Source: Monoglobus pectinilyticus | GTDB lineage: Bacteria > Bacillota > Clostridia > Monoglobales > Monoglobaceae | Reading direction: 5' to 3' | NCBI RefSeq assembly: GCF_002874775.1 | Contig: NZ_CP020991.1 | Location: forward strand, 1,950,014 to 2,014,013 | Length of the DNA stretch: 64,000 nt | Shown: positions 1-64,000 of the stretch, piece after piece | Layout: each line of letters starts with the position of its first letter | Numbering within the stretch: position 1 is the first letter of the stretch | The notes under the pieces: generated by a model | Database searches by the model: none | Seen by the model: only the letters and a program-made list of their open reading frames with translations | Told to the model about the DNA's origin: nothing | Position numbers and translations under genes: made by a program

Positions 1-2
1 GA

Positions 3-3000
3 CTGAAGTTTGTTGCTCCCGGAGACGGAACATGGACAGTATATGCTTTACCAGGAAGCGGAAAGACTTTCTATATGGGAAATGCCGAGTCAAGCGTTAG
101 TCTTCCGGGAACCAATGTTGCTGTAAAACAAGATATAGCCGTTGAAAAGGGTAAAACATATTATGCAACAGTTGCCGGCTCAAAAGGAAACTTCCTCGGT
201 TCTAAGTTTACAGCAGCGGTTGAAGGTGAAGACGCTGTAGAAGTATATTTGACAGCTACTTGGGATTTCCAGAAAAACAATGGTTTTACGCAGGTTGTAA
301 ACGCTGGAGAATCATATGATTATACAGTGAAAGATTCAGAGAATGCAGGCAAGACCATGACAATAAAAGCTGACACCGGAAAATTCGGCGGCTCAGACCA
401 TGGCGATTGGATAGCAGTAAACCCAGAGGTTACTCTTACTGTTCCGGTTGTTAACGGAAGCGTTATAACTATGGGCGACACATATTATGGAACTGAGCAG
501 TACACGATAAACGGTGAAACATTTACAGGCGGTAATAAGTCGTATACTTATTATGGTTTAGAGAAAACAATTGATATTGTTTTGAAAGTTGGAGGATTTT
601 ATCGTTCTGTTTCAATTGTTTCACCTAAGTATCCGTCAACAGAAATACCAACGGCTAAGCCATCGATGGAAATAAATGGTATGATTACAGGATTGACAGC
701 TGCTGACAGTTCTGCCGAAGGAATTAAACTCATTGGAAAAATGGGCGGCGAGCTGGTTGCTTTAGATATTAAAGACGGAAAGTTTACTACAACTCTTCAA
801 GCGGGCAAGAGTATTGATGTTACCGGTATTTTAGGCGGAAGCAGCGCATATACAATTCCTGCTGACACGAAAATAACATCTGATAATGCTGCGCCAACTA
901 TAAACGCGGTTGCAGTTGTTGCTGAACCGGCAGCGGGAAGCAGAACATACAACTTTGGGGACGGCAGCATAGTTCCGCAGTCAACTGCAATTGGATTTGA
1001 TACCTTAGTAGCTCCTGACGGACTGCTTACTTTCAGAAGCGTTAAGTTCCATGATACTCAGCATGGCGTTCAGCAGAGCGCAGGCGCAATGACAGTAGAG
1101 ATTCCTGTTGCTGAAGGCAGCTCTGCAATCGTATTTAAAGGCTGTGCTTATGCTTCAGCAACAATTACAGCTTCTACTGAGGGAGTGGCTCCTGCTTCGG
1201 CTTCATTAAAGACCGCTAACGATGGGGATTCAATTGAGTTTAACTATAGCGGTGAGGCTAAAACATTAGTATTTACTATTGACAGCGGTTCAATATATGT
1301 TCATGGCTTATCTGTTACAACAAAAGACGCTTCAGAACCTACCGCAACACCTAACTTAAATAAGACGGTTACATTTAGTTTAGGAGAGACGGTTGCAGAG
1401 GGTGATGTTCCGGCGGCTGTTGAAATGGCGGCAGGTGCAGAGGTTGAAATTCCTGTAAACAGAACTGTTTATCTTGAAGGCAAGACATTAACAGGTTGGA
1501 CTGACGGAACAACAACTGTTGATGTTGGTTCAAAGTATACGGTTCAGGATGATGTGACATTAACACCTGTATTTGCTGATAATACAGCGTCTCTGTCAGG
1601 AACGGTTGTGTATGATTTCCAGAGACAGAACGGAACACCTACAGTTCAGTGGCAGGGTGTTAGTAATTTCTTAGTATATCAAGCAGTAAGCGGATCCGAC
1701 AAAATAGATGTGAAATTCGTAGTTGATACTACAAGCGGAAAGTTTGCTAATGGAAATTGGACAGATTGGGCACAGGTTAATACAGGAACTAAATTTACGG
1801 TTCCTGTAGTTGAGAATAGTGTTGTAACCGTTAATAGTATTTACTCAGAAGAGGGAACATACACGATTAATGGAGTAACAAAGACAGGTTCAAACCAGAG
1901 TGAAACAATGCTGGCGGCAGGAACGTGTGATATAGTTGCAGGAAGTCCAAGCGGAAGCTACTGGAAATCTGTTACTGTAACATATCCTGAATCTACAAAT
2001 CCTACAGCAACACCTGGAGCAACAGATGACCCTGACGCAACGGTATCCCCTGAGCCAAGTATAACTCCTGAGCCGAGCGCAACTCCGGCTTCAAATAAGA
2101 CTGTTACCTTTAGTTTGGGAGATACAGGAGCGGAAGGAGATGCACCGGACGCCATTGAAGAAGCGGTTGGTACAGAGGTTGAAATTCCTGTTAACAGAAC
2201 AGTTTATCTTGAGGGCAAAACATTGACAGGCTGGACTGACGGAACAGATACTTTTGATATTGGTTCAAAGTATACGGTACAGGACGATGTGACATTAACA
2301 CCTGTATTTGCTGAAAACACAGAAGCTCTGTCAGGAACGGTTGTATACGATTTCCAGAGACAAAATGGAGCACCTACAGTTCAGTGGCAGGGTGTTAATA
2401 AGTTTTTGGTATATCAAGCTGTAAATGGTTCAGCTAAAATTGATGTGAAGTTCGCTGTTGATACAACAAACGGAAAGTTTGCTAATGCAAGCTGGACAGA
2501 TTGGGCACAGGTTAATACAGGAACTAAGTTTACGGTTCCTGTAGCTGAGAATAGTGTTGTAACAGTTAACAATATTTACTCAGAAGAGGGAACATACACT
2601 ATTAATGGAGTAACAAAGACCGGTTCAAACCAAAGTGAAACAGTGACGGCGGCAGGAACATGCGATATAGTTGCAGGCAATCCAAGCGGGAATTATTGGA
2701 GATCAATTACAGTAACATATCCTGAATCTTTAAGCCCAACAGAAGCTCCAACAGAAGCTCCGACCAATCCACCGGTTGAACCAATAAATTTCACACTTGA
2801 TTTAACTGATATACCTGTAGGTAATATAGCTAACGGAGAGACAGTTGCCGGTTTAAAGGCCGGGCTAGGAACTGCAGCAGAAGGCGATATATCTGTAGCT
2901 GAGGTTAATGGTGAAAAAGTTATTGAAGTGAAAGACGCAGCAGCAGGACAGAATAGTGTAACTTGGGAGGCTCCGAGCAATATTACTACAGGAGTTATCA

Positions 3001-3410
3001 CAATAACAACTGAATTTACTGCTATAAATGAGAGCTCTGCGGCTGATATTAATTTCAATAGGGTAAATGGAAAGAATTTTGCTTATTTCCAAACCAAATT
3101 TGGAAGCACAAAATCAAAATTTTATTTAAATGCCGGAAACAAAGATGATAAACTAAAACTGACAAAAGATAAAAAATATAAGTTAGTATCTGTATTTGAT
3201 TATAATACAAATAATGTAACGATAACACTTTCCGAAGGGGATAATGTTTTGGCGAGTCATGACAGTGACACGGTCTCTGCGTTTACTGACCTTGCTGCAC
3301 AGGGAGCGATTTCAAATATCATGATTTGTCAAACCGGAAACGGTTATACTGCCGGTACTGTTTCAGCTGACTTATATATAAATTCATTTACTGTTAGTCA
3401 GGAATTGTAG
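3..3410 (+). CDS. Large modular secreted protein, 3' part (5' end outside window)
   Basis: The reading frame is open to the left edge; the first in-frame ATG at 75 is internal, because 24 sensible residues precede it. About 1135 residues are visible. Counting from that ATG: a beta-rich module to about residue 55; a module starting TATWDFQKNNG (about 61-195); a YNFGDGSIVP module (about 290-420); two near-identical 212-residue units (429-640 and 674-885) joined by a Pro/Thr/Glu-rich linker; and a C-terminal LamG-like beta-sandwich domain (about 900-1111). Each unit contains a GKTLTGWTDGT stretch resembling Listeria-Bacteroides repeats, followed by another copy of the WDFQ/YDFQ module. No catalytic domain is seen in the visible part; one may lie upstream. 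The linkers resemble those of the rhamnogalacturonan lyase at 34187, so a role in extracellular pectin or plant cell wall binding is inferred. A terminator follows. Confidence 0.8.
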   Translation: MKFVAPGDGTWTVYALPGSGKTFYMGNAESSVSLPGTNVAVKQDIAVEKGKTYYATVAGSKGNFLGSKFTAAVEGEDAVEVYLTATWDFQKNNGFTQVVNAGESYDYTVKDSENAGKTMTIKADTGKFGGSDHGDWIAVNPEVTLTVPVVNGSVITMGDTYYGTEQYTINGETFTGGNKSYTYYGLEKTIDIVLKVGGFYRSVSIVSPKYPSTEIPTAKPSMEINGMITGLTAADSSAEGIKLIGKMGGELVALDIKDGKFTTTLQAGKSIDVTGILGGSSAYTIPADTKITSDNAAPTINAVAVVAEPAAGSRTYNFGDGSIVPQSTAIGFDTLVAPDGLLTFRSVKFHDTQHGVQQSAGAMTVEIPVAEGSSAIVFKGCAYASATITASTEGVAPASASLKTANDGDSIEFNYSGEAKTLVFTIDSGSIYVHGLSVTTKDASEPTATPNLNKTVTFSLGETVAEGDVPAAVEMAAGAEVEIPVNRTVYLEGKTLTGWTDGTTTVDVGSKYTVQDDVTLTPVFADNTASLSGTVVYDFQRQNGTPTVQWQGVSNFLVYQAVSGSDKIDVKFVVDTTSGKFANGNWTDWAQVNTGTKFTVPVVENSVVTVNSIYSEEGTYTINGVTKTGSNQSETMLAAGTCDIVAGSPSGSYWKSVTVTYPESTNPTATPGATDDPDATVSPEPSITPEPSATPASNKTVTFSLGDTGAEGDAPDAIEEAVGTEVEIPVNRTVYLEGKTLTGWTDGTDTFDIGSKYTVQDDVTLTPVFAENTEALSGTVVYDFQRQNGAPTVQWQGVNKFLVYQAVNGSAKIDVKFAVDTTNGKFANASWTDWAQVNTGTKFTVPVAENSVVTVNNIYSEEGTYTINGVTKTGSNQSETVTAAGTCDIVAGNPSGNYWRSITVTYPESLSPTEAPTEAPTNPPVEPINFTLDLTDIPVGNIANGETVAGLKAGLGTAAEGDISVAEVNGEKVIEVKDAAAGQNSVTWEAPSNITTGVITITTEFTAINESSAADINFNRVNGKNFAYFQTKFGSTKSKFYLNAGNKDDKLKLTKDKKYKLVSVFDYNTNNVTITLSEGDNVLASHDSDTVSAFTDLAAQGAISNIMICQTGNGYTAGTVSADLYINSFTVSQEL
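1359..1994 (+). repeat. Intragenic 636-bp repeat, copy 1
   Basis: This copy encodes 212 residues from NKTVTFSLGE to VTVTYPES. It matches the copy at 2094-2729 almost residue for residue and has exactly the same length, which indicates a recent in-frame duplication of two modules. Confidence 0.9.
2094..2729 (+). repeat. Intragenic 636-bp repeat, copy 2
   Basis: Second copy of the 212-residue unit, NKTVTFSLGD to ITVTYPES. It is separated from copy 1 by a 33-residue linker rich in Pro, Thr, Ser and Glu. Confidence 0.9.
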
Positions 3411-3483
3411 TTTTTGTCGTTTGTTTTAAATAAAAAATATTTATAATAGAATAATTTATATGATATTAGCTATTATAATAAGT

Positions 3484-3519
3484 AAACCGTCAGAACTTTT
3501 ATAGTTCTGACGGTTTTTT
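3484..3519 (+). terminator. Rho-independent terminator of the modular secreted protein
   Basis: A perfect 14-bp stem (AAACCGTCAGAACT with its complement 3503-3516), a 5-nt loop and a T run, 74 bases after the stop codon. Confidence 0.9.
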
Positions 3520-3552
3520 ATTTGTGTTGCTTAATAACAGAAACGGAAGAAG

Positions 3553-3631
3553 GTTAAGGTGTAGGCGGACTGTCCAAATCTCTATGGATCACATCCGTTT
3601 TACAAGCGGAGTCACGCCTTCAATTCTTAAC
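3553..3631. other. Candidate structured element of about 79 nt
   Basis: The ends pair (GTTAAG 3553-3558 with CTTAAC 3626-3631; AGGCGGAC with GTC-A-CGCCT), enclosing a further 7-bp hairpin TCCGTTT/AAGCGGA (3595-3611) and a weak TCC/GGA hairpin. This branched fold is more GC-rich than its surroundings. No tRNA or known riboswitch consensus was recognised. It may be a small RNA, or part of the larger element that follows. Confidence 0.3.
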
Positions 3632-3684
3632 ATACAACATTTGTAATAAATAATTAAATAATTATTTTCTTATGTACGGCATTT

Positions 3685-4025
3685 AAAGTGAATATCGGTA
3701 GGGGGTGCTTGTGCACACCTCGTTAGGTGACTGCCATATCACGCGGAGCGTGAACATACATAAAAAAGTTTTTTAGAATCCAATTTAATTAAAAACTTTA
3801 CCACGGCTGCGCGTCTTACGCGGCAGATTTCATCTGTATTGCGTATTCAAATTATTATTTGCGCATTCATATTATTTACATTGCAGGCTAATCTAAACAA
3901 GTCACTTCTTTGTATTACCCCATCCTTCAGGTGGGGGCATAGACATTGTAGGCAATGACAAAACAAGATAACATGTATAACACACTTTTTTAAGAAGAGT
4001 GTGGCCACACCTACCGATGCTTACA
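3685..4025. other. Candidate large structured RNA or mobile-element relic with paired ends
   Basis: ATCGGTAGG at 3694-3702 is the reverse complement of CCTACCGAT at 4010-4018, and with G-U pairs the match extends to about 14 of 20 positions. Between the ends lie four GC-rich hairpins: CACCT/AGGTG (about 3716-3729), CACGC/GCGTG (about 3740-3752), CTGCGCG/CGCGGCAG (about 3807-3825) and CCCCA-T-CC/GGTGGGG (about 3918-3936). The last resembles right-end hairpins seen in IS200/IS605-type elements, but no tnpA or tnpB reading frame is present. No coding region was found here. Whether this is an RNA gene, a MITE or a decayed insertion cannot be decided from the sequence alone. Confidence 0.4.
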
Positions 4026-4144
4026 AAACTACATTTTATATACTTTTTATTATCCCATAACTTGATTTATTACTTAAAATTGTAAGAATATAATGTTAAA
4101 TATTTACAATGATTATAAAAAGTATATATGATTTTTGCGCATTA

Positions 4145-4173
4145 TTGACAAGATGAATTCACTGTGTTATATT
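4145..4173 (+). promoter_or_regulatory. Sigma-A type promoter of the TIM44-like/SPFH pair
   Basis: TTGACA, 17-nt spacer, TATATT, 64 bases before the ATG at 4237. Confidence 0.7.
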
Positions 4174-4236
4174 GTATTAAGAGAAACAGATTATGCTTTA
4201 TTATTTAGATATTTCGAGTTTTAAAGGAGAAATATA

Positions 4237-5223
4237 ATGAAAAAACGAATTTCTCAGGTGTATAAAGTTTGTATATTTCTTATTGTTGTATTAATGTGTG
4301 TCTGCACCGTGGCATATGCTGTCTCAACATATATTGATGAGGGAAATACAAGCTATAGTTATCGTCTTGTTCCAACGGGAGTTGGCAACCAAAACGATTA
4401 TTCGAGCGGCTCTGGCGGTTATGGAGGAGGATACAGCGGCTCCTCGGATTACGGCGGATACAGTGGAGGTTACGGCGGTTACATGCGTTATGGAGGTTAT
4501 GGCGGCAATTTTGGCAACATTTCGTTTATATCAATTGGAATTGTAATATTATTAATTATATGTATTATATCGATTATAAAAAATAATAGCTATGATGCTA
4601 ATACCGGCAATATTGCCGCCCCGTCGGCGCCTAGAGGCGGGTATGTTAAACCATCTGTAAACCCATCGGTTGAGATTCAGCGGACGGATACTAATTTTTC
4701 TGAGGAGGCATTTCTTGCATGGGCCCGCGAAGTATTTATAACTTTGAATGTCGCTTGGACTAAACAGGATTGGAAAATGATAAGACCATTTGAGTCTGAG
4801 CAGCTCTTTAGAGAGCATTCTCAGCAATTGGATGAATATATCCGCAACGGCACTGTTAATTATTTGGAACGTGTTGCTGTAAAAGACAGCTTTATCAATA
4901 AAGTTTATCGTGATCAAAGTTATGAATATGTAGAGGTAAAAATGCTTACAAATATGATAGACTATGTTAAAGAAACGGCAACCGGAAAAATTATTGCCGG
5001 CAATACAACACATTTATGGGAAATGATTCATACTTTGACTTTTATGCGGACAATTGGAACAAAAACATCTGAGCACCCTGAATCTTTGAGTGTTACCAAT
5101 TGCCCTAATTGCGGAGCGCCTACAGAAATAACCTCCGCTGGGGAATGTCCTTATTGCAAGTCAATTGTCACATCAGGAACTTTTAATTGGGTACTTTGTA
5201 AATTTATTGGTGAAAATCTATAA
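4237..5223 (+). CDS. TIM44-like domain membrane protein with C-terminal zinc ribbon
   Basis: 328 residues; AAAGGAG lies 7 bases before the ATG. There is an N-terminal hydrophobic segment (about 10-30, signal or anchor), a Gly/Tyr/Ser-rich low-complexity region (about 55-93), a transmembrane helix (about 95-113), then a TIM44-like domain (about 150-275; FSEEAFLAWAREVF opens it, and TGKIIAG falls near its end). The C-terminus has a CPNC...CPYC zinc ribbon (about 292-310). In the family this domain is a lipid- or protein-binding cone fold, and its exact bacterial function is not established. The gene is 15 bases ahead of an SPFH protein that also ends in zinc ribbons, so the two probably form one membrane-associated unit. 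There is no sign of an enzyme active site. Confidence 0.75.
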   Translation: MKKRISQVYKVCIFLIVVLMCVCTVAYAVSTYIDEGNTSYSYRLVPTGVGNQNDYSSGSGGYGGGYSGSSDYGGYSGGYGGYMRYGGYGGNFGNISFISIGIVILLIICIISIIKNNSYDANTGNIAAPSAPRGGYVKPSVNPSVEIQRTDTNFSEEAFLAWAREVFITLNVAWTKQDWKMIRPFESEQLFREHSQQLDEYIRNGTVNYLERVAVKDSFINKVYRDQSYEYVEVKMLTNMIDYVKETATGKIIAGNTTHLWEMIHTLTFMRTIGTKTSEHPESLSVTNCPNCGAPTEITSAGECPYCKSIVTSGTFNWVLCKFIGENL

Positions 5224-5238
5224 AAAGGAGATATAGTA

Positions 5239-6489
5239 ATGGGACTTATTAAAGCTTTTTCAGGAGCTTTTCGTTCAGAGCTTGCTGATCAATGGAAAGA
5301 ATATTTTGTTTGTGACAGTATGGCTCAGGAGACGCTGCTGCAGTTAGGACGAAAACGAATTAACACAACCAACTATCAATCCAGCAATACTAAAGGCAGT
5401 GAACATATAATAACTCAAGACAGCCTGCTGGTAGTAAATGAAGGTCAGGCAATGATTGTGACAGAGCAAGGGAAAATAATTGATTTTACCTGTGAAGCTG
5501 GAGCTTATACTTTTGATAGTAAATCAGAGCCATCAATGCTGAATGGTAATTTTTCTGAAGGTCTAAGAGAATCGTTTCGAAAAGTTGGCAAGAGGTTTAC
5601 TTTTGGCGGCGATACAGGAAACGACCAGCGCGTCTACTATATTAACACAAAAGAGATATTAGGAAATAAATACGGAACTGCACAGCCAATGGCCTATGAT
5701 GACCCATATTATAAAACGGTGTTATATATTCGCTATTATGGTATGTTTACATTTAAAATTACTGACCCGTTAGTGTTTTATAACAGCATTGCCGGAAACG
5801 TCAGTGACACTTATAACAGCGAACAACTTTTAGAACAATGCAGAAGTGAATTTCTGACAGCGTTGGATACGTCAGTTAATAAGCTGTCCGGTCAAGGTGT
5901 GAAGTTCAGTGAGATTCCCTCGCACCAAATGGAATTATCTGATTTTATGAGTAATATATTAGATTCCCCATGGAAACAGGGGCGCGGCATGGAGATTATC
6001 TCGGTGGGGATTGAAAAAATCACTCCGGATGACAAATCACGCGCTAGAATTGAGGAGTTTGACACTGCCGTGATGCTTGGAAACACTCAAGGTGCTATTC
6101 AGGGGCGTATGACTGCGGCACAGTCAGCTATGTTCGAAAATATGGGAAAACAGTCCGGCGGCGTTAATGGCGGTGATATAACCGGCGCTGTGGTTGGAAT
6201 GATGGGTATGAATATGATGAATACAATGATGCCTAACAGACAAACCGCTGATTCTGATAATAAACAGCCTGAAATACCTGTAGTTGATTCTAAAATGTCT
6301 GATGATGGCTGGGTATGTAAATGCGGAACCAAAAACCATGGAAAATTTTGTATAGAATGCGGAGCAAAGAGACCGTTTTATAAATGCGGCAATTGTGGAT
6401 GGGAATCCTCAGAACTAAGCAGTTTGCCGAAATTCTGTCCGGAATGTGGTTTTCCGTTTGGTGAAAAAACTTCTGTGAAGAGTGATTAA
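5239..6489 (+). CDS. SPFH domain protein with double zinc ribbon (virion core protein-like)
   Basis: 416 residues; GGAG precedes the ATG. The SPFH/band-7-like body (about 40-290) is of the type annotated as YdjI or 'virion core protein, lumpy skin disease virus' in Firmicutes. A Gly/Met-rich linker follows (about 300-335, MMGMNMMNTMM), then two zinc ribbons, CKCG...CIECG and CGNCG...CPECG (about 355-405). SPFH proteins assemble on membranes as scaffolds. The shared zinc-ribbon tails of this protein and the preceding TIM44-like protein suggest they act together, possibly in envelope stress. A strong terminator follows 15 bases after the stop. Confidence 0.8.
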   Translation: MGLIKAFSGAFRSELADQWKEYFVCDSMAQETLLQLGRKRINTTNYQSSNTKGSEHIITQDSLLVVNEGQAMIVTEQGKIIDFTCEAGAYTFDSKSEPSMLNGNFSEGLRESFRKVGKRFTFGGDTGNDQRVYYINTKEILGNKYGTAQPMAYDDPYYKTVLYIRYYGMFTFKITDPLVFYNSIAGNVSDTYNSEQLLEQCRSEFLTALDTSVNKLSGQGVKFSEIPSHQMELSDFMSNILDSPWKQGRGMEIISVGIEKITPDDKSRARIEEFDTAVMLGNTQGAIQGRMTAAQSAMFENMGKQSGGVNGGDITGAVVGMMGMNMMNTMMPNRQTADSDNKQPEIPVVDSKMSDDGWVCKCGTKNHGKFCIECGAKRPFYKCGNCGWESSELSSLPKFCPECGFPFGEKTSVKSD

Positions 6490-6504
6490 TTGTTCAAGTT
6501 ATTT

Positions 6505-6528
6505 GAGGCAGCGCAGCTGCCTCTTTTT
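6505..6528 (+). terminator. Rho-independent terminator after the SPFH gene
   Basis: GAGGCAGC / GCTGCCTC stem with a 3-nt loop, followed by TTTTT. Confidence 0.9.
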
Positions 6529-6794
6529 ATGTCTAATTTTAGTTAGCCGTGCATAGAATAATAATATATAAATTTTAAAATTGTTAGATTACAAGGTTTT
6601 TTTATTATATTATCAGTTATGTTATTTTTGCACGTCGTTAAGTTCGGAACGGAATAACTAGTTTAATATCGTTGAAATTTAATTTATCTCAGCTTAAAAT
6701 GTTACAAAATTATTGCTGATAAAAATTTGAAATAATTAATAGTTTTCGTTTTTATGCTAGTTATGCAATTTTTTAAAATATTATATTTTAAAGT
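6529..6794. other. AT-rich gap without a recognised gene
   Basis: Stop codons are frequent in all frames and no RNA gene or repeat was recognised. The stretch lies between the SPFH terminator and the promoter of the next gene. Confidence 0.6.
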
Positions 6795-6823
6795 TTGCTT
6801 ATAAAACAAAATAAGTGTATTAT
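6795..6823 (+). promoter_or_regulatory. Candidate promoter of the small conserved protein
   Basis: TTGCTT, 17-nt spacer, TATTAT, 62 bases before the ATG at 6886. Confidence 0.5.
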
Positions 6824-6885
6824 TCTGATTTGCGGCAAAATATAAAATCAAATGAGAAATAGTTTGGAGAGTGAGTGAGAGAACA

Positions 6886-7251
6886 ATGGAAAGTGAAGCG
6901 TTTGAAGAACCTATAATGAAAGATCAAAATAAGTTGTTTAATATTATAAAAAAGAAAGTTAATATTTATAATTCAACTGATTGTATAAAATGTTTGTTTG
7001 AGGGTTTTCTAAAATGTCATTATGAGACAAAATTTCACGGCAGACCGGTGACTGTAGAATATTCAATGACGATAGATAATAATAAATATCTTCCATATGG
7101 AATAAAAGCGCTGATGCTGGACAAGGACTTGGAGATAGTCGATGAATTTGCAGCCAGAAAGAGATTTGCCACTGTGAGCGAATGTATTGTACAAATGGAA
7201 ATGATGGCAAAAGATAGAGTTTTGCCTAATGATTTAAAATATATTATATAG
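6886..7251 (+). CDS. Small conserved protein, possibly DUF6514-like
   Basis: 121 residues from ATG 6886. A GTG at 6871 in the same frame touches GGAGA directly, leaving no room for initiation, so the ATG is preferred. The protein is soluble, mixed alpha/beta, without signal or membrane segment. The C-terminal half (PYGIKALMLDKDLEIVDEF, then a helix and LPNDLKYII) resembles the pattern of the small clostridial DUF6514 family. That is a recollection of the pattern, not a search result. The function is unknown. Confidence 0.55.
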   Translation: MESEAFEEPIMKDQNKLFNIIKKKVNIYNSTDCIKCLFEGFLKCHYETKFHGRPVTVEYSMTIDNNKYLPYGIKALMLDKDLEIVDEFAARKRFATVSECIVQMEMMAKDRVLPNDLKYII

Positions 7252-7301
7252 TTTGCTTATTTAATATTGTTATAGTATAGGTTATGTATTCTAAAGTAAT
7301 A

Positions 7302-7330
7302 TTGACAACAACAGCTTATTGTTTTATAAT
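7302..7330 (+). promoter_or_regulatory. Strong promoter of the signal peptidase gene
   Basis: Consensus TTGACA, 17-nt spacer, TATAAT. A 6-bp GC hairpin (GCCGCC/GGCGGC, 7348-7363) sits in the leader 35 bases before the start codon. Confidence 0.8.
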
Positions 7331-7397
7331 TATATCTACAATAATGAGCCGCCGGCGGGCGGCAATAATCCAATATTGAATTTTGGAGTGCGAAAAT

Positions 7398-7994
7398 ATG
7401 AAACTTAATGATGCTAATACTGTTGCCGCAAGTAATGGTGTTCATAAAGATATAAATAAGAAAAATAATCCGGCATTTAAATGGGCGTTTATTATAATTG
7501 GCGCCGTTGTTGTGGTTATGTTAGCTATGTTTTTCATTAAAACTTTTGTTATATCAGTTGTTACGGTTTCAGGAACCAGTATGGAACCGGCAATTCGGGA
7601 AGGGGAAAGCTGGCTGATTAATAAAACAAATCAAAACTATCAGAAAAATGATATAATAACATTTTATTCTAATGAAGACAGAAAAAATGCTGTTGTCTCA
7701 AGAATTATCGCTGTTGAAGGAGATACGGTTTATATAGATTTTAATTCCGGAGATATTTATGTAAATAATGAAATGATTGACGAGCCATATGTTAGCGAAA
7801 AGACTAAAACCGGAGGAAAGTATATAACTTCCTTGATAGAAGACGGAAAATATGGCGCCGGAACTCCTATTGTTGTTGAAAAAGATCATGTCTTTGTGAT
7901 GGGGGATAATAGGAACAACAGCCGTGACAGCCGGGAATTCGGACCTATATCTACTTCCTCTGTTTTTGGAATTATTTTTAAAAAAATAAAATAA
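7398..7994 (+). CDS. lepB: Signal peptidase I family protein with substituted general-base lysine
   Basis: 198 residues from ATG 7398; GGAG lies 9 bases upstream, while the in-frame TTG at 7383 overlaps that site. One N-terminal transmembrane helix (about 29-55) places the catalytic domain outside the membrane. Box B, VSGTSMEPAI, carries the nucleophile Ser61; box E, GDNRNNSRDSREFGPI, is intact. In box D, where type I signal peptidases read (V/I)KR(V/I)IG.PGD with a catalytic Lys, this protein reads VVSRIIAVEGD, so Ser101 occupies the Lys position. It could use another base, have altered specificity, or be inactive. It is monocistronic, just upstream of the exopolysaccharide locus, and ends in a nested terminator hairpin. 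Confidence 0.85.
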   Translation: MKLNDANTVAASNGVHKDINKKNNPAFKWAFIIIGAVVVVMLAMFFIKTFVISVVTVSGTSMEPAIREGESWLINKTNQNYQKNDIITFYSNEDRKNAVVSRIIAVEGDTVYIDFNSGDIYVNNEMIDEPYVSEKTKTGGKYITSLIEDGKYGAGTPIVVEKDHVFVMGDNRNNSRDSREFGPISTSSVFGIIFKKIK

Positions 7995-8075
7995 AAAGAG
8001 CCATATTTGAACCAACCTCCTAATCGTTAGATTTTTGGTCTAACTTTTGGGGGGCATATCAATTTGGCTCTTTTT
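7993..8075 (+). repeat. Terminator stem enclosing an IS150-end-like palindrome (copy A)
   Basis: An outer stem AAAAAGAGCCA (7993-8003) pairs with TGGCTCTTTTT (8065-8075), giving a terminator. Its loop holds TGA...GTTAGA, a 7-nt turn, then TCTAACTTTTGGGGGGC and ATATCA (core 8008-8061). The 3' half matches the right-end inverted repeat style of IS150-group elements (TCTAACTTTTGGGGTGC), and the 5' half is a degenerate complement. Three related copies lie at 27287, 38203 and 59838. Confidence 0.75.
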
Positions 8076-8237
8076 GTTATCTAAAATTACAGCAATATGA
8101 TGTCAAAAAAATGTTTACTGCATATAATATTAAGCGGTATTATAAGTTTAGTGTTTCATATTAATGGATAAATTGGTAAAAATTGTTTGATTTTTTTAAT
8201 TAAATAAAATTATTTTATTAATATATTACGAAAAATC

Positions 8238-8266
8238 TTGTATTTATTCTAGAATTGTGTTATTAT
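8238..8266 (+). promoter_or_regulatory. Candidate promoter of the exopolysaccharide locus
   Basis: TTGTAT, 17-nt spacer, TATTAT, 63 bases before the sugar transferase ATG. Confidence 0.5.
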
Positions 8267-8329
8267 AAACCTATATGGGACGGGATTTGTATAAAATTGG
8301 TAAGCCACGAACTTTTAGGGGGAAACGTA

Positions 8330-9028
8330 ATGGCAAGAAAGATTTACAGGGGAGAGTATAACCCTGCACATAATATTGTTAAAAAAGAGCATTATGAAAT
8401 ATTTAAAAATATTCAGCCCAACAAAAATTTGTGGTATTTGTTTGTAAAAAGAGCTGCTGATATTATTTGTTCACTGCTTGCTCTTATTTTTTTATCACCT
8501 TTATTTTTGGCGGTTTCTATTGCAATCAAAAAAGACGGTGGTCCTGTTTTTTTTATGCAGCAAAGAATTGGTAAAGACGGCAAAGCTTTTCGGATGTATA
8601 AATTTAGAAGCATGGTCGTTAATGCTGAAGAGATGTTAAAAGAGCTTCAGAGTAAAAATGAAGCCAGCGGACCTGTGTTTAAAATAGAGAACGACCCGAG
8701 GGTTACTAAAGTCGGGCGTTTTATTAGAAAGTATAGTATTGATGAACTTCCTCAGCTTATAAACATTTTAATCGGTGATATGAGTATAGTTGGTCCGCGC
8801 CCTCCGCTTCCAAGCGAGGTTGTTATGTATAGTGAATACGATATGCAGAGACTTAAGGTAAGACCGGGTCTTACGTGTTATTGGCAATGCGGGGGAAGAA
8901 GCAAAATTAGTTTTGAAAAATGGATAGATATGGATTTGGAATATATAAATGACCAAGGTATTTGGTGTGACTTTAAAATAATTTTAAAGACTATCCCGGC
9001 AGTGTTTAATGGTGATGGTGCTTATTGA
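8330..9028 (+). CDS. Undecaprenyl-phosphate sugar phosphotransferase (initiating sugar transferase)
   Basis: 232 residues from ATG 8330, with AGGGGG 7 bases upstream. An upstream in-frame start at 8255 overlaps the promoter region and is rejected. One hydrophobic segment (about 45-70) precedes the catalytic domain of the bacterial sugar transferase (WcaJ/EpsL) family. Signatures are KRAADI at the helix entry, MYKFRSMVVNAE, KYSIDELPQLINIL, GDMSIVGPRPPLP and RPGLTCYWQCGGR. These enzymes move a sugar-1-phosphate from a nucleotide sugar to undecaprenyl phosphate on the inner membrane face, the first step of repeat-unit assembly. It is the first gene of the locus, as expected. Confidence 0.92.
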   Translation: MARKIYRGEYNPAHNIVKKEHYEIFKNIQPNKNLWYLFVKRAADIICSLLALIFLSPLFLAVSIAIKKDGGPVFFMQQRIGKDGKAFRMYKFRSMVVNAEEMLKELQSKNEASGPVFKIENDPRVTKVGRFIRKYSIDELPQLINILIGDMSIVGPRPPLPSEVVMYSEYDMQRLKVRPGLTCYWQCGGRSKISFEKWIDMDLEYINDQGIWCDFKIILKTIPAVFNGDGAY

Positions 9029-9055
9029 TTAGAAAAATAAATGGGATGTGGAATT

Positions 9056-10225
9056 ATGCGTATTACCGTTGCGGGTATTGGATATGTAGGTCTTTCAAAC
9101 GCTGTGTTGCTTTCACAGCATAACAAGGTGACTGCGTTTGATATAAATACTGATAGAGTTGATATGATAAACAAAAAAATATCGCCTATAGTTGATAAGG
9201 ACGTCAGCGAATATCTTGCTAATAAAAATTTGGATTTATGTGCTGTAAATCTTCCGGAGACAGCGTTTAGCGGAGCTGAATATGTAATAATATCGACTCC
9301 GACAGATTATGATACAAAGAAGGATTATTTTGATACATCGTCTGTTGAAAGTGTTATAGAACAGGTTTTAAAATATTCTGATACTGCTGTAATGGTTATA
9401 AAGTCTACGGTGCCTGTTGGATTTACAGAGATGATGAGGGAAAAATATAAAACAGACAGGCTGATTTTTTCACCTGAGTTTTTAAGAGAAGGCAAAGCGC
9501 TATATGATAATCTTCATCCTTCACGTATAATAGTTGGAGAAAAATCAAAAAGGGCGGAGATATTTGCCGAATTGTTAAAGCAGGGGGCAGAGAACAAGGA
9601 TGTTCCGGTATTGTTTACAGGTTCGACAGAGGCGGAGGCAATAAAACTTTTCGCCAATACATATTTGGCTATGAGGATAGCTTTTTTTAATGAACTTGAT
9701 TCGTATGCGGAAATTAAAGGACTCAAAACATCAGAAATTATAGAAGGAATTTGCCTTGACGACAGAATAGGTAACCATTATAATAATCCGTCTTTTGGTT
9801 ACGGGGGATACTGTTTGCCTAAAGATACCAGACAGCTTTTGAGCAATTTCGGTGAGGTTCCTAACAGCATTATGAAAGCAGTTGTGGACGCTAATGTGAC
9901 CAGAAAAGATTTTATTGCCGCAAGGATACTTGAAAGAGAACCAAAAGTTGTTGGAATATACAGATTAACGATGAAAACTGATTCTGATAATTTCAGGCAA
10001 TCATCAATTCAGGGCGTTATTCGAAGGTTAGAAAGTTCAGGAGTAAGTTTAATAATTTACGAGCCTGTCTTAAGAGACTGCAAAACGTTTATGGGAGCGA
10101 AAGTTATAAATAATTTAGATAGATTTAAAGAACTTTCGGATATTATTGTTGCCAATAGATTTTCCAATGAGATTGAAGATGTAAGTGAAAAGGTTTATAC
10201 AAGAGATATATATAGGAGAGATTAG
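9056..10225 (+). CDS. ugd: UDP-glucose/nucleotide-sugar 6-dehydrogenase
   Basis: 389 residues from ATG 9056. An ATG at 9041 is in frame, but its own GGATGTGGA serves as the ribosome site for 9056, where the Rossmann strand [12 protein letters not shown] begins. The NAD-binding GxGxxG lies at the N-terminus. The central helix region has [20 protein letters not shown], and the catalytic cysteine is in [12 protein letters not shown]. Length fits the short E. coli-type Ugd. The reaction oxidises UDP-glucose to UDP-glucuronate with two NAD+, supplying an acidic sugar for the polysaccharide. UDP-ManNAc dehydrogenase is a less likely alternative. Confidence 0.88.
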
Positions 10226-10244
10226 ACAGAGAGGAGAAATATAA

Positions 10245-10592
10245 ATGACTATAATCGAATTTTGGGACGAGCTGGGAATTGATAAGGATGAGGTGTCGGC
10301 AAGATTTGTCGGTAATATGGATTTGGCAGCAAAATGTACTATGAAGTATATAGACGATAACACTTTTAATGAGCTCCAAACTGCTATGGCTGAACAGAAT
10401 TACAGCGGAATTGAGATAGCCGCTCATACTTTAAAGGGAGTTGCCGGAAATCTAGGCTTTAGTGAGATTCAGAAAATCGGACAGAGAATGGTGGATAATG
10501 TTAGAGCCAATATTTATGATAGTTTGGATGAAGATTTTGAAAAACTTAAGATTGAACAGAAAAAAGTTTGTGAGTTGGCAAAACAGCTGTAG
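10245..10592 (+). CDS. Hpt (histidine phosphotransfer) domain protein
   Basis: 115 residues forming a single Hpt four-helix bundle. His61 in IAAHTLKGVAGNLG is the phosphorylatable residue, with the usual HxLKG(x)AxNLG context. It has no kinase domain. It starts 19 bases after ugd and is 30 bases before a REC/HD-GYP regulator, so it probably passes phosphate to or from that regulator. The hybrid kinase that would feed it is not in this window. An orphan Hpt inside a polysaccharide locus is uncommon. Confidence 0.88.
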   Translation: MTIIEFWDELGIDKDEVSARFVGNMDLAAKCTMKYIDDNTFNELQTAMAEQNYSGIEIAAHTLKGVAGNLGFSEIQKIGQRMVDNVRANIYDSLDEDFEKLKIEQKKVCELAKQL

Positions 10593-10622
10593 TGTTTAAT
10601 ATAGCTGGGAGGAGGTGCGGCT

Positions 10623-12158
10623 GTGCCTGGAAAATTAAAAGTTTTGGTTGTTGATGACGTAGAGATGAATAGGATTATTCTCAGTGAACTTTTTGCTGAT
10701 AGCTACAATGTGCTGGAGGCTGAGAATGGGGAAGAGGCGTTGGAAACGATTAGGAATAATCCTGATTTATCCGCTGTGCTTCTTGATATTGTCATGCCCG
10801 TAATGGATGGTCTTGAGACGTTGGAACAAATAAAAAAAGAGGAGCTGATACCATCTGTTCCTATATTTTTTGTTACAGCGGACACTAGTAATGAAACCTT
10901 AGTCAGAGGGTTTGAGAATGGCATAGTCGACAGAATAGAAAAGCCGTTTAACCCTTATGTTATTAAGTGCCGTATACAAAACTCAATAGAACTTTATGAT
11001 TATCGTATAAACTTGGAAAAGCGTGTAAAAGAGCAGACTGAAGAAATAGAAAGAAAATCTCAGGAGCTTAAAGAAGCAAATGCGTCTATTATTGACGCTT
11101 TATCTACGGCGATTGAGTTCCGTGACTCAGAGTCGGGTGAACACGTATGCAGAATAAGGCAGATAACAAAAACTCTTTTAATTGAGTTGGAGAAGCAGGT
11201 AGGAAATAAGTGGTATGCTCATGAGGAGATTGAAAATATTTCGGCGGCATCCACAATGCATGATGTTGGCAAAATTTCCGTGCCTGACTATATATTAAAT
11301 AAGCCCGGGAAGCTAACTGCGGAAGAGTTTGAAATAATGAAAGAACACACGGTCAACGGCTGTAAAATACTGGACAGTATAGATATGATAAAATGCAGTC
11401 CTATGTACAAGTATTATTATGATATTTGCAGGAGCCATCATGAACGCTGGGACGGCCGCGGATATCCGGACGGACTTGTTGGAGACATGATACCTATATC
11501 CGCTCAGATAGTTTCTGTTGCCGATGTTTATGACGCACTTACGAGCAAGAGGGTATATAAACCTCCGTATTCACATGAAAAGGCGGTTGATATGATATTA
11601 AACGGGGAATGCGGAAAGTTTAATCCTGATATTATTGAGTGCTTAAAAAATTGTCATATGGAGCTAAAAGATATTTTAGATAAAATGGCCTTTGAAAACA
11701 AAGTAAATTTAGAAATTCCACAATATGAGAGGAAAAAAGTGAGTTCAAAGCTTGAACTTGAAAACTCTGAAAATTTTGATAAAACATGTAAAAATGATAA
11801 TGCTGATAAAGAAGACAGTTTTACAGTTTTAGATGATGATGTGATTTTTAAATACAATAAAAAGAATGATATAATTGAATTCTCGGAAACCTATGCTAAA
11901 GAGTTTGGAAAAGCAAGGTTGATTACTAATGCGCAGAAATTTTTCTATGAGGATCCTTCAATGACCCCGGAGGAGAAAGAAAAGTTAATGAATAGTGTGA
12001 ATAAGCTTAATATTAATAATCCGGTTTTAAATTGCAGGATAAAAGTTCGGGATAAAAACGGAAGTCCGGTAAGCCGGAATATTAGTATATATATGCACTA
12101 TTCCAATGAAAATTCCGGTGAGTCAGATGGGTTTGTCGGTAAACTTGTAAATAGTTGA
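10623..12158 (+). CDS. Response regulator with HD-GYP domain (cyclic-di-GMP phosphodiesterase type)
   Basis: 511 residues, GTG start with GGAGGAGGTG upstream. REC domain 5-120: acidic pair D11/D12, phospho-acceptor D55 in LLDIVMPVMDG, KP at 107-108. A coiled-coil linker (about 132-155) leads to an HD-GYP domain (about 155-350) with the full metal set: H in GEHV, HD at 213-214, H in EHTVNG, HH at 272-273, GRGYP near 280, D in VADVYDAL. All ligands are present, so it is predicted to hydrolyse c-di-GMP. The last 140 residues (about 370-511) are an extension without a recognised domain, possibly PAS-like. Position after the Hpt gene and inside the polysaccharide locus suggests control of matrix production. 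Confidence 0.9.
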   Translation: MPGKLKVLVVDDVEMNRIILSELFADSYNVLEAENGEEALETIRNNPDLSAVLLDIVMPVMDGLETLEQIKKEELIPSVPIFFVTADTSNETLVRGFENGIVDRIEKPFNPYVIKCRIQNSIELYDYRINLEKRVKEQTEEIERKSQELKEANASIIDALSTAIEFRDSESGEHVCRIRQITKTLLIELEKQVGNKWYAHEEIENISAASTMHDVGKISVPDYILNKPGKLTAEEFEIMKEHTVNGCKILDSIDMIKCSPMYKYYYDICRSHHERWDGRGYPDGLVGDMIPISAQIVSVADVYDALTSKRVYKPPYSHEKAVDMILNGECGKFNPDIIECLKNCHMELKDILDKMAFENKVNLEIPQYERKKVSSKLELENSENFDKTCKNDNADKEDSFTVLDDDVIFKYNKKNDIIEFSETYAKEFGKARLITNAQKFFYEDPSMTPEEKEKLMNSVNKLNINNPVLNCRIKVRDKNGSPVSRNISIYMHYSNENSGESDGFVGKLVNS

Positions 12159-12267
12159 GTGTTATATACTTAGAGATAAGTTTTATTCAAGTTAATTATA
12201 CTCATATTGTAAATAGTTTTATGAACGGTAACTAACGTTTTAACATATTGGTAGAAAGAGTGAATAT

Positions 12268-13878
12268 ATGAAGAGTAGGACGGATATTACAAGAAGTGAG
12301 AAAAGCGCTAAAAACTTGTTATATGGCGTCATTTCTCAGTTTGTCAGCGTTGCATTTACATTTATTGTGAGAATCGTTCTGGTGCGTCAGATTGGAATTC
12401 TGTCAGTCAGCTTAAACGGTTTATTCACAGAGGTAATTGCAATACTGTCACTTGCCGAAATGGGTGTTGGTTCGGCTATAGTTTACAGTCTTTACAAACC
12501 TCTTGCCGAAAGGGACGAAAAGAAGATTGTAAAGCTGATGAATATGTATAAAACAGCCTACCGTAATATAGCTTTGGCTGTGTTTGGAATAGGTCTCTGC
12601 CTGGTTCCGTTTATTCAGAATATTGTTACAAAGGTCGATGTGTCTGACGGATATATTCGGCTTGTTTTTGTGTTATTTCTAACTCAGACAGCGTCTTCTT
12701 ATTTGTTCTCATATAAGAGTTCTTTGCTTAATGCGGATCAAAAGGTATATATAGTTTCAAAGGTTACTACTATTGTTAAAATTGTTGCTGAGATTATTAA
12801 CATAATTCTTTTATTTGTTTTTCATAATTATATTTTATATCTGATTGTGGAAATATTGCTTACCCTTGCCACCAACATAGTTATTTCAGGTCAGGTAGAT
12901 AAGATGTATCCGTTTTTAATCAGGAAGGATGAACTTCTGAACGTCGAAAAGCGAATGGTATTTAAAAATGTAAAGAATATTTTTATTGGAAGTCTTTCAG
13001 GTAAAATAACTAATTCGACTGATAACATTTTGATTTCTATACTGGTAAGCACTTATGAGGTCGGTATTTATACAGGATATTCGACATTGGCCATGGGACT
13101 GAGAAAACTTATTGATCAGGTTGACGCTGCGACGGCCGGAAGCGTAGGAAATCTGATGGCTGAGGATGACCGTGATAAGTGTGACCAGGTGCTTAGAAAG
13201 TTAACATTTATTAATTATTTTTTTGGTTCCTTGTTTGCAAGCTGTCTTTATTGTCTTTCGTCAACGCTTGTCAGGATAATGTACGGATTGGAATATACGT
13301 ATAATGCAGATTCTATGATTGGTCTGATGGTAGTATTTTGTTTGTGTGTAAACTTTTTCTTAACCGTGTTAAGAAATCCTCTTTGGAGGTTTATGTCCGT
13401 ATCCGGTTTGTTTGCCAAGGATAAAAATATTTCTATAGCAGGCAGTGTTGTCAATCTAATTCTTTCTATTATTCTTGGAATAAAGTTTGGAACTTTAGGA
13501 ATTCTTTTGGGAACTTTGGCATCTCTGGTAATACAAATTATTTTAAAAATACGTCTGCTTTATACTGAACGCTTTAAAATCAATTCCGGAAAATATTATT
13601 TTAGATTTATATTTTACTCTGGAATAGGTATTGTTATTATGCTTTTAGCGAAGTTTATAAGCGCAGAAATTGCTGTCGGCAGTTTATACATAGATTTTGT
13701 TTTAAAGGCGGCGGTATCCATATTCGTTCCATTGTGTATGAATTATGTCTTCTTTTGCAGAACAGAGGAATACGTGTATTTAAAGGAACTTATGTGGAAG
13801 TTTGTTACCAAAATGTATACCGCACTGACGCCGGTTATTAGCCGGTTATATAAAAAAAGGCCGTTTGGCAAGGCATAA
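12268..13878 (+). CDS. Polysaccharide flippase, Wzx/MurJ-like (MATE/MOP superfamily)
   Basis: 536 residues with about 12-14 predicted membrane helices and the N-terminal pattern typical of polysaccharide biosynthesis proteins (NLLYGVISQFVSVAFTFIVR...LGVxGL-like stretch, here ISVSLNGLFTE). It is expected to translocate undecaprenyl-linked repeat units to the outer face. A weak GAAAGAG ribosome site precedes the ATG. A 109-base gap after the HD-GYP gene may hold a secondary promoter. The next gene follows within 20 bases. Confidence 0.88.
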   Translation: MKSRTDITRSEKSAKNLLYGVISQFVSVAFTFIVRIVLVRQIGILSVSLNGLFTEVIAILSLAEMGVGSAIVYSLYKPLAERDEKKIVKLMNMYKTAYRNIALAVFGIGLCLVPFIQNIVTKVDVSDGYIRLVFVLFLTQTASSYLFSYKSSLLNADQKVYIVSKVTTIVKIVAEIINIILLFVFHNYILYLIVEILLTLATNIVISGQVDKMYPFLIRKDELLNVEKRMVFKNVKNIFIGSLSGKITNSTDNILISILVSTYEVGIYTGYSTLAMGLRKLIDQVDAATAGSVGNLMAEDDRDKCDQVLRKLTFINYFFGSLFASCLYCLSSTLVRIMYGLEYTYNADSMIGLMVVFCLCVNFFLTVLRNPLWRFMSVSGLFAKDKNISIAGSVVNLILSIILGIKFGTLGILLGTLASLVIQIILKIRLLYTERFKINSGKYYFRFIFYSGIGIVIMLLAKFISAEIAVGSLYIDFVLKAAVSIFVPLCMNYVFFCRTEEYVYLKELMWKFVTKMYTALTPVISRLYKKRPFGKA

Positions 13879-13895
13879 TATTGAAAGGTGTTGCT

Positions 13896-15029
13896 ATGAT
13901 GCGGAAAGATAAAAAAAGATTTAAAGTCGCTATGATTGGACATAAAAGAGTTCCATCGCGTGAAGGCGGTATTGAAGTTGTGGTAGAAGAGCTGTCGGTA
14001 CGAATGGTTGAAAGGGGTTTAAAAGTTGACGTATATAATCGCAAAGATAGATTTGGCAAAGCGTATAAACAGCCTCGGGAATATAAAGGTATCAGGATAA
14101 TTCAAATCCCAACTTTTAAGGTTAGCGCTTTAAACGCCTTTGTTTATTCAGTGCTGGCAAGTTTTCGTGCGCTGTTTGGAGGTTATGACTGTATTCATTA
14201 CCATGCTGAAGGACCGTGCGCTATGATGTGGCTTCCTAAGCTTTTTGGTATACATACGGTTGCCACTATACATGGGCTTGACTGGCAGCGTGCCAAATGG
14301 GGCGGCTTCTCAACAAAATATCTGAAGCTTGGGGAAAAATGTGCTTCAAAATATGCTGACGAATTAATAGTATTGTCAAATAATAACCAAAAGTATTTTA
14401 AAGAAACTTATGGACGGGATACACACTTGATTCCTAATGGCATTGTCAAGAAAAATGCGGATTATCCTGCTCGGGATATAAGTGAAATATTTGGTCTCCA
14501 AAAAGACGGTTATATTTTGTTTTTAGCTAGAATTGTGCCTGAAAAAGGTTTGCATTATTTAATTGAGGCTTTTAAGGCTGTTGAGACAAATAAGAAGTTG
14601 GTAATTGCCGGAGATTTAACTCCGGGCAATGAGTATGTGGAAAAGATTAAGAAGATGGCGTCTGAGGATGAGAGAATAATTTTGACCGGCTTTGTTCAAG
14701 GAAGATTGCTCGATGAGTTGTTCTCGAATTGTTATATTTATGTTCTTCCAAGCGATATAGAGGGGTTGGCAATGAGCTTGCTGGAATCTGTGAGCTATGG
14801 CGTTCCGTGCCTTGTCAGTGATATACCTGAGAATATGGAAGTTGTAGGCGAGTATATGCCTTCATTTAAGCATGGAGATATTCAGGACTTGTCGGTTAAG
14901 CTGGATAAAATTTTAAAAGGCGAATATTCTGATATATGGAAAAAAGAAAATTTTGAAACTATCTTAAAAAAATATGATTGGGAAAAAATTGCAGATCAAA
15001 CGACAGCGCTTTATAAAAAAGGAAAATAA
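13896..15029 (+). CDS. Glycosyltransferase family 4, DUF1972-type (rhamnosyltransferase-like)
   Basis: 377 residues from ATG 13896, with AAAGGTG 5 bases upstream; a TTG at 13881 lies too far up. The N-terminal GT-B half begins VAMIGHKRVPSREGGIEVVVEEL, close to DUF1972 proteins such as Cps2T-like beta-1,4-rhamnosyltransferases. The C-terminal half has FLARIVPEKGLHYLIEAF and the nucleotide-sugar motif PSDIEGLAMSLLESVSYG (E-x7-E type). It is cytoplasmic, adding a sugar to the lipid-linked repeat unit. The exact donor cannot be read from sequence. Confidence 0.88.
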   Translation: MMRKDKKRFKVAMIGHKRVPSREGGIEVVVEELSVRMVERGLKVDVYNRKDRFGKAYKQPREYKGIRIIQIPTFKVSALNAFVYSVLASFRALFGGYDCIHYHAEGPCAMMWLPKLFGIHTVATIHGLDWQRAKWGGFSTKYLKLGEKCASKYADELIVLSNNNQKYFKETYGRDTHLIPNGIVKKNADYPARDISEIFGLQKDGYILFLARIVPEKGLHYLIEAFKAVETNKKLVIAGDLTPGNEYVEKIKKMASEDERIILTGFVQGRLLDELFSNCYIYVLPSDIEGLAMSLLESVSYGVPCLVSDIPENMEVVGEYMPSFKHGDIQDLSVKLDKILKGEYSDIWKKENFETILKKYDWEKIADQTTALYKKGK

Positions 15030-15055
15030 TTTGGCGGTATAGCGAGGTGCGGCGA

Positions 15056-16273
15056 ATGAAAATATTATTAATAAATAAGTACCTGTATCCGAAAGGCGGT
15101 GCAGAGACATATACTTTAAAGCTGGGTGAATATTTGAGCGGAGCCGGTCATGAAGTTGAGTATTTTGGTATGTACGATAAGAATAATGTGGTGCATAATT
15201 CCGCAGAGCAATACACACAAAATATGGACTTTCATGACAGCGGAGCGGAAAAGTTTCTTTATCCGTTTAGAATAATATATTCATTTCAGGCAAGAAAAAA
15301 GCTCAGAAAAGTGCTTGAAAATTTTCAGCCTGATATTGTTCATATGAATAATATCAATTATCAGCTTACCCCTTCAATTATTGATGAGATAAAAAAGCAT
15401 GGAACTCCAATCGTTCAAACCGTACATGATTTACAAATGCTTTGTCCTAATCATCTTATGTTTGACCTATATAAAAAGACCCCCTGTGAAAAATGCCTTA
15501 ACGGCTCAAAGATAAATTGTATTAAAGGAAAGTGTATACACTATTCAAGGATTAAAAGCATAATCGGTGCAGTTGAAGCGTGGCTTTACGCTATTAAGGG
15601 GACGTATAAAAAAGTTGATAAATATATATGTCCTAGCAGGTTTTTAGAAAGCAAACTTCTTGAAAAGAAAAGGCTTGGCGAATATATATATAAAGGAAAA
15701 ACAGTTTCAATACATAACTACATAGAACTTCCAAAATTTGATTTTGAACACACAAAAAAGAATTACGTTTTATTTTTTGGCAGATTATCTGAAGAAAAGG
15801 GAGTTGATATATTTATTGAAGCCTGCAAGTCTCTTCCCAATATTATGTTTAAAGTTGCAGGGATTGGACCTATGGAGAATGTTTGTAAAGGGATTCCTAA
15901 TGTGGAATTTGTGGGGTTCAAAACCGGAAAAGAACTGCATAAATTGATAGCGGAAGCGCTGTTTTCAATTTATCCTTCAATATGGTATGAAAATTGTCCG
16001 CTTTCAATTTTGGAATCAGAATCTTTTGGAACCCCGGTTATCTGCACGCCTCTCGGAGGAATGCCTGAACTTGTAGAAAACGGAAGAACGGGAATAATTC
16101 TTGAAGAGATTAGTTCCAAAGCTTTGACTGAAGCAACAAGCACGCTTTATAATGACAGAGAATTATGTGAAAAAATGAGTAAATTTTGTGAGGAAAAAAG
16201 AACTCAAATGACAACTCTTGACGAGTATGGCAGGCAGATAGAAGAAATATATTCCGAAATTATAAAAAAGTAA
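15056..16273 (+). CDS. Glycosyltransferase family 4
   Basis: 405 residues from ATG 15056, with GAGGTG 8 bases upstream. N-terminal motif INKYLYPKGGAETY. A cysteine-rich insert follows the HD pair (HDLQMLCPNH, CEKC, CIKGKCIHYSR), typical of a subgroup of cell-surface polysaccharide GT4 enzymes. The C-terminal half has FGRLSEEKGVDIFIEA and the catalytic/donor loop ENCPLSILESESFGTP. Donor and acceptor are unknown. It ends at a bidirectional terminator facing the next, opposite-strand gene. Confidence 0.88.
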   Translation: MKILLINKYLYPKGGAETYTLKLGEYLSGAGHEVEYFGMYDKNNVVHNSAEQYTQNMDFHDSGAEKFLYPFRIIYSFQARKKLRKVLENFQPDIVHMNNINYQLTPSIIDEIKKHGTPIVQTVHDLQMLCPNHLMFDLYKKTPCEKCLNGSKINCIKGKCIHYSRIKSIIGAVEAWLYAIKGTYKKVDKYICPSRFLESKLLEKKRLGEYIYKGKTVSIHNYIELPKFDFEHTKKNYVLFFGRLSEEKGVDIFIEACKSLPNIMFKVAGIGPMENVCKGIPNVEFVGFKTGKELHKLIAEALFSIYPSIWYENCPLSILESESFGTPVICTPLGGMPELVENGRTGIILEEISSKALTEATSTLYNDRELCEKMSKFCEEKRTQMTTLDEYGRQIEEIYSEIIKK

Positions 16274-16285
16274 AATAACTGAAAT

Positions 16286-16310
16286 AAGCGCGGAATTATC
16301 CGCGCTTTTA
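16286..16310. terminator. Bidirectional terminator between convergent glycosyltransferase genes
   Basis: AAGCGCGGA / TCCGCGCTT perfect 9-bp stem with an ATTA loop and a T run on the + side. It serves the + gene ending at 16273 and the - gene ending at 16313. Confidence 0.85.
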
Positions 16311-16312
16311 AT

Positions 16313-17338
16313 TTATCCTATTATAGCTTGGCCAATAACTCGGCCCATTTTTTCTCTTGAAAAGTTTGTTAAAAATGAATTCCTTGCATTTTCTCCGATA
16401 TAATTATATTTGTCAGTATAAAAAATATCAGAGATAACTTTATGTACGCTTGATTTATCTTTTGTTATAAGCAGACCGTTTTCACCGTCTTTAATATACA
16501 TTTCACTCAAAGTGCTTGGCTTTGTAACAATTATTATTTTTTTAAATGACATGGATGTCAGTAAAACTGTATCTCCCGAACATATTCTGCCGTCGTCTAT
16601 TGGAAGAATCACGGCTTTAGAGTTTATTATAAATGGATATTGCCCGTCTCCGGTTATATCATCTATTAATAAAACGTTATCGGGCAAAACTTTAGGTTTA
16701 AACGTGTCTGATATTATAACAAGAGTTTCGTTAATACCCTGCCAGGAATCCAAAAGAAAGTTATAATCCCTGTTTGACCGTCCAATTGCCAACACATAAT
16801 CTGTTGATTTTATCTTTTCAGGTTTTTCCGAATCTTTCCATTGACCGTACATATCGTTTATTCCGAAAGTAGTAACAATAAACTTGCTGAGTGGTATATT
16901 AAAATCCCGGCTGCATTGATTTGCGTAGTTTTGTGACGGAACGTGTATAAAATTAATATAGTCTCCGCTGAGACAGGTTTTCATAAACCATTTATATATT
17001 CGTCCTGAAAATCCTGATTTTTGTTTATATGTAAAATTTATAACAACAACTTTATTTTTCTTTTTAGTCCTAAAAATTCTGCACCAAAAGCAGAATACCA
17101 AAGCGTAAAATTGCTGCCAGCCTAAAATATAATTATATTGGTCACGTTTAAGAAAATACAAAAAAGTTATATAAAAATACATTAAATAACGTTTGATAAC
17201 ATTAAAAATTCCTCTGCTCCCCCAGTTTGCAATTATGGATTTACATTCAAAATTGAGGTCAGTTTCTTTGTTAAGACCGTTGAGCAGGGAGGCTACTTCG
17301 TCAGTTACACAATCGGCAAGCACTATATTCTTTTTCAT
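16313..17338 (-). CDS. Glycosyltransferase-like protein (GT-B fold), opposite orientation
   Basis: 341 residues on the minus strand; GGAG precedes the ATG. The C-terminal half shows a GT4-like arrangement: YVLAIGRSNRDYNFLLDSW, a central DGRICSGDTVLLTSMSFKK loop in the donor-binding position, and NARNSFLTNFSREKMGRVI at the end. The N-terminal half is hydrophobic and aromatic-rich (YLMYFYITFLYFLKRDQYNYI), suggesting membrane association. It is the only reversed gene in the exopolysaccharide locus and has its own promoter (17371-17399), so it may have been inserted later or be regulated separately. The specific sugar is unknown. Confidence 0.75.
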   Translation of the reverse strand: MKKNIVLADCVTDEVASLLNGLNKETDLNFECKSIIANWGSRGIFNVIKRYLMYFYITFLYFLKRDQYNYILGWQQFYALVFCFWCRIFRTKKKNKVVVINFTYKQKSGFSGRIYKWFMKTCLSGDYINFIHVPSQNYANQCSRDFNIPLSKFIVTTFGINDMYGQWKDSEKPEKIKSTDYVLAIGRSNRDYNFLLDSWQGINETLVIISDTFKPKVLPDNVLLIDDITGDGQYPFIINSKAVILPIDDGRICSGDTVLLTSMSFKKIIIVTKPSTLSEMYIKDGENGLLITKDKSSVHKVISDIFYTDKYNYIGENARNSFLTNFSREKMGRVIGQAIIG

Positions 17339-17370
17339 ATTATTTCTCCTTATGATATCAAACTCTTTTT

Positions 17371-17399
17371 ATTTTACAAAATAAATTTCCAATTGTCAA
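17371..17399 (-). promoter_or_regulatory. Promoter of the reversed glycosyltransferase
   Basis: Read on the minus strand: TTGACA (17394-17399), 17-nt spacer, TAAAAT (17371-17376). Confidence 0.7.
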
Positions 17400-17496
17400 T
17401 ATAACCGGGAAGTTATTCAACGAATAATATAAAACTGAAAACTTTTGAAAAGGGAACGTTTTTTGTTATATATTCGGAGAATATTGTTTAAGACGC

Positions 17497-17525
17497 TTGC
17501 AATAACGCCTAAATAGTGGTATAAT
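17497..17525 (+). promoter_or_regulatory. Promoter of the second exopolysaccharide segment
   Basis: TTGCAA, 17-nt spacer, TATAAT, 77 bases before the CDP-glycerol transferase family gene. It restarts transcription after the reversed gene. Confidence 0.7.
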
Positions 17526-17602
17526 ATTTAAAATAAATATCAATGATTTGGTATTTAAAGAATAAATAATACGGCGGAAGCAGAAACGACAGGTGGTAGT
17601 TA

Positions 17603-18772
17603 ATGAGTCATTTTAAAAGATTGATTATTCGCGCGCCTAAGTATATATGGTACCTTTTCTGTTTGGTTATATTTTATCCAATAGGGAGAATAGCAAAAGT
17701 CTTATTCCCAAAATACCGTGATGTTTGGATAGTTTCTGAGCGCGGCTCAGACGCCAGAGATAATGGGTACCATTTTTTTAAATATATAAGAGAAAATCAT
17801 CCTGAAATTAAAGCGTATTATATAATTGAAAAAAATTCGGCGGATTACCATAAAGTTGCTAAACTTGGTAATATCGTCAAATATAAAAGTTTAAAACATC
17901 ATTTTCTCTTTGCAGTTTCTGAATATAAAATAAGCAGTCACATTTTTGGATATTCGCCTGATGTGTTGAGTTACAACCGTTTTCAGAAATTGGGTCTCAT
18001 CAGGGGAAAGCTGGTATTTCTTCAGCATGGTATAATAGTTAATGATATTGAGTGGATGTTTTATCCGAAAACTAAACTTGATTTATTTGTTTGCGGAGCA
18101 CGTCCTGAATATGAAGCAGTTATTAAAAGATATGGATATCCCAGCGGTGTCGTGAAATATCTCGGATTGTGCAGATATGACGCTTTAAATAAACCGTGTG
18201 TTCTAAAAAATAGAATATTATTAATGCCTACTTGGCGTATCGACGTGTGTGCGGTGGGGAACCGTGATAAGTTTACTCAATCTGAGTATTATAGAAAACT
18301 CCAAAGTTTTATTAATAATCAGAATTTAATTGATTATCTTGACAAAAACGACCTTGAACTTGTTTTTTATCCTCATTTTGAAATACAAAGATTTTTAAAA
18401 GATTTTCATTCTGTGAGTCCGAGAGTCATAATCGCTTCGTTTAACGACTATGATGTACAGGAATTGCTTATGAATTCTAAGATGCTGATTACAGATTTTT
18501 CAAGTGTATTTTTTGATTTTGCATATATGGGAAAACCAATAGTTTATTATCAATTTGATGATATTCATTATGCACATGGTTATTTTGACTATGGCGGGGA
18601 TGGTTTTGGTCCGGTTTTGAAGACCGAAGATGAGGTTATAAATTATTTAGCAGAAAAGGTGAACGACGGATTTTTAGTTGATGATATGTATAAAGCGAGA
18701 GCCGAAACATTTTTTGAGATTAGAGACGATAACAACTGTGAACGTAACTTTAATGCAATATTGTCTTTGTAG
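17603..18772 (+). CDS. CDP-glycerol glycerophosphotransferase family protein (TagF-like)
   Basis: 389 residues with an N-terminal membrane-associating segment (YIWYLFCLVIFYPIGRI). Family motifs are ERGSDARDNGYHFFKY, FLQHGIIVNDIEWM, LMPTWR, a His near VFYPHFE, and ITDFSSVFFDFAYMGKPIVYYQFD. TagB/TagF enzymes transfer glycerol phosphate from CDP-glycerol in teichoic acid synthesis; here, in a polysaccharide locus, it more likely decorates or links the polymer. No CDP-glycerol synthase (tagD) is in view. The ATG is preceded by GGTGG, a modest ribosome site. Confidence 0.88.
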   Translation: MSHFKRLIIRAPKYIWYLFCLVIFYPIGRIAKVLFPKYRDVWIVSERGSDARDNGYHFFKYIRENHPEIKAYYIIEKNSADYHKVAKLGNIVKYKSLKHHFLFAVSEYKISSHIFGYSPDVLSYNRFQKLGLIRGKLVFLQHGIIVNDIEWMFYPKTKLDLFVCGARPEYEAVIKRYGYPSGVVKYLGLCRYDALNKPCVLKNRILLMPTWRIDVCAVGNRDKFTQSEYYRKLQSFINNQNLIDYLDKNDLELVFYPHFEIQRFLKDFHSVSPRVIIASFNDYDVQELLMNSKMLITDFSSVFFDFAYMGKPIVYYQFDDIHYAHGYFDYGGDGFGPVLKTEDEVINYLAEKVNDGFLVDDMYKARAETFFEIRDDNNCERNFNAILSL

Positions 18773-18810
18773 AAAGTTTGGCCGGCTCGAATCAACAGAC
18801 AAGGAGAATA

Positions 18811-20190
18811 ATGTTTATGTCTAATTTGCAGAACAGGCAAAATTCTAAAATTCTTGCGGCGTTTTATATTGTCTGTTTCGCTTTGGCGGTTGTTCTTGAT
18901 TCGGGATTTGGAAGCAGTAATGCAAAAGCAATAACGCTGGTTACAGTTATTCTTGCAGCGGCTGTAATATTTATTACGGCAGATTTTAATAATCTCGGCA
19001 ATATATCCGGATTTATGGTTGTGTATGGAATATGGCTTACTGTTGTGCTTGTCTATTCCTTTATAATATGGATACTTAATTTTGAAACAGTGTCATATAT
19101 GATGAGGGGCTGTTCAAAAATAGTATTTCAGTTTATAATGATACTTAATATATTTGCTGCAGCATATTTGTTTGGTGAAAAAGGCATACACTATATGTTC
19201 TGGGGGCTGGCGCTGGGCAATCTTGCTATAGCTTTGGTTTTGGTTCCGCGGTATCCGATTTCAGAAATAGTATCATCTGTAACCGTTTTTCTAACCCAGG
19301 GCGGAACTGCGGAAGGATATATGAAAGGGTTAGAAATTCATGATGTAACGTTTACTTATGGATTTTTTCTGATTTACTTTATTTTCTTTGATAAGATAAG
19401 TTCAAAGAAGATGAAAGTCATAAATATAATTTTGGCTTTGTTTTTGTTCGGTCTTGGATTTAAGAGAATCGCTATAGCTAGTTGTTTTTTAATGCTGCTG
19501 GCTGCATGGGGGCTTGAAAAGCTTACTCCCCGTGTGCAGTTTGGTATAATGAAAACTATACTTATATGCGGAGTGATTTTTTCATTTTTATATTTATTCA
19601 GCATAAAATATAATATTTTTATGATGATAATGGATAAACTCGGTGTGGATGTAATGGGCAGAAATGTTTTATATGGAGCTGTTGACAAATATTATAAGAT
19701 TTCTCCGACTTATATTGGTCACGGCTTTGAGTATGTCCATATGATGATGGCAGAAATCAGGCAGGAAGGCGGTAAAGCCTTTAACGGCATGATTGACTTG
19801 CATAATGATTTTATGCGTGTGTATATTGAAATGGGATTTTGGGGATTTTTTGCCTGGGGATGGTATACTCTGATTTTTCAATATAATTGGATAAAATCAA
19901 AGTTTGGACTGGAAACGGTAAGATTATTTTTTCTTTGTGAATTATATATCTTTTTGACTTATATGACTGACAATACATTATTTTATTTCTATACAGGAAC
20001 CGTTTTGCGGCTGATTCCAATGTGTTATGCTCTTCACATTGGAAAGGAGAACAGTTTGGGAAAAGGGAAGCTTAAAAGAAAGCTTGTTGTTTTAAATGAT
20101 GGGGAAAAGAGTGAATTTGAGATTTTATCAAAGCGCGGAGAAGAAAGTGTAACTTTATATAAGAAAAAGCTAAACCATAAACTGCGGTAA
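18811..20190 (+). CDS. O-antigen ligase/polymerase-like membrane protein (Wzy-type)
   Basis: 459 residues from ATG 18811, with AAGGAG 5 bases upstream. The in-frame TTG at 18778 has no ribosome site. About 10-12 hydrophobic helices, with a large loop around DKYYKISPTYIGHGFEYVH and LHNDFMRVYIEMGFWGFFAWG, the latter resembling the conserved H-x-D/HNxxL motif of O-antigen ligases and Wzy polymerases. It is expected to polymerise flipped repeat units outside the membrane. Wzy proteins diverge strongly, so the assignment rests on topology plus context (flippase and Wzz-like neighbours). Confidence 0.75.
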   Translation: MFMSNLQNRQNSKILAAFYIVCFALAVVLDSGFGSSNAKAITLVTVILAAAVIFITADFNNLGNISGFMVVYGIWLTVVLVYSFIIWILNFETVSYMMRGCSKIVFQFIMILNIFAAAYLFGEKGIHYMFWGLALGNLAIALVLVPRYPISEIVSSVTVFLTQGGTAEGYMKGLEIHDVTFTYGFFLIYFIFFDKISSKKMKVINIILALFLFGLGFKRIAIASCFLMLLAAWGLEKLTPRVQFGIMKTILICGVIFSFLYLFSIKYNIFMMIMDKLGVDVMGRNVLYGAVDKYYKISPTYIGHGFEYVHMMMAEIRQEGGKAFNGMIDLHNDFMRVYIEMGFWGFFAWGWYTLIFQYNWIKSKFGLETVRLFFLCELYIFLTYMTDNTLFYFYTGTVLRLIPMCYALHIGKENSLGKGKLKRKLVVLNDGEKSEFEILSKRGEESVTLYKKKLNHKLR

Positions 20191-20230
20191 GACGAAAGTC
20201 TTGTCATTATTACTAAGTTGGGTGATTTTA

Positions 20231-21667
20231 TTGATAATTTTTGAAAAGTTAAAGGAATATATTAAAGAAGATTTTGGAAAATTCAAAAATATGAATATAA
20301 AAAAATCTGTTTTGAATAAAAAAGAATATATGGAAAACACAGCTGTAGTTGCAGAAAAAGACCCTGCTAAACTTGGGCTTTCATCGACAAAAACTATTGT
20401 GTTTTTGTTATGGAAAAAGAAGTTTAAGATTATTTTTTCTACAATAGCATTTATGTTGATTTTGTGTGTCTTTTTTGCGTATCAAAGCGGAAACACCGTA
20501 AATACTACAATGTCTTTGAATTATGAGGAGGGTTCTAAAGGTCTTAATCCAAATTCAACAAGATTTAATATGTATGAGCTAAAATCAAATGCGGTTTTAG
20601 AACGTGCGATACAATATTTGGGACTCACAGGAGATATAACTCCTGAGCAGCTTTCAGAGCATATTTCTGTAGGGAACGCAAATTCAAAAGCTATTAATAC
20701 CGAGGAGAGCAATTATTTTATCTCAACAAGTTTTAATGTTTCGTATACCAAAAATAAAGAAGCAAAAAAATATTCTGCTAAAGATATTATGACCATGATT
20801 TGCAAAGCTTATAATGATGTATTTCACGAGAATTATGCCGATAAAAAGACTGCGCTTACTTATAATATGGCTGATATAACCGATATGGAATATGTTGAAA
20901 TAGGCGATGAGCTTACAATATTAGCAAATCAAATGGATGAGTATTTGTCCGGCAGAGTTTCAGAAAATGGTACATACAAATCAGTAGAGACGGGACAGAC
21001 GTTCCAGACGGTAAAGAGAATGGTACAAAACTTGCTGGAATATGACATTTCAAAATATAAATCGTTTGTTCTTGAAACAGGTCTTGCTAAGGAAAAGGAG
21101 CAGTTTATTCAGACTTTGTATTATAAAAATTCTGTTCTTGATATGCAGTATCAAAAATCTATGGCGGATTACAGTGTGCGTCAGGACGGCATATCAAAAT
21201 ACGATGAAGCTATGATAGGAACTGTTATGATACCGGCTGTCAATGAGAAAAACGAATATTATATGTCCAGAACCAATATAGGTATTGATTATCTGGCAAA
21301 AGATGCTGAATTTCATTTGTCAGCGGCAAAGGACACGTTAAAAGAAATTGAGATAAATACAGATATAATAAATAAGTTAAGTGAGAGAACTCCGGCTGTT
21401 GGGGATTATGAAAAGGCTGAGGAAATGCTCAAAAATATAAATAATGAGTTTAAAAATATTTCTGAGATTGCACTTGCCACAGACAGGGAATATATTAAAT
21501 ATAAAACTAAGGATTATTTAACATTTAAAAACGTAGAGCTATCTTTAGTTCAGAAGTTATCACTTAAAAAGGTAATAGCTTTGGGCGCTGTATTTTTTGT
21601 TTTAATTTGTGCTTTGTTCTATTTTATGAGCAAAAGAAAGCTTAGAAATAGGAGGGCGCACGTATGA
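20231..21667 (+). CDS. Wzz-like polysaccharide chain-length/co-polymerase protein
   Basis: 478 residues from TTG 20231, chosen because GGGTGA lies 6 bases upstream; a TTG at 20201 and ATGs at 20291 and 20330 are alternatives, so the start is uncertain. Two transmembrane segments (about 60-85 and near the C-terminus, KVIALGAVFFVLICALFYF) flank an extracytoplasmic domain with coiled-coil character, the layout of Wzz/YveK proteins. Its last codon overlaps the next gene (ATGA-type), showing co-translation with the Wzz-GGDEF fusion. No tyrosine kinase (CpsD) partner is present in the window. Confidence 0.7.
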   Translation: MIIFEKLKEYIKEDFGKFKNMNIKKSVLNKKEYMENTAVVAEKDPAKLGLSSTKTIVFLLWKKKFKIIFSTIAFMLILCVFFAYQSGNTVNTTMSLNYEEGSKGLNPNSTRFNMYELKSNAVLERAIQYLGLTGDITPEQLSEHISVGNANSKAINTEESNYFISTSFNVSYTKNKEAKKYSAKDIMTMICKAYNDVFHENYADKKTALTYNMADITDMEYVEIGDELTILANQMDEYLSGRVSENGTYKSVETGQTFQTVKRMVQNLLEYDISKYKSFVLETGLAKEKEQFIQTLYYKNSVLDMQYQKSMADYSVRQDGISKYDEAMIGTVMIPAVNEKNEYYMSRTNIGIDYLAKDAEFHLSAAKDTLKEIEINTDIINKLSERTPAVGDYEKAEEMLKNINNEFKNISEIALATDREYIKYKTKDYLTFKNVELSLVQKLSLKKVIALGAVFFVLICALFYFMSKRKLRNRRAHV

Positions 21668-24306
21668 GAAACTTTGAAATTTTAAGATATATAAAAAAAT
21701 GGAAATATTTGATTGTGATTGTTTGTATCTTGGGCGCCGTTCTCGTTTATCAGTATGCTATGTCAAAACAGACGTATACGGCGCAGACTGTTTTAAGATA
21801 TTCTAATTCAGAGGCAAGCAATGGTTTGACTCCCAGCGGAGATAGTTTGGATGTCAGTGAGATTTATTCGTCAAAGGTAATAACCGGAGTTCTTGAGGAT
21901 TTGGATTTAAATACCGGAGCTGATTCTATTCGTTCTAAGTGCGCTGTGGAGCCAATTATTCCGGCAGATGAAGAGTCAAGAAAAGAAGCGATACTAAAAG
22001 ACGGAGAAGAATATGTGTATCATCCGACTGATTACTTAGTTACGTTCAGCGTTGGAAGTGATTACAGCAAAGGGTATGCTGCAAGCGTTCTTGATTCTAT
22101 TTTAAAAAATTATTTTATTAATTACGGAGAAAAATATATAAATCAGACAGTTTTGCCGAATAATGCTTCAAATATTGAAAGCGGCAGTTATGATTATATT
22201 GAGAGCGCAGAAATCTTGGATACCTCTGCTACTGATATTTATAATTATTTGTATGACAAAAAGTTTCATTATCCGGCTTTTAGGTCTGCGGCTACAGGAT
22301 ATTCATTTAACGACCTCTATAATATGTATAAAGAGGAGCTGAACTATAATATTCCTGAGTTGTACTCTAAGATTTTAAATCAAAAAGTGTCTAAGGACCA
22401 ATCAGTTTTGATTAAAGATTATAGAAACCGAATAAGCCAGTATCAGATTGATTTAGCTAACCTTTCAGAAAAAATAGACCCGCTTTATGCTCTTATAACT
22501 CAGTACAGTCAAAAAAGTAAGGAGGGTATACAGTACCACTATGGAAAGGGTACTGATTCTGATAATACAAGCGATTATATATTAAAGGATGTATATGAAG
22601 ATGAATACAAACATCAGATTAATACTGAAACTACATATGACGCACTTATAAATCAGTATGTTTCTCTTGAAATTGACCGCCAGTATACGCAGGTTGATAA
22701 AGAACACAGAGAAGAACTTTTAAATATCTTTGAAACGGCTGAGCCGGCTTCAAATGCTGACGAAGCAATAAAAGAGATACAAAACAATATGAAAGAACTT
22801 ATTGACAGTCTGGATAAGAATTATGAAATTGTTGAAAAGACAGTAGATGAATTCAATCAATATCTAGGCGCGTCAAATATTACTTCTCTCACCAGTATTA
22901 ATGTGAACGAGAGAATAAATATTAAGCTTTATTTAATGATAGCTGTAGTGTTGTTCTTAATTTGCGGCTGTCTCGGCGCTATTTTGCTCGGTCGTATGCA
23001 GGACTTTATTGAATATCTTATGTATATGGACAGAAAGACTAAGCTGCCGAATCGTGCAAAGTGTGATATGCTGATAAATCAGTATGAAGAAAAACCGTTG
23101 CCTGATAACTTTACCTTTATACTTATCCGCCTTGATGTTTTGAAGGCAGTAAACAGTCAAATAGGAAGAACAGCAGGCGATACTCTGCTTGGAGAGTTTG
23201 GACAGATTTTGCGTGAGACTGCTGAAGACTACGGTTTTGTAGGCTATAATGGAAGCGACCAGTTTATGTGTATGTTTGAAAACTGCAGTTATAAAAAGGC
23301 CGAAATGTTTATTGATGTTCTGACGAGTTATGTTGAGCATTATAATTCCCAAAATCCAAAACAGGATATAGCATTTTCTTATGCTATTGAAGAAACAAGA
23401 AATAAGGGTATATATGACGCAAGAGGTTTAATAAGCGCATCGTTCCGCGATATAAATGCAAATACAAATATTAAAAGTGAAAGAGCAGAAAATTATGATG
23501 ACAGAAATGACGGCGGAGACGATGATGGACCCGGAGGCGGAGTAAATCCAAAGAATAAGTCTCCCAAAAACGGACCTAATGACAACAGCACATGTGCAGG
23601 CGATACAACGATAAGTAAAAATCCACAAAAACACAGCAAAAATAAAAATCACAGTGGTTCAAAAAACAGTGTTGTTAAGCATACTAAAACTGTCAGCCAA
23701 GATGTCAAAAGCGATATTTATACAGGGGCAGAACAGAATAGCAGAGGAGTGTATAATGAGGAGATAGTTAAGCTGGTAACGGATGCTGTTATGGCAGGAA
23801 TAAGGGCGGAACGTGCGTCTGAGAAAAAAGAAACTATTCCCGGACGTTCCTCTGGCATCAAATATAACTCAAAAAATATTTCGGATAGCTATCCTTCTAT
23901 TGAGTGGACGGATTCTAAGAATGATAAGTCGAATGTGAAATATAAGGCTGTAACAGAAACGGTGTCTAATGTTAATAAAGATAACGTCTCTAATTCTAAA
24001 GAATCTGTTATGTCAAAACCTGATAATATTAAAAGCGTAGATGAACCAAAAAAAGATATTCAGGCAAAATTGAATACTAAAGTTGAACACGATATGGTTT
24101 CTGATACCTCAGAAAATATCGAAGAAGTTAAGGTTCTTGTAAGAGAAAGTACGAATAATATTAAAGATTCAAGCGTCATATCGAAAATTGATGATAATAA
24201 TCCTTATGCGCCTAAGCCGAGAGTGAAAAAATCATATCGGAGCAAAAAGTCTGAGGAGCCAAAGAGCTTGAATCTTGATATGTATGCTCCAAAAAAGAAA
24301 AAATAA
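21664..24306 (+). CDS. Wzz-like protein fused to a degenerate GGDEF domain, with long disordered tail
   Basis: 880 residues. Residues 1-440 repeat the Wzz layout: a transmembrane helix at about 15-33, an extracytoplasmic region starting TYTAQTVLRYSNSEASNGLTP-like sequence shared with the previous protein, and a second helix at about 422-440. A cytoplasmic GGDEF-type domain follows (about 455-600): DRKTKLPNRAKCDMLI for DxLTGLPNR, IRLDVLKAVN for the metal site, AGDTLLGEFGQIL, and NGSDQF in place of GGDEF. Loss of the second Gly and Glu and of the first metal Asp predicts no cyclase activity; no RxxD inhibitory site is seen. Residues about 605-880 are a polar, low-complexity, Lys/Asn/Ser-rich tail. 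Likely a sensor-type coupling of polymer assembly to cyclic-di-GMP or a protein partner. Confidence 0.8.
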   Translation: MRNFEILRYIKKWKYLIVIVCILGAVLVYQYAMSKQTYTAQTVLRYSNSEASNGLTPSGDSLDVSEIYSSKVITGVLEDLDLNTGADSIRSKCAVEPIIPADEESRKEAILKDGEEYVYHPTDYLVTFSVGSDYSKGYAASVLDSILKNYFINYGEKYINQTVLPNNASNIESGSYDYIESAEILDTSATDIYNYLYDKKFHYPAFRSAATGYSFNDLYNMYKEELNYNIPELYSKILNQKVSKDQSVLIKDYRNRISQYQIDLANLSEKIDPLYALITQYSQKSKEGIQYHYGKGTDSDNTSDYILKDVYEDEYKHQINTETTYDALINQYVSLEIDRQYTQVDKEHREELLNIFETAEPASNADEAIKEIQNNMKELIDSLDKNYEIVEKTVDEFNQYLGASNITSLTSINVNERINIKLYLMIAVVLFLICGCLGAILLGRMQDFIEYLMYMDRKTKLPNRAKCDMLINQYEEKPLPDNFTFILIRLDVLKAVNSQIGRTAGDTLLGEFGQILRETAEDYGFVGYNGSDQFMCMFENCSYKKAEMFIDVLTSYVEHYNSQNPKQDIAFSYAIEETRNKGIYDARGLISASFRDINANTNIKSERAENYDDRNDGGDDDGPGGGVNPKNKSPKNGPNDNSTCAGDTTISKNPQKHSKNKNHSGSKNSVVKHTKTVSQDVKSDIYTGAEQNSRGVYNEEIVKLVTDAVMAGIRAERASEKKETIPGRSSGIKYNSKNISDSYPSIEWTDSKNDKSNVKYKAVTETVSNVNKDNVSNSKESVMSKPDNIKSVDEPKKDIQAKLNTKVEHDMVSDTSENIEEVKVLVRESTNNIKDSSVISKIDDNNPYAPKPRVKKSYRSKKSEEPKSLNLDMYAPKKKK

Positions 24307-24342
24307 TAAAATCAGAGACCGTTATATTGGAGAGATAAGTCT

Positions 24343-25191
24343 ATGAAGAAATACTTTGAATTGTTTTCAAAATATAAGTGGCGTATTATTGCGGTAATAT
24401 TGATAATTGTCCTCGCAGTCTGTGCGTTTAATTTACTGAACCAATCTGAAATAGATGTAACATTTTATCAGGTGCGTTCAGATAAGGTTTCAGACAATAT
24501 CCGCATAGTCGTGCTTGCAGATTTGCACCTTAAAGAGTTTGGTAAGGATAATATAAGGCTTGTGGAACAGATTGATAAGCTGACTCCTGATATTATAGCA
24601 TGTGTGGGTGATATGAACAATCTGAAAAATGACGATTACAGCGTTGTGACAAATCTTTGTGAAAAGCTCGTGAATATTGCACCTGTTTACTATGCTTTGG
24701 GAAATAATGAGTACGAGGCTAAATTATTTAAAGATTCTAATATAACCAAAGACCTTAAGGTTGTTGGAGTACATGTTTTAGACGACGCGTCTGAAATAGT
24801 TGACATAAAGGATACAAAATTGAACATAGGCGGACTTTCTCAGGGACCGGAGCAGTTTGAGAGATATGGTCATCAATTTTTTGATAAGTATATTGAGGAA
24901 GATTACTTTAAACTTTTACTGGTTCACTATCCCGATGAGTTTATGGGAATTTTAGAAGATTATCCTATAGATTTGGCTCTTTGCGGTCATGCTCACGGTG
25001 GTCAGGTGCGAATTCCGTTTGTTGGGGGACTTTATGCGACGGGACAGGGATTCTTCCCCAAGCTTGTTGACGGTTTTCATCAAATAGGAAACAGTAATGT
25101 GATTATCAGCAGAGGGCTTGGAAGCTCGCATATTATTCCGAGAATCAATAATAAACCGGAGCTTTGCGTTGTAGATTTATGCTGGTATTAG
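24343..25191 (+). CDS. Membrane-anchored metallophosphoesterase
   Basis: 282 residues. One N-terminal transmembrane helix (about 13-32) is followed by a calcineurin-like phosphoesterase domain with dimetal motifs in order: ADLHLKEFG, VGDMNN, LGNNEYE, HYPDEF and CGHAHGGQVR. The family (YkoQ/YaeI type) hydrolyses phosphodiesters or phosphomonoesters, often of lipid-linked substrates. Its place in the exopolysaccharide locus suggests processing of a lipid or glycan phosphate at the membrane, which is inference. The next gene follows 15 bases later. Confidence 0.88.
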   Translation: MKKYFELFSKYKWRIIAVILIIVLAVCAFNLLNQSEIDVTFYQVRSDKVSDNIRIVVLADLHLKEFGKDNIRLVEQIDKLTPDIIACVGDMNNLKNDDYSVVTNLCEKLVNIAPVYYALGNNEYEAKLFKDSNITKDLKVVGVHVLDDASEIVDIKDTKLNIGGLSQGPEQFERYGHQFFDKYIEEDYFKLLLVHYPDEFMGILEDYPIDLALCGHAHGGQVRIPFVGGLYATGQGFFPKLVDGFHQIGNSNVIISRGLGSSHIIPRINNKPELCVVDLCWY

Positions 25192-25206
25192 TATAGGGGA
25201 CTGGTT

Positions 25207-26232
25207 ATGGAAGAACAATTAGTTAGTATTATAGTGCCGGTTTATAACATGGCGGAAGTATTATATACTTCCGCCAAGACTTTTATAAATCAAACTTATA
25301 AAAATTTAGAAATAATTATGATTGACGACGGTTCTGCTGATGACAGTTTAAGAGTTATGCAGCAATTGGCAGCTGCAGATACTAGAATAAGAGTTTATCA
25401 TCAAGAAAACCAAGGAGCAGCCGGAGCGAGAAACACAGGAATGTCACATGCGTCCGGTAAGTATTACTACTTTCCGGACGCTGATGATAGAATCAAGGAA
25501 AACGCCGTGGAAAAGCTTGTTTCTGCTATTGAGAATACTGGGGCTGATATGGCAGTTTGCGGATATGAATGGGTGAACGGTCAAGATGAATGTATAATGA
25601 GAAAATCGTATAAGCCTAAATATTTCAGCGGTAAATATATTCGTGAAAATTATGATGAGTTTATTGACCGTGACAGTGAATATGGTATATATGGCAGTAT
25701 GGCGAACAAGCTGTATAGGGCTGAGATTATAAAGAATAATAAATTATCTGTTCCTAAAATCAGTAAGAGCGAAGATGAAGCGTTTAATATTTTGTTTCTG
25801 TCAAATGCCGGTTCGGTATGTTTTATTGAGGACGTGCTTTATTATTATTATATGTCTGGGATAGTTAAAAAGGGAGAAAAGTATTTAAAGAATTATATTG
25901 AAAGCGTTGCAGCTTTTAAAAATTTACAGATGAATGTAGTTTATAATTGGAATAGAGACAATAAAAAAGTTTTGGAGAAAATATGCAGAAATTTGGCGGT
26001 AAACTTTGATATATATATTCAAATGCTGTTTCTCGCTATTCCAAGATATAAAGTGTTTAAAAGATATAAAGCGGTAAAAAACGTTGTGGAAGTTTTTAAT
26101 AATGAACTTCCCTGCAGAGAGTTTGAGCCTGATTTTAGAAAGTATAAATATTTAGTTGATAAAAAAATAATCAGGCTTTGCATTATTGAGGATTTAAAGG
26201 TAATGAGTGAAATAAAAAACAACGCAAAATAA
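25207..26232 (+). CDS. Glycosyltransferase family 2 (first of a tandem pair)
   Basis: 341 residues. The GT-A fold opens with VSIIVPVYNMAEVLYTSAKT, then IMIDDGSADDS, a GAAGARNTGMSHASGKY nucleotide-binding segment and the metal motif FPDADD. The C-terminal 130 residues are specific to this protein and its neighbour. It is about 12 bases upstream of a paralogue with the same order of motifs, so the two probably arose by duplication. Sugar specificity is unknown. Confidence 0.9.
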   Translation: MEEQLVSIIVPVYNMAEVLYTSAKTFINQTYKNLEIIMIDDGSADDSLRVMQQLAAADTRIRVYHQENQGAAGARNTGMSHASGKYYYFPDADDRIKENAVEKLVSAIENTGADMAVCGYEWVNGQDECIMRKSYKPKYFSGKYIRENYDEFIDRDSEYGIYGSMANKLYRAEIIKNNKLSVPKISKSEDEAFNILFLSNAGSVCFIEDVLYYYYMSGIVKKGEKYLKNYIESVAAFKNLQMNVVYNWNRDNKKVLEKICRNLAVNFDIYIQMLFLAIPRYKVFKRYKAVKNVVEVFNNELPCREFEPDFRKYKYLVDKKIIRLCIIEDLKVMSEIKNNAK

Positions 26233-26252
26233 AACATTGGGGGATGAATGTT

Positions 26253-27275
26253 ATGCAAAAACCTCTCGTAAGCATAATTATGCCTGTATATAATATGGGT
26301 GAACATTTAAGAAAGTCGGTTCCGTCGGTACTTAATCAAACTTATCAAAATATTGAACTTATTCTTGTGGATGACGGTTCAAAGGATAATAGTCTGGAAG
26401 TGTGCAGAGAACTGGCGGTTAAAGATAACAGAATAAAGGTTTTTCATCAGGACAATCAGGGGTCGGGTCCGGCTCGTAATACCGGAATAAAAAATGCAGC
26501 AGGAAAATACGCTTATTTTCCGGACGCTGACGATTGTATGGTGCCGAACGCAATTGAGTCGCTCATAGAAAAGTTTGAAAAATATTCCTGCGATATGATA
26601 GTGTTTGGTTATAAAATGATATTCAGCGATGGGACTGAAAGAAAGTTCAATGATTATCCAAACGAAGTTTTTACCGGGAGTTATGTGAGACAGAATTATG
26701 ACATATTCACAGGCGATAAACGCAGATGGGAAGTTCAGGGTGCGCCGTGGAATAAGATTTTCAGCCTGGATATAATTAAGTCGAATAATGTTGAGTTCCC
26801 GGCTTTAAGACGGAACCAGGATGAAGTATTTGTAATGCGTTATGTGAATTCGGCTGAAAAGATAGCCTTAATTGATGAGATATTTTATATTCATTATCCC
26901 AATGATATGCGGCTGGCATTTAATAAATTCCCGATTGATTATTTTGAAATAGTCAGTAGTTTGAACGGATTCAGAATGGAATACATATATAGCTGGAATC
27001 CTGAGAATCGTCAGGTATTGAATGATATTTGTTCAGGCTTTATCCAGAGCACAACAAAAAGCATGATGCTTCTCTTTAACCCAAAATGGGAGTTAAGCTT
27101 TAAGGAGCGGTATAAAAGATTTAAAGAAATTTCTGTAAGATGTGTAAAAGAGATGCCGGATAAAGATTATAAGTCTGATTCTACAATGTTTAAACTTATG
27201 AAAAGCAAGCATTATTTTTTGCTTTATATAGTAGTATATTTTGCGCTTAGAAAAAATAAAAAATATATAAGATAA
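26253..27275 (+). CDS. Glycosyltransferase family 2 (second of a tandem pair)
   Basis: 340 residues from ATG 26253; the in-frame ATG at 26244 sits directly on the GGGGG ribosome site and is unlikely. Motifs: VSIIMPVYNMGEHLRKSVPS, ILVDDGSKDNS, GSGPARNTGIKNAAGKY, FPDADD, and a basic C-terminus. It ends the exopolysaccharide locus and is followed by a terminator made of an IS-end-like palindrome. Confidence 0.9.
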   Translation: MQKPLVSIIMPVYNMGEHLRKSVPSVLNQTYQNIELILVDDGSKDNSLEVCRELAVKDNRIKVFHQDNQGSGPARNTGIKNAAGKYAYFPDADDCMVPNAIESLIEKFEKYSCDMIVFGYKMIFSDGTERKFNDYPNEVFTGSYVRQNYDIFTGDKRRWEVQGAPWNKIFSLDIIKSNNVEFPALRRNQDEVFVMRYVNSAEKIALIDEIFYIHYPNDMRLAFNKFPIDYFEIVSSLNGFRMEYIYSWNPENRQVLNDICSGFIQSTTKSMMLLFNPKWELSFKERYKRFKEISVRCVKEMPDKDYKSDSTMFKLMKSKHYFLLYIVVYFALRKNKKYIR

Positions 27276-27334
27276 AAATTAGATATAATATGCACCATAA
27301 AAAGTGTTTAACTTTTAGTGGTGCATATTTTTAT
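27272..27334 (+). repeat. IS150-end-like palindrome acting as terminator (copy B)
   Basis: The core arms AATATGCACCA-TA-AAAAGT (27287-27305) and ACTTTT-AG-TGGTGCATATT (27311-27329) flank a GTTTA loop, and a T run follows. Flanking ATAAAAAT/ATTTTTAT can extend the pairing. Same family as the copies at 8008, 38203 and 59838. Confidence 0.75.
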
Positions 27335-27377
27335 GGTAAAAAAGCAGCAATTTGCTGAATGAGCCAATATTTATTTT

Positions 27378-28358
27378 TTAAAGTACCGAAAAACCTATGT
27401 ATAGGAAATATAATACTAGCAAAGCGACCCCCTGAAATTTGTAAAATTTCTTTTTAAGCAGCGGAGGCAGGCACGCAATAAGTATAAATCCAAGACAGAT
27501 TGGAATATCAAGCATTTCATACTGCGGTTCAAAGGTCAGAGGTACGCCGAACTTTCCTGTTGATATAAATGAGCATATTGGTATTATTAATGAAAGGTCT
27601 ATTATATTAGCTCCTATTATGTTACCTATTGACAGACTGCTGTGTTTTTTAGCAATGGCGGTAATAGTCGTAACAAGTTCAGGGAGAGAGGTGCCGATGG
27701 CGATAATTGTCAGCCCGATAACCCTTTCGGATACACCTAATGCTTTTGCTATATCTGTGCCTGATTCGACTAGGAGTTTGGCTCCTACTGTAATGGCTGC
27801 AGCGCTTAGCACAAATAATGATGAATTTATAAAAACCTGCTTTTTAGTCGGTTTTATTATAGGTATCGCCGGAAGGATTACATTTCCGTTGCTGGTTTTA
27901 AGAACTGAGTTCTGTTTTGATGAAGAAAGGTTGTTCCAAGTAAATATAATAACCACTCCAAAAGCGAGAAGGCTTCCGAGCGCAGATACCGTACCGTTTT
28001 TACATATCATCATAAGGATGAATGCTGAAGATATGAGACATATCATACCGAATTTAAAATTTTTGGTTTCTATTGTTGAACTTAGAAATATTATGCTTAT
28101 AGCCATAATCATTGCTGTATTGGCGGTCACAGACCCGACGGCGTTGCCCATAGCTATTGAGTTGTTGCCTGAAAACGTTGCAATGGTGGAAACCAAAATT
28201 TCAGGCAAGGTGGTAGCTATACTTACAATTGTCGCGCCGATTATAAACTTTGGTATGTTAAATACTTCTGCAATCCAAACGGCTCTGTCCACAAATACAT
28301 CTCCGCCCTTTATTATTAAAAACAGGCCAACAAGAAAAAGTAAAACAGTAATAGTCAT
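27378..28358 (-). CDS. Calcium/sodium antiporter family (CaCA, YrbG-like)
   Basis: 326 residues on the minus strand, with about 10 transmembrane helices in two inverted halves. Each half carries an alpha-repeat: ATIVSIATTLPEILVST...GNAVGSVTANT in the first and LTIIAIGTSLPELVTT...GNIIGANIIDLSLI in the second, with the ion-binding PE motifs. The family exchanges Ca2+ (or K+) for Na+ or H+ across the cytoplasmic membrane. It converges on the end of the exopolysaccharide locus and is divergent from speD, so it is transcribed alone. Confidence 0.9.
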   Translation of the reverse strand: MTITVLLFLVGLFLIIKGGDVFVDRAVWIAEVFNIPKFIIGATIVSIATTLPEILVSTIATFSGNNSIAMGNAVGSVTANTAMIMAISIIFLSSTIETKNFKFGMICLISSAFILMMICKNGTVSALGSLLAFGVVIIFTWNNLSSSKQNSVLKTSNGNVILPAIPIIKPTKKQVFINSSLFVLSAAAITVGAKLLVESGTDIAKALGVSERVIGLTIIAIGTSLPELVTTITAIAKKHSSLSIGNIIGANIIDLSLIIPICSFISTGKFGVPLTFEPQYEMLDIPICLGFILIACLPPLLKKKFYKFQGVALLVLYFLYIGFSVL

Positions 28359-28403
28359 TTAAAAGTTCCTTTCATAAAATAAAAATATTTTGCCTTAAAT
28401 GTA

Positions 28404-28432
28404 TTGAAATACTTTCTATTATATAGTATAAT
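28404..28432 (+). promoter_or_regulatory. Promoter of the polyamine operon
   Basis: TTGAAA, 17-nt spacer, TATAAT, 45 bases before the speD start codon. Confidence 0.75.
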
Positions 28433-28477
28433 TGTTTCCTTGATAAAATTCCTAAAATGTGCAAGGAGATGTGACAT

Positions 28478-29260
28478 ATGCAGGATAAAATTAAGCTTTA
28501 TGCATTCAACAATCTGACAAAAACTTTGAGTTTTAATATATATGATGTGTGCTATGCCAAGAGTGAGCGCGAACAAAAGGATTATATTGCGTATATTGAC
28601 GAACAGTACAATTCTGAGCGTCTGACAAAAATTCTATGCGATGTCACAGATATTATTGGAGCGAACGTTCTTAGTATATCAAAGCAGGATTATGACCCTC
28701 AGGGAGCCAGCGTCAATCTTATGATAAGCGATGAGTCTATGATTCCTTCACAGCCTCCTGTTAGCCATATTACGGCTGATGAGGTTATGCTGCATTTGGA
28801 TAAGAGCCATGTAACAGTTCATACTTATCCTGAATACCATCCTGATAATGCTATTTCAACTTTTCGAGTGGATATATGCGTTTCTACCTGCGGTAAAATA
28901 TCTCCGCTTAAAGCTTTGGATTATTTAATAGGCAGTTTTGATTCAGATATCATAACAGCTGATTATAGAGTCAGGGGATTTACGCGCGACCTGGATGGAA
29001 AAAAGCTGTTTATTGATCATGATATTACTTCAATACAGGACTTTATAGACAGAAAAACATTGGAGAAATATGACGCTATAGACGTAAATGTTTACCAGTC
29101 GAATATTTTTCACACAAGAATGCTGATTAAAGATATAGATTTGCAGAATTATCTGTTTAAAACTGATGTATATGAGTTAGAGCCTAAGGTTAGACTTGAC
29201 ATCAGCAACAGTCTCAGACGTGAGATGATTGAGATTTTCAGCGGAAAGAATATATATTAG
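28478..29260 (+). CDS. speD: S-adenosylmethionine decarboxylase proenzyme, E. coli type
   Basis: 260 residues; AAGGAG precedes the ATG. The processing site is Lys109-Ser110 in [14 protein letters not shown], where Ser110 becomes the pyruvoyl group. Length and N-terminal extension match the long (about 264-residue) gammaproteobacterial SpeD rather than the short Bacillus form. It makes decarboxylated AdoMet, the aminopropyl donor for SpeE. First gene of the operon; 13 bases separate it from the start of the next. Confidence 0.95.
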
Positions 29261-29273
29261 GGGGACTGATGGT

Positions 29274-30710
29274 TTGGAGCAAAGCAAAGCCCCTATTTAT
29301 GAGGCGTTAAAAAGATTTAAATCAATGCGTGTTGTACCTTTTGATGTTCCGGGACATAAGCGAGGCAAAGGAAATCCTGAGCTGACCTCATTTTTGGGTC
29401 AGCAGTGTATGGACGTAGATGTTAATTCTATGAAGCCGCTGGATAACCTTTGTCATCCGGTGTCTGTTATACGCGAGGCGGAGGAACTTGCCGCCGAAGC
29501 GTTCGGCGCAAAACACGCTTTCTTTATGGTAAACGGCACAACAAGCGCTGTTCAGGCAATGGTATTTGCGGCAGTAAAAGAAGGAGAAAAAATAATACTT
29601 CCAAGAAATGTTCACAGAAGCGCTATTAATGCTTTGGTCGTGAACGGCGCCATACCGGTTTATGTAAATCCCGGAGTGAACAAGGCGCTGGGGATACCTT
29701 TAGGAATGAGCGTAAAGGAAGTTGAAAAGGCTATAGAAAACAATCCTGACGCAAAAGCAGTTTTTGTGAATAATCCCACATATTACGGAATATGCAGTGA
29801 TTTAAAAAAGGTAGTGGAAATAGCGCACAGAGCCGGTATGCTGGTTCTTGTTGACGAGGCTCATGGAACTCACTTTTATTTTGGTGATAATCTGCCTGTC
29901 AGTGCTATGGAAGCCGGAGCTGATATGGCTTCCGTAAGTATGCACAAAAACGGTGGTTCTCTCACTCAAAGCTCATTTTTGCTTATAAATAACTATGTGA
30001 GCGAGGGGTATACAAGACAGATTATAAACCTGACCCAAACAACGAGCGGTTCATATCTCTTGATGTCGTCTCTTGACCTTTCAAGAAAGAATCTAGCTTT
30101 GAACGGAAAGGAAATATACCGAAAGGTTTTGGAACTTGCCGATTATGCCAGGGGAGAGGTAAACAAAATAGGTGGATATTATGCGTTTGGCAGGGATCTG
30201 GTGGATGGAGACGCAATATATGATTTTGACTTGGCCAAGCTTTCTATACACACCAGGGATATAGGGCTTGCGGGTATCGAAGTATATGACATGCTGAGGG
30301 ATTATTATGATATTCAAATAGAGTTTGGCGATATAGGGAATATACTTGCGATTATTTCAGTCGGAGATACTCCTTTGATGATTGAGCGTCTTATTTCGTC
30401 ACTGAGTGAGATAGAGAGGATACATAGAAAGCCAAGTGCCGGAATGTTCGACCATGAGTATATTTCACCTGAAGTGATAATGACGCCAAAAAAAGCTTTT
30501 TATTCGGATAAAAAATCTGTTCCTATAGAGAAGAGTGCCGGGATGGTATGCAGTGAGTTTGTTATGTGTTATCCTCCGGGAATCCCAATATTGGCTCCCG
30601 GTGAAATGATAACGCCCGATATACTTGATTATATTGCTTATGCTAAAGAGAAGGGCTGTTTTATGACCGGCGCCGAGGATATAAATATAGATTATATAAA
30701 TGTTATTTAG
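29274..30710 (+). CDS. speA: Arginine decarboxylase, Orn/Lys/Arg decarboxylase fold type I
   Basis: 478 residues from TTG 29274, with AGGGGG 9 bases upstream and no ATG nearby in frame; the long upstream extension overlaps speD and is rejected. PLP-dependent domain: DVPGHKRGKGNP, FGAKHAFFMVNGTTSA, VDEAHGTHFYF and the PLP lysine in SVSMHKNGGSLTQSS. The C-terminal domain ends PPGIPILAPGE. Family members decarboxylate arginine, lysine or ornithine. The agmatinase gene two genes downstream makes arginine the expected substrate (arginine to agmatine). Confidence 0.88.
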   Translation: MEQSKAPIYEALKRFKSMRVVPFDVPGHKRGKGNPELTSFLGQQCMDVDVNSMKPLDNLCHPVSVIREAEELAAEAFGAKHAFFMVNGTTSAVQAMVFAAVKEGEKIILPRNVHRSAINALVVNGAIPVYVNPGVNKALGIPLGMSVKEVEKAIENNPDAKAVFVNNPTYYGICSDLKKVVEIAHRAGMLVLVDEAHGTHFYFGDNLPVSAMEAGADMASVSMHKNGGSLTQSSFLLINNYVSEGYTRQIINLTQTTSGSYLLMSSLDLSRKNLALNGKEIYRKVLELADYARGEVNKIGGYYAFGRDLVDGDAIYDFDLAKLSIHTRDIGLAGIEVYDMLRDYYDIQIEFGDIGNILAIISVGDTPLMIERLISSLSEIERIHRKPSAGMFDHEYISPEVIMTPKKAFYSDKKSVPIEKSAGMVCSEFVMCYPPGIPILAPGEMITPDILDYIAYAKEKGCFMTGAEDINIDYINVI

Positions 30711-30733
30711 CAGTTGATAAAAGGGGTGAAAAG

Positions 30734-31582
30734 ATGGAACTGTGGTATTCTGAGAATCATAGCGAAGATGTAAAATTTTCAATAAGGGTAGACAAACAAT
30801 TATATACCGGAAAAACTGATTATCAGAGAATAGATGTTATGACCTCAAAGGAGTTTGGAACATTTTTAACGCTTGACGGCTTAATGATGGTGGCTGAAAA
30901 AGACGAGTTTATTTATCACGAGATGATAACCCATGTGCCGATGTCTGTTAATCCTGAAATAAAAAATGTTTTAGTGATAGGCGGCGGAGACGGAGGCACT
31001 GTAAAACAGCTGGTGCGGTATGAAGGAATAGAAAATATTGATTTGGTAGAGATAGACAGGGCAGTTGTTGAAGTTTCAATGAGGTTTTTCCCCGGTATGA
31101 GAGTGGGGTTTGAAGACAAACGCGTTACGGTGTATTATGAGGACGGTTTAAAATTTATCAGGTCAAAAAGGAATGAATATGATTTAATAATAGTGGATTC
31201 CACAGACCCGTTTGGTCCCGGTGAAGGTCTGTTCACAAGAGAGTTTTACGGAAACTGTTCAAAAGCTCTTAATGAGAATGGAATATTTGTAAACCAGCAC
31301 GAAAGCCCATATTACGATAATTATGCTAACTCTTTAGTTCGGGCTCACAGCAGAATAAAAGGGGTTTTCCCAATCCATAAGCTATACCAGGCTCATATTC
31401 CGACCTACCCGTCAGGTCACTGGCTGTTTGGGTTTGCGTCTAATAAGTTTGACCCTTTGGAGGATTTGGATGCTGACAAATGGAATAAATTGGGGATAAA
31501 GACGGAATATTATAATACTGACCTGCATAAGGGCAGTTTTGCCCTTCCGAATTATGTAAAGGAGTTGCTTGAGAATGCCTGA
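30734..31582 (+). CDS. speE: Spermidine synthase
   Basis: 282 residues. The N-terminal beta domain is followed by the Rossmann methyltransferase-like fold: VIGGGDGGTVKQL, VEIDRAVVEVS, the catalytic DSTDPFGPGEGLF loop and NQHESPYY. It transfers the aminopropyl group from decarboxylated AdoMet to putrescine. GGGGTG lies before the ATG, and the stop overlaps the start of speB by 8 bases, consistent with translational coupling. Confidence 0.95.
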   Translation: MELWYSENHSEDVKFSIRVDKQLYTGKTDYQRIDVMTSKEFGTFLTLDGLMMVAEKDEFIYHEMITHVPMSVNPEIKNVLVIGGGDGGTVKQLVRYEGIENIDLVEIDRAVVEVSMRFFPGMRVGFEDKRVTVYYEDGLKFIRSKRNEYDLIIVDSTDPFGPGEGLFTREFYGNCSKALNENGIFVNQHESPYYDNYANSLVRAHSRIKGVFPIHKLYQAHIPTYPSGHWLFGFASNKFDPLEDLDADKWNKLGIKTEYYNTDLHKGSFALPNYVKELLENA

Positions 31583-32453
31583 TAATACTATTATATCAAA
31601 TCTGCCGGTTTTTTTAGGCTGTGACGCTGAGTATGAGGAGTCAAGTATATGTGTTTTCGGTGCGCCGTTTGATTCAACGACGTCATTCAGACCGGGAACG
31701 CGTTTTGCACCTCAGACCATGCGAGCCGATTCCTGGGGTCTTGAGACCTACAGCCCTTATCAGGACAGGGATTTAACCGATACAAAAATATTTGACTGCG
31801 GCGATTTAGAACTTCCGCTGGGAGATACTGAGCAGGTGTTATCTATAATTGAAGATTTTGCTGCTGAGATTATTAAAGAAAACAAAACCCCTGTGATGAT
31901 TGGCGGAGAACATTTAGTCACGCTTGGCGGGGTAAGGGCTTGTTATGATAAATACGGCGATGATTTAAGAATAATACACTTTGACGCACATACTGATTTA
32001 AGAGATGAAATGTTCGGAGTGGAACTCAGTCATGCTACGGTGATACGTAGATGTTCAGAACTCTTAGGCGATAAAAAGATATGGCAGTTTGGTATACGAA
32101 GCGGAGAGAAGTATGAGTTTGAGTGGGCAAAGAAACATAATACTATAAATAAGTTTGATTTAAATGGTCTTGACGACTTAATATGTGAGTTAAAAGAAGC
32201 AAACTTGCCTGTCTATTTCACTGTGGATTTAGACGTATTAGACCCTTCGGTATTTCCGGGAACCGGTACGCCGGAACCGGGCGGCATAAGTTATAAGAAA
32301 CTTCAGGACGCGGTGATTAAAGTGTGCGGCGGTCTGAATATAATAGCAGCTGACGTGGTGGAGCTTTGTCCGCATTATGATCAAAGCGGTGCCAGTACAG
32401 CAATTGCGTGCAAAATATTGCGAGAATTACTTTTAGCATTAAGCGGAAGATAG
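31575..32453 (+). CDS. speB: Agmatinase (ureohydrolase family)
   Basis: 292 residues from ATG 31575 (AGGAG 10 bases upstream, inside speE). Binuclear Mn motifs: GGEHLVTLG, HFDAHTDLRDE, and DLDVLDPSVFPGTGTPEPGG near the C-terminal third. It hydrolyses agmatine to putrescine and urea. Together with SpeA it completes the arginine-to-putrescine route feeding SpeE. Confidence 0.93.
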   Translation: MPDNTIISNLPVFLGCDAEYEESSICVFGAPFDSTTSFRPGTRFAPQTMRADSWGLETYSPYQDRDLTDTKIFDCGDLELPLGDTEQVLSIIEDFAAEIIKENKTPVMIGGEHLVTLGGVRACYDKYGDDLRIIHFDAHTDLRDEMFGVELSHATVIRRCSELLGDKKIWQFGIRSGEKYEFEWAKKHNTINKFDLNGLDDLICELKEANLPVYFTVDLDVLDPSVFPGTGTPEPGGISYKKLQDAVIKVCGGLNIIAADVVELCPHYDQSGASTAIACKILRELLLALSGR

Positions 32454-32475
32454 AATATGTTTTTAGGAGGATAAA

Positions 32476-33693
32476 ATGAGCAGAGCATTGATAATTGGAG
32501 CCGGCGGAGTGGCCGGTGTGGTGGCACATAAGTGCTGTGAAAATTTTGAAGTCTTTTCAGATATTATGATAGCGAGCAGAACGAAGGAGAAGTGTGATAG
32601 CCTGAAAGAACGCTGTGAAGCATACAAGAAAAAAGTCGGGAGCGGCACTAATATAGAGACTGCTAAGGTTGACGCTGACAGCGTAGACGAGCTTATAAAG
32701 TTAATTAATTTATATAAGCCTCAAATAGTAATAAACGTCGCGCTGCCGTATCAGGATTTGACTATAATGGACGCATGTCTTGAAACTAAAGTGGATTATT
32801 TGGATACTGCAAACTATGAACCGCCCGATACTGCCAAGTTTGAATATAAATGGCAGTGGGCTTACCGTGAAAAGTTTGAGAAAGCTGGAATAACAGCCAT
32901 TTTGGGCAGCGGTTTTGACCCTGGGGTGACCGGTGTGTTCTGTGCGTATGCTCAAAAGCATATATTCGATGAAATAAATTATATCGATATACTCGACTGC
33001 AATGGCGGCGACCATGGGTATCCGTTTGCAACCAACTTCAATCCGGAGATAAATATTCGTGAGGTTTCGGCAAACGGAAGCTATTGGCAGGATGGCAAGT
33101 GGATAGAGACAAAGCCTATGGAAATAAAACGGGAGTATAATTTTGACGAAGTAGGCGTTAAAGATATGTATCTGCTTCATCATGAAGAACTTGAATCTTT
33201 AGGGCTTAATATAAAAGGTATAAAACGTATCAGGTTTTTTATGACATTTGGAGAGAGTTATCTCACGCATTTAAAATGTTTGGAGAACGTTGGAATGACG
33301 TCAATAGAACCGATAATTTATGAGGGCCGTGAAATTATACCGCTGCAGTTTTTAAAAGCCGTGCTTCCTGACCCGGCTTCATTGGGACCCAGAACTGTGG
33401 GTAAAACCAATATAGGATGTATATTCACCGGGAAAAAGGACGGGGAGGAAAAGACATATTATCTTTATAACGTTTGCGACCATCAGGAATGCTATAAAGA
33501 AGTCGGCTCCCAGGCGGTGTCATATACTACTGGAGTTCCTGCAATGATTGGCGCTGCAATGGTTCTCAGCGGAAAGTGGAAAAAGCCGGGGGTTTATAAT
33601 GTTGAAGAAATGGATCCCGACCCGTTTATGGAGGATTTAAATAAGTTTGGACTTCCCTGGAAGGAAGACTACGCACCTATTTTAGTAGATTAG
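32476..33693 (+). CDS. Saccharopine dehydrogenase-like carboxynorspermidine/carboxyspermidine synthase
   Basis: 405 residues with AGGAGG 6 bases upstream. The Rossmann N-terminus is ALIIGAGGVAGVVAHKC, followed by ASRTKEKCDSL, INVALPYQDLTIMDACLE, DTANYEPPD and GSGFDPGVTGVFCAYA. This is the LYS9-like family whose bacterial members join an aspartate-semialdehyde-derived imine to a diamine, giving carboxy(nor)spermidine with NADPH. Context supports this over lysine metabolism: it ends the polyamine operon, and nspC, the next enzyme, is at 43743-44867. Putrescine as acceptor would give carboxyspermidine. Confidence 0.88.
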   Translation: MSRALIIGAGGVAGVVAHKCCENFEVFSDIMIASRTKEKCDSLKERCEAYKKKVGSGTNIETAKVDADSVDELIKLINLYKPQIVINVALPYQDLTIMDACLETKVDYLDTANYEPPDTAKFEYKWQWAYREKFEKAGITAILGSGFDPGVTGVFCAYAQKHIFDEINYIDILDCNGGDHGYPFATNFNPEINIREVSANGSYWQDGKWIETKPMEIKREYNFDEVGVKDMYLLHHEELESLGLNIKGIKRIRFFMTFGESYLTHLKCLENVGMTSIEPIIYEGREIIPLQFLKAVLPDPASLGPRTVGKTNIGCIFTGKKDGEEKTYYLYNVCDHQECYKEVGSQAVSYTTGVPAMIGAAMVLSGKWKKPGVYNVEEMDPDPFMEDLNKFGLPWKEDYAPILVD

Positions 33694-33708
33694 CTAAATA
33701 TAATATAT

Positions 33709-33736
33709 TCCGGGACAAAATTGTTCCGGATTTTTT
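33709..33736 (+). terminator. Terminator of the polyamine operon
   Basis: TCCGGGACAA / TTGTTCCGGA stem with one G-T pair and an AA loop, followed by six T. Confidence 0.9.
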
Positions 33737-34186
33737 ATATATAATTTTAGGGAAAACAATTTTATTATAGCGTAAATAATTGTTACTTTTCAGATTAAAG
33801 TAAATAAAAATTTTTGAAAAGTAAAAATGCGGCAAGTTTGATTTTGCGAACGAAATAGATGTATTTCATAATGTATTGGAGTACAGTGGAACTTTTGCAG
33901 ATTAATTATATATTTACAAAAATATAGTTATGAAACAGATTTGAAAAAATATATATTACCTGTCTCATCATTGTATTTATTTTGTGATTTTGTTCTTCTA
34001 TTAAAAGCTTAAAAAATATTATAAAACAGTAATATTTCAAACAAAATAGCTGTATATGAAACTTGAAATTTGTTTAGTCAAATAAAAAAGCAAAATAACT
34101 GTAAATTATGCCGCCTTTTTATAATGAAAATTTATAAAAAGAGTGGTATAATTTGTATATATCTTTTCGATTGGAGGGTTAATTTT
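33737..34186. other. AT-rich leader of the rhamnogalacturonan lyase gene
   Basis: No gene is seen. A 10-bp inverted repeat TTACTTTTCA (33783-33792) / TGAAAAGTAA (33825-33834) with a 32-base spacer may be regulatory. TATAAT at 34146-34151 is a possible -10 box without a convincing -35. Confidence 0.45.
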
Positions 34187-37100
34187 ATGAAGAAAAAGTT
34201 ATTTTGCGTTATACTGTCAATCATGATGTTGGCAGGATGTATTCCTGCAATGGCAGTTCAGGATGGTCCTGAATTGAATTCTGAAATACAGCAGAGTTCA
34301 GAGCAGCCAAGGCAGATGGAGAAATTAGACAGAGGTGCTTTTGGAGCTACGGCACCGTCAGGCGGAGTTTATTTGAGCTGGAGGCTATTAGGAAGCGAGC
34401 CCATGGATACTGTTTTTAACATTTATAAAAACGAGCAAAAATTGGTAGATTTCATTAACAATACCAATTACACTGATCTTGAAGGTTCAGAGACGGATAA
34501 GTATACAATAGCGCCTGTAATTAACGGACAGGAAGGCGAGAAATGTGAACCTATAACCATATTGGCAGGTCATGCTGATAAGGGACAGGAATCCGTTCCG
34601 TATACATATTTTGATATACCGCTGAATATTCCGTCACCGGCAAGTGATTATGAGATAGTATATGACAGCGGAAAGTCAAACAGTCCTATAGGCGGAGCAA
34701 ACGATGTGTCGGTTGGTGACGTTGACGGCGACGGCGAGTATGAGATAATTCTGAAGTGGGATCCTAATAATTCAAAGGATAATTCTCAGTCAGGAAAAAC
34801 AGGCAGAGTATATTTGGATTGCTATGAAATGGATGGAACCCAGCTTTGGAGAATCGATATGGGAGTTAATATCAGAGCCGGAGCACACTATACTCAATTC
34901 CAGGTTTATGATTATGACGGAGACGGAAGGGCTGAATTAGCGGTAAAAACAGCGCCCGGAACTATAGACGGAGCAGGTAATTATGTAACACAGGCAGGAA
35001 CTACAGAGGCAATAAAAAGCGCTGATAATTCGGCGTCTTATGTTAACTCAAGCGGATTTATCATTGACGGACCTGAATATCTGACAATCTTTAACGGTCA
35101 GACCGGAGCGGCAATGCAGACGGTTGATTATGACCCGGGAAGAGGAGATACCACTACTTGGGGAAAGACCAGTGACAAGACAAACAGAGTAGACAGATTT
35201 TTGGCATGCACAGCTTATCTTGACGGAGTACATCCGAGTCTTGTAACTGCCCGCGGATATTATGGAAAAGCTATTGTAGTGGCATATGACTGGGACGGAA
35301 AGAACTTAAATAAGCGCTGGAGATGTGACAGCACGGTCTCAGGTTACGGCAGTCTTGCGGGACAGGGTAACCATAATGTTTCCGTAGCGGATTTGGACGG
35401 CGACGGCTGTGATGAGATAGTATACGGCAGCGCTGCTATAGATAATGACGGAACTGTGGCTCATTCAACAGGATGGGGACATGGAGATGCTATTCACGTT
35501 TCAGACTTTAACAATGACGGCAAACAGGAAATTTTCGGAGTTTTAGAAGAAAAACCTAACTGGGGAACCGGATTTAGAGATGCGGCAGGAAAAGAGACAT
35601 GGCATTTTAAAGCGAGCGGTGATGACGGAAGAGGAGTAATGGATTATTTCAGTCCTAAATATGGAGTTCTTGCTTGGGATGCAGCTTTTGGTGTACGTAC
35701 TATTGGCGGCGAATTAATCAGCAAAACAACTTTGCATGATGGTTCATATCCTAACTTTCCGATTTATTGGGACGGGGATTTGTACCGTGAGCATTTTAAC
35801 GGCGACAGAATAAGTAAGTGGAATGACGATACCCTATCGTTTGGCAGACTCTGGACTATTTATACTAATAATTCTGTAAAGTTTATTAACAGCACGAAGA
35901 CTAATCCAAATCTGCAGGCAGATTTGTTTGGTGACTGGAGAGAGGAAATAATACTAAGGCATTCTGACAATTCAGCTTTGCGTGTGTTTGCTTCTATCAG
36001 TCCGACCGACTATAAGTTTACAACATTTATGCACGACAGCCAATACCGCAGTGCTATAGCTTGGCAGAATACCGCGTATAATCAGCCTCCGCATCAAAGT
36101 TATTACATAGGATATGACAAAGATGTTTCAGAATATGTTCAGCCTAATTTATACTATGCGCCGCTTCCTGAGAGTGTAGTGACCGTGAAAGATAGCAGCG
36201 GAAATCTGCTTTCAGGCGCCAGTGTTAAAATAGACAGTCAGATTATGACAACTGATGAAAATGGAATGGTATCTGCAAGACTGCTTCCGGGAACCCATAA
36301 TTATGAGGTAGAACTAGATAGGTATATATTGAGTAAAGGGGCATTTGAAGTGCCTGAAAACAGCGGAGCTGCGCTTGAAGTAGTTCTTGAAGCTAAGCAG
36401 TATATATACGACAGCAGTAATGACGAAACAGGTTCAAAATTTGTATATGACGGAAGTGAAGGAGCAGCTTTAACTTTCTCAAGTTCAAAAGAGTGGCAGT
36501 TTACACAAGACAGCTCTGATGGAGGCAGAAGCTTCAAAGCTGATTTTGAAACGGCATACGGCGGCAATGCTGAACTGGAATTTGCATTTGGAACAGGCGG
36601 TACTAAAGACGCCGGAGGTGCATGGAATTGGACAGGAAGAGCTTATACTTATGAGATTAAGCTATTGGATTCAACAGAAAAAACAGTTTTGGCAATAGGT
36701 CAGGAATATTCGGAATCAGGGGCAAATGAGGCCTATTATTATTCAGGAACAGGAGCAAAAACAAATATTTCATCAGGAACAGTCTTTGGCTCGCCCAATA
36801 TAACCAAGAGAAGCTCTTCGAACTGGAGAATTAAAATTTCCCTTGATTTAACAAATGGAACAGCTAAATTGATATTGAGCGACGATTCCGGTGAAAATGG
36901 ATATATTATTGAAAATATATCCATTGATTCTGCAGACTTTAGTTCTCTTGAGATAGGTTCGATTGCTTCTAGCAATGTAACCTGGTCGCCGAAGGTAAAA
37001 GATGTATTGTATTGGGCGGATTCTGTAACTCCGCCGTCACCGCCGCCGACACTTGACCCAACAAAACCAACACCTACAGCTAAACCAACAGCTGAACCCA

Positions 37101-38185
37101 CTGCTACACCATTACCGACAGACGCTCCTATAATTGGACAAAGCTGGGATTTTGACAATCTAAAGGCAGGGGATATTTATGGAAATAGTGATGATAATAA
37201 TACTATCTCAAATAATAACGGAAAATCAATAAATATAGATTTCGGAACATCGGCTGCTGACGGCGCTGTGCCGCCTGCAATAACCCAAAGAGCTGAAGGA
37301 AATAACTATATTCAGTTTACTGATAAAGGCGCCGGTCAGGACGGCTGGTCATATTTGCCGGAAACTGTTTTAGACGGAGATAAGATAATATTTGAAGAAG
37401 ATTTCATGAGCGGAGACACAGCTAAGGATACACCGCTGTTTAGAATATTTGATTCAAATAATGCCAACCCGGATAATACATATACTACTGCTAAAGACGG
37501 CAGAGTGTTTGAAGTGATGACAGTGGAAGGCGGAACGCTGAAGTTAAATGATTATTTCTCTATGGGCGCTTCCGCTACAAAGCCTAAGGATACTCAGATT
37601 TCCGGATTTAGTTTCAGTCCTAATAAATGGTATAGCTTAAAACTTGAATATACAAAGAGCGATAATAAAGTAAAGGTTTATACTAAAGAAGCTGACAGTT
37701 CTGACTATACATTGAGAGGAACGGTTACGCTTGGCTCCGGTACTAAAAAAATTGATGAGGTTCCGCAGCTTTTGCCTACAAAAGTTCAATGTTCTACTCG
37801 TGGTTCTTCTGCAAACAGCTTAGGTATTGATAATATTACCGTGGGTGTCCAGGGGGGCTCGGAGGTTCCTGAAGTAACTCCTACAGTTCAGCCGGCTTCT
37901 GAATTTATGTATACTTTGAATTCGATAGCGGAAGCTGAAAATGGCATAAATATAAATCTAACAAAAAATAAAGAAGGAATCGGATCGAACGTAATAATTG
38001 CAGCGGCGTATGACAGGGAGACAGGGGCTTTGACCGCTGTTGAAACCAGTGATATAACAATGAATGTTGGAGATTCATCCAATATATTCGTACCATTAGC
38101 CGTATCGGAAACCAATGAAATTAAGGTGTTTGTTTGGAACTCAACAGACGGAATAGAACCTCTTTCAAAAAGTATAAGTAAATAG
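34187..38185 (+). CDS. Rhamnogalacturonan lyase, PL11 family, secreted multidomain
   Basis: 1332 residues from ATG 34187 (GGAGGG 10 bases upstream); 39 further in-frame codons upstream are leader. The signal peptide (KKLFCVILSIMMLAGCIPAMA) allows signal peptidase I cleavage after AMA, but LAGC also fits a lipobox. The PL11 (YesW-like) catalytic region spans about 45-660: LDRGAFGATAPSGGVYLSWR, repeated Asp-rich calcium loops DVDGDGEYE, DYDGDGRAE, DLDGDGCDE and FNNDGKQE of the beta-propeller, and a QPPHQSYYIGYD end. A carboxypeptidase-like beta domain (DSSGNLLSGASV), a carbohydrate-binding-like domain, a TPTAKPTAEPTATP linker and a C-terminal LamG-like domain follow. It cleaves rhamnogalacturonan I by beta-elimination. 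Confidence 0.92.
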   Translation: MKKKLFCVILSIMMLAGCIPAMAVQDGPELNSEIQQSSEQPRQMEKLDRGAFGATAPSGGVYLSWRLLGSEPMDTVFNIYKNEQKLVDFINNTNYTDLEGSETDKYTIAPVINGQEGEKCEPITILAGHADKGQESVPYTYFDIPLNIPSPASDYEIVYDSGKSNSPIGGANDVSVGDVDGDGEYEIILKWDPNNSKDNSQSGKTGRVYLDCYEMDGTQLWRIDMGVNIRAGAHYTQFQVYDYDGDGRAELAVKTAPGTIDGAGNYVTQAGTTEAIKSADNSASYVNSSGFIIDGPEYLTIFNGQTGAAMQTVDYDPGRGDTTTWGKTSDKTNRVDRFLACTAYLDGVHPSLVTARGYYGKAIVVAYDWDGKNLNKRWRCDSTVSGYGSLAGQGNHNVSVADLDGDGCDEIVYGSAAIDNDGTVAHSTGWGHGDAIHVSDFNNDGKQEIFGVLEEKPNWGTGFRDAAGKETWHFKASGDDGRGVMDYFSPKYGVLAWDAAFGVRTIGGELISKTTLHDGSYPNFPIYWDGDLYREHFNGDRISKWNDDTLSFGRLWTIYTNNSVKFINSTKTNPNLQADLFGDWREEIILRHSDNSALRVFASISPTDYKFTTFMHDSQYRSAIAWQNTAYNQPPHQSYYIGYDKDVSEYVQPNLYYAPLPESVVTVKDSSGNLLSGASVKIDSQIMTTDENGMVSARLLPGTHNYEVELDRYILSKGAFEVPENSGAALEVVLEAKQYIYDSSNDETGSKFVYDGSEGAALTFSSSKEWQFTQDSSDGGRSFKADFETAYGGNAELEFAFGTGGTKDAGGAWNWTGRAYTYEIKLLDSTEKTVLAIGQEYSESGANEAYYYSGTGAKTNISSGTVFGSPNITKRSSSNWRIKISLDLTNGTAKLILSDDSGENGYIIENISIDSADFSSLEIGSIASSNVTWSPKVKDVLYWADSVTPPSPPPTLDPTKPTPTAKPTAEPTATPLPTDAPIIGQSWDFDNLKAGDIYGNSDDNNTISNNNGKSINIDFGTSAADGAVPPAITQRAEGNNYIQFTDKGAGQDGWSYLPETVLDGDKIIFEEDFMSGDTAKDTPLFRIFDSNNANPDNTYTTAKDGRVFEVMTVEGGTLKLNDYFSMGASATKPKDTQISGFSFSPNKWYSLKLEYTKSDNKVKVYTKEADSSDYTLRGTVTLGSGTKKIDEVPQLLPTKVQCSTRGSSANSLGIDNITVGVQGGSEVPEVTPTVQPASEFMYTLNSIAEAENGININLTKNKEGIGSNVIIAAAYDRETGALTAVETSDITMNVGDSSNIFVPLAVSETNEIKVFVWNSTDGIEPLSKSISK

Positions 38186-38190
38186 TTAAT

Positions 38191-38263
38191 TCCCCCGGGA
38201 ACTGATATACCTCTCTATAAGTGTCTAACTTTTGGCGGATAATATCAAATTTTTCCCGGGGGA
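38191..38263 (+). repeat. Terminator stem enclosing an IS150-end-like palindrome (copy C)
   Basis: The outer stem TCCCCCGGGAA (38191-38201) pairs with TTCCCGGGGGA (38253-38263), followed by a T run. The loop holds TGATATACC...AAGTGTCTAACTTTTGGCGG-ATAATATCA (core 38203-38247), again matching IS150-group end style on the 3' side with a degenerate 5' side. Confidence 0.75.
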
Positions 38264-38440
38264 GTGTTTTTAATGTATCAATTAATAAAAACTTTATTTT
38301 AGTTTATAAATATTTTATAATTGCTTTATTTGTTTTCAATTTTTGGGATTTATACTCTTAACATAGATTGAGACATATGTTAAATCTAAACTCAAAACTC
38401 AAAACAAAAAATCTATCAATTATGAAAGCGAGGCAAATGT

Positions 38441-39592
38441 ATGAAAAAGACAAGAAACAGAATCATCCGAGCTGCGGCGTGCATAGGCGTTGGAGTTGCA
38501 GTCCTGGGAATGGCGGTATTTGCTAATTTTGACAACGCCAATGGATATGGCGTGGTTAAAGAAGCTGCAAAAAATACCTTTTTCTCTTCTGACAATGTTA
38601 CTGCGGATATAAACGTTTCAGCTGATTTGGAAGGCTCAAATCTTTTTGGCGGAAAAGCGCTGATAAAAAAAGATGCCGGCGGGGATGTAAAAATGCAGAC
38701 TTCGTCACAATCGTATGATGAAACCGGAACACTGGTGGATACTGACAATTTAATGACTATTCAAGACGGTTACAGATTATCATCATACACTTATAATACC
38801 GATGAAGGTCCGGAGACTCACAAAACAAAGTACAAAATGAGTGACAGGGATATTTCTGAAGAGTTGTTTACGAATACAGAAGTTTTGGATAAACAGATTG
38901 GCTTCCTTGAAACTTTGGCGGATACTTTAATAGGCGACATAAAAAATAATATAGTTCTCACTGATTCAAATGACGGAAACAGAACTTATACAATTAACAT
39001 GACAGGGGAACAGCTTCCTAAATATATGACAGCAGCATTTTCATTATTTAACGCGTCATTGAGAGCAAACTATGAAAATTCTAATGAAATCTTCGATGAA
39101 GAAAACGTTAATATCCAGACAATGTCTGAAATGTTCCTGAACAAAAATGAGCCGTACGTGAATACAATAAGCGGCAGCGTATCCATTGATAATGCCGGAA
39201 GAATCTCCGCATTTAACGGTAAAGTTGTTTTGACAGGTTATGACAACTCAGGAGCTCAGAAGAATTTAAATATGAGTTTAGACGCTGCATTTAAAGATTA
39301 TGGAACAACCAGCATTGAGAGAGTGAACGCTGATGAATATGAGGATATGTCTGTAAGCGTAACAACTAAGTATGCAGTGGAAGAAGACGGTTCAGGTCAT
39401 ATGACTATAACAGAAAGTGATGAAGATGTTGAAGGCGATATAAACGGTTCAGTCAATCTTCAAGCAAATAATAAAGACGGTACTTTTTCGACTTATACTG
39501 TAAGCAGCGATGGAAAACTTAGAGATGAAAACGGAAATGTTGTTACCGTAGTGAATAATGAAAGCTCAGAAGCGGTTAATGACGCGGCATAA
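38441..39592 (+). CDS. Membrane-anchored or secreted protein of unknown function
   Basis: 383 residues; AGCGAGG precedes the ATG. An N-terminal signal/anchor helix (about 9-28, AAACIGVGVAVLGMAVFA) is followed by a soluble, beta-rich, acidic extracytoplasmic domain with DNVTADINVSADL and KDAGGDVKMQTSSQSYDE stretches, reminiscent of LolA/LppX-like lipid-binding sheets, though this is only a structural guess. It has no cysteines of a zinc or heme site and no enzyme motif. It heads an operon with an ABC transporter and a two-component system, so it may be the target, sensor or a cell-surface effector of that system. Confidence 0.65.
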   Translation: MKKTRNRIIRAAACIGVGVAVLGMAVFANFDNANGYGVVKEAAKNTFFSSDNVTADINVSADLEGSNLFGGKALIKKDAGGDVKMQTSSQSYDETGTLVDTDNLMTIQDGYRLSSYTYNTDEGPETHKTKYKMSDRDISEELFTNTEVLDKQIGFLETLADTLIGDIKNNIVLTDSNDGNRTYTINMTGEQLPKYMTAAFSLFNASLRANYENSNEIFDEENVNIQTMSEMFLNKNEPYVNTISGSVSIDNAGRISAFNGKVVLTGYDNSGAQKNLNMSLDAAFKDYGTTSIERVNADEYEDMSVSVTTKYAVEEDGSGHMTITESDEDVEGDINGSVNLQANNKDGTFSTYTVSSDGKLRDENGNVVTVVNNESSEAVNDAA

Positions 39593-39641
39593 GAAAAACG
39601 GTGCGTGTATAACAATTTAAGAATCAGAAAGGCAGTTAAAT

Positions 39642-40409
39642 ATGGATAATAAGAATAATACTGTTCTATCAGTTCATAGCTTAAAAAAATTATTCAGAAA
39701 CGGCCGCGGAGTAAACAATATCACCCTCAATGTTAATGAGGGTGATATTGTAGGTTTGCTGGGTCCTAACGGTTCGGGAAAAACAACGGCTATGAAATCA
39801 ATAATAGGCATGAATAGGATTGACGAAGGTGAAATACAGATTTTTGGATATGATATAGATGATGATTTCGAATCTGCAATGGAGAGTGTTGGATGCTTGA
39901 TAGAAACTCCGGCACTTTATGACAGAATGAGCGCTTATCAGAATTTAAAAGCTGCGGCTAGGTTTTATAAATATCCTGATAAAAGAACAGAAACAGAGGC
40001 TATAAATAATGCATTGTCATTAGTAGGTCTTGATAAATACTCTAAGGATAAAGCCGGAAGCTTCTCGCTGGGAATGCGTCAAAGGCTTGGGATAGCTTTG
40101 GCTCTTTTGCCGCGTCCTAGACTTGTAATACTTGATGAACCTACTAACGGGCTGGATATTGAAGGAGTTGTTCATATCCGCAGTGTTATTAAAGAAATGT
40201 CTGAAAAAAATAAAACAACCTTTTTAATATCCGGACATGTTGCGTCAGAACTTGAAAAACTATGCGACAAGGTAGCAGTTATATATGACGGCAGACTGCT
40301 GGCTATGAACAGTATGGAGGAAGTTCTTGAAAATTTCCCTTCGTTGGAAGATTATTTTCTTTCTATAGTAGGCAACGCTAAGGATACTGAAAGGAGGCGT
40401 GTAATATGA
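39642..40409 (+). CDS. ABC transporter ATP-binding protein (ABC-2/BcrA-like)
   Basis: 255 residues. Walker A GPNGSGKTT, Q-loop region CLIETPALYDRMSAYQNL, signature FSLGMRQRLGIA, Walker B LVILDEPTNGLD and the H-loop SGH. The GxIETPxLY pattern is typical of BcrA/lantibiotic-immunity type ATPases. It overlaps the permease start by 4 bases. Confidence 0.92.
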   Translation: MDNKNNTVLSVHSLKKLFRNGRGVNNITLNVNEGDIVGLLGPNGSGKTTAMKSIIGMNRIDEGEIQIFGYDIDDDFESAMESVGCLIETPALYDRMSAYQNLKAAARFYKYPDKRTETEAINNALSLVGLDKYSKDKAGSFSLGMRQRLGIALALLPRPRLVILDEPTNGLDIEGVVHIRSVIKEMSEKNKTTFLISGHVASELEKLCDKVAVIYDGRLLAMNSMEEVLENFPSLEDYFLSIVGNAKDTERRRVI

Positions 40410-41152
40410 GTGGATTGCTGGCTAATTACAGGAATGAATGCGCTAAGCTGATGAGCAGTAAAAAATACATAGTTTTTATAATAATAGAAATTTTGATTTG
40501 CGCTGTAGCGGTATTTTCAAAACTGATAGTGACGTCTATTTCAAAGGGAACTTGGACCATGAATAATATAAGTTCTCCTATTTCGCTCATGACGTTGTTC
40601 GTTCAGGCTATAGTTCCATTTATTATAATGCTTGCTTCGTGCGACCTGTTTGCGGGAGAATTTCAGGACAAGACTATACGCGCGGTGTTTATGCGCCCCA
40701 CAGCAAGATATAAGGTTTTTGTAGGAAAGGTTTTGGCAGTTATTACTATAGCTGCTGTAAATATGGCGGTAGTTCTGATATCTTCAAGCATATTTGATAT
40801 TATTGTTTCAGGAAGCGTAGTGAATTTAGGATATGCAGTATGGGCATATATTTTGGATATGGTGCCTTTGGCAGTTTTGGCGCTTATGACAATTATGATA
40901 AATCAGCTTGTAAAAAACTCGACATTTGCGATGTTTTTGGCTATAATAGTATATATAGGCCTGAATGTGCTGGGAATTTATTTTTCAAATCTAAGCGGAT
41001 TAGTATTTACCGGATATATGCAGTGGCATAAACTGTGGTTAGGCGCCGGACTGCCAATATCAGCATTATTCAGCAAAATTTTGCTTATGCTGGGTTACGG
41101 ATTAACCTTTACTGCTGTAGGTTATTATTTGTTTAGGTTTAAGGAATGCTGA
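40406..41152 (+). CDS. ABC-2 family transporter permease
   Basis: 248 residues with six predicted transmembrane helices (first about 23-45). FAGEFQDKTIRAVFMRPTARYKVFVGK is the cytoplasmic coupling region common to ABC-2 permeases of the immunity type. It forms the membrane half of the transporter with the preceding ATPase. The substrate is unknown; export of a peptide antibiotic or lipid is typical of relatives. Confidence 0.88.
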   Translation: MSGLLANYRNECAKLMSSKKYIVFIIIEILICAVAVFSKLIVTSISKGTWTMNNISSPISLMTLFVQAIVPFIIMLASCDLFAGEFQDKTIRAVFMRPTARYKVFVGKVLAVITIAAVNMAVVLISSSIFDIIVSGSVVNLGYAVWAYILDMVPLAVLALMTIMINQLVKNSTFAMFLAIIVYIGLNVLGIYFSNLSGLVFTGYMQWHKLWLGAGLPISALFSKILLMLGYGLTFTAVGYYLFRFKEC

Positions 41153-41185
41153 TAAGATAAACCGCTGGATTACGGAGGCGGATAT

Positions 41186-42322
41186 ATGTCAATTAAAAAG
41201 AAACTTATGTTATCATCGATTGTAATGCTGGTATTGCCGATTTTCATTATGGTGCTCATATCAGCATTTATTTTCGTACTTGTTTTAAGTTATGTACCAA
41301 GTATATCTATTCAAATTAACGGTATTACTCCCAGCCTTAATAATCCTATGATTTTTAGATTGCTGCTGGTTTGGCTTTTTATATTGATTGTAGTTGTTCT
41401 TGCTTGTTGTATAGGAGTAACGGCATATCTGTCAAAAAGTATAATAGCGCCGCTTAAAAAAATGTCCGGCGCTATGGAACATTTGACGGAAGGCGACCTC
41501 AGCTATGAGTTTACATGTTCAGGTGACCGTGAAATTAAAGAAGTCTATGATTCGATTGAAAACTTAAGAGTCAGGCTGAAAAAATCTGTAGATGAAGAAA
41601 TAAAGCGAGAGACAGAACACAGAATGCTTATAGCCAACATCTCGCATGACTTAAAAACTCCTATTACCTCAATAAAAGGATATGTTGAGGGGATAAAGGA
41701 TGGAGTAGCCGATACGCCGGAAATGTTGGAGCGTTATCTTAACACGATACAGACTAAGGCTAATACCCTTGAGGCTATGGTAAATAATCTTTCGGAGTAT
41801 TCTAAGTTGGATTTAGACAGTGCGCCGTACGATATACAGGTTTGGGATATAAGAGGTTTTGTGCGTTCAGTGCTGGAGGAATTCTCAATTGATTTATCAA
41901 GAGCCGGTATAGAGCTTGATATTGGTGAAAATTTAAGCGGCTGTGAAGAAATATATGTAAGGTTTGACTGTGAAAAATTAAACAGGGTGCTTTCCAATAT
42001 AATAAGCAATTCTATAAAATACAGAAAGCCTGATATTCCCGGAAAACTAAGTGTTGAGTTAATAGAAAATGACGGTTGGGTAATTTTGAGTTTTTCAGAC
42101 AATGGAATTGGGATAAGTAAGCAGGAAGAAAAGAAAGTGTTTGAGACGTTTTTTAGAGCTGACCCGGCAAGAAATTTAAACGTTTCAGGTAATGGTCTCG
42201 GTCTTTCTATAGCTTGCAGAATAATAAAAGAACACGGCGGAAAGATATGGATGCGTTCCGGAGGCGATAAGAATGGAGTAACTGTTTATATAAGACTGAA
42301 AAAGTATATTTTGGAAGATTAA
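41186..42322 (+). CDS. Sensor histidine kinase (HAMP, HisKA, HATPase)
   Basis: 378 residues. Two transmembrane helices (about 9-35 and 58-82) enclose a short, 22-residue extracellular loop, so it probably senses within the membrane or through the transporter. HAMP domain about 85-135, H-box ISHDLKTPITSIKGYVEG, N-box NRVLSNIISNSIKY, G1 DNGIGIS, F-box KVFETFFRAD, G2 GNGLGLSI. Partner of the response regulator that begins 19 bases downstream. Confidence 0.92.
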   Translation: MSIKKKLMLSSIVMLVLPIFIMVLISAFIFVLVLSYVPSISIQINGITPSLNNPMIFRLLLVWLFILIVVVLACCIGVTAYLSKSIIAPLKKMSGAMEHLTEGDLSYEFTCSGDREIKEVYDSIENLRVRLKKSVDEEIKRETEHRMLIANISHDLKTPITSIKGYVEGIKDGVADTPEMLERYLNTIQTKANTLEAMVNNLSEYSKLDLDSAPYDIQVWDIRGFVRSVLEEFSIDLSRAGIELDIGENLSGCEEIYVRFDCEKLNRVLSNIISNSIKYRKPDIPGKLSVELIENDGWVILSFSDNGIGISKQEEKKVFETFFRADPARNLNVSGNGLGLSIACRIIKEHGGKIWMRSGGDKNGVTVYIRLKKYILED

Positions 42323-42341
42323 GACAAAAGGATTGGTTTAT

Positions 42342-43028
42342 ATGAAAATATTAATAATTGAGGATGATAAAAGTATTGCTGAACTTGAGATGGATTATTT
42401 GTCAGCCAACGGATTTGAATGTGAGTTGGCAAATGATGGAGAATCCGGGCTTAAAAAGGCCTTGGATAATGATTATGACCTTGTGATAATCGACGTTATG
42501 CTTCCTCGGCGCGACGGTTTTTCAGTGTGCGGTGAACTTAGAAAGGTTAAAGATGTTCCAGTAATATTTTTATCTGCCAGAAGTGAAGATATAGACAAAA
42601 TACGAGGGCTCGGGCTAGGCGCTGATGATTATATAGCTAAACCTTTCTCTCCTTCAGAAATGGTTGCCAGAGTTAAAACCCATATTTCAAGATACAAGAC
42701 CCTCAGAAGCGGCTCTGACGCTGTGAAGCCGGAGATAATAGAAATCAGAGGGCTTAAAGTAGATAAAGGGTCAAGACGGGTGTTCAGTGACGGCAAAGAA
42801 GTAATAATGACCGTAAAAGAATATGATTTGCTTTTATTTCTTCTTGAAAATCCAAATATAGTTTTTAACAAAGAGGTGCTTTTTGACCGCGTTTGGGGTC
42901 TGGAAGCATTCGGAGACGCTTCAACGGTTACTGTTCATATACAAAGAATAAGAGACAAAATTGAGAAGAACTCTGAAAATAAGTACATTGAAACCGTTTG
43001 GGGCGCAGGATATAGGTTCAGAGCTTAG
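42342..43028 (+). CDS. OmpR/PhoB-family response regulator
   Basis: 228 residues from ATG 42342 (AAAGGA 10 bases upstream); a TTG at 42333 is too close to that site. REC: EDDKS, phospho-acceptor Asp in VIIDVMLPRRDGF, AKPFSP. The C-terminal winged helix ends VTVHIQRIRDKIE...IETVWGAGYRF. Expected to regulate the neighbouring transporter operon. Confidence 0.93.
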   Translation: MKILIIEDDKSIAELEMDYLSANGFECELANDGESGLKKALDNDYDLVIIDVMLPRRDGFSVCGELRKVKDVPVIFLSARSEDIDKIRGLGLGADDYIAKPFSPSEMVARVKTHISRYKTLRSGSDAVKPEIIEIRGLKVDKGSRRVFSDGKEVIMTVKEYDLLLFLLENPNIVFNKEVLFDRVWGLEAFGDASTVTVHIQRIRDKIEKNSENKYIETVWGAGYRFRA

Positions 43029-43032
43029 CATA

Positions 43033-43722
43033 TTATTCTGTGGATTTGGAAAATCCTTTAGGGCATACCCTCATACATATACCGCACACAACTCCGCGGC
43101 CTATATTTTGGTATGCTTTTTTCATATGCTGGCTGCACGCTAGAGCGTCAATGATTTTTTCTCTCGGTTCCCCGGGATTCCACGTTTCACCTGTGATAGC
43201 CATTGCGGGGCAGGCTTTTACGCAAAGCGTACAGCTTCCGCATTGGCATTCTAAAATATTTGTATTAAAATCAAATTCATCGCAGTCGGTCAAAATTGTT
43301 CCGAGCCGAACTCTGGGTCCGTTGATATTTGAAATAAACAGACCGCTCTTGCCGATATAGCCTAAACCTGCTTTTACAGCCGCATATTTATGCGAAAATA
43401 TTCCTTTAAGTCCATTGACGGACTGAGAGGCAGGGACAGGAACATACTTATATCCGGCTTTTTGAAGTATCAGACCGGTTTTTAAAGAGTTATTGTCAAT
43501 CAATGTGTTTACTGACCTGTAGTGGTGGAAATATGTATGCGTGGGTTTATCGTTTATCTGCTCCACTACTGCGTCAGACAGCGGTATTGTATATGATATG
43601 GCATATTTTAAATTAAAATCGTTTGTGCCAAAATCATCGTTGTCTAGGCGGCAGAATCCCACTTGTCCGGCGCCGTTGTTTATTAAAAAATCAATTATTT
43701 TTTCTTGAATATTTTCTTTCAT
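43033..43722 (-). CDS. 4Fe-4S protein of the epoxyqueuosine reductase (QueG)-like family
   Basis: 229 residues on the minus strand, shorter than QueG (about 350-380). The QueG-like N-terminal region includes GLKGIFSHKYAAVKAGLGYIGKSG. Two cluster motifs follow: CQCGSCTLCVKACP and the pair CS...CGICMRVCP. No HEAT-repeat C-terminal domain is seen, so cobalamin-dependent epoxyqueuosine reduction is doubtful and a related ferredoxin-like reductase role is likelier. It converges on the response regulator with a 4-base gap and follows nspC by 20 bases. Confidence 0.8.
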   Translation of the reverse strand: MKENIQEKIIDFLINNGAGQVGFCRLDNDDFGTNDFNLKYAISYTIPLSDAVVEQINDKPTHTYFHHYRSVNTLIDNNSLKTGLILQKAGYKYVPVPASQSVNGLKGIFSHKYAAVKAGLGYIGKSGLFISNINGPRVRLGTILTDCDEFDFNTNILECQCGSCTLCVKACPAMAITGETWNPGEPREKIIDALACSQHMKKAYQNIGRGVVCGICMRVCPKGFSKSTE

Positions 43723-43742
43723 AACAATTTCCTATCTTAAAT

Positions 43743-44867
43743 TTATAGTCTTGACTTAAAGTCCTGATACCCAAATGTTTTGATAAGTTCCGTATCTCCG
43801 TTTTGATGTCTCAGAACTATGCTGGGCAGGTTTATACCGTTAAAAGTGTTATTTTTAACAGTGGTGTAAATAGCCATATCGCAAAAGGTGATTTTATCAC
43901 CGGGTTTTAAAGGTTCTTTAAAGGAGTAGTCGCCGATAATATCACCGGCCAGACAGGTTGGACCGGCCAAACGGTAAGTGTATGGATATTCCCCGGGATT
44001 TCCGGCGTCAATAACGTTGGGGCGATAAGGCATTTCTAAAACGTCCGGCATATGGCATGCTGCCGAAGTATCCAATATTGCGATATCAATTTCATTATTT
44101 ATTATATCCATAACGCTTGATGTCAAATATCCGGCATTGAGAGCAACTGCTTCTCCGGGTTCCAAATAGACGGCGACACCATATTTGTCAGAAAAATAAT
44201 TTATAGATTTGCACAGAAGTTCTATATCATAATCTTCCCTTGTGATATGATGACCTCCGCCCATGTTTATCCATTTCATATTTTTTATATACTTTCCGAA
44301 TTTTTCATCTACTTTTTGAACGGTCCTCCATAAAACGTCAGAATTCTGCTCGCACATAGTGTGAAAGTGAAGTCCGCTTATTCCGTCGAGGTTGCTGTGT
44401 TCAAAGTTTCTTAAAGTGACTCCCATTCTGGAGCCTTTAAAGCATGGATTATATATGTCAGTTTCAATTTCAGAATATTCAGGATTTATTCTTATACCGC
44501 ATTCAATTCCTGTTCCTGACACAATATTTTTATATTTATTCCACTGGGAAAATGAGTTGAAAACTATGTGGTCACAGATTTTTATTATTTCAGAAAAATC
44601 TTCATCGCTGTAAGCCGGAGCGTAAATATGAGTTTCTGTGCCCGGCATTTCTTCGTGGCCCAGTTTAGCTTCAAACAGAGAACTTGCTGTGGTACCGGCA
44701 AGATATTTTCCTATAAGCGGATACAATGAATACATTGAAAACGCTTTTTGTGCAAGCAGAATTTTTGCTCCGGTTTTGTCTGAAACACTTTTTAAAATCT
44801 CTAAATTTTTTATAATTAAATTTTCATCAATTAAATAATATGGTGTTTTTATATCGCTTTGCTTCAT
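43743..44867 (-). CDS. nspC: Carboxynorspermidine/carboxyspermidine decarboxylase
   Basis: 374 residues on the minus strand. Fold-type III PLP enzyme (alanine racemase-like): PLP lysine in LLAQKAFSMYSL, HFHTMCEQNSD, NMGGGHHITREDYD, EPGEAVALNAG and DTSAACHMPDVLEMPYRP. These signatures are those of NspC rather than LysA or SpeC. It converts carboxyspermidine to spermidine (or carboxynorspermidine to norspermidine). Its substrate would come from the dehydrogenase at 32476, 10 kb away and in the other orientation. Confidence 0.92.
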   Translation of the reverse strand: MKQSDIKTPYYLIDENLIIKNLEILKSVSDKTGAKILLAQKAFSMYSLYPLIGKYLAGTTASSLFEAKLGHEEMPGTETHIYAPAYSDEDFSEIIKICDHIVFNSFSQWNKYKNIVSGTGIECGIRINPEYSEIETDIYNPCFKGSRMGVTLRNFEHSNLDGISGLHFHTMCEQNSDVLWRTVQKVDEKFGKYIKNMKWINMGGGHHITREDYDIELLCKSINYFSDKYGVAVYLEPGEAVALNAGYLTSSVMDIINNEIDIAILDTSAACHMPDVLEMPYRPNVIDAGNPGEYPYTYRLAGPTCLAGDIIGDYSFKEPLKPGDKITFCDMAIYTTVKNNTFNGINLPSIVLRHQNGDTELIKTFGYQDFKSRL

Positions 44868-44896
44868 TTGATTACCTCATTAATTTATTTCTAATT

Positions 44897-44925
44897 AATA
44901 TATCATAAAGAGCAGAATTTATCAA
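44897..44925 (-). promoter_or_regulatory. Promoter of nspC and the 4Fe-4S gene
   Basis: On the minus strand: TTGATA (44920-44925), 17-nt spacer, TATATT (44897-44902). Confidence 0.65.
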
Positions 44926-44976
44926 TATTTCTATGAAATTTGCCGATATGAATTGTTAACAATAATATTACAGACG

Positions 44977-45005
44977 TTGATATATTGAATTGAAAATGGT
45001 ATACT
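44977..45005 (+). promoter_or_regulatory. Promoter of the acyl-CoA thioesterase gene
   Basis: TTGATA, 17-nt spacer, TATACT; the start codon follows 43 bases later. Confidence 0.7.
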
Positions 45006-45048
45006 ATCTAAAGTGAATTGTTCTGTAATTCAAGAGGAGATGAAAAAA

Positions 45049-45537
45049 ATGGCAGAACCTGTAGTTAAAAATAGAAAAGTTTCGTATTCATATACTGAAC
45101 AAGTGCAAATGGTTACGTCTCCTGACTTAAACGGATACGGAAGATTGTTCGGCGGAAGGCTGATGGAGTGGATAGATGTTGTGGCCGGAATTGTTGCCAG
45201 GAGACACAGCGGATGCAAGGTAACCACGGCTATGGTTGACACTCTCTGTTTCAGAGCGCCGGCATATCCGAACGATACCTTGGTGCTTGCGGGAAAAGTA
45301 ACCCATGTGGGACGGACTTCAATGGAAGTGTGCGTCCGCACTATGGTAGAAGATTTGAACGGCATGAAGAGAACCATTAATAAAGCTTATTTGGTTTTGG
45401 TAGCCCTTGACGATGATGACAGACCGACTGAAGTTCCTGGACTTATACTTGAAACTGACGAGGATAAAATGGAGTGGGAACTCGCTAAAAAACGCGGTGA
45501 GCTCAGGAGCGAAAGGCGCAGAATAAACGCTAACTAG
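45049..45537 (+). CDS. Acyl-CoA thioesterase, hotdog fold (YciA/BFIT-like)
   Basis: 162 residues from ATG 45049, with GAGGAGA upstream. Upstream in-frame codons (45013, 45040) lie in the leader or on the ribosome site. The hotdog helix has GRLFGGRLMEWIDVVAGIVARRHSG, followed by VDTLCFRAPAYPNDTLVLAGKV and VGRTSMEVCVRTMVED. The family hydrolyses acyl-CoA to free fatty acid and CoA in the cytoplasm. Likely monocistronic or with the acyltransferase that starts 39 bases later. Confidence 0.9.
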   Translation: MAEPVVKNRKVSYSYTEQVQMVTSPDLNGYGRLFGGRLMEWIDVVAGIVARRHSGCKVTTAMVDTLCFRAPAYPNDTLVLAGKVTHVGRTSMEVCVRTMVEDLNGMKRTINKAYLVLVALDDDDRPTEVPGLILETDEDKMEWELAKKRGELRSERRRINAN

Positions 45538-45576
45538 TTAAAATAATATATCTGTTTAACAGGTGGTGAATAAGAG

Positions 45577-46674
45577 ATGGGACGGCAAATTGCACGGCGG
45601 ACAGCGAAACCGGAACTTTCGCATATGAATATTTTTTGTGCGTTTCTTGTTATATTTATTCATTGTGCTTCAGTCATAATTGGTGAGACTACCAGTTTGG
45701 ATACTGCTTTTAATGCTGTCTTTATACCTTGGAGATTCAGCACTTTTGTTGTGCCTGCATTTATTTTTCTGAGCGGTGTGAAGCTGTTCTTGACAGATAA
45801 AAAAATTGATTATGTTAAATTCTACAAGGGCCGTATAACAAGAGTGATTTTACCTTATCTTTTGTGGGTGTTTATATTCTATATTTTTTTTGTAAACCAC
45901 CATTATTTTGAATTTTCGTGGGACGGGCTGTTTCATGCGTGGTGGCGCGGAGATTTAGTGGGTCACTTTTATTTTGTTATTATAATAGTTCAGTTTTATA
46001 TATTAATGCCTTTATGGGTCTATGCGTTAAGGCGTGTCACTCCGGCTGTCGGGATAGCTTTTTCGGTTTTAATCTCGGTAGTTTTGGGATATAATTTATC
46101 GAATATACTATACATAATCTTGCCGAATCATGTGTTTCAGTTCTCTGATGTTATTTTTACAAAATATTTGTTATACTGGGTATGCGGATGCTATGTTGGA
46201 ATGAATTATCAAAAGTTTAAAGAGATTATACTGAACCGAAAAATTTTAATTACAGCGCTATTCTTATTTTCAGGATTCCTGGATATTTATTTGGCGTATG
46301 CTACATATAATACGGCTGTACCATGGATGGAAGAAGTACATATTCTCTATTGTGCATCGGCAATACTTTTTTTCTTTATGTTGTTCTGCTGGATATGTGA
46401 CAAAAGAAAACAGCTTGCCCGGTTCACAAAGGCTTTGGATTCCCAGTGTTATAACATTTATCTATCGCATTGCCTGATAATTTTATGGCTGAATGATTAT
46501 CTTTTGACAGAAATAAAAATGAGCAATGTAGTGCAAAGATTTTGGACTATAGCCCTATCAGCCTATCTTGGTTCATTTATTTTCTGGATGCTTTGGTGGG
46601 TAATAAAGACGGGAGCTATAACTATATTCAGGTTTATCAAAACAAGGTTAGCCGGAATAAAAAGTGCGGTGTAA
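45577..46674 (+). CDS. Acyltransferase 3 family membrane protein
   Basis: 365 residues, about ten transmembrane helices. Near the N-terminus are NIFCAFLVIFIHCA and PWRFSTFVVPAFIFLSGVKLF, the usual acyltransferase-3 motifs, including the His of the FIHC segment. These enzymes O-acylate (often acetylate) surface glycans. Modification of the exopolysaccharide or of peptidoglycan is possible, but the gene is far from that locus. Confidence 0.88.
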   Translation: MGRQIARRTAKPELSHMNIFCAFLVIFIHCASVIIGETTSLDTAFNAVFIPWRFSTFVVPAFIFLSGVKLFLTDKKIDYVKFYKGRITRVILPYLLWVFIFYIFFVNHHYFEFSWDGLFHAWWRGDLVGHFYFVIIIVQFYILMPLWVYALRRVTPAVGIAFSVLISVVLGYNLSNILYIILPNHVFQFSDVIFTKYLLYWVCGCYVGMNYQKFKEIILNRKILITALFLFSGFLDIYLAYATYNTAVPWMEEVHILYCASAILFFFMLFCWICDKRKQLARFTKALDSQCYNIYLSHCLIILWLNDYLLTEIKMSNVVQRFWTIALSAYLGSFIFWMLWWVIKTGAITIFRFIKTRLAGIKSAV

Positions 46675-46678
46675 AAAC

Positions 46679-46707
46679 TTGTCAATTATGCGGCGATGTG
46701 TTATAAT
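46679..46707 (+). promoter_or_regulatory. Promoter of the lipoprotein gene
   Basis: TTGTCA, 17-nt spacer, TATAAT, directly after the acyltransferase stop codon. Confidence 0.75.
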
Positions 46708-46731
46708 GAACAATATCATCATGAAAGGTGA

Positions 46732-47301
46732 ATGGTGCAAAATATGAAATTTGGCAAAAATATAAAAAATATGATTGTTTTTGGTGCGGTAGTTATAATG
46801 CTGGCAAGCGTTTTAAGCAGCTGCGGAAACGGTGATACATCTTCAAAAAAGAGTGTTGATTCATCAGGATCTTCGCAAAACAGCAGTTCAGGCAGTTTGG
46901 TAGGGGACAAGTATATAAACTATATCAATTCATTTACTGACGAGGTAGGCGCCTTCGTGAACGGAGATATGGATAAGGTTCTAAACGGTGTAGGAAGCTT
47001 ATCGCAGGATAACTACGCAGAGTGGAAAGCCTTATATGAAAAGGGTCTTGACAGCACTGAACATTGGTACAGTGAAGTGGGAGCGGCAGCTATGCTTTGC
47101 GGTGAAGATCAGAAAGAAGCTCATGATGAACTGACAAAAACTGTCGGAACGATATATAAGATTTTTGAAGGTCTTAAATCCAGAGTGGAAGCAGCGGATA
47201 ACGGCGATTTTTCACAGCTTACGTCTATGGCTGAAGAATACAAGGAAGCTGATAAAATAGCTCATACAATTTGGGAACATGCTGTGGACGCTGTTAAATG
47301 A
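46732..47301 (+). CDS. Small putative lipoprotein of unknown function
   Basis: Up to 189 residues. The start is uncertain: ATG 46732, GTG 46735 (best spaced from AAAGGTG) and ATG 46744 are all in frame. The signal peptide ends in a clear lipobox, SVLSSC, with a Ser/Gly/Lys-rich tether after the Cys. The rest is an acidic, helix-rich domain (YINYINSFTDEVGAFVNGD, ending IAHTIWEHAVDAVK). No enzyme motif or known family was recognised. Confidence 0.75.
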   Translation: MVQNMKFGKNIKNMIVFGAVVIMLASVLSSCGNGDTSSKKSVDSSGSSQNSSSGSLVGDKYINYINSFTDEVGAFVNGDMDKVLNGVGSLSQDNYAEWKALYEKGLDSTEHWYSEVGAAAMLCGEDQKEAHDELTKTVGTIYKIFEGLKSRVEAADNGDFSQLTSMAEEYKEADKIAHTIWEHAVDAVK

Positions 47302-47347
47302 TTAATGTAGTAAATACTGGAATAGCTGAAAAGTTTGTAAAATACTC

Positions 47348-47375
47348 TTGATTTTTATTGAAAATAGGGTATAAT
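47348..47375 (+). promoter_or_regulatory. Promoter of the DUF1858 gene
   Basis: TTGATT, 16-nt spacer, TATAAT, 32 bases before the start codon. Confidence 0.7.
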
Positions 47376-47407
47376 AGAGCTACAGATTTTGAAAGGAGTT
47401 AATATTT

Positions 47408-47614
47408 ATGGCAAATCAGGTTACCAAAGATACTATTATTATAGATGTTTTAAAGATGGATCCGGGAACAGCGGATTTCTTTATTCAAATTGGAATGCAC
47501 TGTTTGGGCTGTCCTTCTTCAAGCGGTGAGAGCATTGAGCAGGCATGCATGGTTCACGGTGTAGATTGTGACGAGTTGGTTGGCAAGATTAACAGTTACT
47601 TGGCTTCAAAATAG
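47408..47614 (+). CDS. DUF1858 domain protein
   Basis: 68 residues; GAAAGGAG precedes the ATG. Whole-length DUF1858 (ScdA N-terminal/hybrid-cluster associated): begins VTKDTIIIDVLKMDPGTADFF, then GMHCLGCPSSSGESIEQACMVHG with paired cysteines. The family is common in anaerobic Firmicutes; a role in redox or iron-sulfur repair is suspected but not established. Confidence 0.92.
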   Translation: MANQVTKDTIIIDVLKMDPGTADFFIQIGMHCLGCPSSSGESIEQACMVHGVDCDELVGKINSYLASK

Positions 47615-47654
47615 CGTGAATTTAAATATTTTTTAAGAAATTTGTAAAAAGATA

Positions 47655-47683
47655 TTGACAAACAGGCCGTGATTAGATATAAT
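47655..47683 (+). promoter_or_regulatory. Promoter of yceD-rpmF
   Basis: TTGACA, 17-nt spacer, TATAAT, 45 bases upstream of the DUF177 gene. Confidence 0.85.
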
Positions 47684-47728
47684 AATCGCTGTCTGTTTGT
47701 GTTTTCTTTAGGGATTTAGGTGATATAA

Positions 47729-48244
47729 ATGGATATTAATATAGCTCCGATTAAGAATTATGAAGGTAAAGAGATACCTATTAACTGCGAAGTAAATATT
47801 GCGGGAATGCCCGGTGATGATTTTAAGATACTGGAGCCCGTAAAAATTTTGGGAGTAATTCGTAATTTTGGAGGAACTTTTGAACTCGAAGCAAAAGGCA
47901 CGGCAAAGCTTCAGTTTGTCTGTGACAGATGTGCGGAAGAGTTCTCAAGCGAGATGAATTTTAATATATCTGAAAGATTCAAAGAAATTGAAAGATTTTC
48001 CGACTCTGAGGATGAAGAAAATCAAAATTCGGATATAAATTACTTATCAGGAGATATAATTTCGCTGGACGAGTATGTTTATTCAAATATGGTTCTTAAC
48101 GTTCCGATAAAGCATTTGTGCCGAGAGGACTGCAAAGGATTATGTTTCAAGTGCGGAACTAATCTTAATAACGGCAGCTGTTCATGCGATACAAGGGAAG
48201 TTGACCCTAGGTTTGATATACTCAACAGTTTGGACATAGATTAG
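47729..48244 (+). CDS. yceD: DUF177 family protein (YceD, 23S rRNA accumulation)
   Basis: 171 residues. Cysteine pairs CDRCAEEF (about 70) and LCREDCKGLCFKCG...CSCD near the C-terminus are the DUF177 signature. It is followed by rpmF, the conserved gene pair. In other bacteria YceD is linked to 23S rRNA and ribosome assembly. The ribosome site is weak (TTAGGTGAT). Confidence 0.9.
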   Translation: MDINIAPIKNYEGKEIPINCEVNIAGMPGDDFKILEPVKILGVIRNFGGTFELEAKGTAKLQFVCDRCAEEFSSEMNFNISERFKEIERFSDSEDEENQNSDINYLSGDIISLDEYVYSNMVLNVPIKHLCREDCKGLCFKCGTNLNNGSCSCDTREVDPRFDILNSLDID

Positions 48245-48337
48245 TTAATAAGTAGAAAATGCAGCGTTTCTTTAAGTAACACTGTTTCGAGGATTTCCTC
48301 ATAAATATTTGATGAATTGGAAAGAGGTGTGGCATAA

Positions 48338-48517
48338 ATGGCAGTTCCAAAGAGAAAGACGTCAAAGGCTAGAAGAGATAAGAGAAGAGCAAACTGGAAG
48401 CTTTCTGTACCAGGTATGGTAGAGTGTCCTCAGTGTGGAGCACTCAAGCTGTCTCATAGGGTTTGTAAGGCCTGCGGGACTTATAAGGGAAAAGAAGTTA
48501 TTTCGGTTGGCGAATAA
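48338..48517 (+). CDS. rpmF: 50S ribosomal protein L32
   Basis: 59 residues, [20 protein letters not shown] start, with the zinc ribbon [18 protein letters not shown]. Full length for bacterial L32. AAAGAGGTG precedes the ATG by 9 bases. It lies 93 bases after yceD and is followed by a strong terminator. A short gene easily missed by length cut-offs. Confidence 0.97.
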
Positions 48518-48530
48518 TTTTGGCTTGATT

Positions 48531-48561
48531 AACACCGTGTGCTCGGCGCACGGTGTTTTTT
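48531..48561 (+). terminator. Terminator after rpmF
   Basis: AACACCGTGTGC / GCGCACGGTGTT stem with one wobble pair and a TCG loop, followed by a T run. Confidence 0.92.
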
Positions 48562-48576
48562 GTTGAAAATAAATTC

Positions 48577-48605
48577 TTGATGAATGGAAATTATTGTGGT
48601 ATACT
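48577..48605 (+). promoter_or_regulatory. Promoter of der-plsY-gpsA
   Basis: TTGATG, 17-nt spacer, TATACT, 33 bases before the der start codon. Confidence 0.7.
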
Positions 48606-48638
48606 ACAATATAGAATTAGGCTTTGAGGAGGCAGAAT

Positions 48639-49961
48639 ATGAAACCTGTTGTAGCTGTTGTAGGACGTCCGAATGTGGGAAAGTCCACTTTTTTTAATAA
48701 GGTCGCTGGAAGACGTATTTCAATAATTGAGGATACGCCCGGTGTTACCAGAGATAGAATATATGTTGACGCTGAATGGTGCGGCAGGGATTTCACCCTT
48801 ATAGATACGGGCGGAATTGAACCCGGAAGCGATGACGTAATACTGGAGCAGATGAAGGCTCAGGCTGAGCTCGCTATAGATATGGCTGATGTTATTGTGT
48901 TTATGGTAAACGTCAAAGACGGCATGACCGCTGCTGATAAAGACGTTGCGGCTATGCTTCAGAAATGCGGCACGCCTGTTATATTGGTGGCTAATAAGGT
49001 GGACAACCCCGGTGATCCGCCAATGGAAATATACGAGTTTTATAACCTTGGTATTGGAGACCCCTGGCCGGTTTCATCCGTTCATGGTTTGGGCGTCGGA
49101 GATTTGTTAGATGAGATAGTTCAGTATTTTCCGGAGGATAACGAGAACAGCGACGAGTCGGATGTTATACATGTTGCTATTGTCGGTAAACCAAATGCCG
49201 GAAAATCCTCTTTGGTGAATCAGATACTCGGTGAGAACAGAGTTATAGTAAGCGATATAGCCGGAACCACTAGAGACGCAATAGACACGTTTTATGAACG
49301 GGACGGAAAAAAATATATGTTGATTGATACCGCCGGTATGAGAAAACGCGGCCGTATAAATGAGAATGTTGAAAGATACAGTGTGAGCCGTTCCCTTAAT
49401 GCAATCGACAGAGCGGATGTTTGTCTTATAATGATAGACGCAGCGGAAGGGATAACCGAACAGGACACTAAGATTGCCGGGTATGTTCATGAAGCCGGAA
49501 AGGCAAGTATAGTTGTTGTAAATAAATGGGATTTGGTTGAGAAAGAAACAAATACCATGAAAAACTTTAAGATAAAAGTAAAAGAAGGCTTTAATTTTAT
49601 GATGTACGCCCCGTCTGTGTTTATTTCGGCAGTTACAGGTCAGAGGGTGGACAGCCTTTTTGAGATGATGGATAAAGTTGTCGAGCAGAATACAAAACGT
49701 ATATCAACAGGTATTTTAAATGATGTTTTGGGCGAGGCTGTCTCAGCGGTTCAGCCGCCGAGCGATAAGGGAAAGAGGCTGAAAATATACTATACGACGC
49801 AGGCAGATATAAAACCGCCCACGTTTGTATTATTTGTCAATGACGCAAAGCTTGCCCACTATTCTTATGTCAGATATATAGAAAACCAGTTCAGAGCGAG
49901 GTTCGGATTTGAGGGCACTCCAATCAAGTTTATAATAAGAGAAAAAGGCAAGAAGAAATAG
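48639..49961 (+). CDS. der: Ribosome assembly GTPase Der (EngA)
   Basis: 440 residues from ATG 48639 with GAGGAGG 6 bases upstream. Two G domains in tandem: G1 GRPNVGKS and GKPNAGKS; G3 DTGG and DTAG; G4 NKVD and NKWD. A C-terminal KH-like domain (about 350-440) ends PIKFIIREKGKKK. It binds the 50S subunit during maturation. First gene of an operon with plsY and gpsA. Confidence 0.97.
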   Translation: MKPVVAVVGRPNVGKSTFFNKVAGRRISIIEDTPGVTRDRIYVDAEWCGRDFTLIDTGGIEPGSDDVILEQMKAQAELAIDMADVIVFMVNVKDGMTAADKDVAAMLQKCGTPVILVANKVDNPGDPPMEIYEFYNLGIGDPWPVSSVHGLGVGDLLDEIVQYFPEDNENSDESDVIHVAIVGKPNAGKSSLVNQILGENRVIVSDIAGTTRDAIDTFYERDGKKYMLIDTAGMRKRGRINENVERYSVSRSLNAIDRADVCLIMIDAAEGITEQDTKIAGYVHEAGKASIVVVNKWDLVEKETNTMKNFKIKVKEGFNFMMYAPSVFISAVTGQRVDSLFEMMDKVVEQNTKRISTGILNDVLGEAVSAVQPPSDKGKRLKIYYTTQADIKPPTFVLFVNDAKLAHYSYVRYIENQFRARFGFEGTPIKFIIREKGKKK

Positions 49962-49981
49962 AAAACTAAGGAGAGAGTAAA

Positions 49982-50611
49982 ATGGAAATATTGTGGCTGA
50001 TAGCAATTGGGGTAATTGCTTATCTTATAGGAAGCGTAAGCAGCGCTATAATAGTCGGACGTATTTTTGGCGGTGAAGATATAAGAACAAAAGGCAGCGG
50101 AAACGCAGGGGCTACTAATGCGCTGAGAACATATGGCAAAAAGGCGGCGGCAATTGTGACGGTCTGCGACTGTCTAAAGGCAGTTGCCGCGATTCTGATT
50201 GCAATGTTAATTTCAAATATGACTGGGATTGACAGTGTATATGGAAACACACCGGTTTATGTTGCAGGCGTTTGCGCTGTTTTGGGGCATAACTTCCCTA
50301 TATATTTTGGATTTCATGGCGGCAAGGGTATTTTGGTTTCTATGGTTGCGATGCTGTTTGCTAATTGGTGGATAGGATTAATAGTTTTGGTTTTCGCTTT
50401 AATAGTTATGGCGGTTTCCAAATATGTGTCTCTCGGAAGTATTTTAGGTTCAGTTCTGTTAGTTATTTTGTCTTTAATTTTCGGAGGCGGAGATATTGCG
50501 TATATACTATTCTGTGTGATTTTGGCTGTGCTTGCTGTTTTTATGCACAGGGCAAATATAAAGCGCTTGATAAACGGTACTGAAAATAAGCTGGGAAGCA
50601 AGAAAGGATGA
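49982..50611 (+). CDS. plsY: Acyl-phosphate:glycerol-3-phosphate acyltransferase PlsY
   Basis: 209 residues, about five transmembrane helices. Family motifs: YLIGSVSSAIIVGR, GSGNAGATNALRTYGKK and GHNFPIYFGFHGGKGI. It makes lysophosphatidate from acyl phosphate and glycerol-3-phosphate at the membrane. GpsA, which follows 4 bases later, makes the glycerol-3-phosphate. Confidence 0.95.
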   Translation: MEILWLIAIGVIAYLIGSVSSAIIVGRIFGGEDIRTKGSGNAGATNALRTYGKKAAAIVTVCDCLKAVAAILIAMLISNMTGIDSVYGNTPVYVAGVCAVLGHNFPIYFGFHGGKGILVSMVAMLFANWWIGLIVLVFALIVMAVSKYVSLGSILGSVLLVILSLIFGGGDIAYILFCVILAVLAVFMHRANIKRLINGTENKLGSKKG

Positions 50612-50615
50612 GATT

Positions 50616-51635
50616 ATGGCGAATATCAGTGTGATAGGAAGCGGCGGCTGGGGAAGCGCCGTTGCTATAATGTTGGCGAAAAATGGTCACAGAGTTACCT
50701 TGTGGTCTTACTTAAAAGAGGAAAGCGAAGATTTAAAAAAGTATAGAGAAAATAAGCCGTTTTTGCCGGGAGTTAAATTCCCGGACGGCGTAAGGTTTAC
50801 TTCTGAATTATCAGAGTGCTGTCAAGATGCGGATGTTATTGTAACGGCAACTCCGTCGCATGCTATAAGAACAACCGCAAAGAATATGTCGGGATTTATA
50901 AAAGACGGGCAGATAATTGTTAATATTTCCAAAGGTTTGGAAGAGGGGACGCACTCAACACTTTCAAAAGTAATAAAAGAAGAAATTCCAAACTGTGAAG
51001 TTGTTGTTATGTCGGGACCGAGCCACGCTGAGGAAGTTTCAAGAGATATACCTACTACAAATGTTGTGGCTTGTGAAAATTGCGAAACCGCAAAAATTAT
51101 ACAGGATATTTTTATGAATCCAAACTTTAGGGTTTATACCAACACGGATGTGCTGGGCGTAGAGCTTGGCGGCTCTTTGAAGAATGTAATAGCTTTATGT
51201 GCCGGTATTGTTGACGGTATGGGGCTTGGAGACAACACGAAAGCCGCTTTAATGACCAGGGGTTTGGTTGAAATGTCTCGTTTGGGTGTGGCTCTCGGAG
51301 CAAAGCACGAGACTTTTAATGGATTATCAGGTGTGGGCGATTTGATAGTGACTTGCACAAGTATGCATTCCAGGAACCGACGCGCCGGAATTTTGATAGG
51401 TCAGGGAAAAACTCCAGAGCAGGCGCGCGATGAGGTAAAAATGGTAGTTGAGGGAATAAAGACTTGCCGTGCGGCCAAAGAGCTTGCTGATTCAGCCGGT
51501 GTTGAGATGCCGATAGTTAACGAGGCTTATAAGGTACTGTTTGAGGGAATGGCTCCCGGCATGGCGCTCAAAAATCTTATGGGACGTGATAAGAAGCATG
51601 AGACAGAAATGGACTTTTTAGGTACTGTAAAATAA
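50616..51635 (+). CDS. gpsA: Glycerol-3-phosphate dehydrogenase [NAD(P)+]
   Basis: 339 residues; AAAGGA precedes the ATG. N-terminal Rossmann fold ISVIGSGGWGSAVA, then NISKGLEEGT, SGPSHAEEV, the catalytic Lys region ELGGSLKNVIALCAGI, and NGLSGVGDLIVTC in the helical C-terminal domain. It reduces dihydroxyacetone phosphate for phospholipid synthesis. Confidence 0.96.
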   Translation: MANISVIGSGGWGSAVAIMLAKNGHRVTLWSYLKEESEDLKKYRENKPFLPGVKFPDGVRFTSELSECCQDADVIVTATPSHAIRTTAKNMSGFIKDGQIIVNISKGLEEGTHSTLSKVIKEEIPNCEVVVMSGPSHAEEVSRDIPTTNVVACENCETAKIIQDIFMNPNFRVYTNTDVLGVELGGSLKNVIALCAGIVDGMGLGDNTKAALMTRGLVEMSRLGVALGAKHETFNGLSGVGDLIVTCTSMHSRNRRAGILIGQGKTPEQARDEVKMVVEGIKTCRAAKELADSAGVEMPIVNEAYKVLFEGMAPGMALKNLMGRDKKHETEMDFLGTVK

Positions 51636-51654
51636 AAGTTTTATAATAAAGTAT

Positions 51655-51705
51655 AAAAAACCTTTTGCGTTATGGCAGCAGCCAGTGCAAAAGGTTTTTT
51701 TATTA
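51655..51705 (+). terminator. Terminator of der-plsY-gpsA
   Basis: AAAAAACCTTTTGC / GCAAAAGGTTTTTT 14-bp stem enclosing a small TGGC/GCCA hairpin (51673-51684), then a T run. Confidence 0.9.
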
Positions 51706-51908
51706 TTCTAATAATTTATCCGTTATATCCCGGGAGATTATATAGTTTCAATTTTTATTGATTAAAAAGTACACGATAACATATAAGGTTTTATTATTTG
51801 TATTGAACAGATATAAATAGTTTTAAGTAATATAATGAGTTTAATTTTGAGTTCAATATCTGGAATAAAGATAAATAATATTACTTTAACATCCGAAATT
51901 AAAATTGT

Positions 51909-52163
51909 AAATAACAAAAAAGGTTTTAGCGCCCGGGTCTGGCGGGCGCAACTGGGCTAGGCTATACAAAGTAACAATATAAAACAACAAGACCGTAATG
52001 TTGTGAAATTATATTAATGATAATATTATTTTAACGTAGTGTAAAAATCGGAAAATATTTTCTTGATAACTTAAACCCATTTAATATCTATACATTTTAT
52101 TCGATTGTTGCCTAACCCAGTTGCGCCCGCCAGACCCGGGCGCTAAAACCTTTTTTGTTATTT
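51909..52163. mobile_element. 255-bp MITE-like element with 54-bp terminal inverted repeats
   Basis: The left arm 51909-51962 and right arm 52110-52163 are reverse complements over 54 bp with one mismatch; weaker pairing continues about 12 bp outward. Each arm carries its own hairpin GCGCCCG/CGGGCGC (51929-51949 and 52123-52143), and on the outward side A/T runs make each arm a terminator for transcripts leaving the element. The 147-bp centre is AT-rich and has no reading frame. No transposase and no clear target-site duplication are seen. The arms are very GC-rich against the surroundings, suggesting foreign origin. Confidence 0.75.
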
Positions 52164-52175
52164 GCGATTTAAATT

Positions 52176-52470
52176 GTTTATAGAGATTGCTGAATCAACA
52201 GCTGAAAAGATATACATAATAGTCTATAAAGAGTGCTGAATTGATAACTTTATAAAAATGTATATAGTAGTTTAAAAAGAGTGTTGAATCGACAGGTGTA
52301 AAAATTACATTTAATAGTTAAAAGTGCTTGAATCGACAACTGTATAAAAATATACGTAGTAGTTTAAAAAGAGTGCTGTATCGACAAGTGCAAAATTTAT
52401 ACTTAATAGTTTAGAAAGGTTGCTGAATCCATATTTATAATAGTTATTTTTTTAAAAAGAGGCTGAAATT
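52176..52470. repeat. Six to seven degenerate tandem repeats of about 47 bp
   Basis: Units begin at 52176, 52222, 52270, 52317, 52362, 52409 and 52443 (the sixth is short, the last partial). An approximate unit is GTTTAAAAAGAGTGCTGAAT, CGACAACTGTAAAAATATAC, TTAATA. The units differ by several bases each, so the array is old. It starts 13 bases after the inverted-repeat element. The spacing of conserved blocks is constant and there are no variable spacers, so it is not a CRISPR array. Confidence 0.75.
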
Positions 52471-53200
52471 GAAATAAAAATATTTATATTGATTTATTGC
52501 GGATTCTGAAGGTTTGTTAATATAAGGTTTTTACTTATTTGCTATTTCCGTACTTATAAGAGAATTTTATATTGGTTATTTTTATCCTAAAAGCAGAGCG
52601 TTAAAGTCTTTTTACATAAGTCTGATTATTTTCATAATGTTAATCCTTAATATTTATTTATCTGATAAGTTAGTTTAATTGGTTAACAATGCAATTTAAA
52701 AATGTTATTGTTTATTTTAAATCACTATTACGTTATATTAATTTTTTACTTTTATAATTATTAAATTTTATATTAAAGGTTAACGCGTTAATCTAGTTTT
52801 TTGGCAATAATAATTATTTAGTAAATTTTCTGCTAATTTATTATTGTAAATCTAAAAGTCTTAAAAAAAGTTAAAAATTTTATTTCAGGGATTAGTTAAA
52901 AATATGATGAGGTTAAATGCCAACAGTATCTGTTTGAAGCTATAGATTCAATTATTAAACTATTTTATCACATGCTTATAAAATATAATTATTTGGAAAT
53001 AATATGATAAGTATTTTTGGATATATGGAAAAGATTAAAATGTAAAGTTATAAAATGGGAATTGCTAAATCTTAACAATAGAGATGTATGTAAAATACAA
53101 AACAGTGTGTCTTAAAGGCTAATAAAAATTTTTTATACCGAGCCATATTTAAAACGCTTGTGGTAATTATAGCTAAAAAGAGGAAAACAGATTTGTTGAC
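52471..53200. other. Very AT-rich gap with no recognised gene
   Basis: No reading frame of useful length with a ribosome site, no tRNA-like fold and no further repeat units were seen. It may be decayed DNA belonging to the repeat region. Confidence 0.6.
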
Positions 53201-53209
53201 TTTTACCTG

Positions 53210-53238
53210 TTGACATATGTGTGTTAAGGTAGTAGAAT
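53210..53238 (+). promoter_or_regulatory. Promoter of the hexuronate (TRAP-uxu) operon
   Basis: Consensus TTGACA, 17-nt spacer, TAGAAT. Confidence 0.85.
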
Positions 53239-53253
53239 AACATTGTAAGAAAC

Positions 53254-53280
53254 TTGTATACTAGAATGCAAAGTATACAA
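53254..53280 (+). promoter_or_regulatory. Candidate GntR-family operator before dctP
   Basis: TTGTATAC (53254-53261) and GTATACAA (53273-53280) form a perfect 8-bp inverted repeat, with a further CTATAC at 53281. It lies just downstream of the -10 box, where binding would block transcription. TTGTATAC half-sites are typical of FadR-subfamily GntR regulators, and one is encoded at 59103. Confidence 0.6.
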
Positions 53281-53310
53281 CTATACTAAATTTGTAAGGG
53301 GAGAAAGATT

Positions 53311-54333
53311 ATGAAAAAGTTAAAACGCTTGACGGCTTTAATGCTAAGTTTTGCTTTAATTGCGGCAGCGGCTTTCGTCGTATCGGGCTGCTCCGGCTCC
53401 GCATTTTCAGGCAAGCGGATAGTTCGAATTTCACATTCACAGTCAGAGACGCATCCTGATCATATTGGGCTTCTCGCATTTGAAGAATATGTTGAGTCAA
53501 GACTTGGTGACAAGTACGATATTCAAATATTCCCCAATGAGATTTTGGGAGCGTCGGTTAAGGCTATTGAACTGGTTCAGACAGGAGCTATTGATTACTG
53601 CGTGGCCAGCACAGGAAATCTTGAAACCTTTGACGATATTTACCAAATATTCAGTATCCCATATCTCTTCAACAGTGAAGAGCATTATCACAGCATAATG
53701 GAAAACGATGAGATGATGAAAGGAATTTTTACATCCACTGACGCGTCAGGATTTGAAGCGGTGACATGGCTTGACGCAGGAGTCAGAAACTTTTACGCCA
53801 CTACCCCTATAAGAACGCCGGATGATTTAAAGGGTAAAAAGATAAGAGTTCAGCAAAGCCCGACAAACGTTAAGATGATGGAAGCTTTTGGCGCCTCGGC
53901 AACTCCTATGTCATTTGGGGAAGTATATACGGCAATACAGCAGAACGTTATAAACGGAGCAGAAAATAATGAGCTTGCGCTTACTAATAATAAGCACGGT
54001 GAGGTGGCAAAGTATTACAGCTATAACGAACATCAGATGGTGCCGGATATGCTTATCGCAAACCTAAAGTTTTTGCAGGATTTGCCGCCTGAGGAAAGAC
54101 AGGTATTTGATGAAGCGGCTGAGGTGTGCAACAGAGCTGAGCGTGAGAGCTGGAGTGACGCTGTGGAAGAAGCAAAAGATATTGCCAAAGGAATGGGCGT
54201 TGAATTTTTAGAAGTAGATGTTACTGCTTTCAGAGAAAAAGTTCTTCCTCTGCATAAAGAAATATTAAATGAAAATCCAAAGCTTCGTCCTATTTATGAT
54301 GCTATACAAAAGGAGGCGGGCAGTAATGATTAA
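53311..54333 (+). CDS. dctP: TRAP transporter substrate-binding lipoprotein DctP
   Basis: 340 residues; GGGGAG precedes the ATG. Signal peptide with lipobox VVSGC, so a membrane-tethered lipoprotein as in Gram-positives. The DctP fold shows QIFPNEILGASVKAIELVQTGAID, RTPDDLKGKKIRVQQSPTNVKM and YTAIQQNVINGAENN. The Arg in KKIRVQQ is the usual carboxylate-binding residue. Uronate uptake is inferred from the downstream uxuA/uxuB genes. The stop overlaps dctQ. Confidence 0.93.
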   Translation: MKKLKRLTALMLSFALIAAAAFVVSGCSGSAFSGKRIVRISHSQSETHPDHIGLLAFEEYVESRLGDKYDIQIFPNEILGASVKAIELVQTGAIDYCVASTGNLETFDDIYQIFSIPYLFNSEEHYHSIMENDEMMKGIFTSTDASGFEAVTWLDAGVRNFYATTPIRTPDDLKGKKIRVQQSPTNVKMMEAFGASATPMSFGEVYTAIQQNVINGAENNELALTNNKHGEVAKYYSYNEHQMVPDMLIANLKFLQDLPPEERQVFDEAAEVCNRAERESWSDAVEEAKDIAKGMGVEFLEVDVTAFREKVLPLHKEILNENPKLRPIYDAIQKEAGSND

Positions 54334-54880
54334 ACTTAAAAATATTCTGACTAAGATTCTTGAGGTTATATGCGTCATAATGTTTGCGTTTATAACAATT
54401 GTAGGAACATATCAAATCGTAACAAGATATGTATTTAATGCACCCAGTACCGTTTCAGAAGAGCTTTTAACGTATTCATTTACCTGGCTGGCGCTGCTGG
54501 CCGCCGCTCTCGTATTCGCAAAAAGAGAACATATGAGAATGGGTTTTCTAGCTGATAAGTTTTCGGGAAACGCCCTAAGATGGATATATATTTTTTCAGA
54601 GCTTTTAGTTATATTGTTTGCGGCGCTTATCATGATTTACGGCGGAACAAGCATAACAAAGCTGACAATGACTCAGGTTACAGCCTCGCTTGGAATACCA
54701 ATGTCCATGATTTATGTTATAGTTCCGATATGCGGAATTTTTGTAATATTGTTTGGAGTAATAAATATATATGAACTTCTCCGCGCTAAGGAGGTTAAAC
54801 CTCTGAGTGCAAAAAAGGAGACAGTTATCAGCAATAAAAGCGCTGTCGTACAAAAAGCAATAGTAAAGGGGGATAAGTAA
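54326..54880 (+). CDS. dctQ: TRAP transporter small permease DctQ
   Basis: 184 residues from ATG 54326, with AGGAGG upstream inside dctP. Four transmembrane helices; the family motif is FVFNAPSTVSEELLTYSFTW-like (here VTRYVFNAPSTVSEELLTY), then FAKREHMRMGF. It pairs with DctM. The last 25 residues are a charged tail. Confidence 0.92.
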   Translation: MIKLKNILTKILEVICVIMFAFITIVGTYQIVTRYVFNAPSTVSEELLTYSFTWLALLAAALVFAKREHMRMGFLADKFSGNALRWIYIFSELLVILFAALIMIYGGTSITKLTMTQVTASLGIPMSMIYVIVPICGIFVILFGVINIYELLRAKEVKPLSAKKETVISNKSAVVQKAIVKGDK

Positions 54881-54882
54881 TT

Positions 54883-56190
54883 ATGTCAATAGCAGCAATT
54901 TCAGGTTTAATAGTGGGCGTAGTTTTAATTGTCCTGCTGCTTGCAGGAGTACCGATTTCAATCTCTATTGGTATTTCATCTATACTTGCTATCCTTCCGA
55001 TAATGGATTTCAACGCGGCAGTTTTGACAGGCGCGCAAAGATTGTTTTCGGGAATATCAGTATTTACCTTGATAGCGATACCGTTCTTTATTCTAGCGGG
55101 AAATATAATGAATAAGGGCGGAATTGCGACGAGACTGATAAATTTTGCATTACTGCTTACCGGCAGGGTTCCGGGAGCTCTGGCACATACAAACGCAGTA
55201 GCTAATATGATGTTTGGAGCGATTTCGGGTTCGGGCGTCGCTTCTGCTTCGGCAATGGGTTCAATTATAGGTCCTATTGAGGAAGAGGAAGGCTATGATG
55301 TTGAGTATTCGGCAACGGCAAATATTGCAACGGCGCCGACCGGACTGCTAATTCCTCCGAGTAACGTATTAATTACTTATTCCTTGGTAAGCGGAGGAAC
55401 TTCTGTTGCGGCCTTGTTTATGGGCGGATATATCCCGGGCATATTGTGGGGGCTTGCTTGTATGGTGGTGGCTTTCTTTATTGCCAGAAAAAAGGGATAT
55501 AGAAGCAATCGCCGCGTTAAAGCTAAAGACGCTGTGAAGATAGTTATGGACGCTATACCAAGTTTGCTTTTGATAGTTATCGTTATAGGCGGAATCATTG
55601 CCGGTATATTTACGGCTACCGAAGGTTCTGTAGTTGCGGTGGTGTATAGTTTGATTCTGTCGTTTTGTTACAGAACAATAAAGATAAAAGATTTATATAA
55701 AATATTTAAAGACAGTGCAGAGACAACCGGTATCATTGTTTTTCTGATAGGCGTTTCAAGTATAATGGCGTGGATTTTAGCGTTTACAGGTATTCCTGCG
55801 GCGATTTCAAACGCTTTGCTTGGAATAAGCAATAATAAAATTGTTATTTTGCTTATAATCAACGTTATACTTTTAGTTGTCGGAACATTTATGGATATTA
55901 CACCGGCAATATTGATATTTACGCCAATATTCCTACCGGTAGTTACCAGTGATTTGATAGGAATGACGGCAATACAGTTCGGAATTATGCTGGTATTTAA
56001 CTTATGTATAGGAACAATAACACCTCCTGTAGGTAACATTTTGTTTGTTGGAGTTAGGGTGGCAAAAACATCTATTGAGAGGGTTATAAAACCGCTCCTC
56101 CCATATTATGGGGTTATTATATTGGTACTTCTGCTTGTTACCTTTGTTCCGGCAATCTCAATGTTTTTACCGAGACTTATGGGATTTTAA
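54883..56190 (+). CDS. dctM: TRAP transporter large permease DctM
   Basis: 435 residues with about 12 membrane segments. Family motifs: FFILAGNIMNKGGIATRLINF, ISGSGVASASAMGSI, PPSNVLITYSL and GTITPPVGNILFVG. It carries the ion-driven translocation pathway. Start ATG with AAGGGGGAT upstream, two bases after the dctQ stop. Confidence 0.95.
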   Translation: MSIAAISGLIVGVVLIVLLLAGVPISISIGISSILAILPIMDFNAAVLTGAQRLFSGISVFTLIAIPFFILAGNIMNKGGIATRLINFALLLTGRVPGALAHTNAVANMMFGAISGSGVASASAMGSIIGPIEEEEGYDVEYSATANIATAPTGLLIPPSNVLITYSLVSGGTSVAALFMGGYIPGILWGLACMVVAFFIARKKGYRSNRRVKAKDAVKIVMDAIPSLLLIVIVIGGIIAGIFTATEGSVVAVVYSLILSFCYRTIKIKDLYKIFKDSAETTGIIVFLIGVSSIMAWILAFTGIPAAISNALLGISNNKIVILLIINVILLVVGTFMDITPAILIFTPIFLPVVTSDLIGMTAIQFGIMLVFNLCIGTITPPVGNILFVGVRVAKTSIERVIKPLLPYYGVIILVLLLVTFVPAISMFLPRLMGF

Positions 56191-56273
56191 ATTTATATAA
56201 ATTTAACTTTCGCATTGTTTGCCCCGTGCATTGCGAATAAAATAAATTGATGGGGCAGATAGGAGAATAAAAT

Positions 56274-57334
56274 ATGAAAATGACACTGAGATGGTTTGGC
56301 GAGGGCAATGACAGCGTTGAACTCTGGAAGATAAGACAGATTCCCGGAGTAACAGGGGTAATAACAACTTTATATAATATTCCTGTTGGGGAAGCCTGGA
56401 CGTATGAAGATATAATGGAAATGAAAAATAAAGTTGAAGCTTCGGGGTTAAAAGTAGAAGGAATAGAGAGCGTTAATATTCATGACTCAATAAAAATCGG
56501 TCTGCCGGACAGAGACAAATATATTGAGAACTATATAACAACGCTTGAGAATTTGGCAAAGGCTGATATAAAGCTGGTGTGCTACAATTTTATGCCTGTC
56601 TTTGACTGGACCCGTTCAGAGCTTGCAAAAAAGCGTGACGATGGTTCAACTGTACTTTCATATGACCAGGATAAAATAGATGAAATAAACCCGGACGAGA
56701 TGTTTAAGCAGATAGATTCTAACAGTCAGGGATTTGTAATGCCGGGCTGGGAGCCTGAGAGACTGGCACATGTAAAAGAGCTGTTTGAAGCTTATAAGGA
56801 TGTAGGAGAACAAAATCTGTTTGACAATCTTGTATATTTTCTAAAAAAATACAGCCGGTTTGCGAAAAACATGGTATAATGATGGCAATACATCCCGACG
56901 ACCCTGCATGGCCTGTGTTTAATCTTCCGAGGATAATAAATAATAAGGAAAATATTTTAAAACTTTTAAATGCGGTAGACAGTAAGTTTAACGGTTTAAC
57001 TTTATGTACAGGGTCTCTAGGTTCTAACCCTGATAATGATATATGTGACATTATCAAGGCGACAAAGGGCAGAGTGCATTTTGCTCATATAAGAAACCTG
57101 CGTCATCATTCTCCGGGGAAATTTGAGGAGGCGGCACATCTTTCGAGAGATGGTTCTATGGATATGTATAAAATAATGAAGACGCTATATGAAACCGGTT
57201 TTGACGGTCCTATACGCCCTGACCATGGAAGAATGATTTGGGGCGAGGTTGCGATGCCGGGATATGGTCTATACGACAGAGCTTTGGGAGCGACATACCT
57301 GAACGGACTTCTGGAAGCTATTGAAAAAGAGTAG
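56274..57334 (+). pseudogene. uxuA: Mannonate dehydratase, interrupted by a -1 frameshift
   Basis: The 5' part (56274-56879) gives MKMTLRWFGEGNDSVELWKI and continues to YFLKK, then a nonsense tail stopping at 56879. The 3' part continues in another frame: LKKIQPVCEKHGIMMAIHPDD, the expected UxuA sequence, through HFAHIRN, GPIRPDHGRM and ATYLNGLLEAIEKE. The switch lies at an A7 run (56843-56849, CTAAAAAAATAC); one more A restores a continuous frame of about 353 residues, the normal UxuA length. Both parts are otherwise well conserved, so this is a recent contraction, a sequencing error, or slippage at A AAA AAA. The enzyme dehydrates D-mannonate to 2-keto-3-deoxygluconate. Confidence 0.9.
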
Positions 57335-57345
57335 GGGGAAACACT

Positions 57346-58956
57346 ATGAAATTGTCAAGACGCTCAATTGTTCAGAATAAAAGTGAGTGGGAAAAGCTGG
57401 GTTATACTTTGCCTGAGTATAATATAGACGAAATGATTAAGAAAACTTCAGAAAATCCAATATGGGTTCATTTTGGAGCCGGAAATATTTTCAGAGCATT
57501 TCCGGCGGCGGTTTGCCAGAAACTTTTAAACAAGGGCATAATGGACAGAGGTATAATTGTAGCTGAAGGTTATGATTATGAGATTATAGATAAGAGTTTT
57601 AAAGATTTTGATAATCTGACTATTTCTGTAACGCTTAATACTGACGGTACTGTTTCAAAAGAAGTTATAGCCAGCGTAGCGGAGGCTTTAACTTTTGATT
57701 TTGATAACGAGACTGATACAGAGCGGCTTAAAGAAATCTTTTCTTCAAAGAGTTTGGAAATGGCGTCGTTCACTATAACAGAAAAGGGTTATAATTTAAA
57801 AGACACTAAGGGCGAATTTTATGACGGAGTAAAAGCCGATTTCGAAAAAGGACCTGAAAACGCTAAGACGTATATGGGCCGCCTGGCCGCACTTCTTTAT
57901 CATAGATATAAGAATGGTGCAAGACCGATAACCCTGGTGAGTATGGATAACTGTTCCCATAATGGAATAAAACTTAAAGAAGCAGTTTATGAGTTTGCTA
58001 AGAGTTGGGTTAACAATCTTTTAGCAGACGGCGAATTTTTGCCGTATATACAATATAGTGTTTCATATCCATGCAGCATGATAGATAAAATAACGCCAAG
58101 ACCGTCTGATGAGGTTTTAAAGATTTTAGAAGCTGACGGAATAGAAAATGCTGCGCCTGTTGAAACAAAAAAGCATACTTTTGTCGCTCCGTTTGTAAAT
58201 GCTGAGAAGTATCAGTATTTGGTTATTGAAGACAGCTTTGCAGGGGGAAAACCTCCTCTTAATGAAGGCGGAATAATTTATACAAGCGCTGAGACAGTTG
58301 ATAAAGCTGAAAAAATGAAAGTTTGCACATGTCTTAATCCTCTTCATACTTGTCTTGCAATATACGGCTGTCTTTTAGGTTATAATAAAATTAGTGACGA
58401 GATGAAAGACGATAATCTTGTTAAACTGATAAAAAAGATAGGATATGATGAAGGACTGCCGGTAGTAGTTGACCCGGGTATAATTTCACCTAAAGAGTTT
58501 ATTGACGAGACAATAAATGAAAGGCTTCCGAACCCCTTTATTCCTGACGCACCGCAAAGAATAGCCTGCGATACTTCACAAAAATTGCCGATAAGATTCG
58601 GGGAAACTATAAAGGCGTATGAAAAGCTTGATAAAATAAAAGAGCTTAAATTTATCCCACTGGTATTGGCCGGATGGTGCAGATATTTAATGGGTATAGA
58701 CGACAGCGGCAATGTTTTTGAGCCAAGCCCGGACCCTATGCTTGATTATGCCGGAGGAATTGTGAAAGACATTGAGTTTGGCTGTACTGACTTAGACAGT
58801 ATTCATAATAAAATAGAAAAGCTTTTAAAAGATAAAAAGATTTTCGGAGTAGATTTATATGAGGTGGGATTAGGTCAGCTGGTAGAAAAGTATTTTTCGG
58901 AATTAAACGCCGGGCCCGGTGCTGTAAAAAATACTCTGATTAAATATTTAGGATAA
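57346..58956 (+). CDS. uxuB: D-mannonate oxidoreductase/fructuronate reductase (mannitol dehydrogenase family)
   Basis: 536 residues. N-terminal NAD-binding segment VHFGAGNIFRAFPAAVCQKL; catalytic region SMDNCSHNGIKLKEAV, SYPCSMIDKITPRPSDE and CTCLNPLHTCLAIYG, matching the polyol-specific long-chain dehydrogenase pattern. It reduces D-fructuronate to D-mannonate, the step before UxuA. It starts 11 bases after uxuA and is followed by a terminator. Confidence 0.93.
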   Translation: MKLSRRSIVQNKSEWEKLGYTLPEYNIDEMIKKTSENPIWVHFGAGNIFRAFPAAVCQKLLNKGIMDRGIIVAEGYDYEIIDKSFKDFDNLTISVTLNTDGTVSKEVIASVAEALTFDFDNETDTERLKEIFSSKSLEMASFTITEKGYNLKDTKGEFYDGVKADFEKGPENAKTYMGRLAALLYHRYKNGARPITLVSMDNCSHNGIKLKEAVYEFAKSWVNNLLADGEFLPYIQYSVSYPCSMIDKITPRPSDEVLKILEADGIENAAPVETKKHTFVAPFVNAEKYQYLVIEDSFAGGKPPLNEGGIIYTSAETVDKAEKMKVCTCLNPLHTCLAIYGCLLGYNKISDEMKDDNLVKLIKKIGYDEGLPVVVDPGIISPKEFIDETINERLPNPFIPDAPQRIACDTSQKLPIRFGETIKAYEKLDKIKELKFIPLVLAGWCRYLMGIDDSGNVFEPSPDPMLDYAGGIVKDIEFGCTDLDSIHNKIEKLLKDKKIFGVDLYEVGLGQLVEKYFSELNAGPGAVKNTLIKYLG

Positions 58957-58960
58957 GATT

Positions 58961-58985
58961 AAGCCGGAAGTTTTTCTTCCGGCTT
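58961..58985 (+). terminator. Terminator of the hexuronate operon
   Basis: AAGCCGGAAG / CTTCCGGCTT 10-bp stem with a TTTTT loop; only a short T-containing tail follows. Confidence 0.8.
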
Positions 58986-59023
58986 ATATATATGTAATTA
59001 TCCTATTAAAAAGTTTTCATTTA

Positions 59024-59052
59024 TTGACATAAAAATTTTTATGTGTTAGAAT
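59024..59052 (+). promoter_or_regulatory. Promoter of the GntR regulator with overlapping palindrome
   Basis: TTGACA, 17-nt spacer, TAGAAT. A perfect 18-bp palindrome ACATAAAAATTTTTATGT (59027-59044) covers the -35 end and spacer and could be an operator for autoregulation. Confidence 0.7.
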
Positions 59053-59102
59053 TGCTATGGAAATTTATTAATAAATAGGCGTTTTGTCTGGAGGTATCAC
59101 TA

Positions 59103-59786
59103 ATGACTGTCACGCCAAAGAAAAATGAAAAAGAAACAAACAGAGAATACGCATTGCGTGTTCTCGAGGAAAATATAATCTCTTTGGAACTTGCACCGGG
59201 GGATAAAATTAGTGAGACTGAAATAGCCAAGGAACTGAATTTAAGCCGTACTCCAATCAGGGAAGCTTTTATAGAATTGGAAGGGGTTAATATTTTAGAA
59301 ATAAGACCTCAGATAGGGACGTTTATTTCTCTTATTGACCTTGATTTGGTTGAGGAGGCTCGGTTTCTTAGATTAATACTGGAAAAAGAAATTTCGAGAA
59401 TATTGTGTGAAATCGAAGATTCTTTTATGTTGATGCCAATGGAGGAACAGCTTTTTAAACAGAGGCTTTGTTTGGAGCACAATAAAAGACGTGAGTTTTA
59501 TGGTCTTGATAATGAGTTTCACAAAACGCTTGCGGCTATAGCAAATAGGAGCAGAAGTTATGAGCTGATACATAATATTCAAATACATTTTGACAGGATT
59601 AGAAAATTGAATTTAAAACGTGAGAGATGTCAGGGAATTTATCAGCAGCATAAAAGTATCGCAGATGCAATAAAAGAGCACGACGCTGAAAAAGCGGCAA
59701 ATATAATAACAAATCATTTGTCGAATTATGAAACCGATCTTGAAAAACTTAAAAAGATTCATCCTGAGTATATAAAAGAAGATTAG
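59103..59786 (+). CDS. GntR-family transcriptional regulator (FadR subfamily, FCD domain)
   Basis: 227 residues; GGAGGT precedes the ATG. Winged helix about 10-75 with ISETEIAKELNLSRTPIREAF and IRPQIGTFIS; C-terminal FCD helical ligand domain (about 85-215) with DNEFHKTLAAIANR and HKSIADAIKEHDAEKAANIITNHL, whose Asp/His residues bind a metal and a carboxylate effector in the family. Adjacent to the uronate operon, so it is likely its repressor responding to a uronate or derivative. Confidence 0.92.
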   Translation: MTVTPKKNEKETNREYALRVLEENIISLELAPGDKISETEIAKELNLSRTPIREAFIELEGVNILEIRPQIGTFISLIDLDLVEEARFLRLILEKEISRILCEIEDSFMLMPMEEQLFKQRLCLEHNKRREFYGLDNEFHKTLAAIANRSRSYELIHNIQIHFDRIRKLNLKRERCQGIYQQHKSIADAIKEHDAEKAANIITNHLSNYETDLEKLKKIHPEYIKED

Positions 59787-59835
59787 TAATATAAATAGAT
59801 ATATTAATTTGTATTAGTTTTGAAAAAACAGAATT

Positions 59836-59882
59836 TATGATATGCACCCCAAAAGTCAGATACTTTTGGGGTGCATATCATA
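59836..59882. repeat. Perfect IS150-end-like palindrome (copy D)
   Basis: The arms TGATATGCACCCCAAAAGT (59838-59856) and its exact complement (59862-59880) plus two flanking pairs give a 21-bp perfect stem around a CAGAT loop. There is no T run, so it is not an ordinary terminator. It is the most intact of four related copies and looks like two IS150-group terminal repeats joined with the interior deleted. Confidence 0.85.
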
Positions 59883-60322
59883 TTGCAGGATTATTATGAT
59901 AATATAATTTCTAGACTTATTTATAAACTAACGTATTAAACGTTTTTAATAGGACACGTCAAATTTATAAGAGATGTATGAATATCATCATACCAATAGT
60001 ATATTTAAAATAGAGTAATCTTTTATAATGTTAGTTTGGAACAAAATATTTGTAATTAATAGTTTCATTATTTGTGAGGTATATGATTATTTTGATGACA
60101 AAACTACGTTTTATAAAAAACGTGTTTCATTGTTAATAGTAAGTTTACAGAATCGTAGAGTAATTTTTAATAGTATTTTAAATAAAACTTTTGACAATCT
60201 GATTCATAATAAAAATATTCCAATTAATTATAAATTATTATTGCAAATGAATTTTATTTGTTATATAATATTCAGGAAGTATAGATATAAAGTAAATTAA
60301 GTAAATACTGGAGGTCTTTAAA
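59883..60322. other. AT-rich gap before argG
   Basis: Apart from the possible ArgR site at 59976 no clear gene is seen. A 90-codon frame at 60028-60300 lacks a ribosome site and its composition is that of noncoding DNA. Confidence 0.5.
59976..59993. promoter_or_regulatory. Possible ArgR (ARG box) operator
   Basis: GTATGAATATCATCATAC is an 18-bp imperfect palindrome (GTATGA/TCATAC arms) close to the TATGAATAWWWATTCAT style of ARG boxes, upstream of argG-argH. No argR is visible in the window. Confidence 0.35.
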
Positions 60323-61537
60323 ATGGCAAAAGAAAAAGTGGTTCTGGCGTATTCCGGCGGACTTGACACTTCTATCATTATTCCGTGGCTTAAAGAGAAT
60401 TATGATTATGATGTTATAGCCGTATGCGGTGATGTTGGTCAGGGGAAGGAAACTGACGGTCTTGAGGAAAGAGCAAAAAAAGCGGGCGCTTCAAAGCTCT
60501 ATATCGAGGATTTGCGCGATGAGTACGTTTCAGATTTTATTTTTCCGACTTTGAAAGCCGGTGCAATATACGAGGGTAAGTACCTTTTGGGTACGTCTCA
60601 CGCACGTCCGATTATTGCCAGAAGACTGGTTGAAATAGCGAAAGAAGAAGGCGCCGTTGCTATTTGTCACGGTGCAACCGGCAAGGGTAATGACCAGGTT
60701 CGTTTTGAGCTGACAATAAAAGCTTTGGCTCCTGAGCTTAAAATTATTGCTCCTTGGAGAATATGGGATATTAAGTCTCGTGAAGACGCTGTGGATTATG
60801 CTGAAGCGCATAATATAGATGTTCCTGTTACAAAGAAAGATTTATATTCAAGAGACAGAAATATTTGGCACATCAGCCATGAGGGTATGGATCTTGAGGA
60901 TCCCGCAAACGAGCCTCAGCTTGACAGTCTTTTAAAACTGGGCGTATCGCCTGAAAAAGCTCCTGATAAGCCAACCTACGTAACTATAGGATTTGAACAG
61001 GGCGTTCCTGTTTCTGTTGACGGTAAAAAGATGGATCCCCGCCCATTGGTTGAAAAACTTAATGAACTTGGCGGAAAAAATGGTATAGGTATTGCGGATA
61101 TTGTTGAAGACAGACTTGTCGGAATGAAATCCAGAGGAGTATACGAGACTCCGGGCGGAACAATTCTTTATGCCGCTATTCAGGAATTGGAATTTTTGTG
61201 TTTGGACAGGGATACTCAGGCATTTAAACGTCAGGCTGCAATTAAATTTGCAGAGCTGGTATATGACGGAAAATGGTATACACCTTTGAGAGAAGCTCTC
61301 TCAGCTATGGTTGATTCAATGGAAGAAACCGTTACCGGTGAAGTTAAATTGAAACTATATAAGGGCTGTGTTACGCCTGCCGGAACCAAATCTCCATATT
61401 CACTGTATAATGAGGATATTGCAAGTTTCGGAGATAGTCATGAGCTTTACAGCCATAAGGACAGCGAAGGATTTATAAATCTCTTTGGACTGCCGCTAAA
61501 GGTCAGAGCTATGATGAATAAGAAATTTAAGAAATAA
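60323..61537 (+). CDS. argG: Argininosuccinate synthase
   Basis: 404 residues; TGGAGGT precedes the ATG. PP-loop [17 protein letters not shown], then [31 protein letters not shown] and [13 protein letters not shown]. Joins citrulline and aspartate using ATP. Starts the argG-argH-transaldolase gene series. Confidence 0.97.
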
Positions 61538-61584
61538 GGTTAAAATAATTTGATTACTATAAACTGAAGTACAGGAGAAAGATT

Positions 61585-62952
61585 ATGGCAAAATTATGGG
61601 GCGGACGTTTTTCAAAATCTACAGACACATTGGTTGACGATTTTAATTCATCAATACGTTTTGACGCCAGAATGTATGCTCAGGATATTAAAGGGAGTCA
61701 GGCTCATGCAGAAATGCTGGGTCGCCAAGGCATAATTCCCGAGGCTGACGCCGAGTTGATTGTTAAGACGCTTGATGAGATAAAAGCGGATATTGAAAAT
61801 AATAAGGTAGAGTTTGAAATAGATGCCGAAGATATACATATGAATATTGAAACGATCTTGATTTCCAGAATAGGCGATGTGGGAAAACGTCTTCATACCG
61901 GAAGAAGCAGAAATGATCAGGTCGCATTGGATATACGTATGTATTTGCGTGATGAAATTGATGAAATACTTAGTGATATAGAAGACTTGAAGTCGGTTAT
62001 ACTTAATATTTCAGAGAAGCACCTTGAAACAGTAATGCCGGGTTACACCCATCTGCAAAAGGCTCAGCCTATAACATTTGCTCATCATCTTATGGCTTAT
62101 TATGAAATGCTGAGAAGAGACAGCGAGCGTTTAACAGACTGCAGAAAGAGGTTAAACGTTATGCCTTTGGGAAGCGGTGCTTTAGCCGGAACAACATATG
62201 ACCTGGACAGGGATTTTGTAGCAGAGAAGTTGGGATTTGATTCAGTTACACAAAACAGCTTAGACGGAGTGTCGGATAGGGATTTTGTGTTAGAGTTAGC
62301 TTTTGATTTGTCGACCGTTATGATGCATCTCAGCAGATTGTCTGAAGAGATTATTCTATGGAGTTCGCACGAATTTAAATTTATTGAATTGGATGATGCT
62401 TACAGCACAGGCTCCAGTATTATGCCTCAGAAGAAAAATCCTGATGTGGCTGAACTTGTGAGAGGAAAAACCGGCAGAGTATATGGCGACTTGATTGGAT
62501 TATTTACTGTCATGAAAGGCATACCTCTTGCGTATAATAAGGACATGCAGGAAGATAAAGAACAGATTTTTGACGCGGTTGACACAATAAAAATGTGCTT
62601 GCCGGTATTTTCAAAAATGCTTGCAACTATGACTGTTAATAAAGATGCTATGCTGACCGGTGCAAAAGGCGGATTCACAAATGCGACTGATGTTGCTGAT
62701 TATTTGGTTAAGCATGGTCTGCCGTTTAGGGATGCGCATGCTGTTGTTGGCAGAATGGTGGCTTATTGCATTGAAAAGGATAAAGTTATAGACTCGCTTA
62801 CCATAGAAGAGTTTAAAAGTTTTTCAGCTTTGTTTGATGATGATATATATGAAGAAATATCCCTAACAGCCTGTGTGAATCAGAGAAAACTGACGGGCGG
62901 GCCCGCTGTTGAAACTGTGAGAGCGGTTATAGAAAAATATAAAAATAATTAA
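61585..62952 (+). CDS. argH: Argininosuccinate lyase
   Basis: 455 residues; AGGAGA precedes the [13 protein letters not shown] start, [13 protein letters not shown], and the superfamily signature [20 protein letters not shown]. Splits argininosuccinate to arginine and fumarate. Arginine made here could feed SpeA in the polyamine operon. Confidence 0.97.
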
Positions 62953-62987
62953 AATATAGCAGTTAACTGCAGGAAGAGGAGAAAACA

Positions 62988-63641
62988 ATGAAAATTTTCG
63001 TTGATACAGCCAATGTTGATTACATAAGAGAAGTAAATGATATGGGCGTAATTTGTGGTGTTACTACAAATCCGTCTCTTATAGCAAAAGAAGGGAAAAA
63101 TTTTATTGATGTTGTAAAAGAGATTACAACCATAGTTGACGGTCCTATAAGCGCTGAGGTTATAAGCCTTGATACAGAAGGAATGGTCAAAGAAGCTGAA
63201 GAGCTCGTTAAGACAATTAACAATAAAAATTTAGTTATAAAAATTCCTATGACTCCGGCAGGTTTGGGCGCGGTTAAACAACTTACTGCAAAGGGAATAA
63301 AGACAAATGTAACTTTAATTTTCTCGGCTGCACAGGCTCTTCTTGCAGCAAGAGCGGGAGCCACATATGTTAGTCCGTTCCTCGGCAGACTTGATGATGT
63401 GGGACAGACAGGAATGACTTTGATTGAGGAAATTGTTGAAATATTTGATATCCATGCAATTGATACAGAGATTATTGCCGCAAGCATCAGAACACCTATT
63501 CATGCAATTGAAGCGGCAAGATGCGGAGCGCACATTGCTACAATACCGTATCCGGTAATAATGCAGATGACTAAACATCCTTTGACAGATATAGGAATAG
63601 ACAGATTCTTAAAAGACTGGGAGACAGTTCCTAAAGATTAA
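62988..63641 (+). CDS. Transaldolase/fructose-6-phosphate aldolase family
   Basis: 217 residues; AGGAGA precedes the ATG. Short transaldolase (TalC/FsaA type): [32 protein letters not shown], Schiff-base Lys85 in [34 protein letters not shown]. It is likely a transaldolase of the pentose phosphate pathway; in this short subfamily aldolase activity cannot be excluded by sequence. It follows argH by 35 bases and has its own terminator. Confidence 0.92.
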
Positions 63642-63661
63642 TAATATTTAAAGGTGTTTAT

Positions 63662-63698
63662 CAAAACGGCGCTTTCATTTAATGGAAGCGCTGTTTTG
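63662..63698 (+). terminator. Terminator after the transaldolase gene
   Basis: CAAAACGGCGCTTTCATT pairs with AATGGAAGCGCTGTTTTG (two G-T pairs); the T run forms part of the 3' arm. Confidence 0.75.
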
Positions 63699-63830
63699 TG
63701 TTAAATAGGTGTAAAAGTGAAATGACATAAAACGTCATATATAATCAAAATGGGAATAAATATGCAAAATATCCAAAGAAGTGATAAATAATAGGTTAAG
63801 TATTTGTAAAAAGTTAAGGGTAAAAAAGGA

Positions 63831-63860
63831 TTGACAAGAAGGGTAAGAATATGATAAGAT
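63831..63860 (+). promoter_or_regulatory. Strong promoter and structured leader at the right edge (possible stable-RNA operon)
   Basis: TTGACA, 18-nt spacer, TAAGAT. The following 140 bases lack a ribosome site or start codon, are purine-rich and can form AGCTTT/AAAGCT and CCGG/CCGG hairpins. This layout resembles leaders of rRNA operons in Clostridia, but the gene itself lies beyond the window. Confidence 0.45.
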
Positions 63861-64000
63861 AATAAAGCTTTCGGTTGAGGCAAGAAAAGCTGAAAGATAG
63901 AATACTGTGAGAGTAAAAAAGGAACCGGAGAAGGCAAAAAGGCCGGCTGAAACTTAAGGGACAAAAAAGAACAGAAAAAATAAAAAAAGTTCAAAAAAAG

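Follow-up and report, generated by a model that had tools for sequence, protein, structure and literature searches.

The DNA analysed here, 64,000 nucleotides of the Monoglobus pectinilyticus genome (hereafter the window), carries four short palindromes, at 8008-8061, 27287-27329, 38203-38247 and 59838-59880. An earlier note on this DNA took them for fused ends of an IS150-type insertion sequence (IS). Are they elements that moved here, remnants of a longer element, or terminators of the genes that they follow?

Palindromes in the window

All four were confirmed by reading the sequences and by their repeat arms, and all lie behind genes, with plus-strand open reading frames ending at 7994, 27275, 38185 and 59786. 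The 59838-59880 palindrome (plus strand) is a perfect solo hairpin of 43 bp with the loop CAGAT, recognised by its repeat arms and by a covariance model; its 21-nt arms, at 59836-59882, are 100% complementary. Sequence and the ortholog in a second strain mark 27287-27329 (plus strand; 19-nt arms, 89% complementary) as a decayed IS left end. A degenerate solo with TTAGACACTTATAGAGAGGTATATCA in its second half occupies 38203-38247 (minus strand). The copy at 8008-8061 (minus strand) is a 54-bp solo of a long-stem type, with TTAGA / TCTAA in the stem and AGGAGG kept in the second arm. The pattern that the earlier note gave for all four is recognisable, but it is looser than written there: the 8008 arms read TGATATGCCCCCC versus TGAACCAACCTCC, and the 38203 copy is degenerate.

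Covariance model R1, run on the window with filters off, found 59836-59882 (E 1.5e-17), 27284-27332 (E 5.5e-13) and 38201-38249 (E 9.2e-5); its training alignment included the 59838 and 27287 copies and excluded the 38203 copy. It missed 8008-8061 up to E 5. This copy was accepted because of a 23-nt IS-end match at 8039-8061 with one mismatch (shuffles: mean 0.00), and because its removal restores a terminator (see below). The bare 11-mer CTAACTTTTGG, with up to two mismatches, occurred at chance level (24 found, 26.3 expected), and Rfam had no match anywhere in the window. The four copies in 64 kb compare with about nine known places in 2.76 Mb; the window was chosen for them.

A complete IS3-family element with the same ends

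The earlier note would have doubted its reading if no IS with these ends existed in related genomes. Such an element does exist: the palindrome ends are those of an IS3-family element that is complete in other genomes. Contigs L007 and L008 hold full copies, 1319 and 1321 bp long, that encode OrfA and OrfB. Their transposase matches NCBIfam transpos_IS3 (E about 1e-86), and OrfB has the domains HTH_21 and rve. From its end sequence the element would belong to the IS150 subgroup; NCBIfam gives the IS3 family only.

The left end in L007 reads TGATATGCACCCCAAAAGT-TAGAC-ACTTTTGGAGGTGCATATTTTTATG. Its terminal inverted repeat (IRL) is complementary to the orfA leader, whose Shine-Dalgarno sequence, GGAGG, lies buried in the resulting stem. 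The analysis shows that the first ~43 nt of the full IS are able to self-fold in this way, IRL with the Shine-Dalgarno-bearing leader, so that the left end alone is a hairpin. The right end (IRR), TTGTC(C/T)AAACTTTGGGGTTCACTTCA (TGAAGTGAACCCC..), is unlike the left one; most solos therefore combine IRL with a mirrored leader arm and not with IRR. In the usual solo, IRL is followed by the loop and the leader arm, whose last bases are mirrored to ATATCA; in three genomes (G027, G041, G104) the first 42-43 nt of the solo and of the resident IS are identical. The description as fused IS ends thus mostly fails: the second arm is either the leader arm of orfA in the IS itself or a perfect, mirrored IRL. 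Solos with IRL at one tip and IRR at the other were found at L077 and L142 (2 of 40 genomes searched) and at L103. Fusion of IRL and IRR as a general origin was dropped in view of the right-end sequences. Counts by size class were left aside, since many of the genomes behind them had been picked because they contain a palindrome, and the rule for solos took at least one IS left end (L104) for a solo and overlooked L103.

A cognate transposase was searched for in the window genome, and only four matches were found (23-31% identity), three of them with internal stops; the best has 26% identity and an internal stop. With no close transposase left, the copies in this genome look like fossils.

Distribution of the palindromes

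In the window genome, a single 2.76 Mb contig, the model finds at least eight places with E no higher than 1, of which two are weak (E 0.02 and 0.08); the 8008 copy, found by pattern, adds one more. This count is a lower bound, as 150 of 1236 candidates were scored in the first search, and it stays below the hundreds of copies per genome of REP/BIME sequences. The absence of further copies, which would have spoken against the earlier note, was thus not observed in the genome or its relatives. A search of GTDB genomes for the perfect form of 43-45 bp, defined as two exact 19-nt arms with a loop of 0-12 nt, gave 49 stretches whose flanks are unrelated. Most of the loops resemble TAGAC or TAGACAA, or the complement of these. 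Another pattern, which placed GGAGG in one arm and allowed up to three mismatches, matched in 24 of the 393 genomes of the class that were searched. By our sorting of the rows, 11 genomes had solos (tip CATATCA), 16 had IS-like left ends (CATATTT/CATATTA) and 3 had both. There are two classes of solos: one keeps GGAGG, and the perfect class has GGGG instead.

In 11 other genomes of the genus, a DNA-level search did not recognise the flanks of the 59838 copy; the matches there were the palindrome or IS end itself, plus two short coding matches. Orthologous copies were seen within the same species only, and conservation at orthologous positions in distant species, which the earlier note would have counted against its reading, did not appear in these searches.

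Probable insertion into terminator loops

Two of the copies, 8008 and 38203, lie inside a stem followed by T, as the earlier note had described. The 8008-8061 element splits a terminator at 7990-8078, whose outer arms (7990-8007 and 8061-8078) are 89% complementary by repeat finder, and it is flanked by the target duplication ATT (8005-8007 and 8062-8064). Removal of 8008-8061 and one ATT restores a perfect terminator, AAAAAGAGCCATATTTGGCTCTTTTT. By sequence and folding, the stem around the 38203-38247 element (CCCCCGGGAA / TTCCCGGGGG) spans 38191-38263; the flanking triplets, AAC and AAT, are not an exact duplication. The T runs at both copies belong to the older outer stem, and both terminators, though lengthened, still fold well. 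The 27287 and 59838 copies sit in no terminator. The 59838 copy has neither a target duplication (TTA / TAT) nor a surrounding terminator. As no T run adjoins it, this copy lends no support to the suggestion that IS ends were co-opted as terminators.

Six two-ended IS copies were compared, five of 1293-1321 bp and one of 692 bp. Five had an exact 3-bp duplication (TCC, GGT, TTT, AGC, TTG) and one, L138, had none. GGAGG solos had a 3-4 bp duplication in 8 of 18 cases, against about 7% by chance (P 2e-5). For perfect solos, the frequency was not above chance (6 of 48, P 0.14): 3-bp direct repeats showed no excess (5 of 49, 3.2 expected) and 4-bp repeats a slight one (2 of 49, 0.3 expected). Inverted flank triplets, as from a fold-back event, were found in 7 of 49 perfect solos (4.3 expected, P 0.1) and inverted 4-mers in 4 (1.5 expected, P 0.05); neither was convincing.

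When the element and one repeat were removed at 16 sites, 14 of them selected for having a duplication, the restored sites folded at -15.8 kcal/mol on average, whereas mismatched halves gave -6.3 (sd 3.1). Ten of the 16 were below -12 kcal/mol and the remainder were weak. At 38203 the right flank was cut one base inside the element, which left the stem unaffected. The flank halves of perfect solos paired beyond the 5% null in 12 of 48 by duplex folding (2.4 expected; one copy too near the locus end was dropped), in 9 of 48 by local alignment and, beyond the null 95%, in 9 of 49 by an ungapped stem test. An A run on the left and a T run on the right flanked 31 of 48. At locus L053, the genes on both sides are also neighbours in a related genome, with a plain terminator between them there.

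Taken over these genomes, the comparison shows full IS copies between 3-bp direct repeats in terminator loops. Solo hairpins of 43-54 bp are found in this niche as well, and in the GGAGG class the duplications are of the kind seen with the full IS.

Presence and absence between strains

A contig of M. pectinilyticus strain TSDC17.2-1.2, filed as a plasmid in PLSDB, has 98.2, 99.3 and 99.9% identity to the window genome over three stretches. Each of the four window copies has a counterpart at the same place in this strain. The 38203 copy is identical, the 59838 ortholog has changes at 3 of its 43 positions, and the 27287 ortholog still reads GGAGGTGCATATTTTTATG, with GGAGG and TTTTTATG. All three differences in the 59838 hairpin keep a G-U or Watson-Crick pair.

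The strain also has a 44-bp GGAGG solo inside a terminator (NZ_OY725727.1:44230-44273), and the same terminator is empty in the window strain. The empty site reads GAGCC-GAATTTTC-GGCTC and the occupied one GAGCC-TAAAAA[44]AATTC-GGCTC; their lengths differ by 47, that is 44 + 3, and a few loop bases also differ. A palindrome-free site, proposed as a check by the earlier note, thus exists within the species, and together with the terminator restored at 8008 it upholds the impression of insertion into a terminator. The difference between the strains fits a putative arrival of the hairpin as such, or of a full IS that then lost its interior.

Origin of the palindromes

In our view the palindromes are probably minimal, non-autonomous forms derived from an IS of the IS3 family whose targets are intrinsic terminators. 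Of the readings offered by the earlier note, non-autonomous minimal elements agrees best with the IS-derived ends, the terminator sites and the empty ortholog. For the full IS, the left end suggests a translation lock against read-in transcripts: where transcription reads in through the split terminator, the hairpin would hide the Shine-Dalgarno sequence, so that the IS would stay silent. The leader arm may in addition mimic an inverted IS end. IRL plus leader arm could then pass for a complete short element to the transposase, which would move it in trans into terminator loops, and the inserted hairpin would lengthen the terminator hairpin rather than break it.

Mobilisation in trans is favoured over an origin as scars formed in place, which is possible but distinctly less likely. 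In the latter case slippage or template switching at the left-end hairpin would delete the interior of a full IS that had inserted in a terminator, and the palindrome left behind would itself be immobile. Solos within one genome do differ and resemble the resident IS, and L142 is one base off what slippage would be predicted to yield if it ran from the leader arm into the right end. Other deletion sizes also occur, namely 692 bp (L117), about 105 bp (L106, L109) and about 61 bp (L195), and perfect solos are without duplications, as expected after a fold-back event. However, plain deletion should retain the right-end tip CACTTCA, and none of the 55 GGAGG-pattern rows has it at the 3' end, where two or three mismatches would have allowed it; solos of the IRL/IRR type were found in only 2 of the 40 genomes searched. 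Direct duplications, in turn, are not expected of a fold-back copy, but they flank 8 of 18 GGAGG solos. Minimal elements are thus preferred because plain deletion of the IS would not leave the mirrored tip and a fold-back copy would not leave the direct duplication.

Several observations speak against minimal elements. Perfect solos, including 59838, lack an excess of 3-bp repeats, and in most of them the flank halves are unpaired. Solos differ among themselves within each of four genomes (G013, G023, G025, G026), unlike the amplification of one unit. IS3 circles of about 45 bp are hard to picture as duplex DNA, this size being below what an IS3 circle should allow. The second tip, ATATCA, is without an account, and a few loop bases also differ at the polymorphic strain site.

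More tentatively, and rather doubtfully, the 43-54 bp hairpin itself might be the transposable unit, among the smallest. It would be moved by a DDE (IS3-type) transposase as an extruded or single-stranded hairpin whose base resembles a complete IS end, and could spread through terminator loops because terminators are lengthened, not broken. IS3 circles of about 45 bp are hard to picture as duplex DNA, this size being below what an IS3 circle should allow.

That the palindromes are native terminators, or another structured element merely resembling IS ends, is very improbable and was already disfavoured. They are strong hairpins behind genes, two of them followed by T runs, but near-identical sequence at unrelated loci, target duplications, the empty ortholog, the lack of an Rfam match in the window and of a T run at 59838 all argue otherwise. 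Least credible of all is an origin as chimeras, made in assembly or library preparation, in which two IS left ends were linked head to head via hairpins: about three quarters of perfect solos have unpaired flank halves and several lie near contig ends, yet the window genome is one contig, the other strain's assembly has the same copies, and of the 30 genomes that have a perfect solo, 11 lack any other IS end when up to two mismatches are allowed. A rearrangement or chimera is also weakened by the gene neighbourhood at L053, the one locus examined.

Relation to known systems

The source element is like the IS3 family in its OrfA/OrfB, HTH_21 and rve domains, TG...CA ends and 3-bp target duplication. 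It is set apart by a left end that is self-complementary with the leader, and the solos, unlike the family, have no coding interior. With MITEs the solos share terminal inverted repeats that match a related full IS (IRL on both sides, or IRL and IRR) and the lack of an open reading frame; target duplications, another trait of MITEs, are present in a subset of the solos only. They differ in their size of 43-54 bp, with almost no interior, in having few copies per genome, and in a second end that mirrors the first rather than the right end. The accessible part of a MITE review mentions neither IS3 nor such palindromes (PMC10969869).

IS1397, ISKpn1 and ISPsy8 are described, in the part of the source available, as IS3-family elements choosing extragenic palindromes, REP/PU (PMC1525189). 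The targets of our source IS are instead terminator loops of varied sequence, not one repeat family. In ISPpu9, according to the excerpt available, the transposase leader folds over the ribosome-binding site, and weakening the fold raises expression 26-fold (PMC8450116). The leader structure over the ribosome-binding site is shared; in our source IS, known from sequence alone, one arm is the terminal inverted repeat.

Nearly precise excision of Tn10 leaves a short palindrome in which both arms are element ends. The solos differ from such remnants, as their usual second tip is not right-end sequence.

In open-licence PMC text, searched by titles and abstract beginnings, no paper describing these palindromes or IS3 elements in terminator loops was found; the IS1447 paper, in the part available, concerns slippage (PMC6211511).

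Minimal elements of this kind would join three features: an IS choosing terminator loops, a terminal repeat locking the translation of its own transposase, and near-interior-less derivatives that sit in terminators without breaking them. They would account for a set of intergenic palindromes in gut Clostridia, in which the 43-54 base forms recur, and give a testable lower size limit for the cargo of a DDE transposase. They also raise the question of whether an element of 43-54 bases can still move.

Related sequences in other genomes

Six stretches of viral contigs had the 19-mer; three are IS left ends (L007, L008, L010), three appear chance-like, and no solo was among them. Four unannotated phage records (H17-H20: MT835670, MT835836, MT835879, MT835475) have 93-95% identity to the 43-mer, three of these matches within about 125 bases of the record end. 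On Lactococcus lactis plasmid pUC06A (NZ_CP130278.1), L223:2001-2047 is an IS-like left end with a similar Shine-Dalgarno hairpin ahead of an ATG; its identity to window 8015-8062 is 89.8%.

In two species of the window's genus, a left end with leader and ATG lies in the same terminator (L106:1501 and L109:1435, in G037 and G040), whose other half follows after about 105 bp; the two species share this derivative, formed by internal deletion. In L195 (G375:C204), a GGAGG solo is directly followed by TTTTGGGATTCACTTCA, a right-end remnant, and the whole derivative measures about 61 bp. The right flank is the same in two solos that lie 2.6 kb from each other (L189 and L208; G410:C1:749854 and 752454), as if a segment with one edge in the palindrome had been duplicated. 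Finally, L128:1501-1560 (G000:C1:1224679-1224738) is a related long-stem palindrome with other ends, TGATGGTGACCCAC.. / ..GTGGGTCACATCA, pointing to a second IS subfamily.
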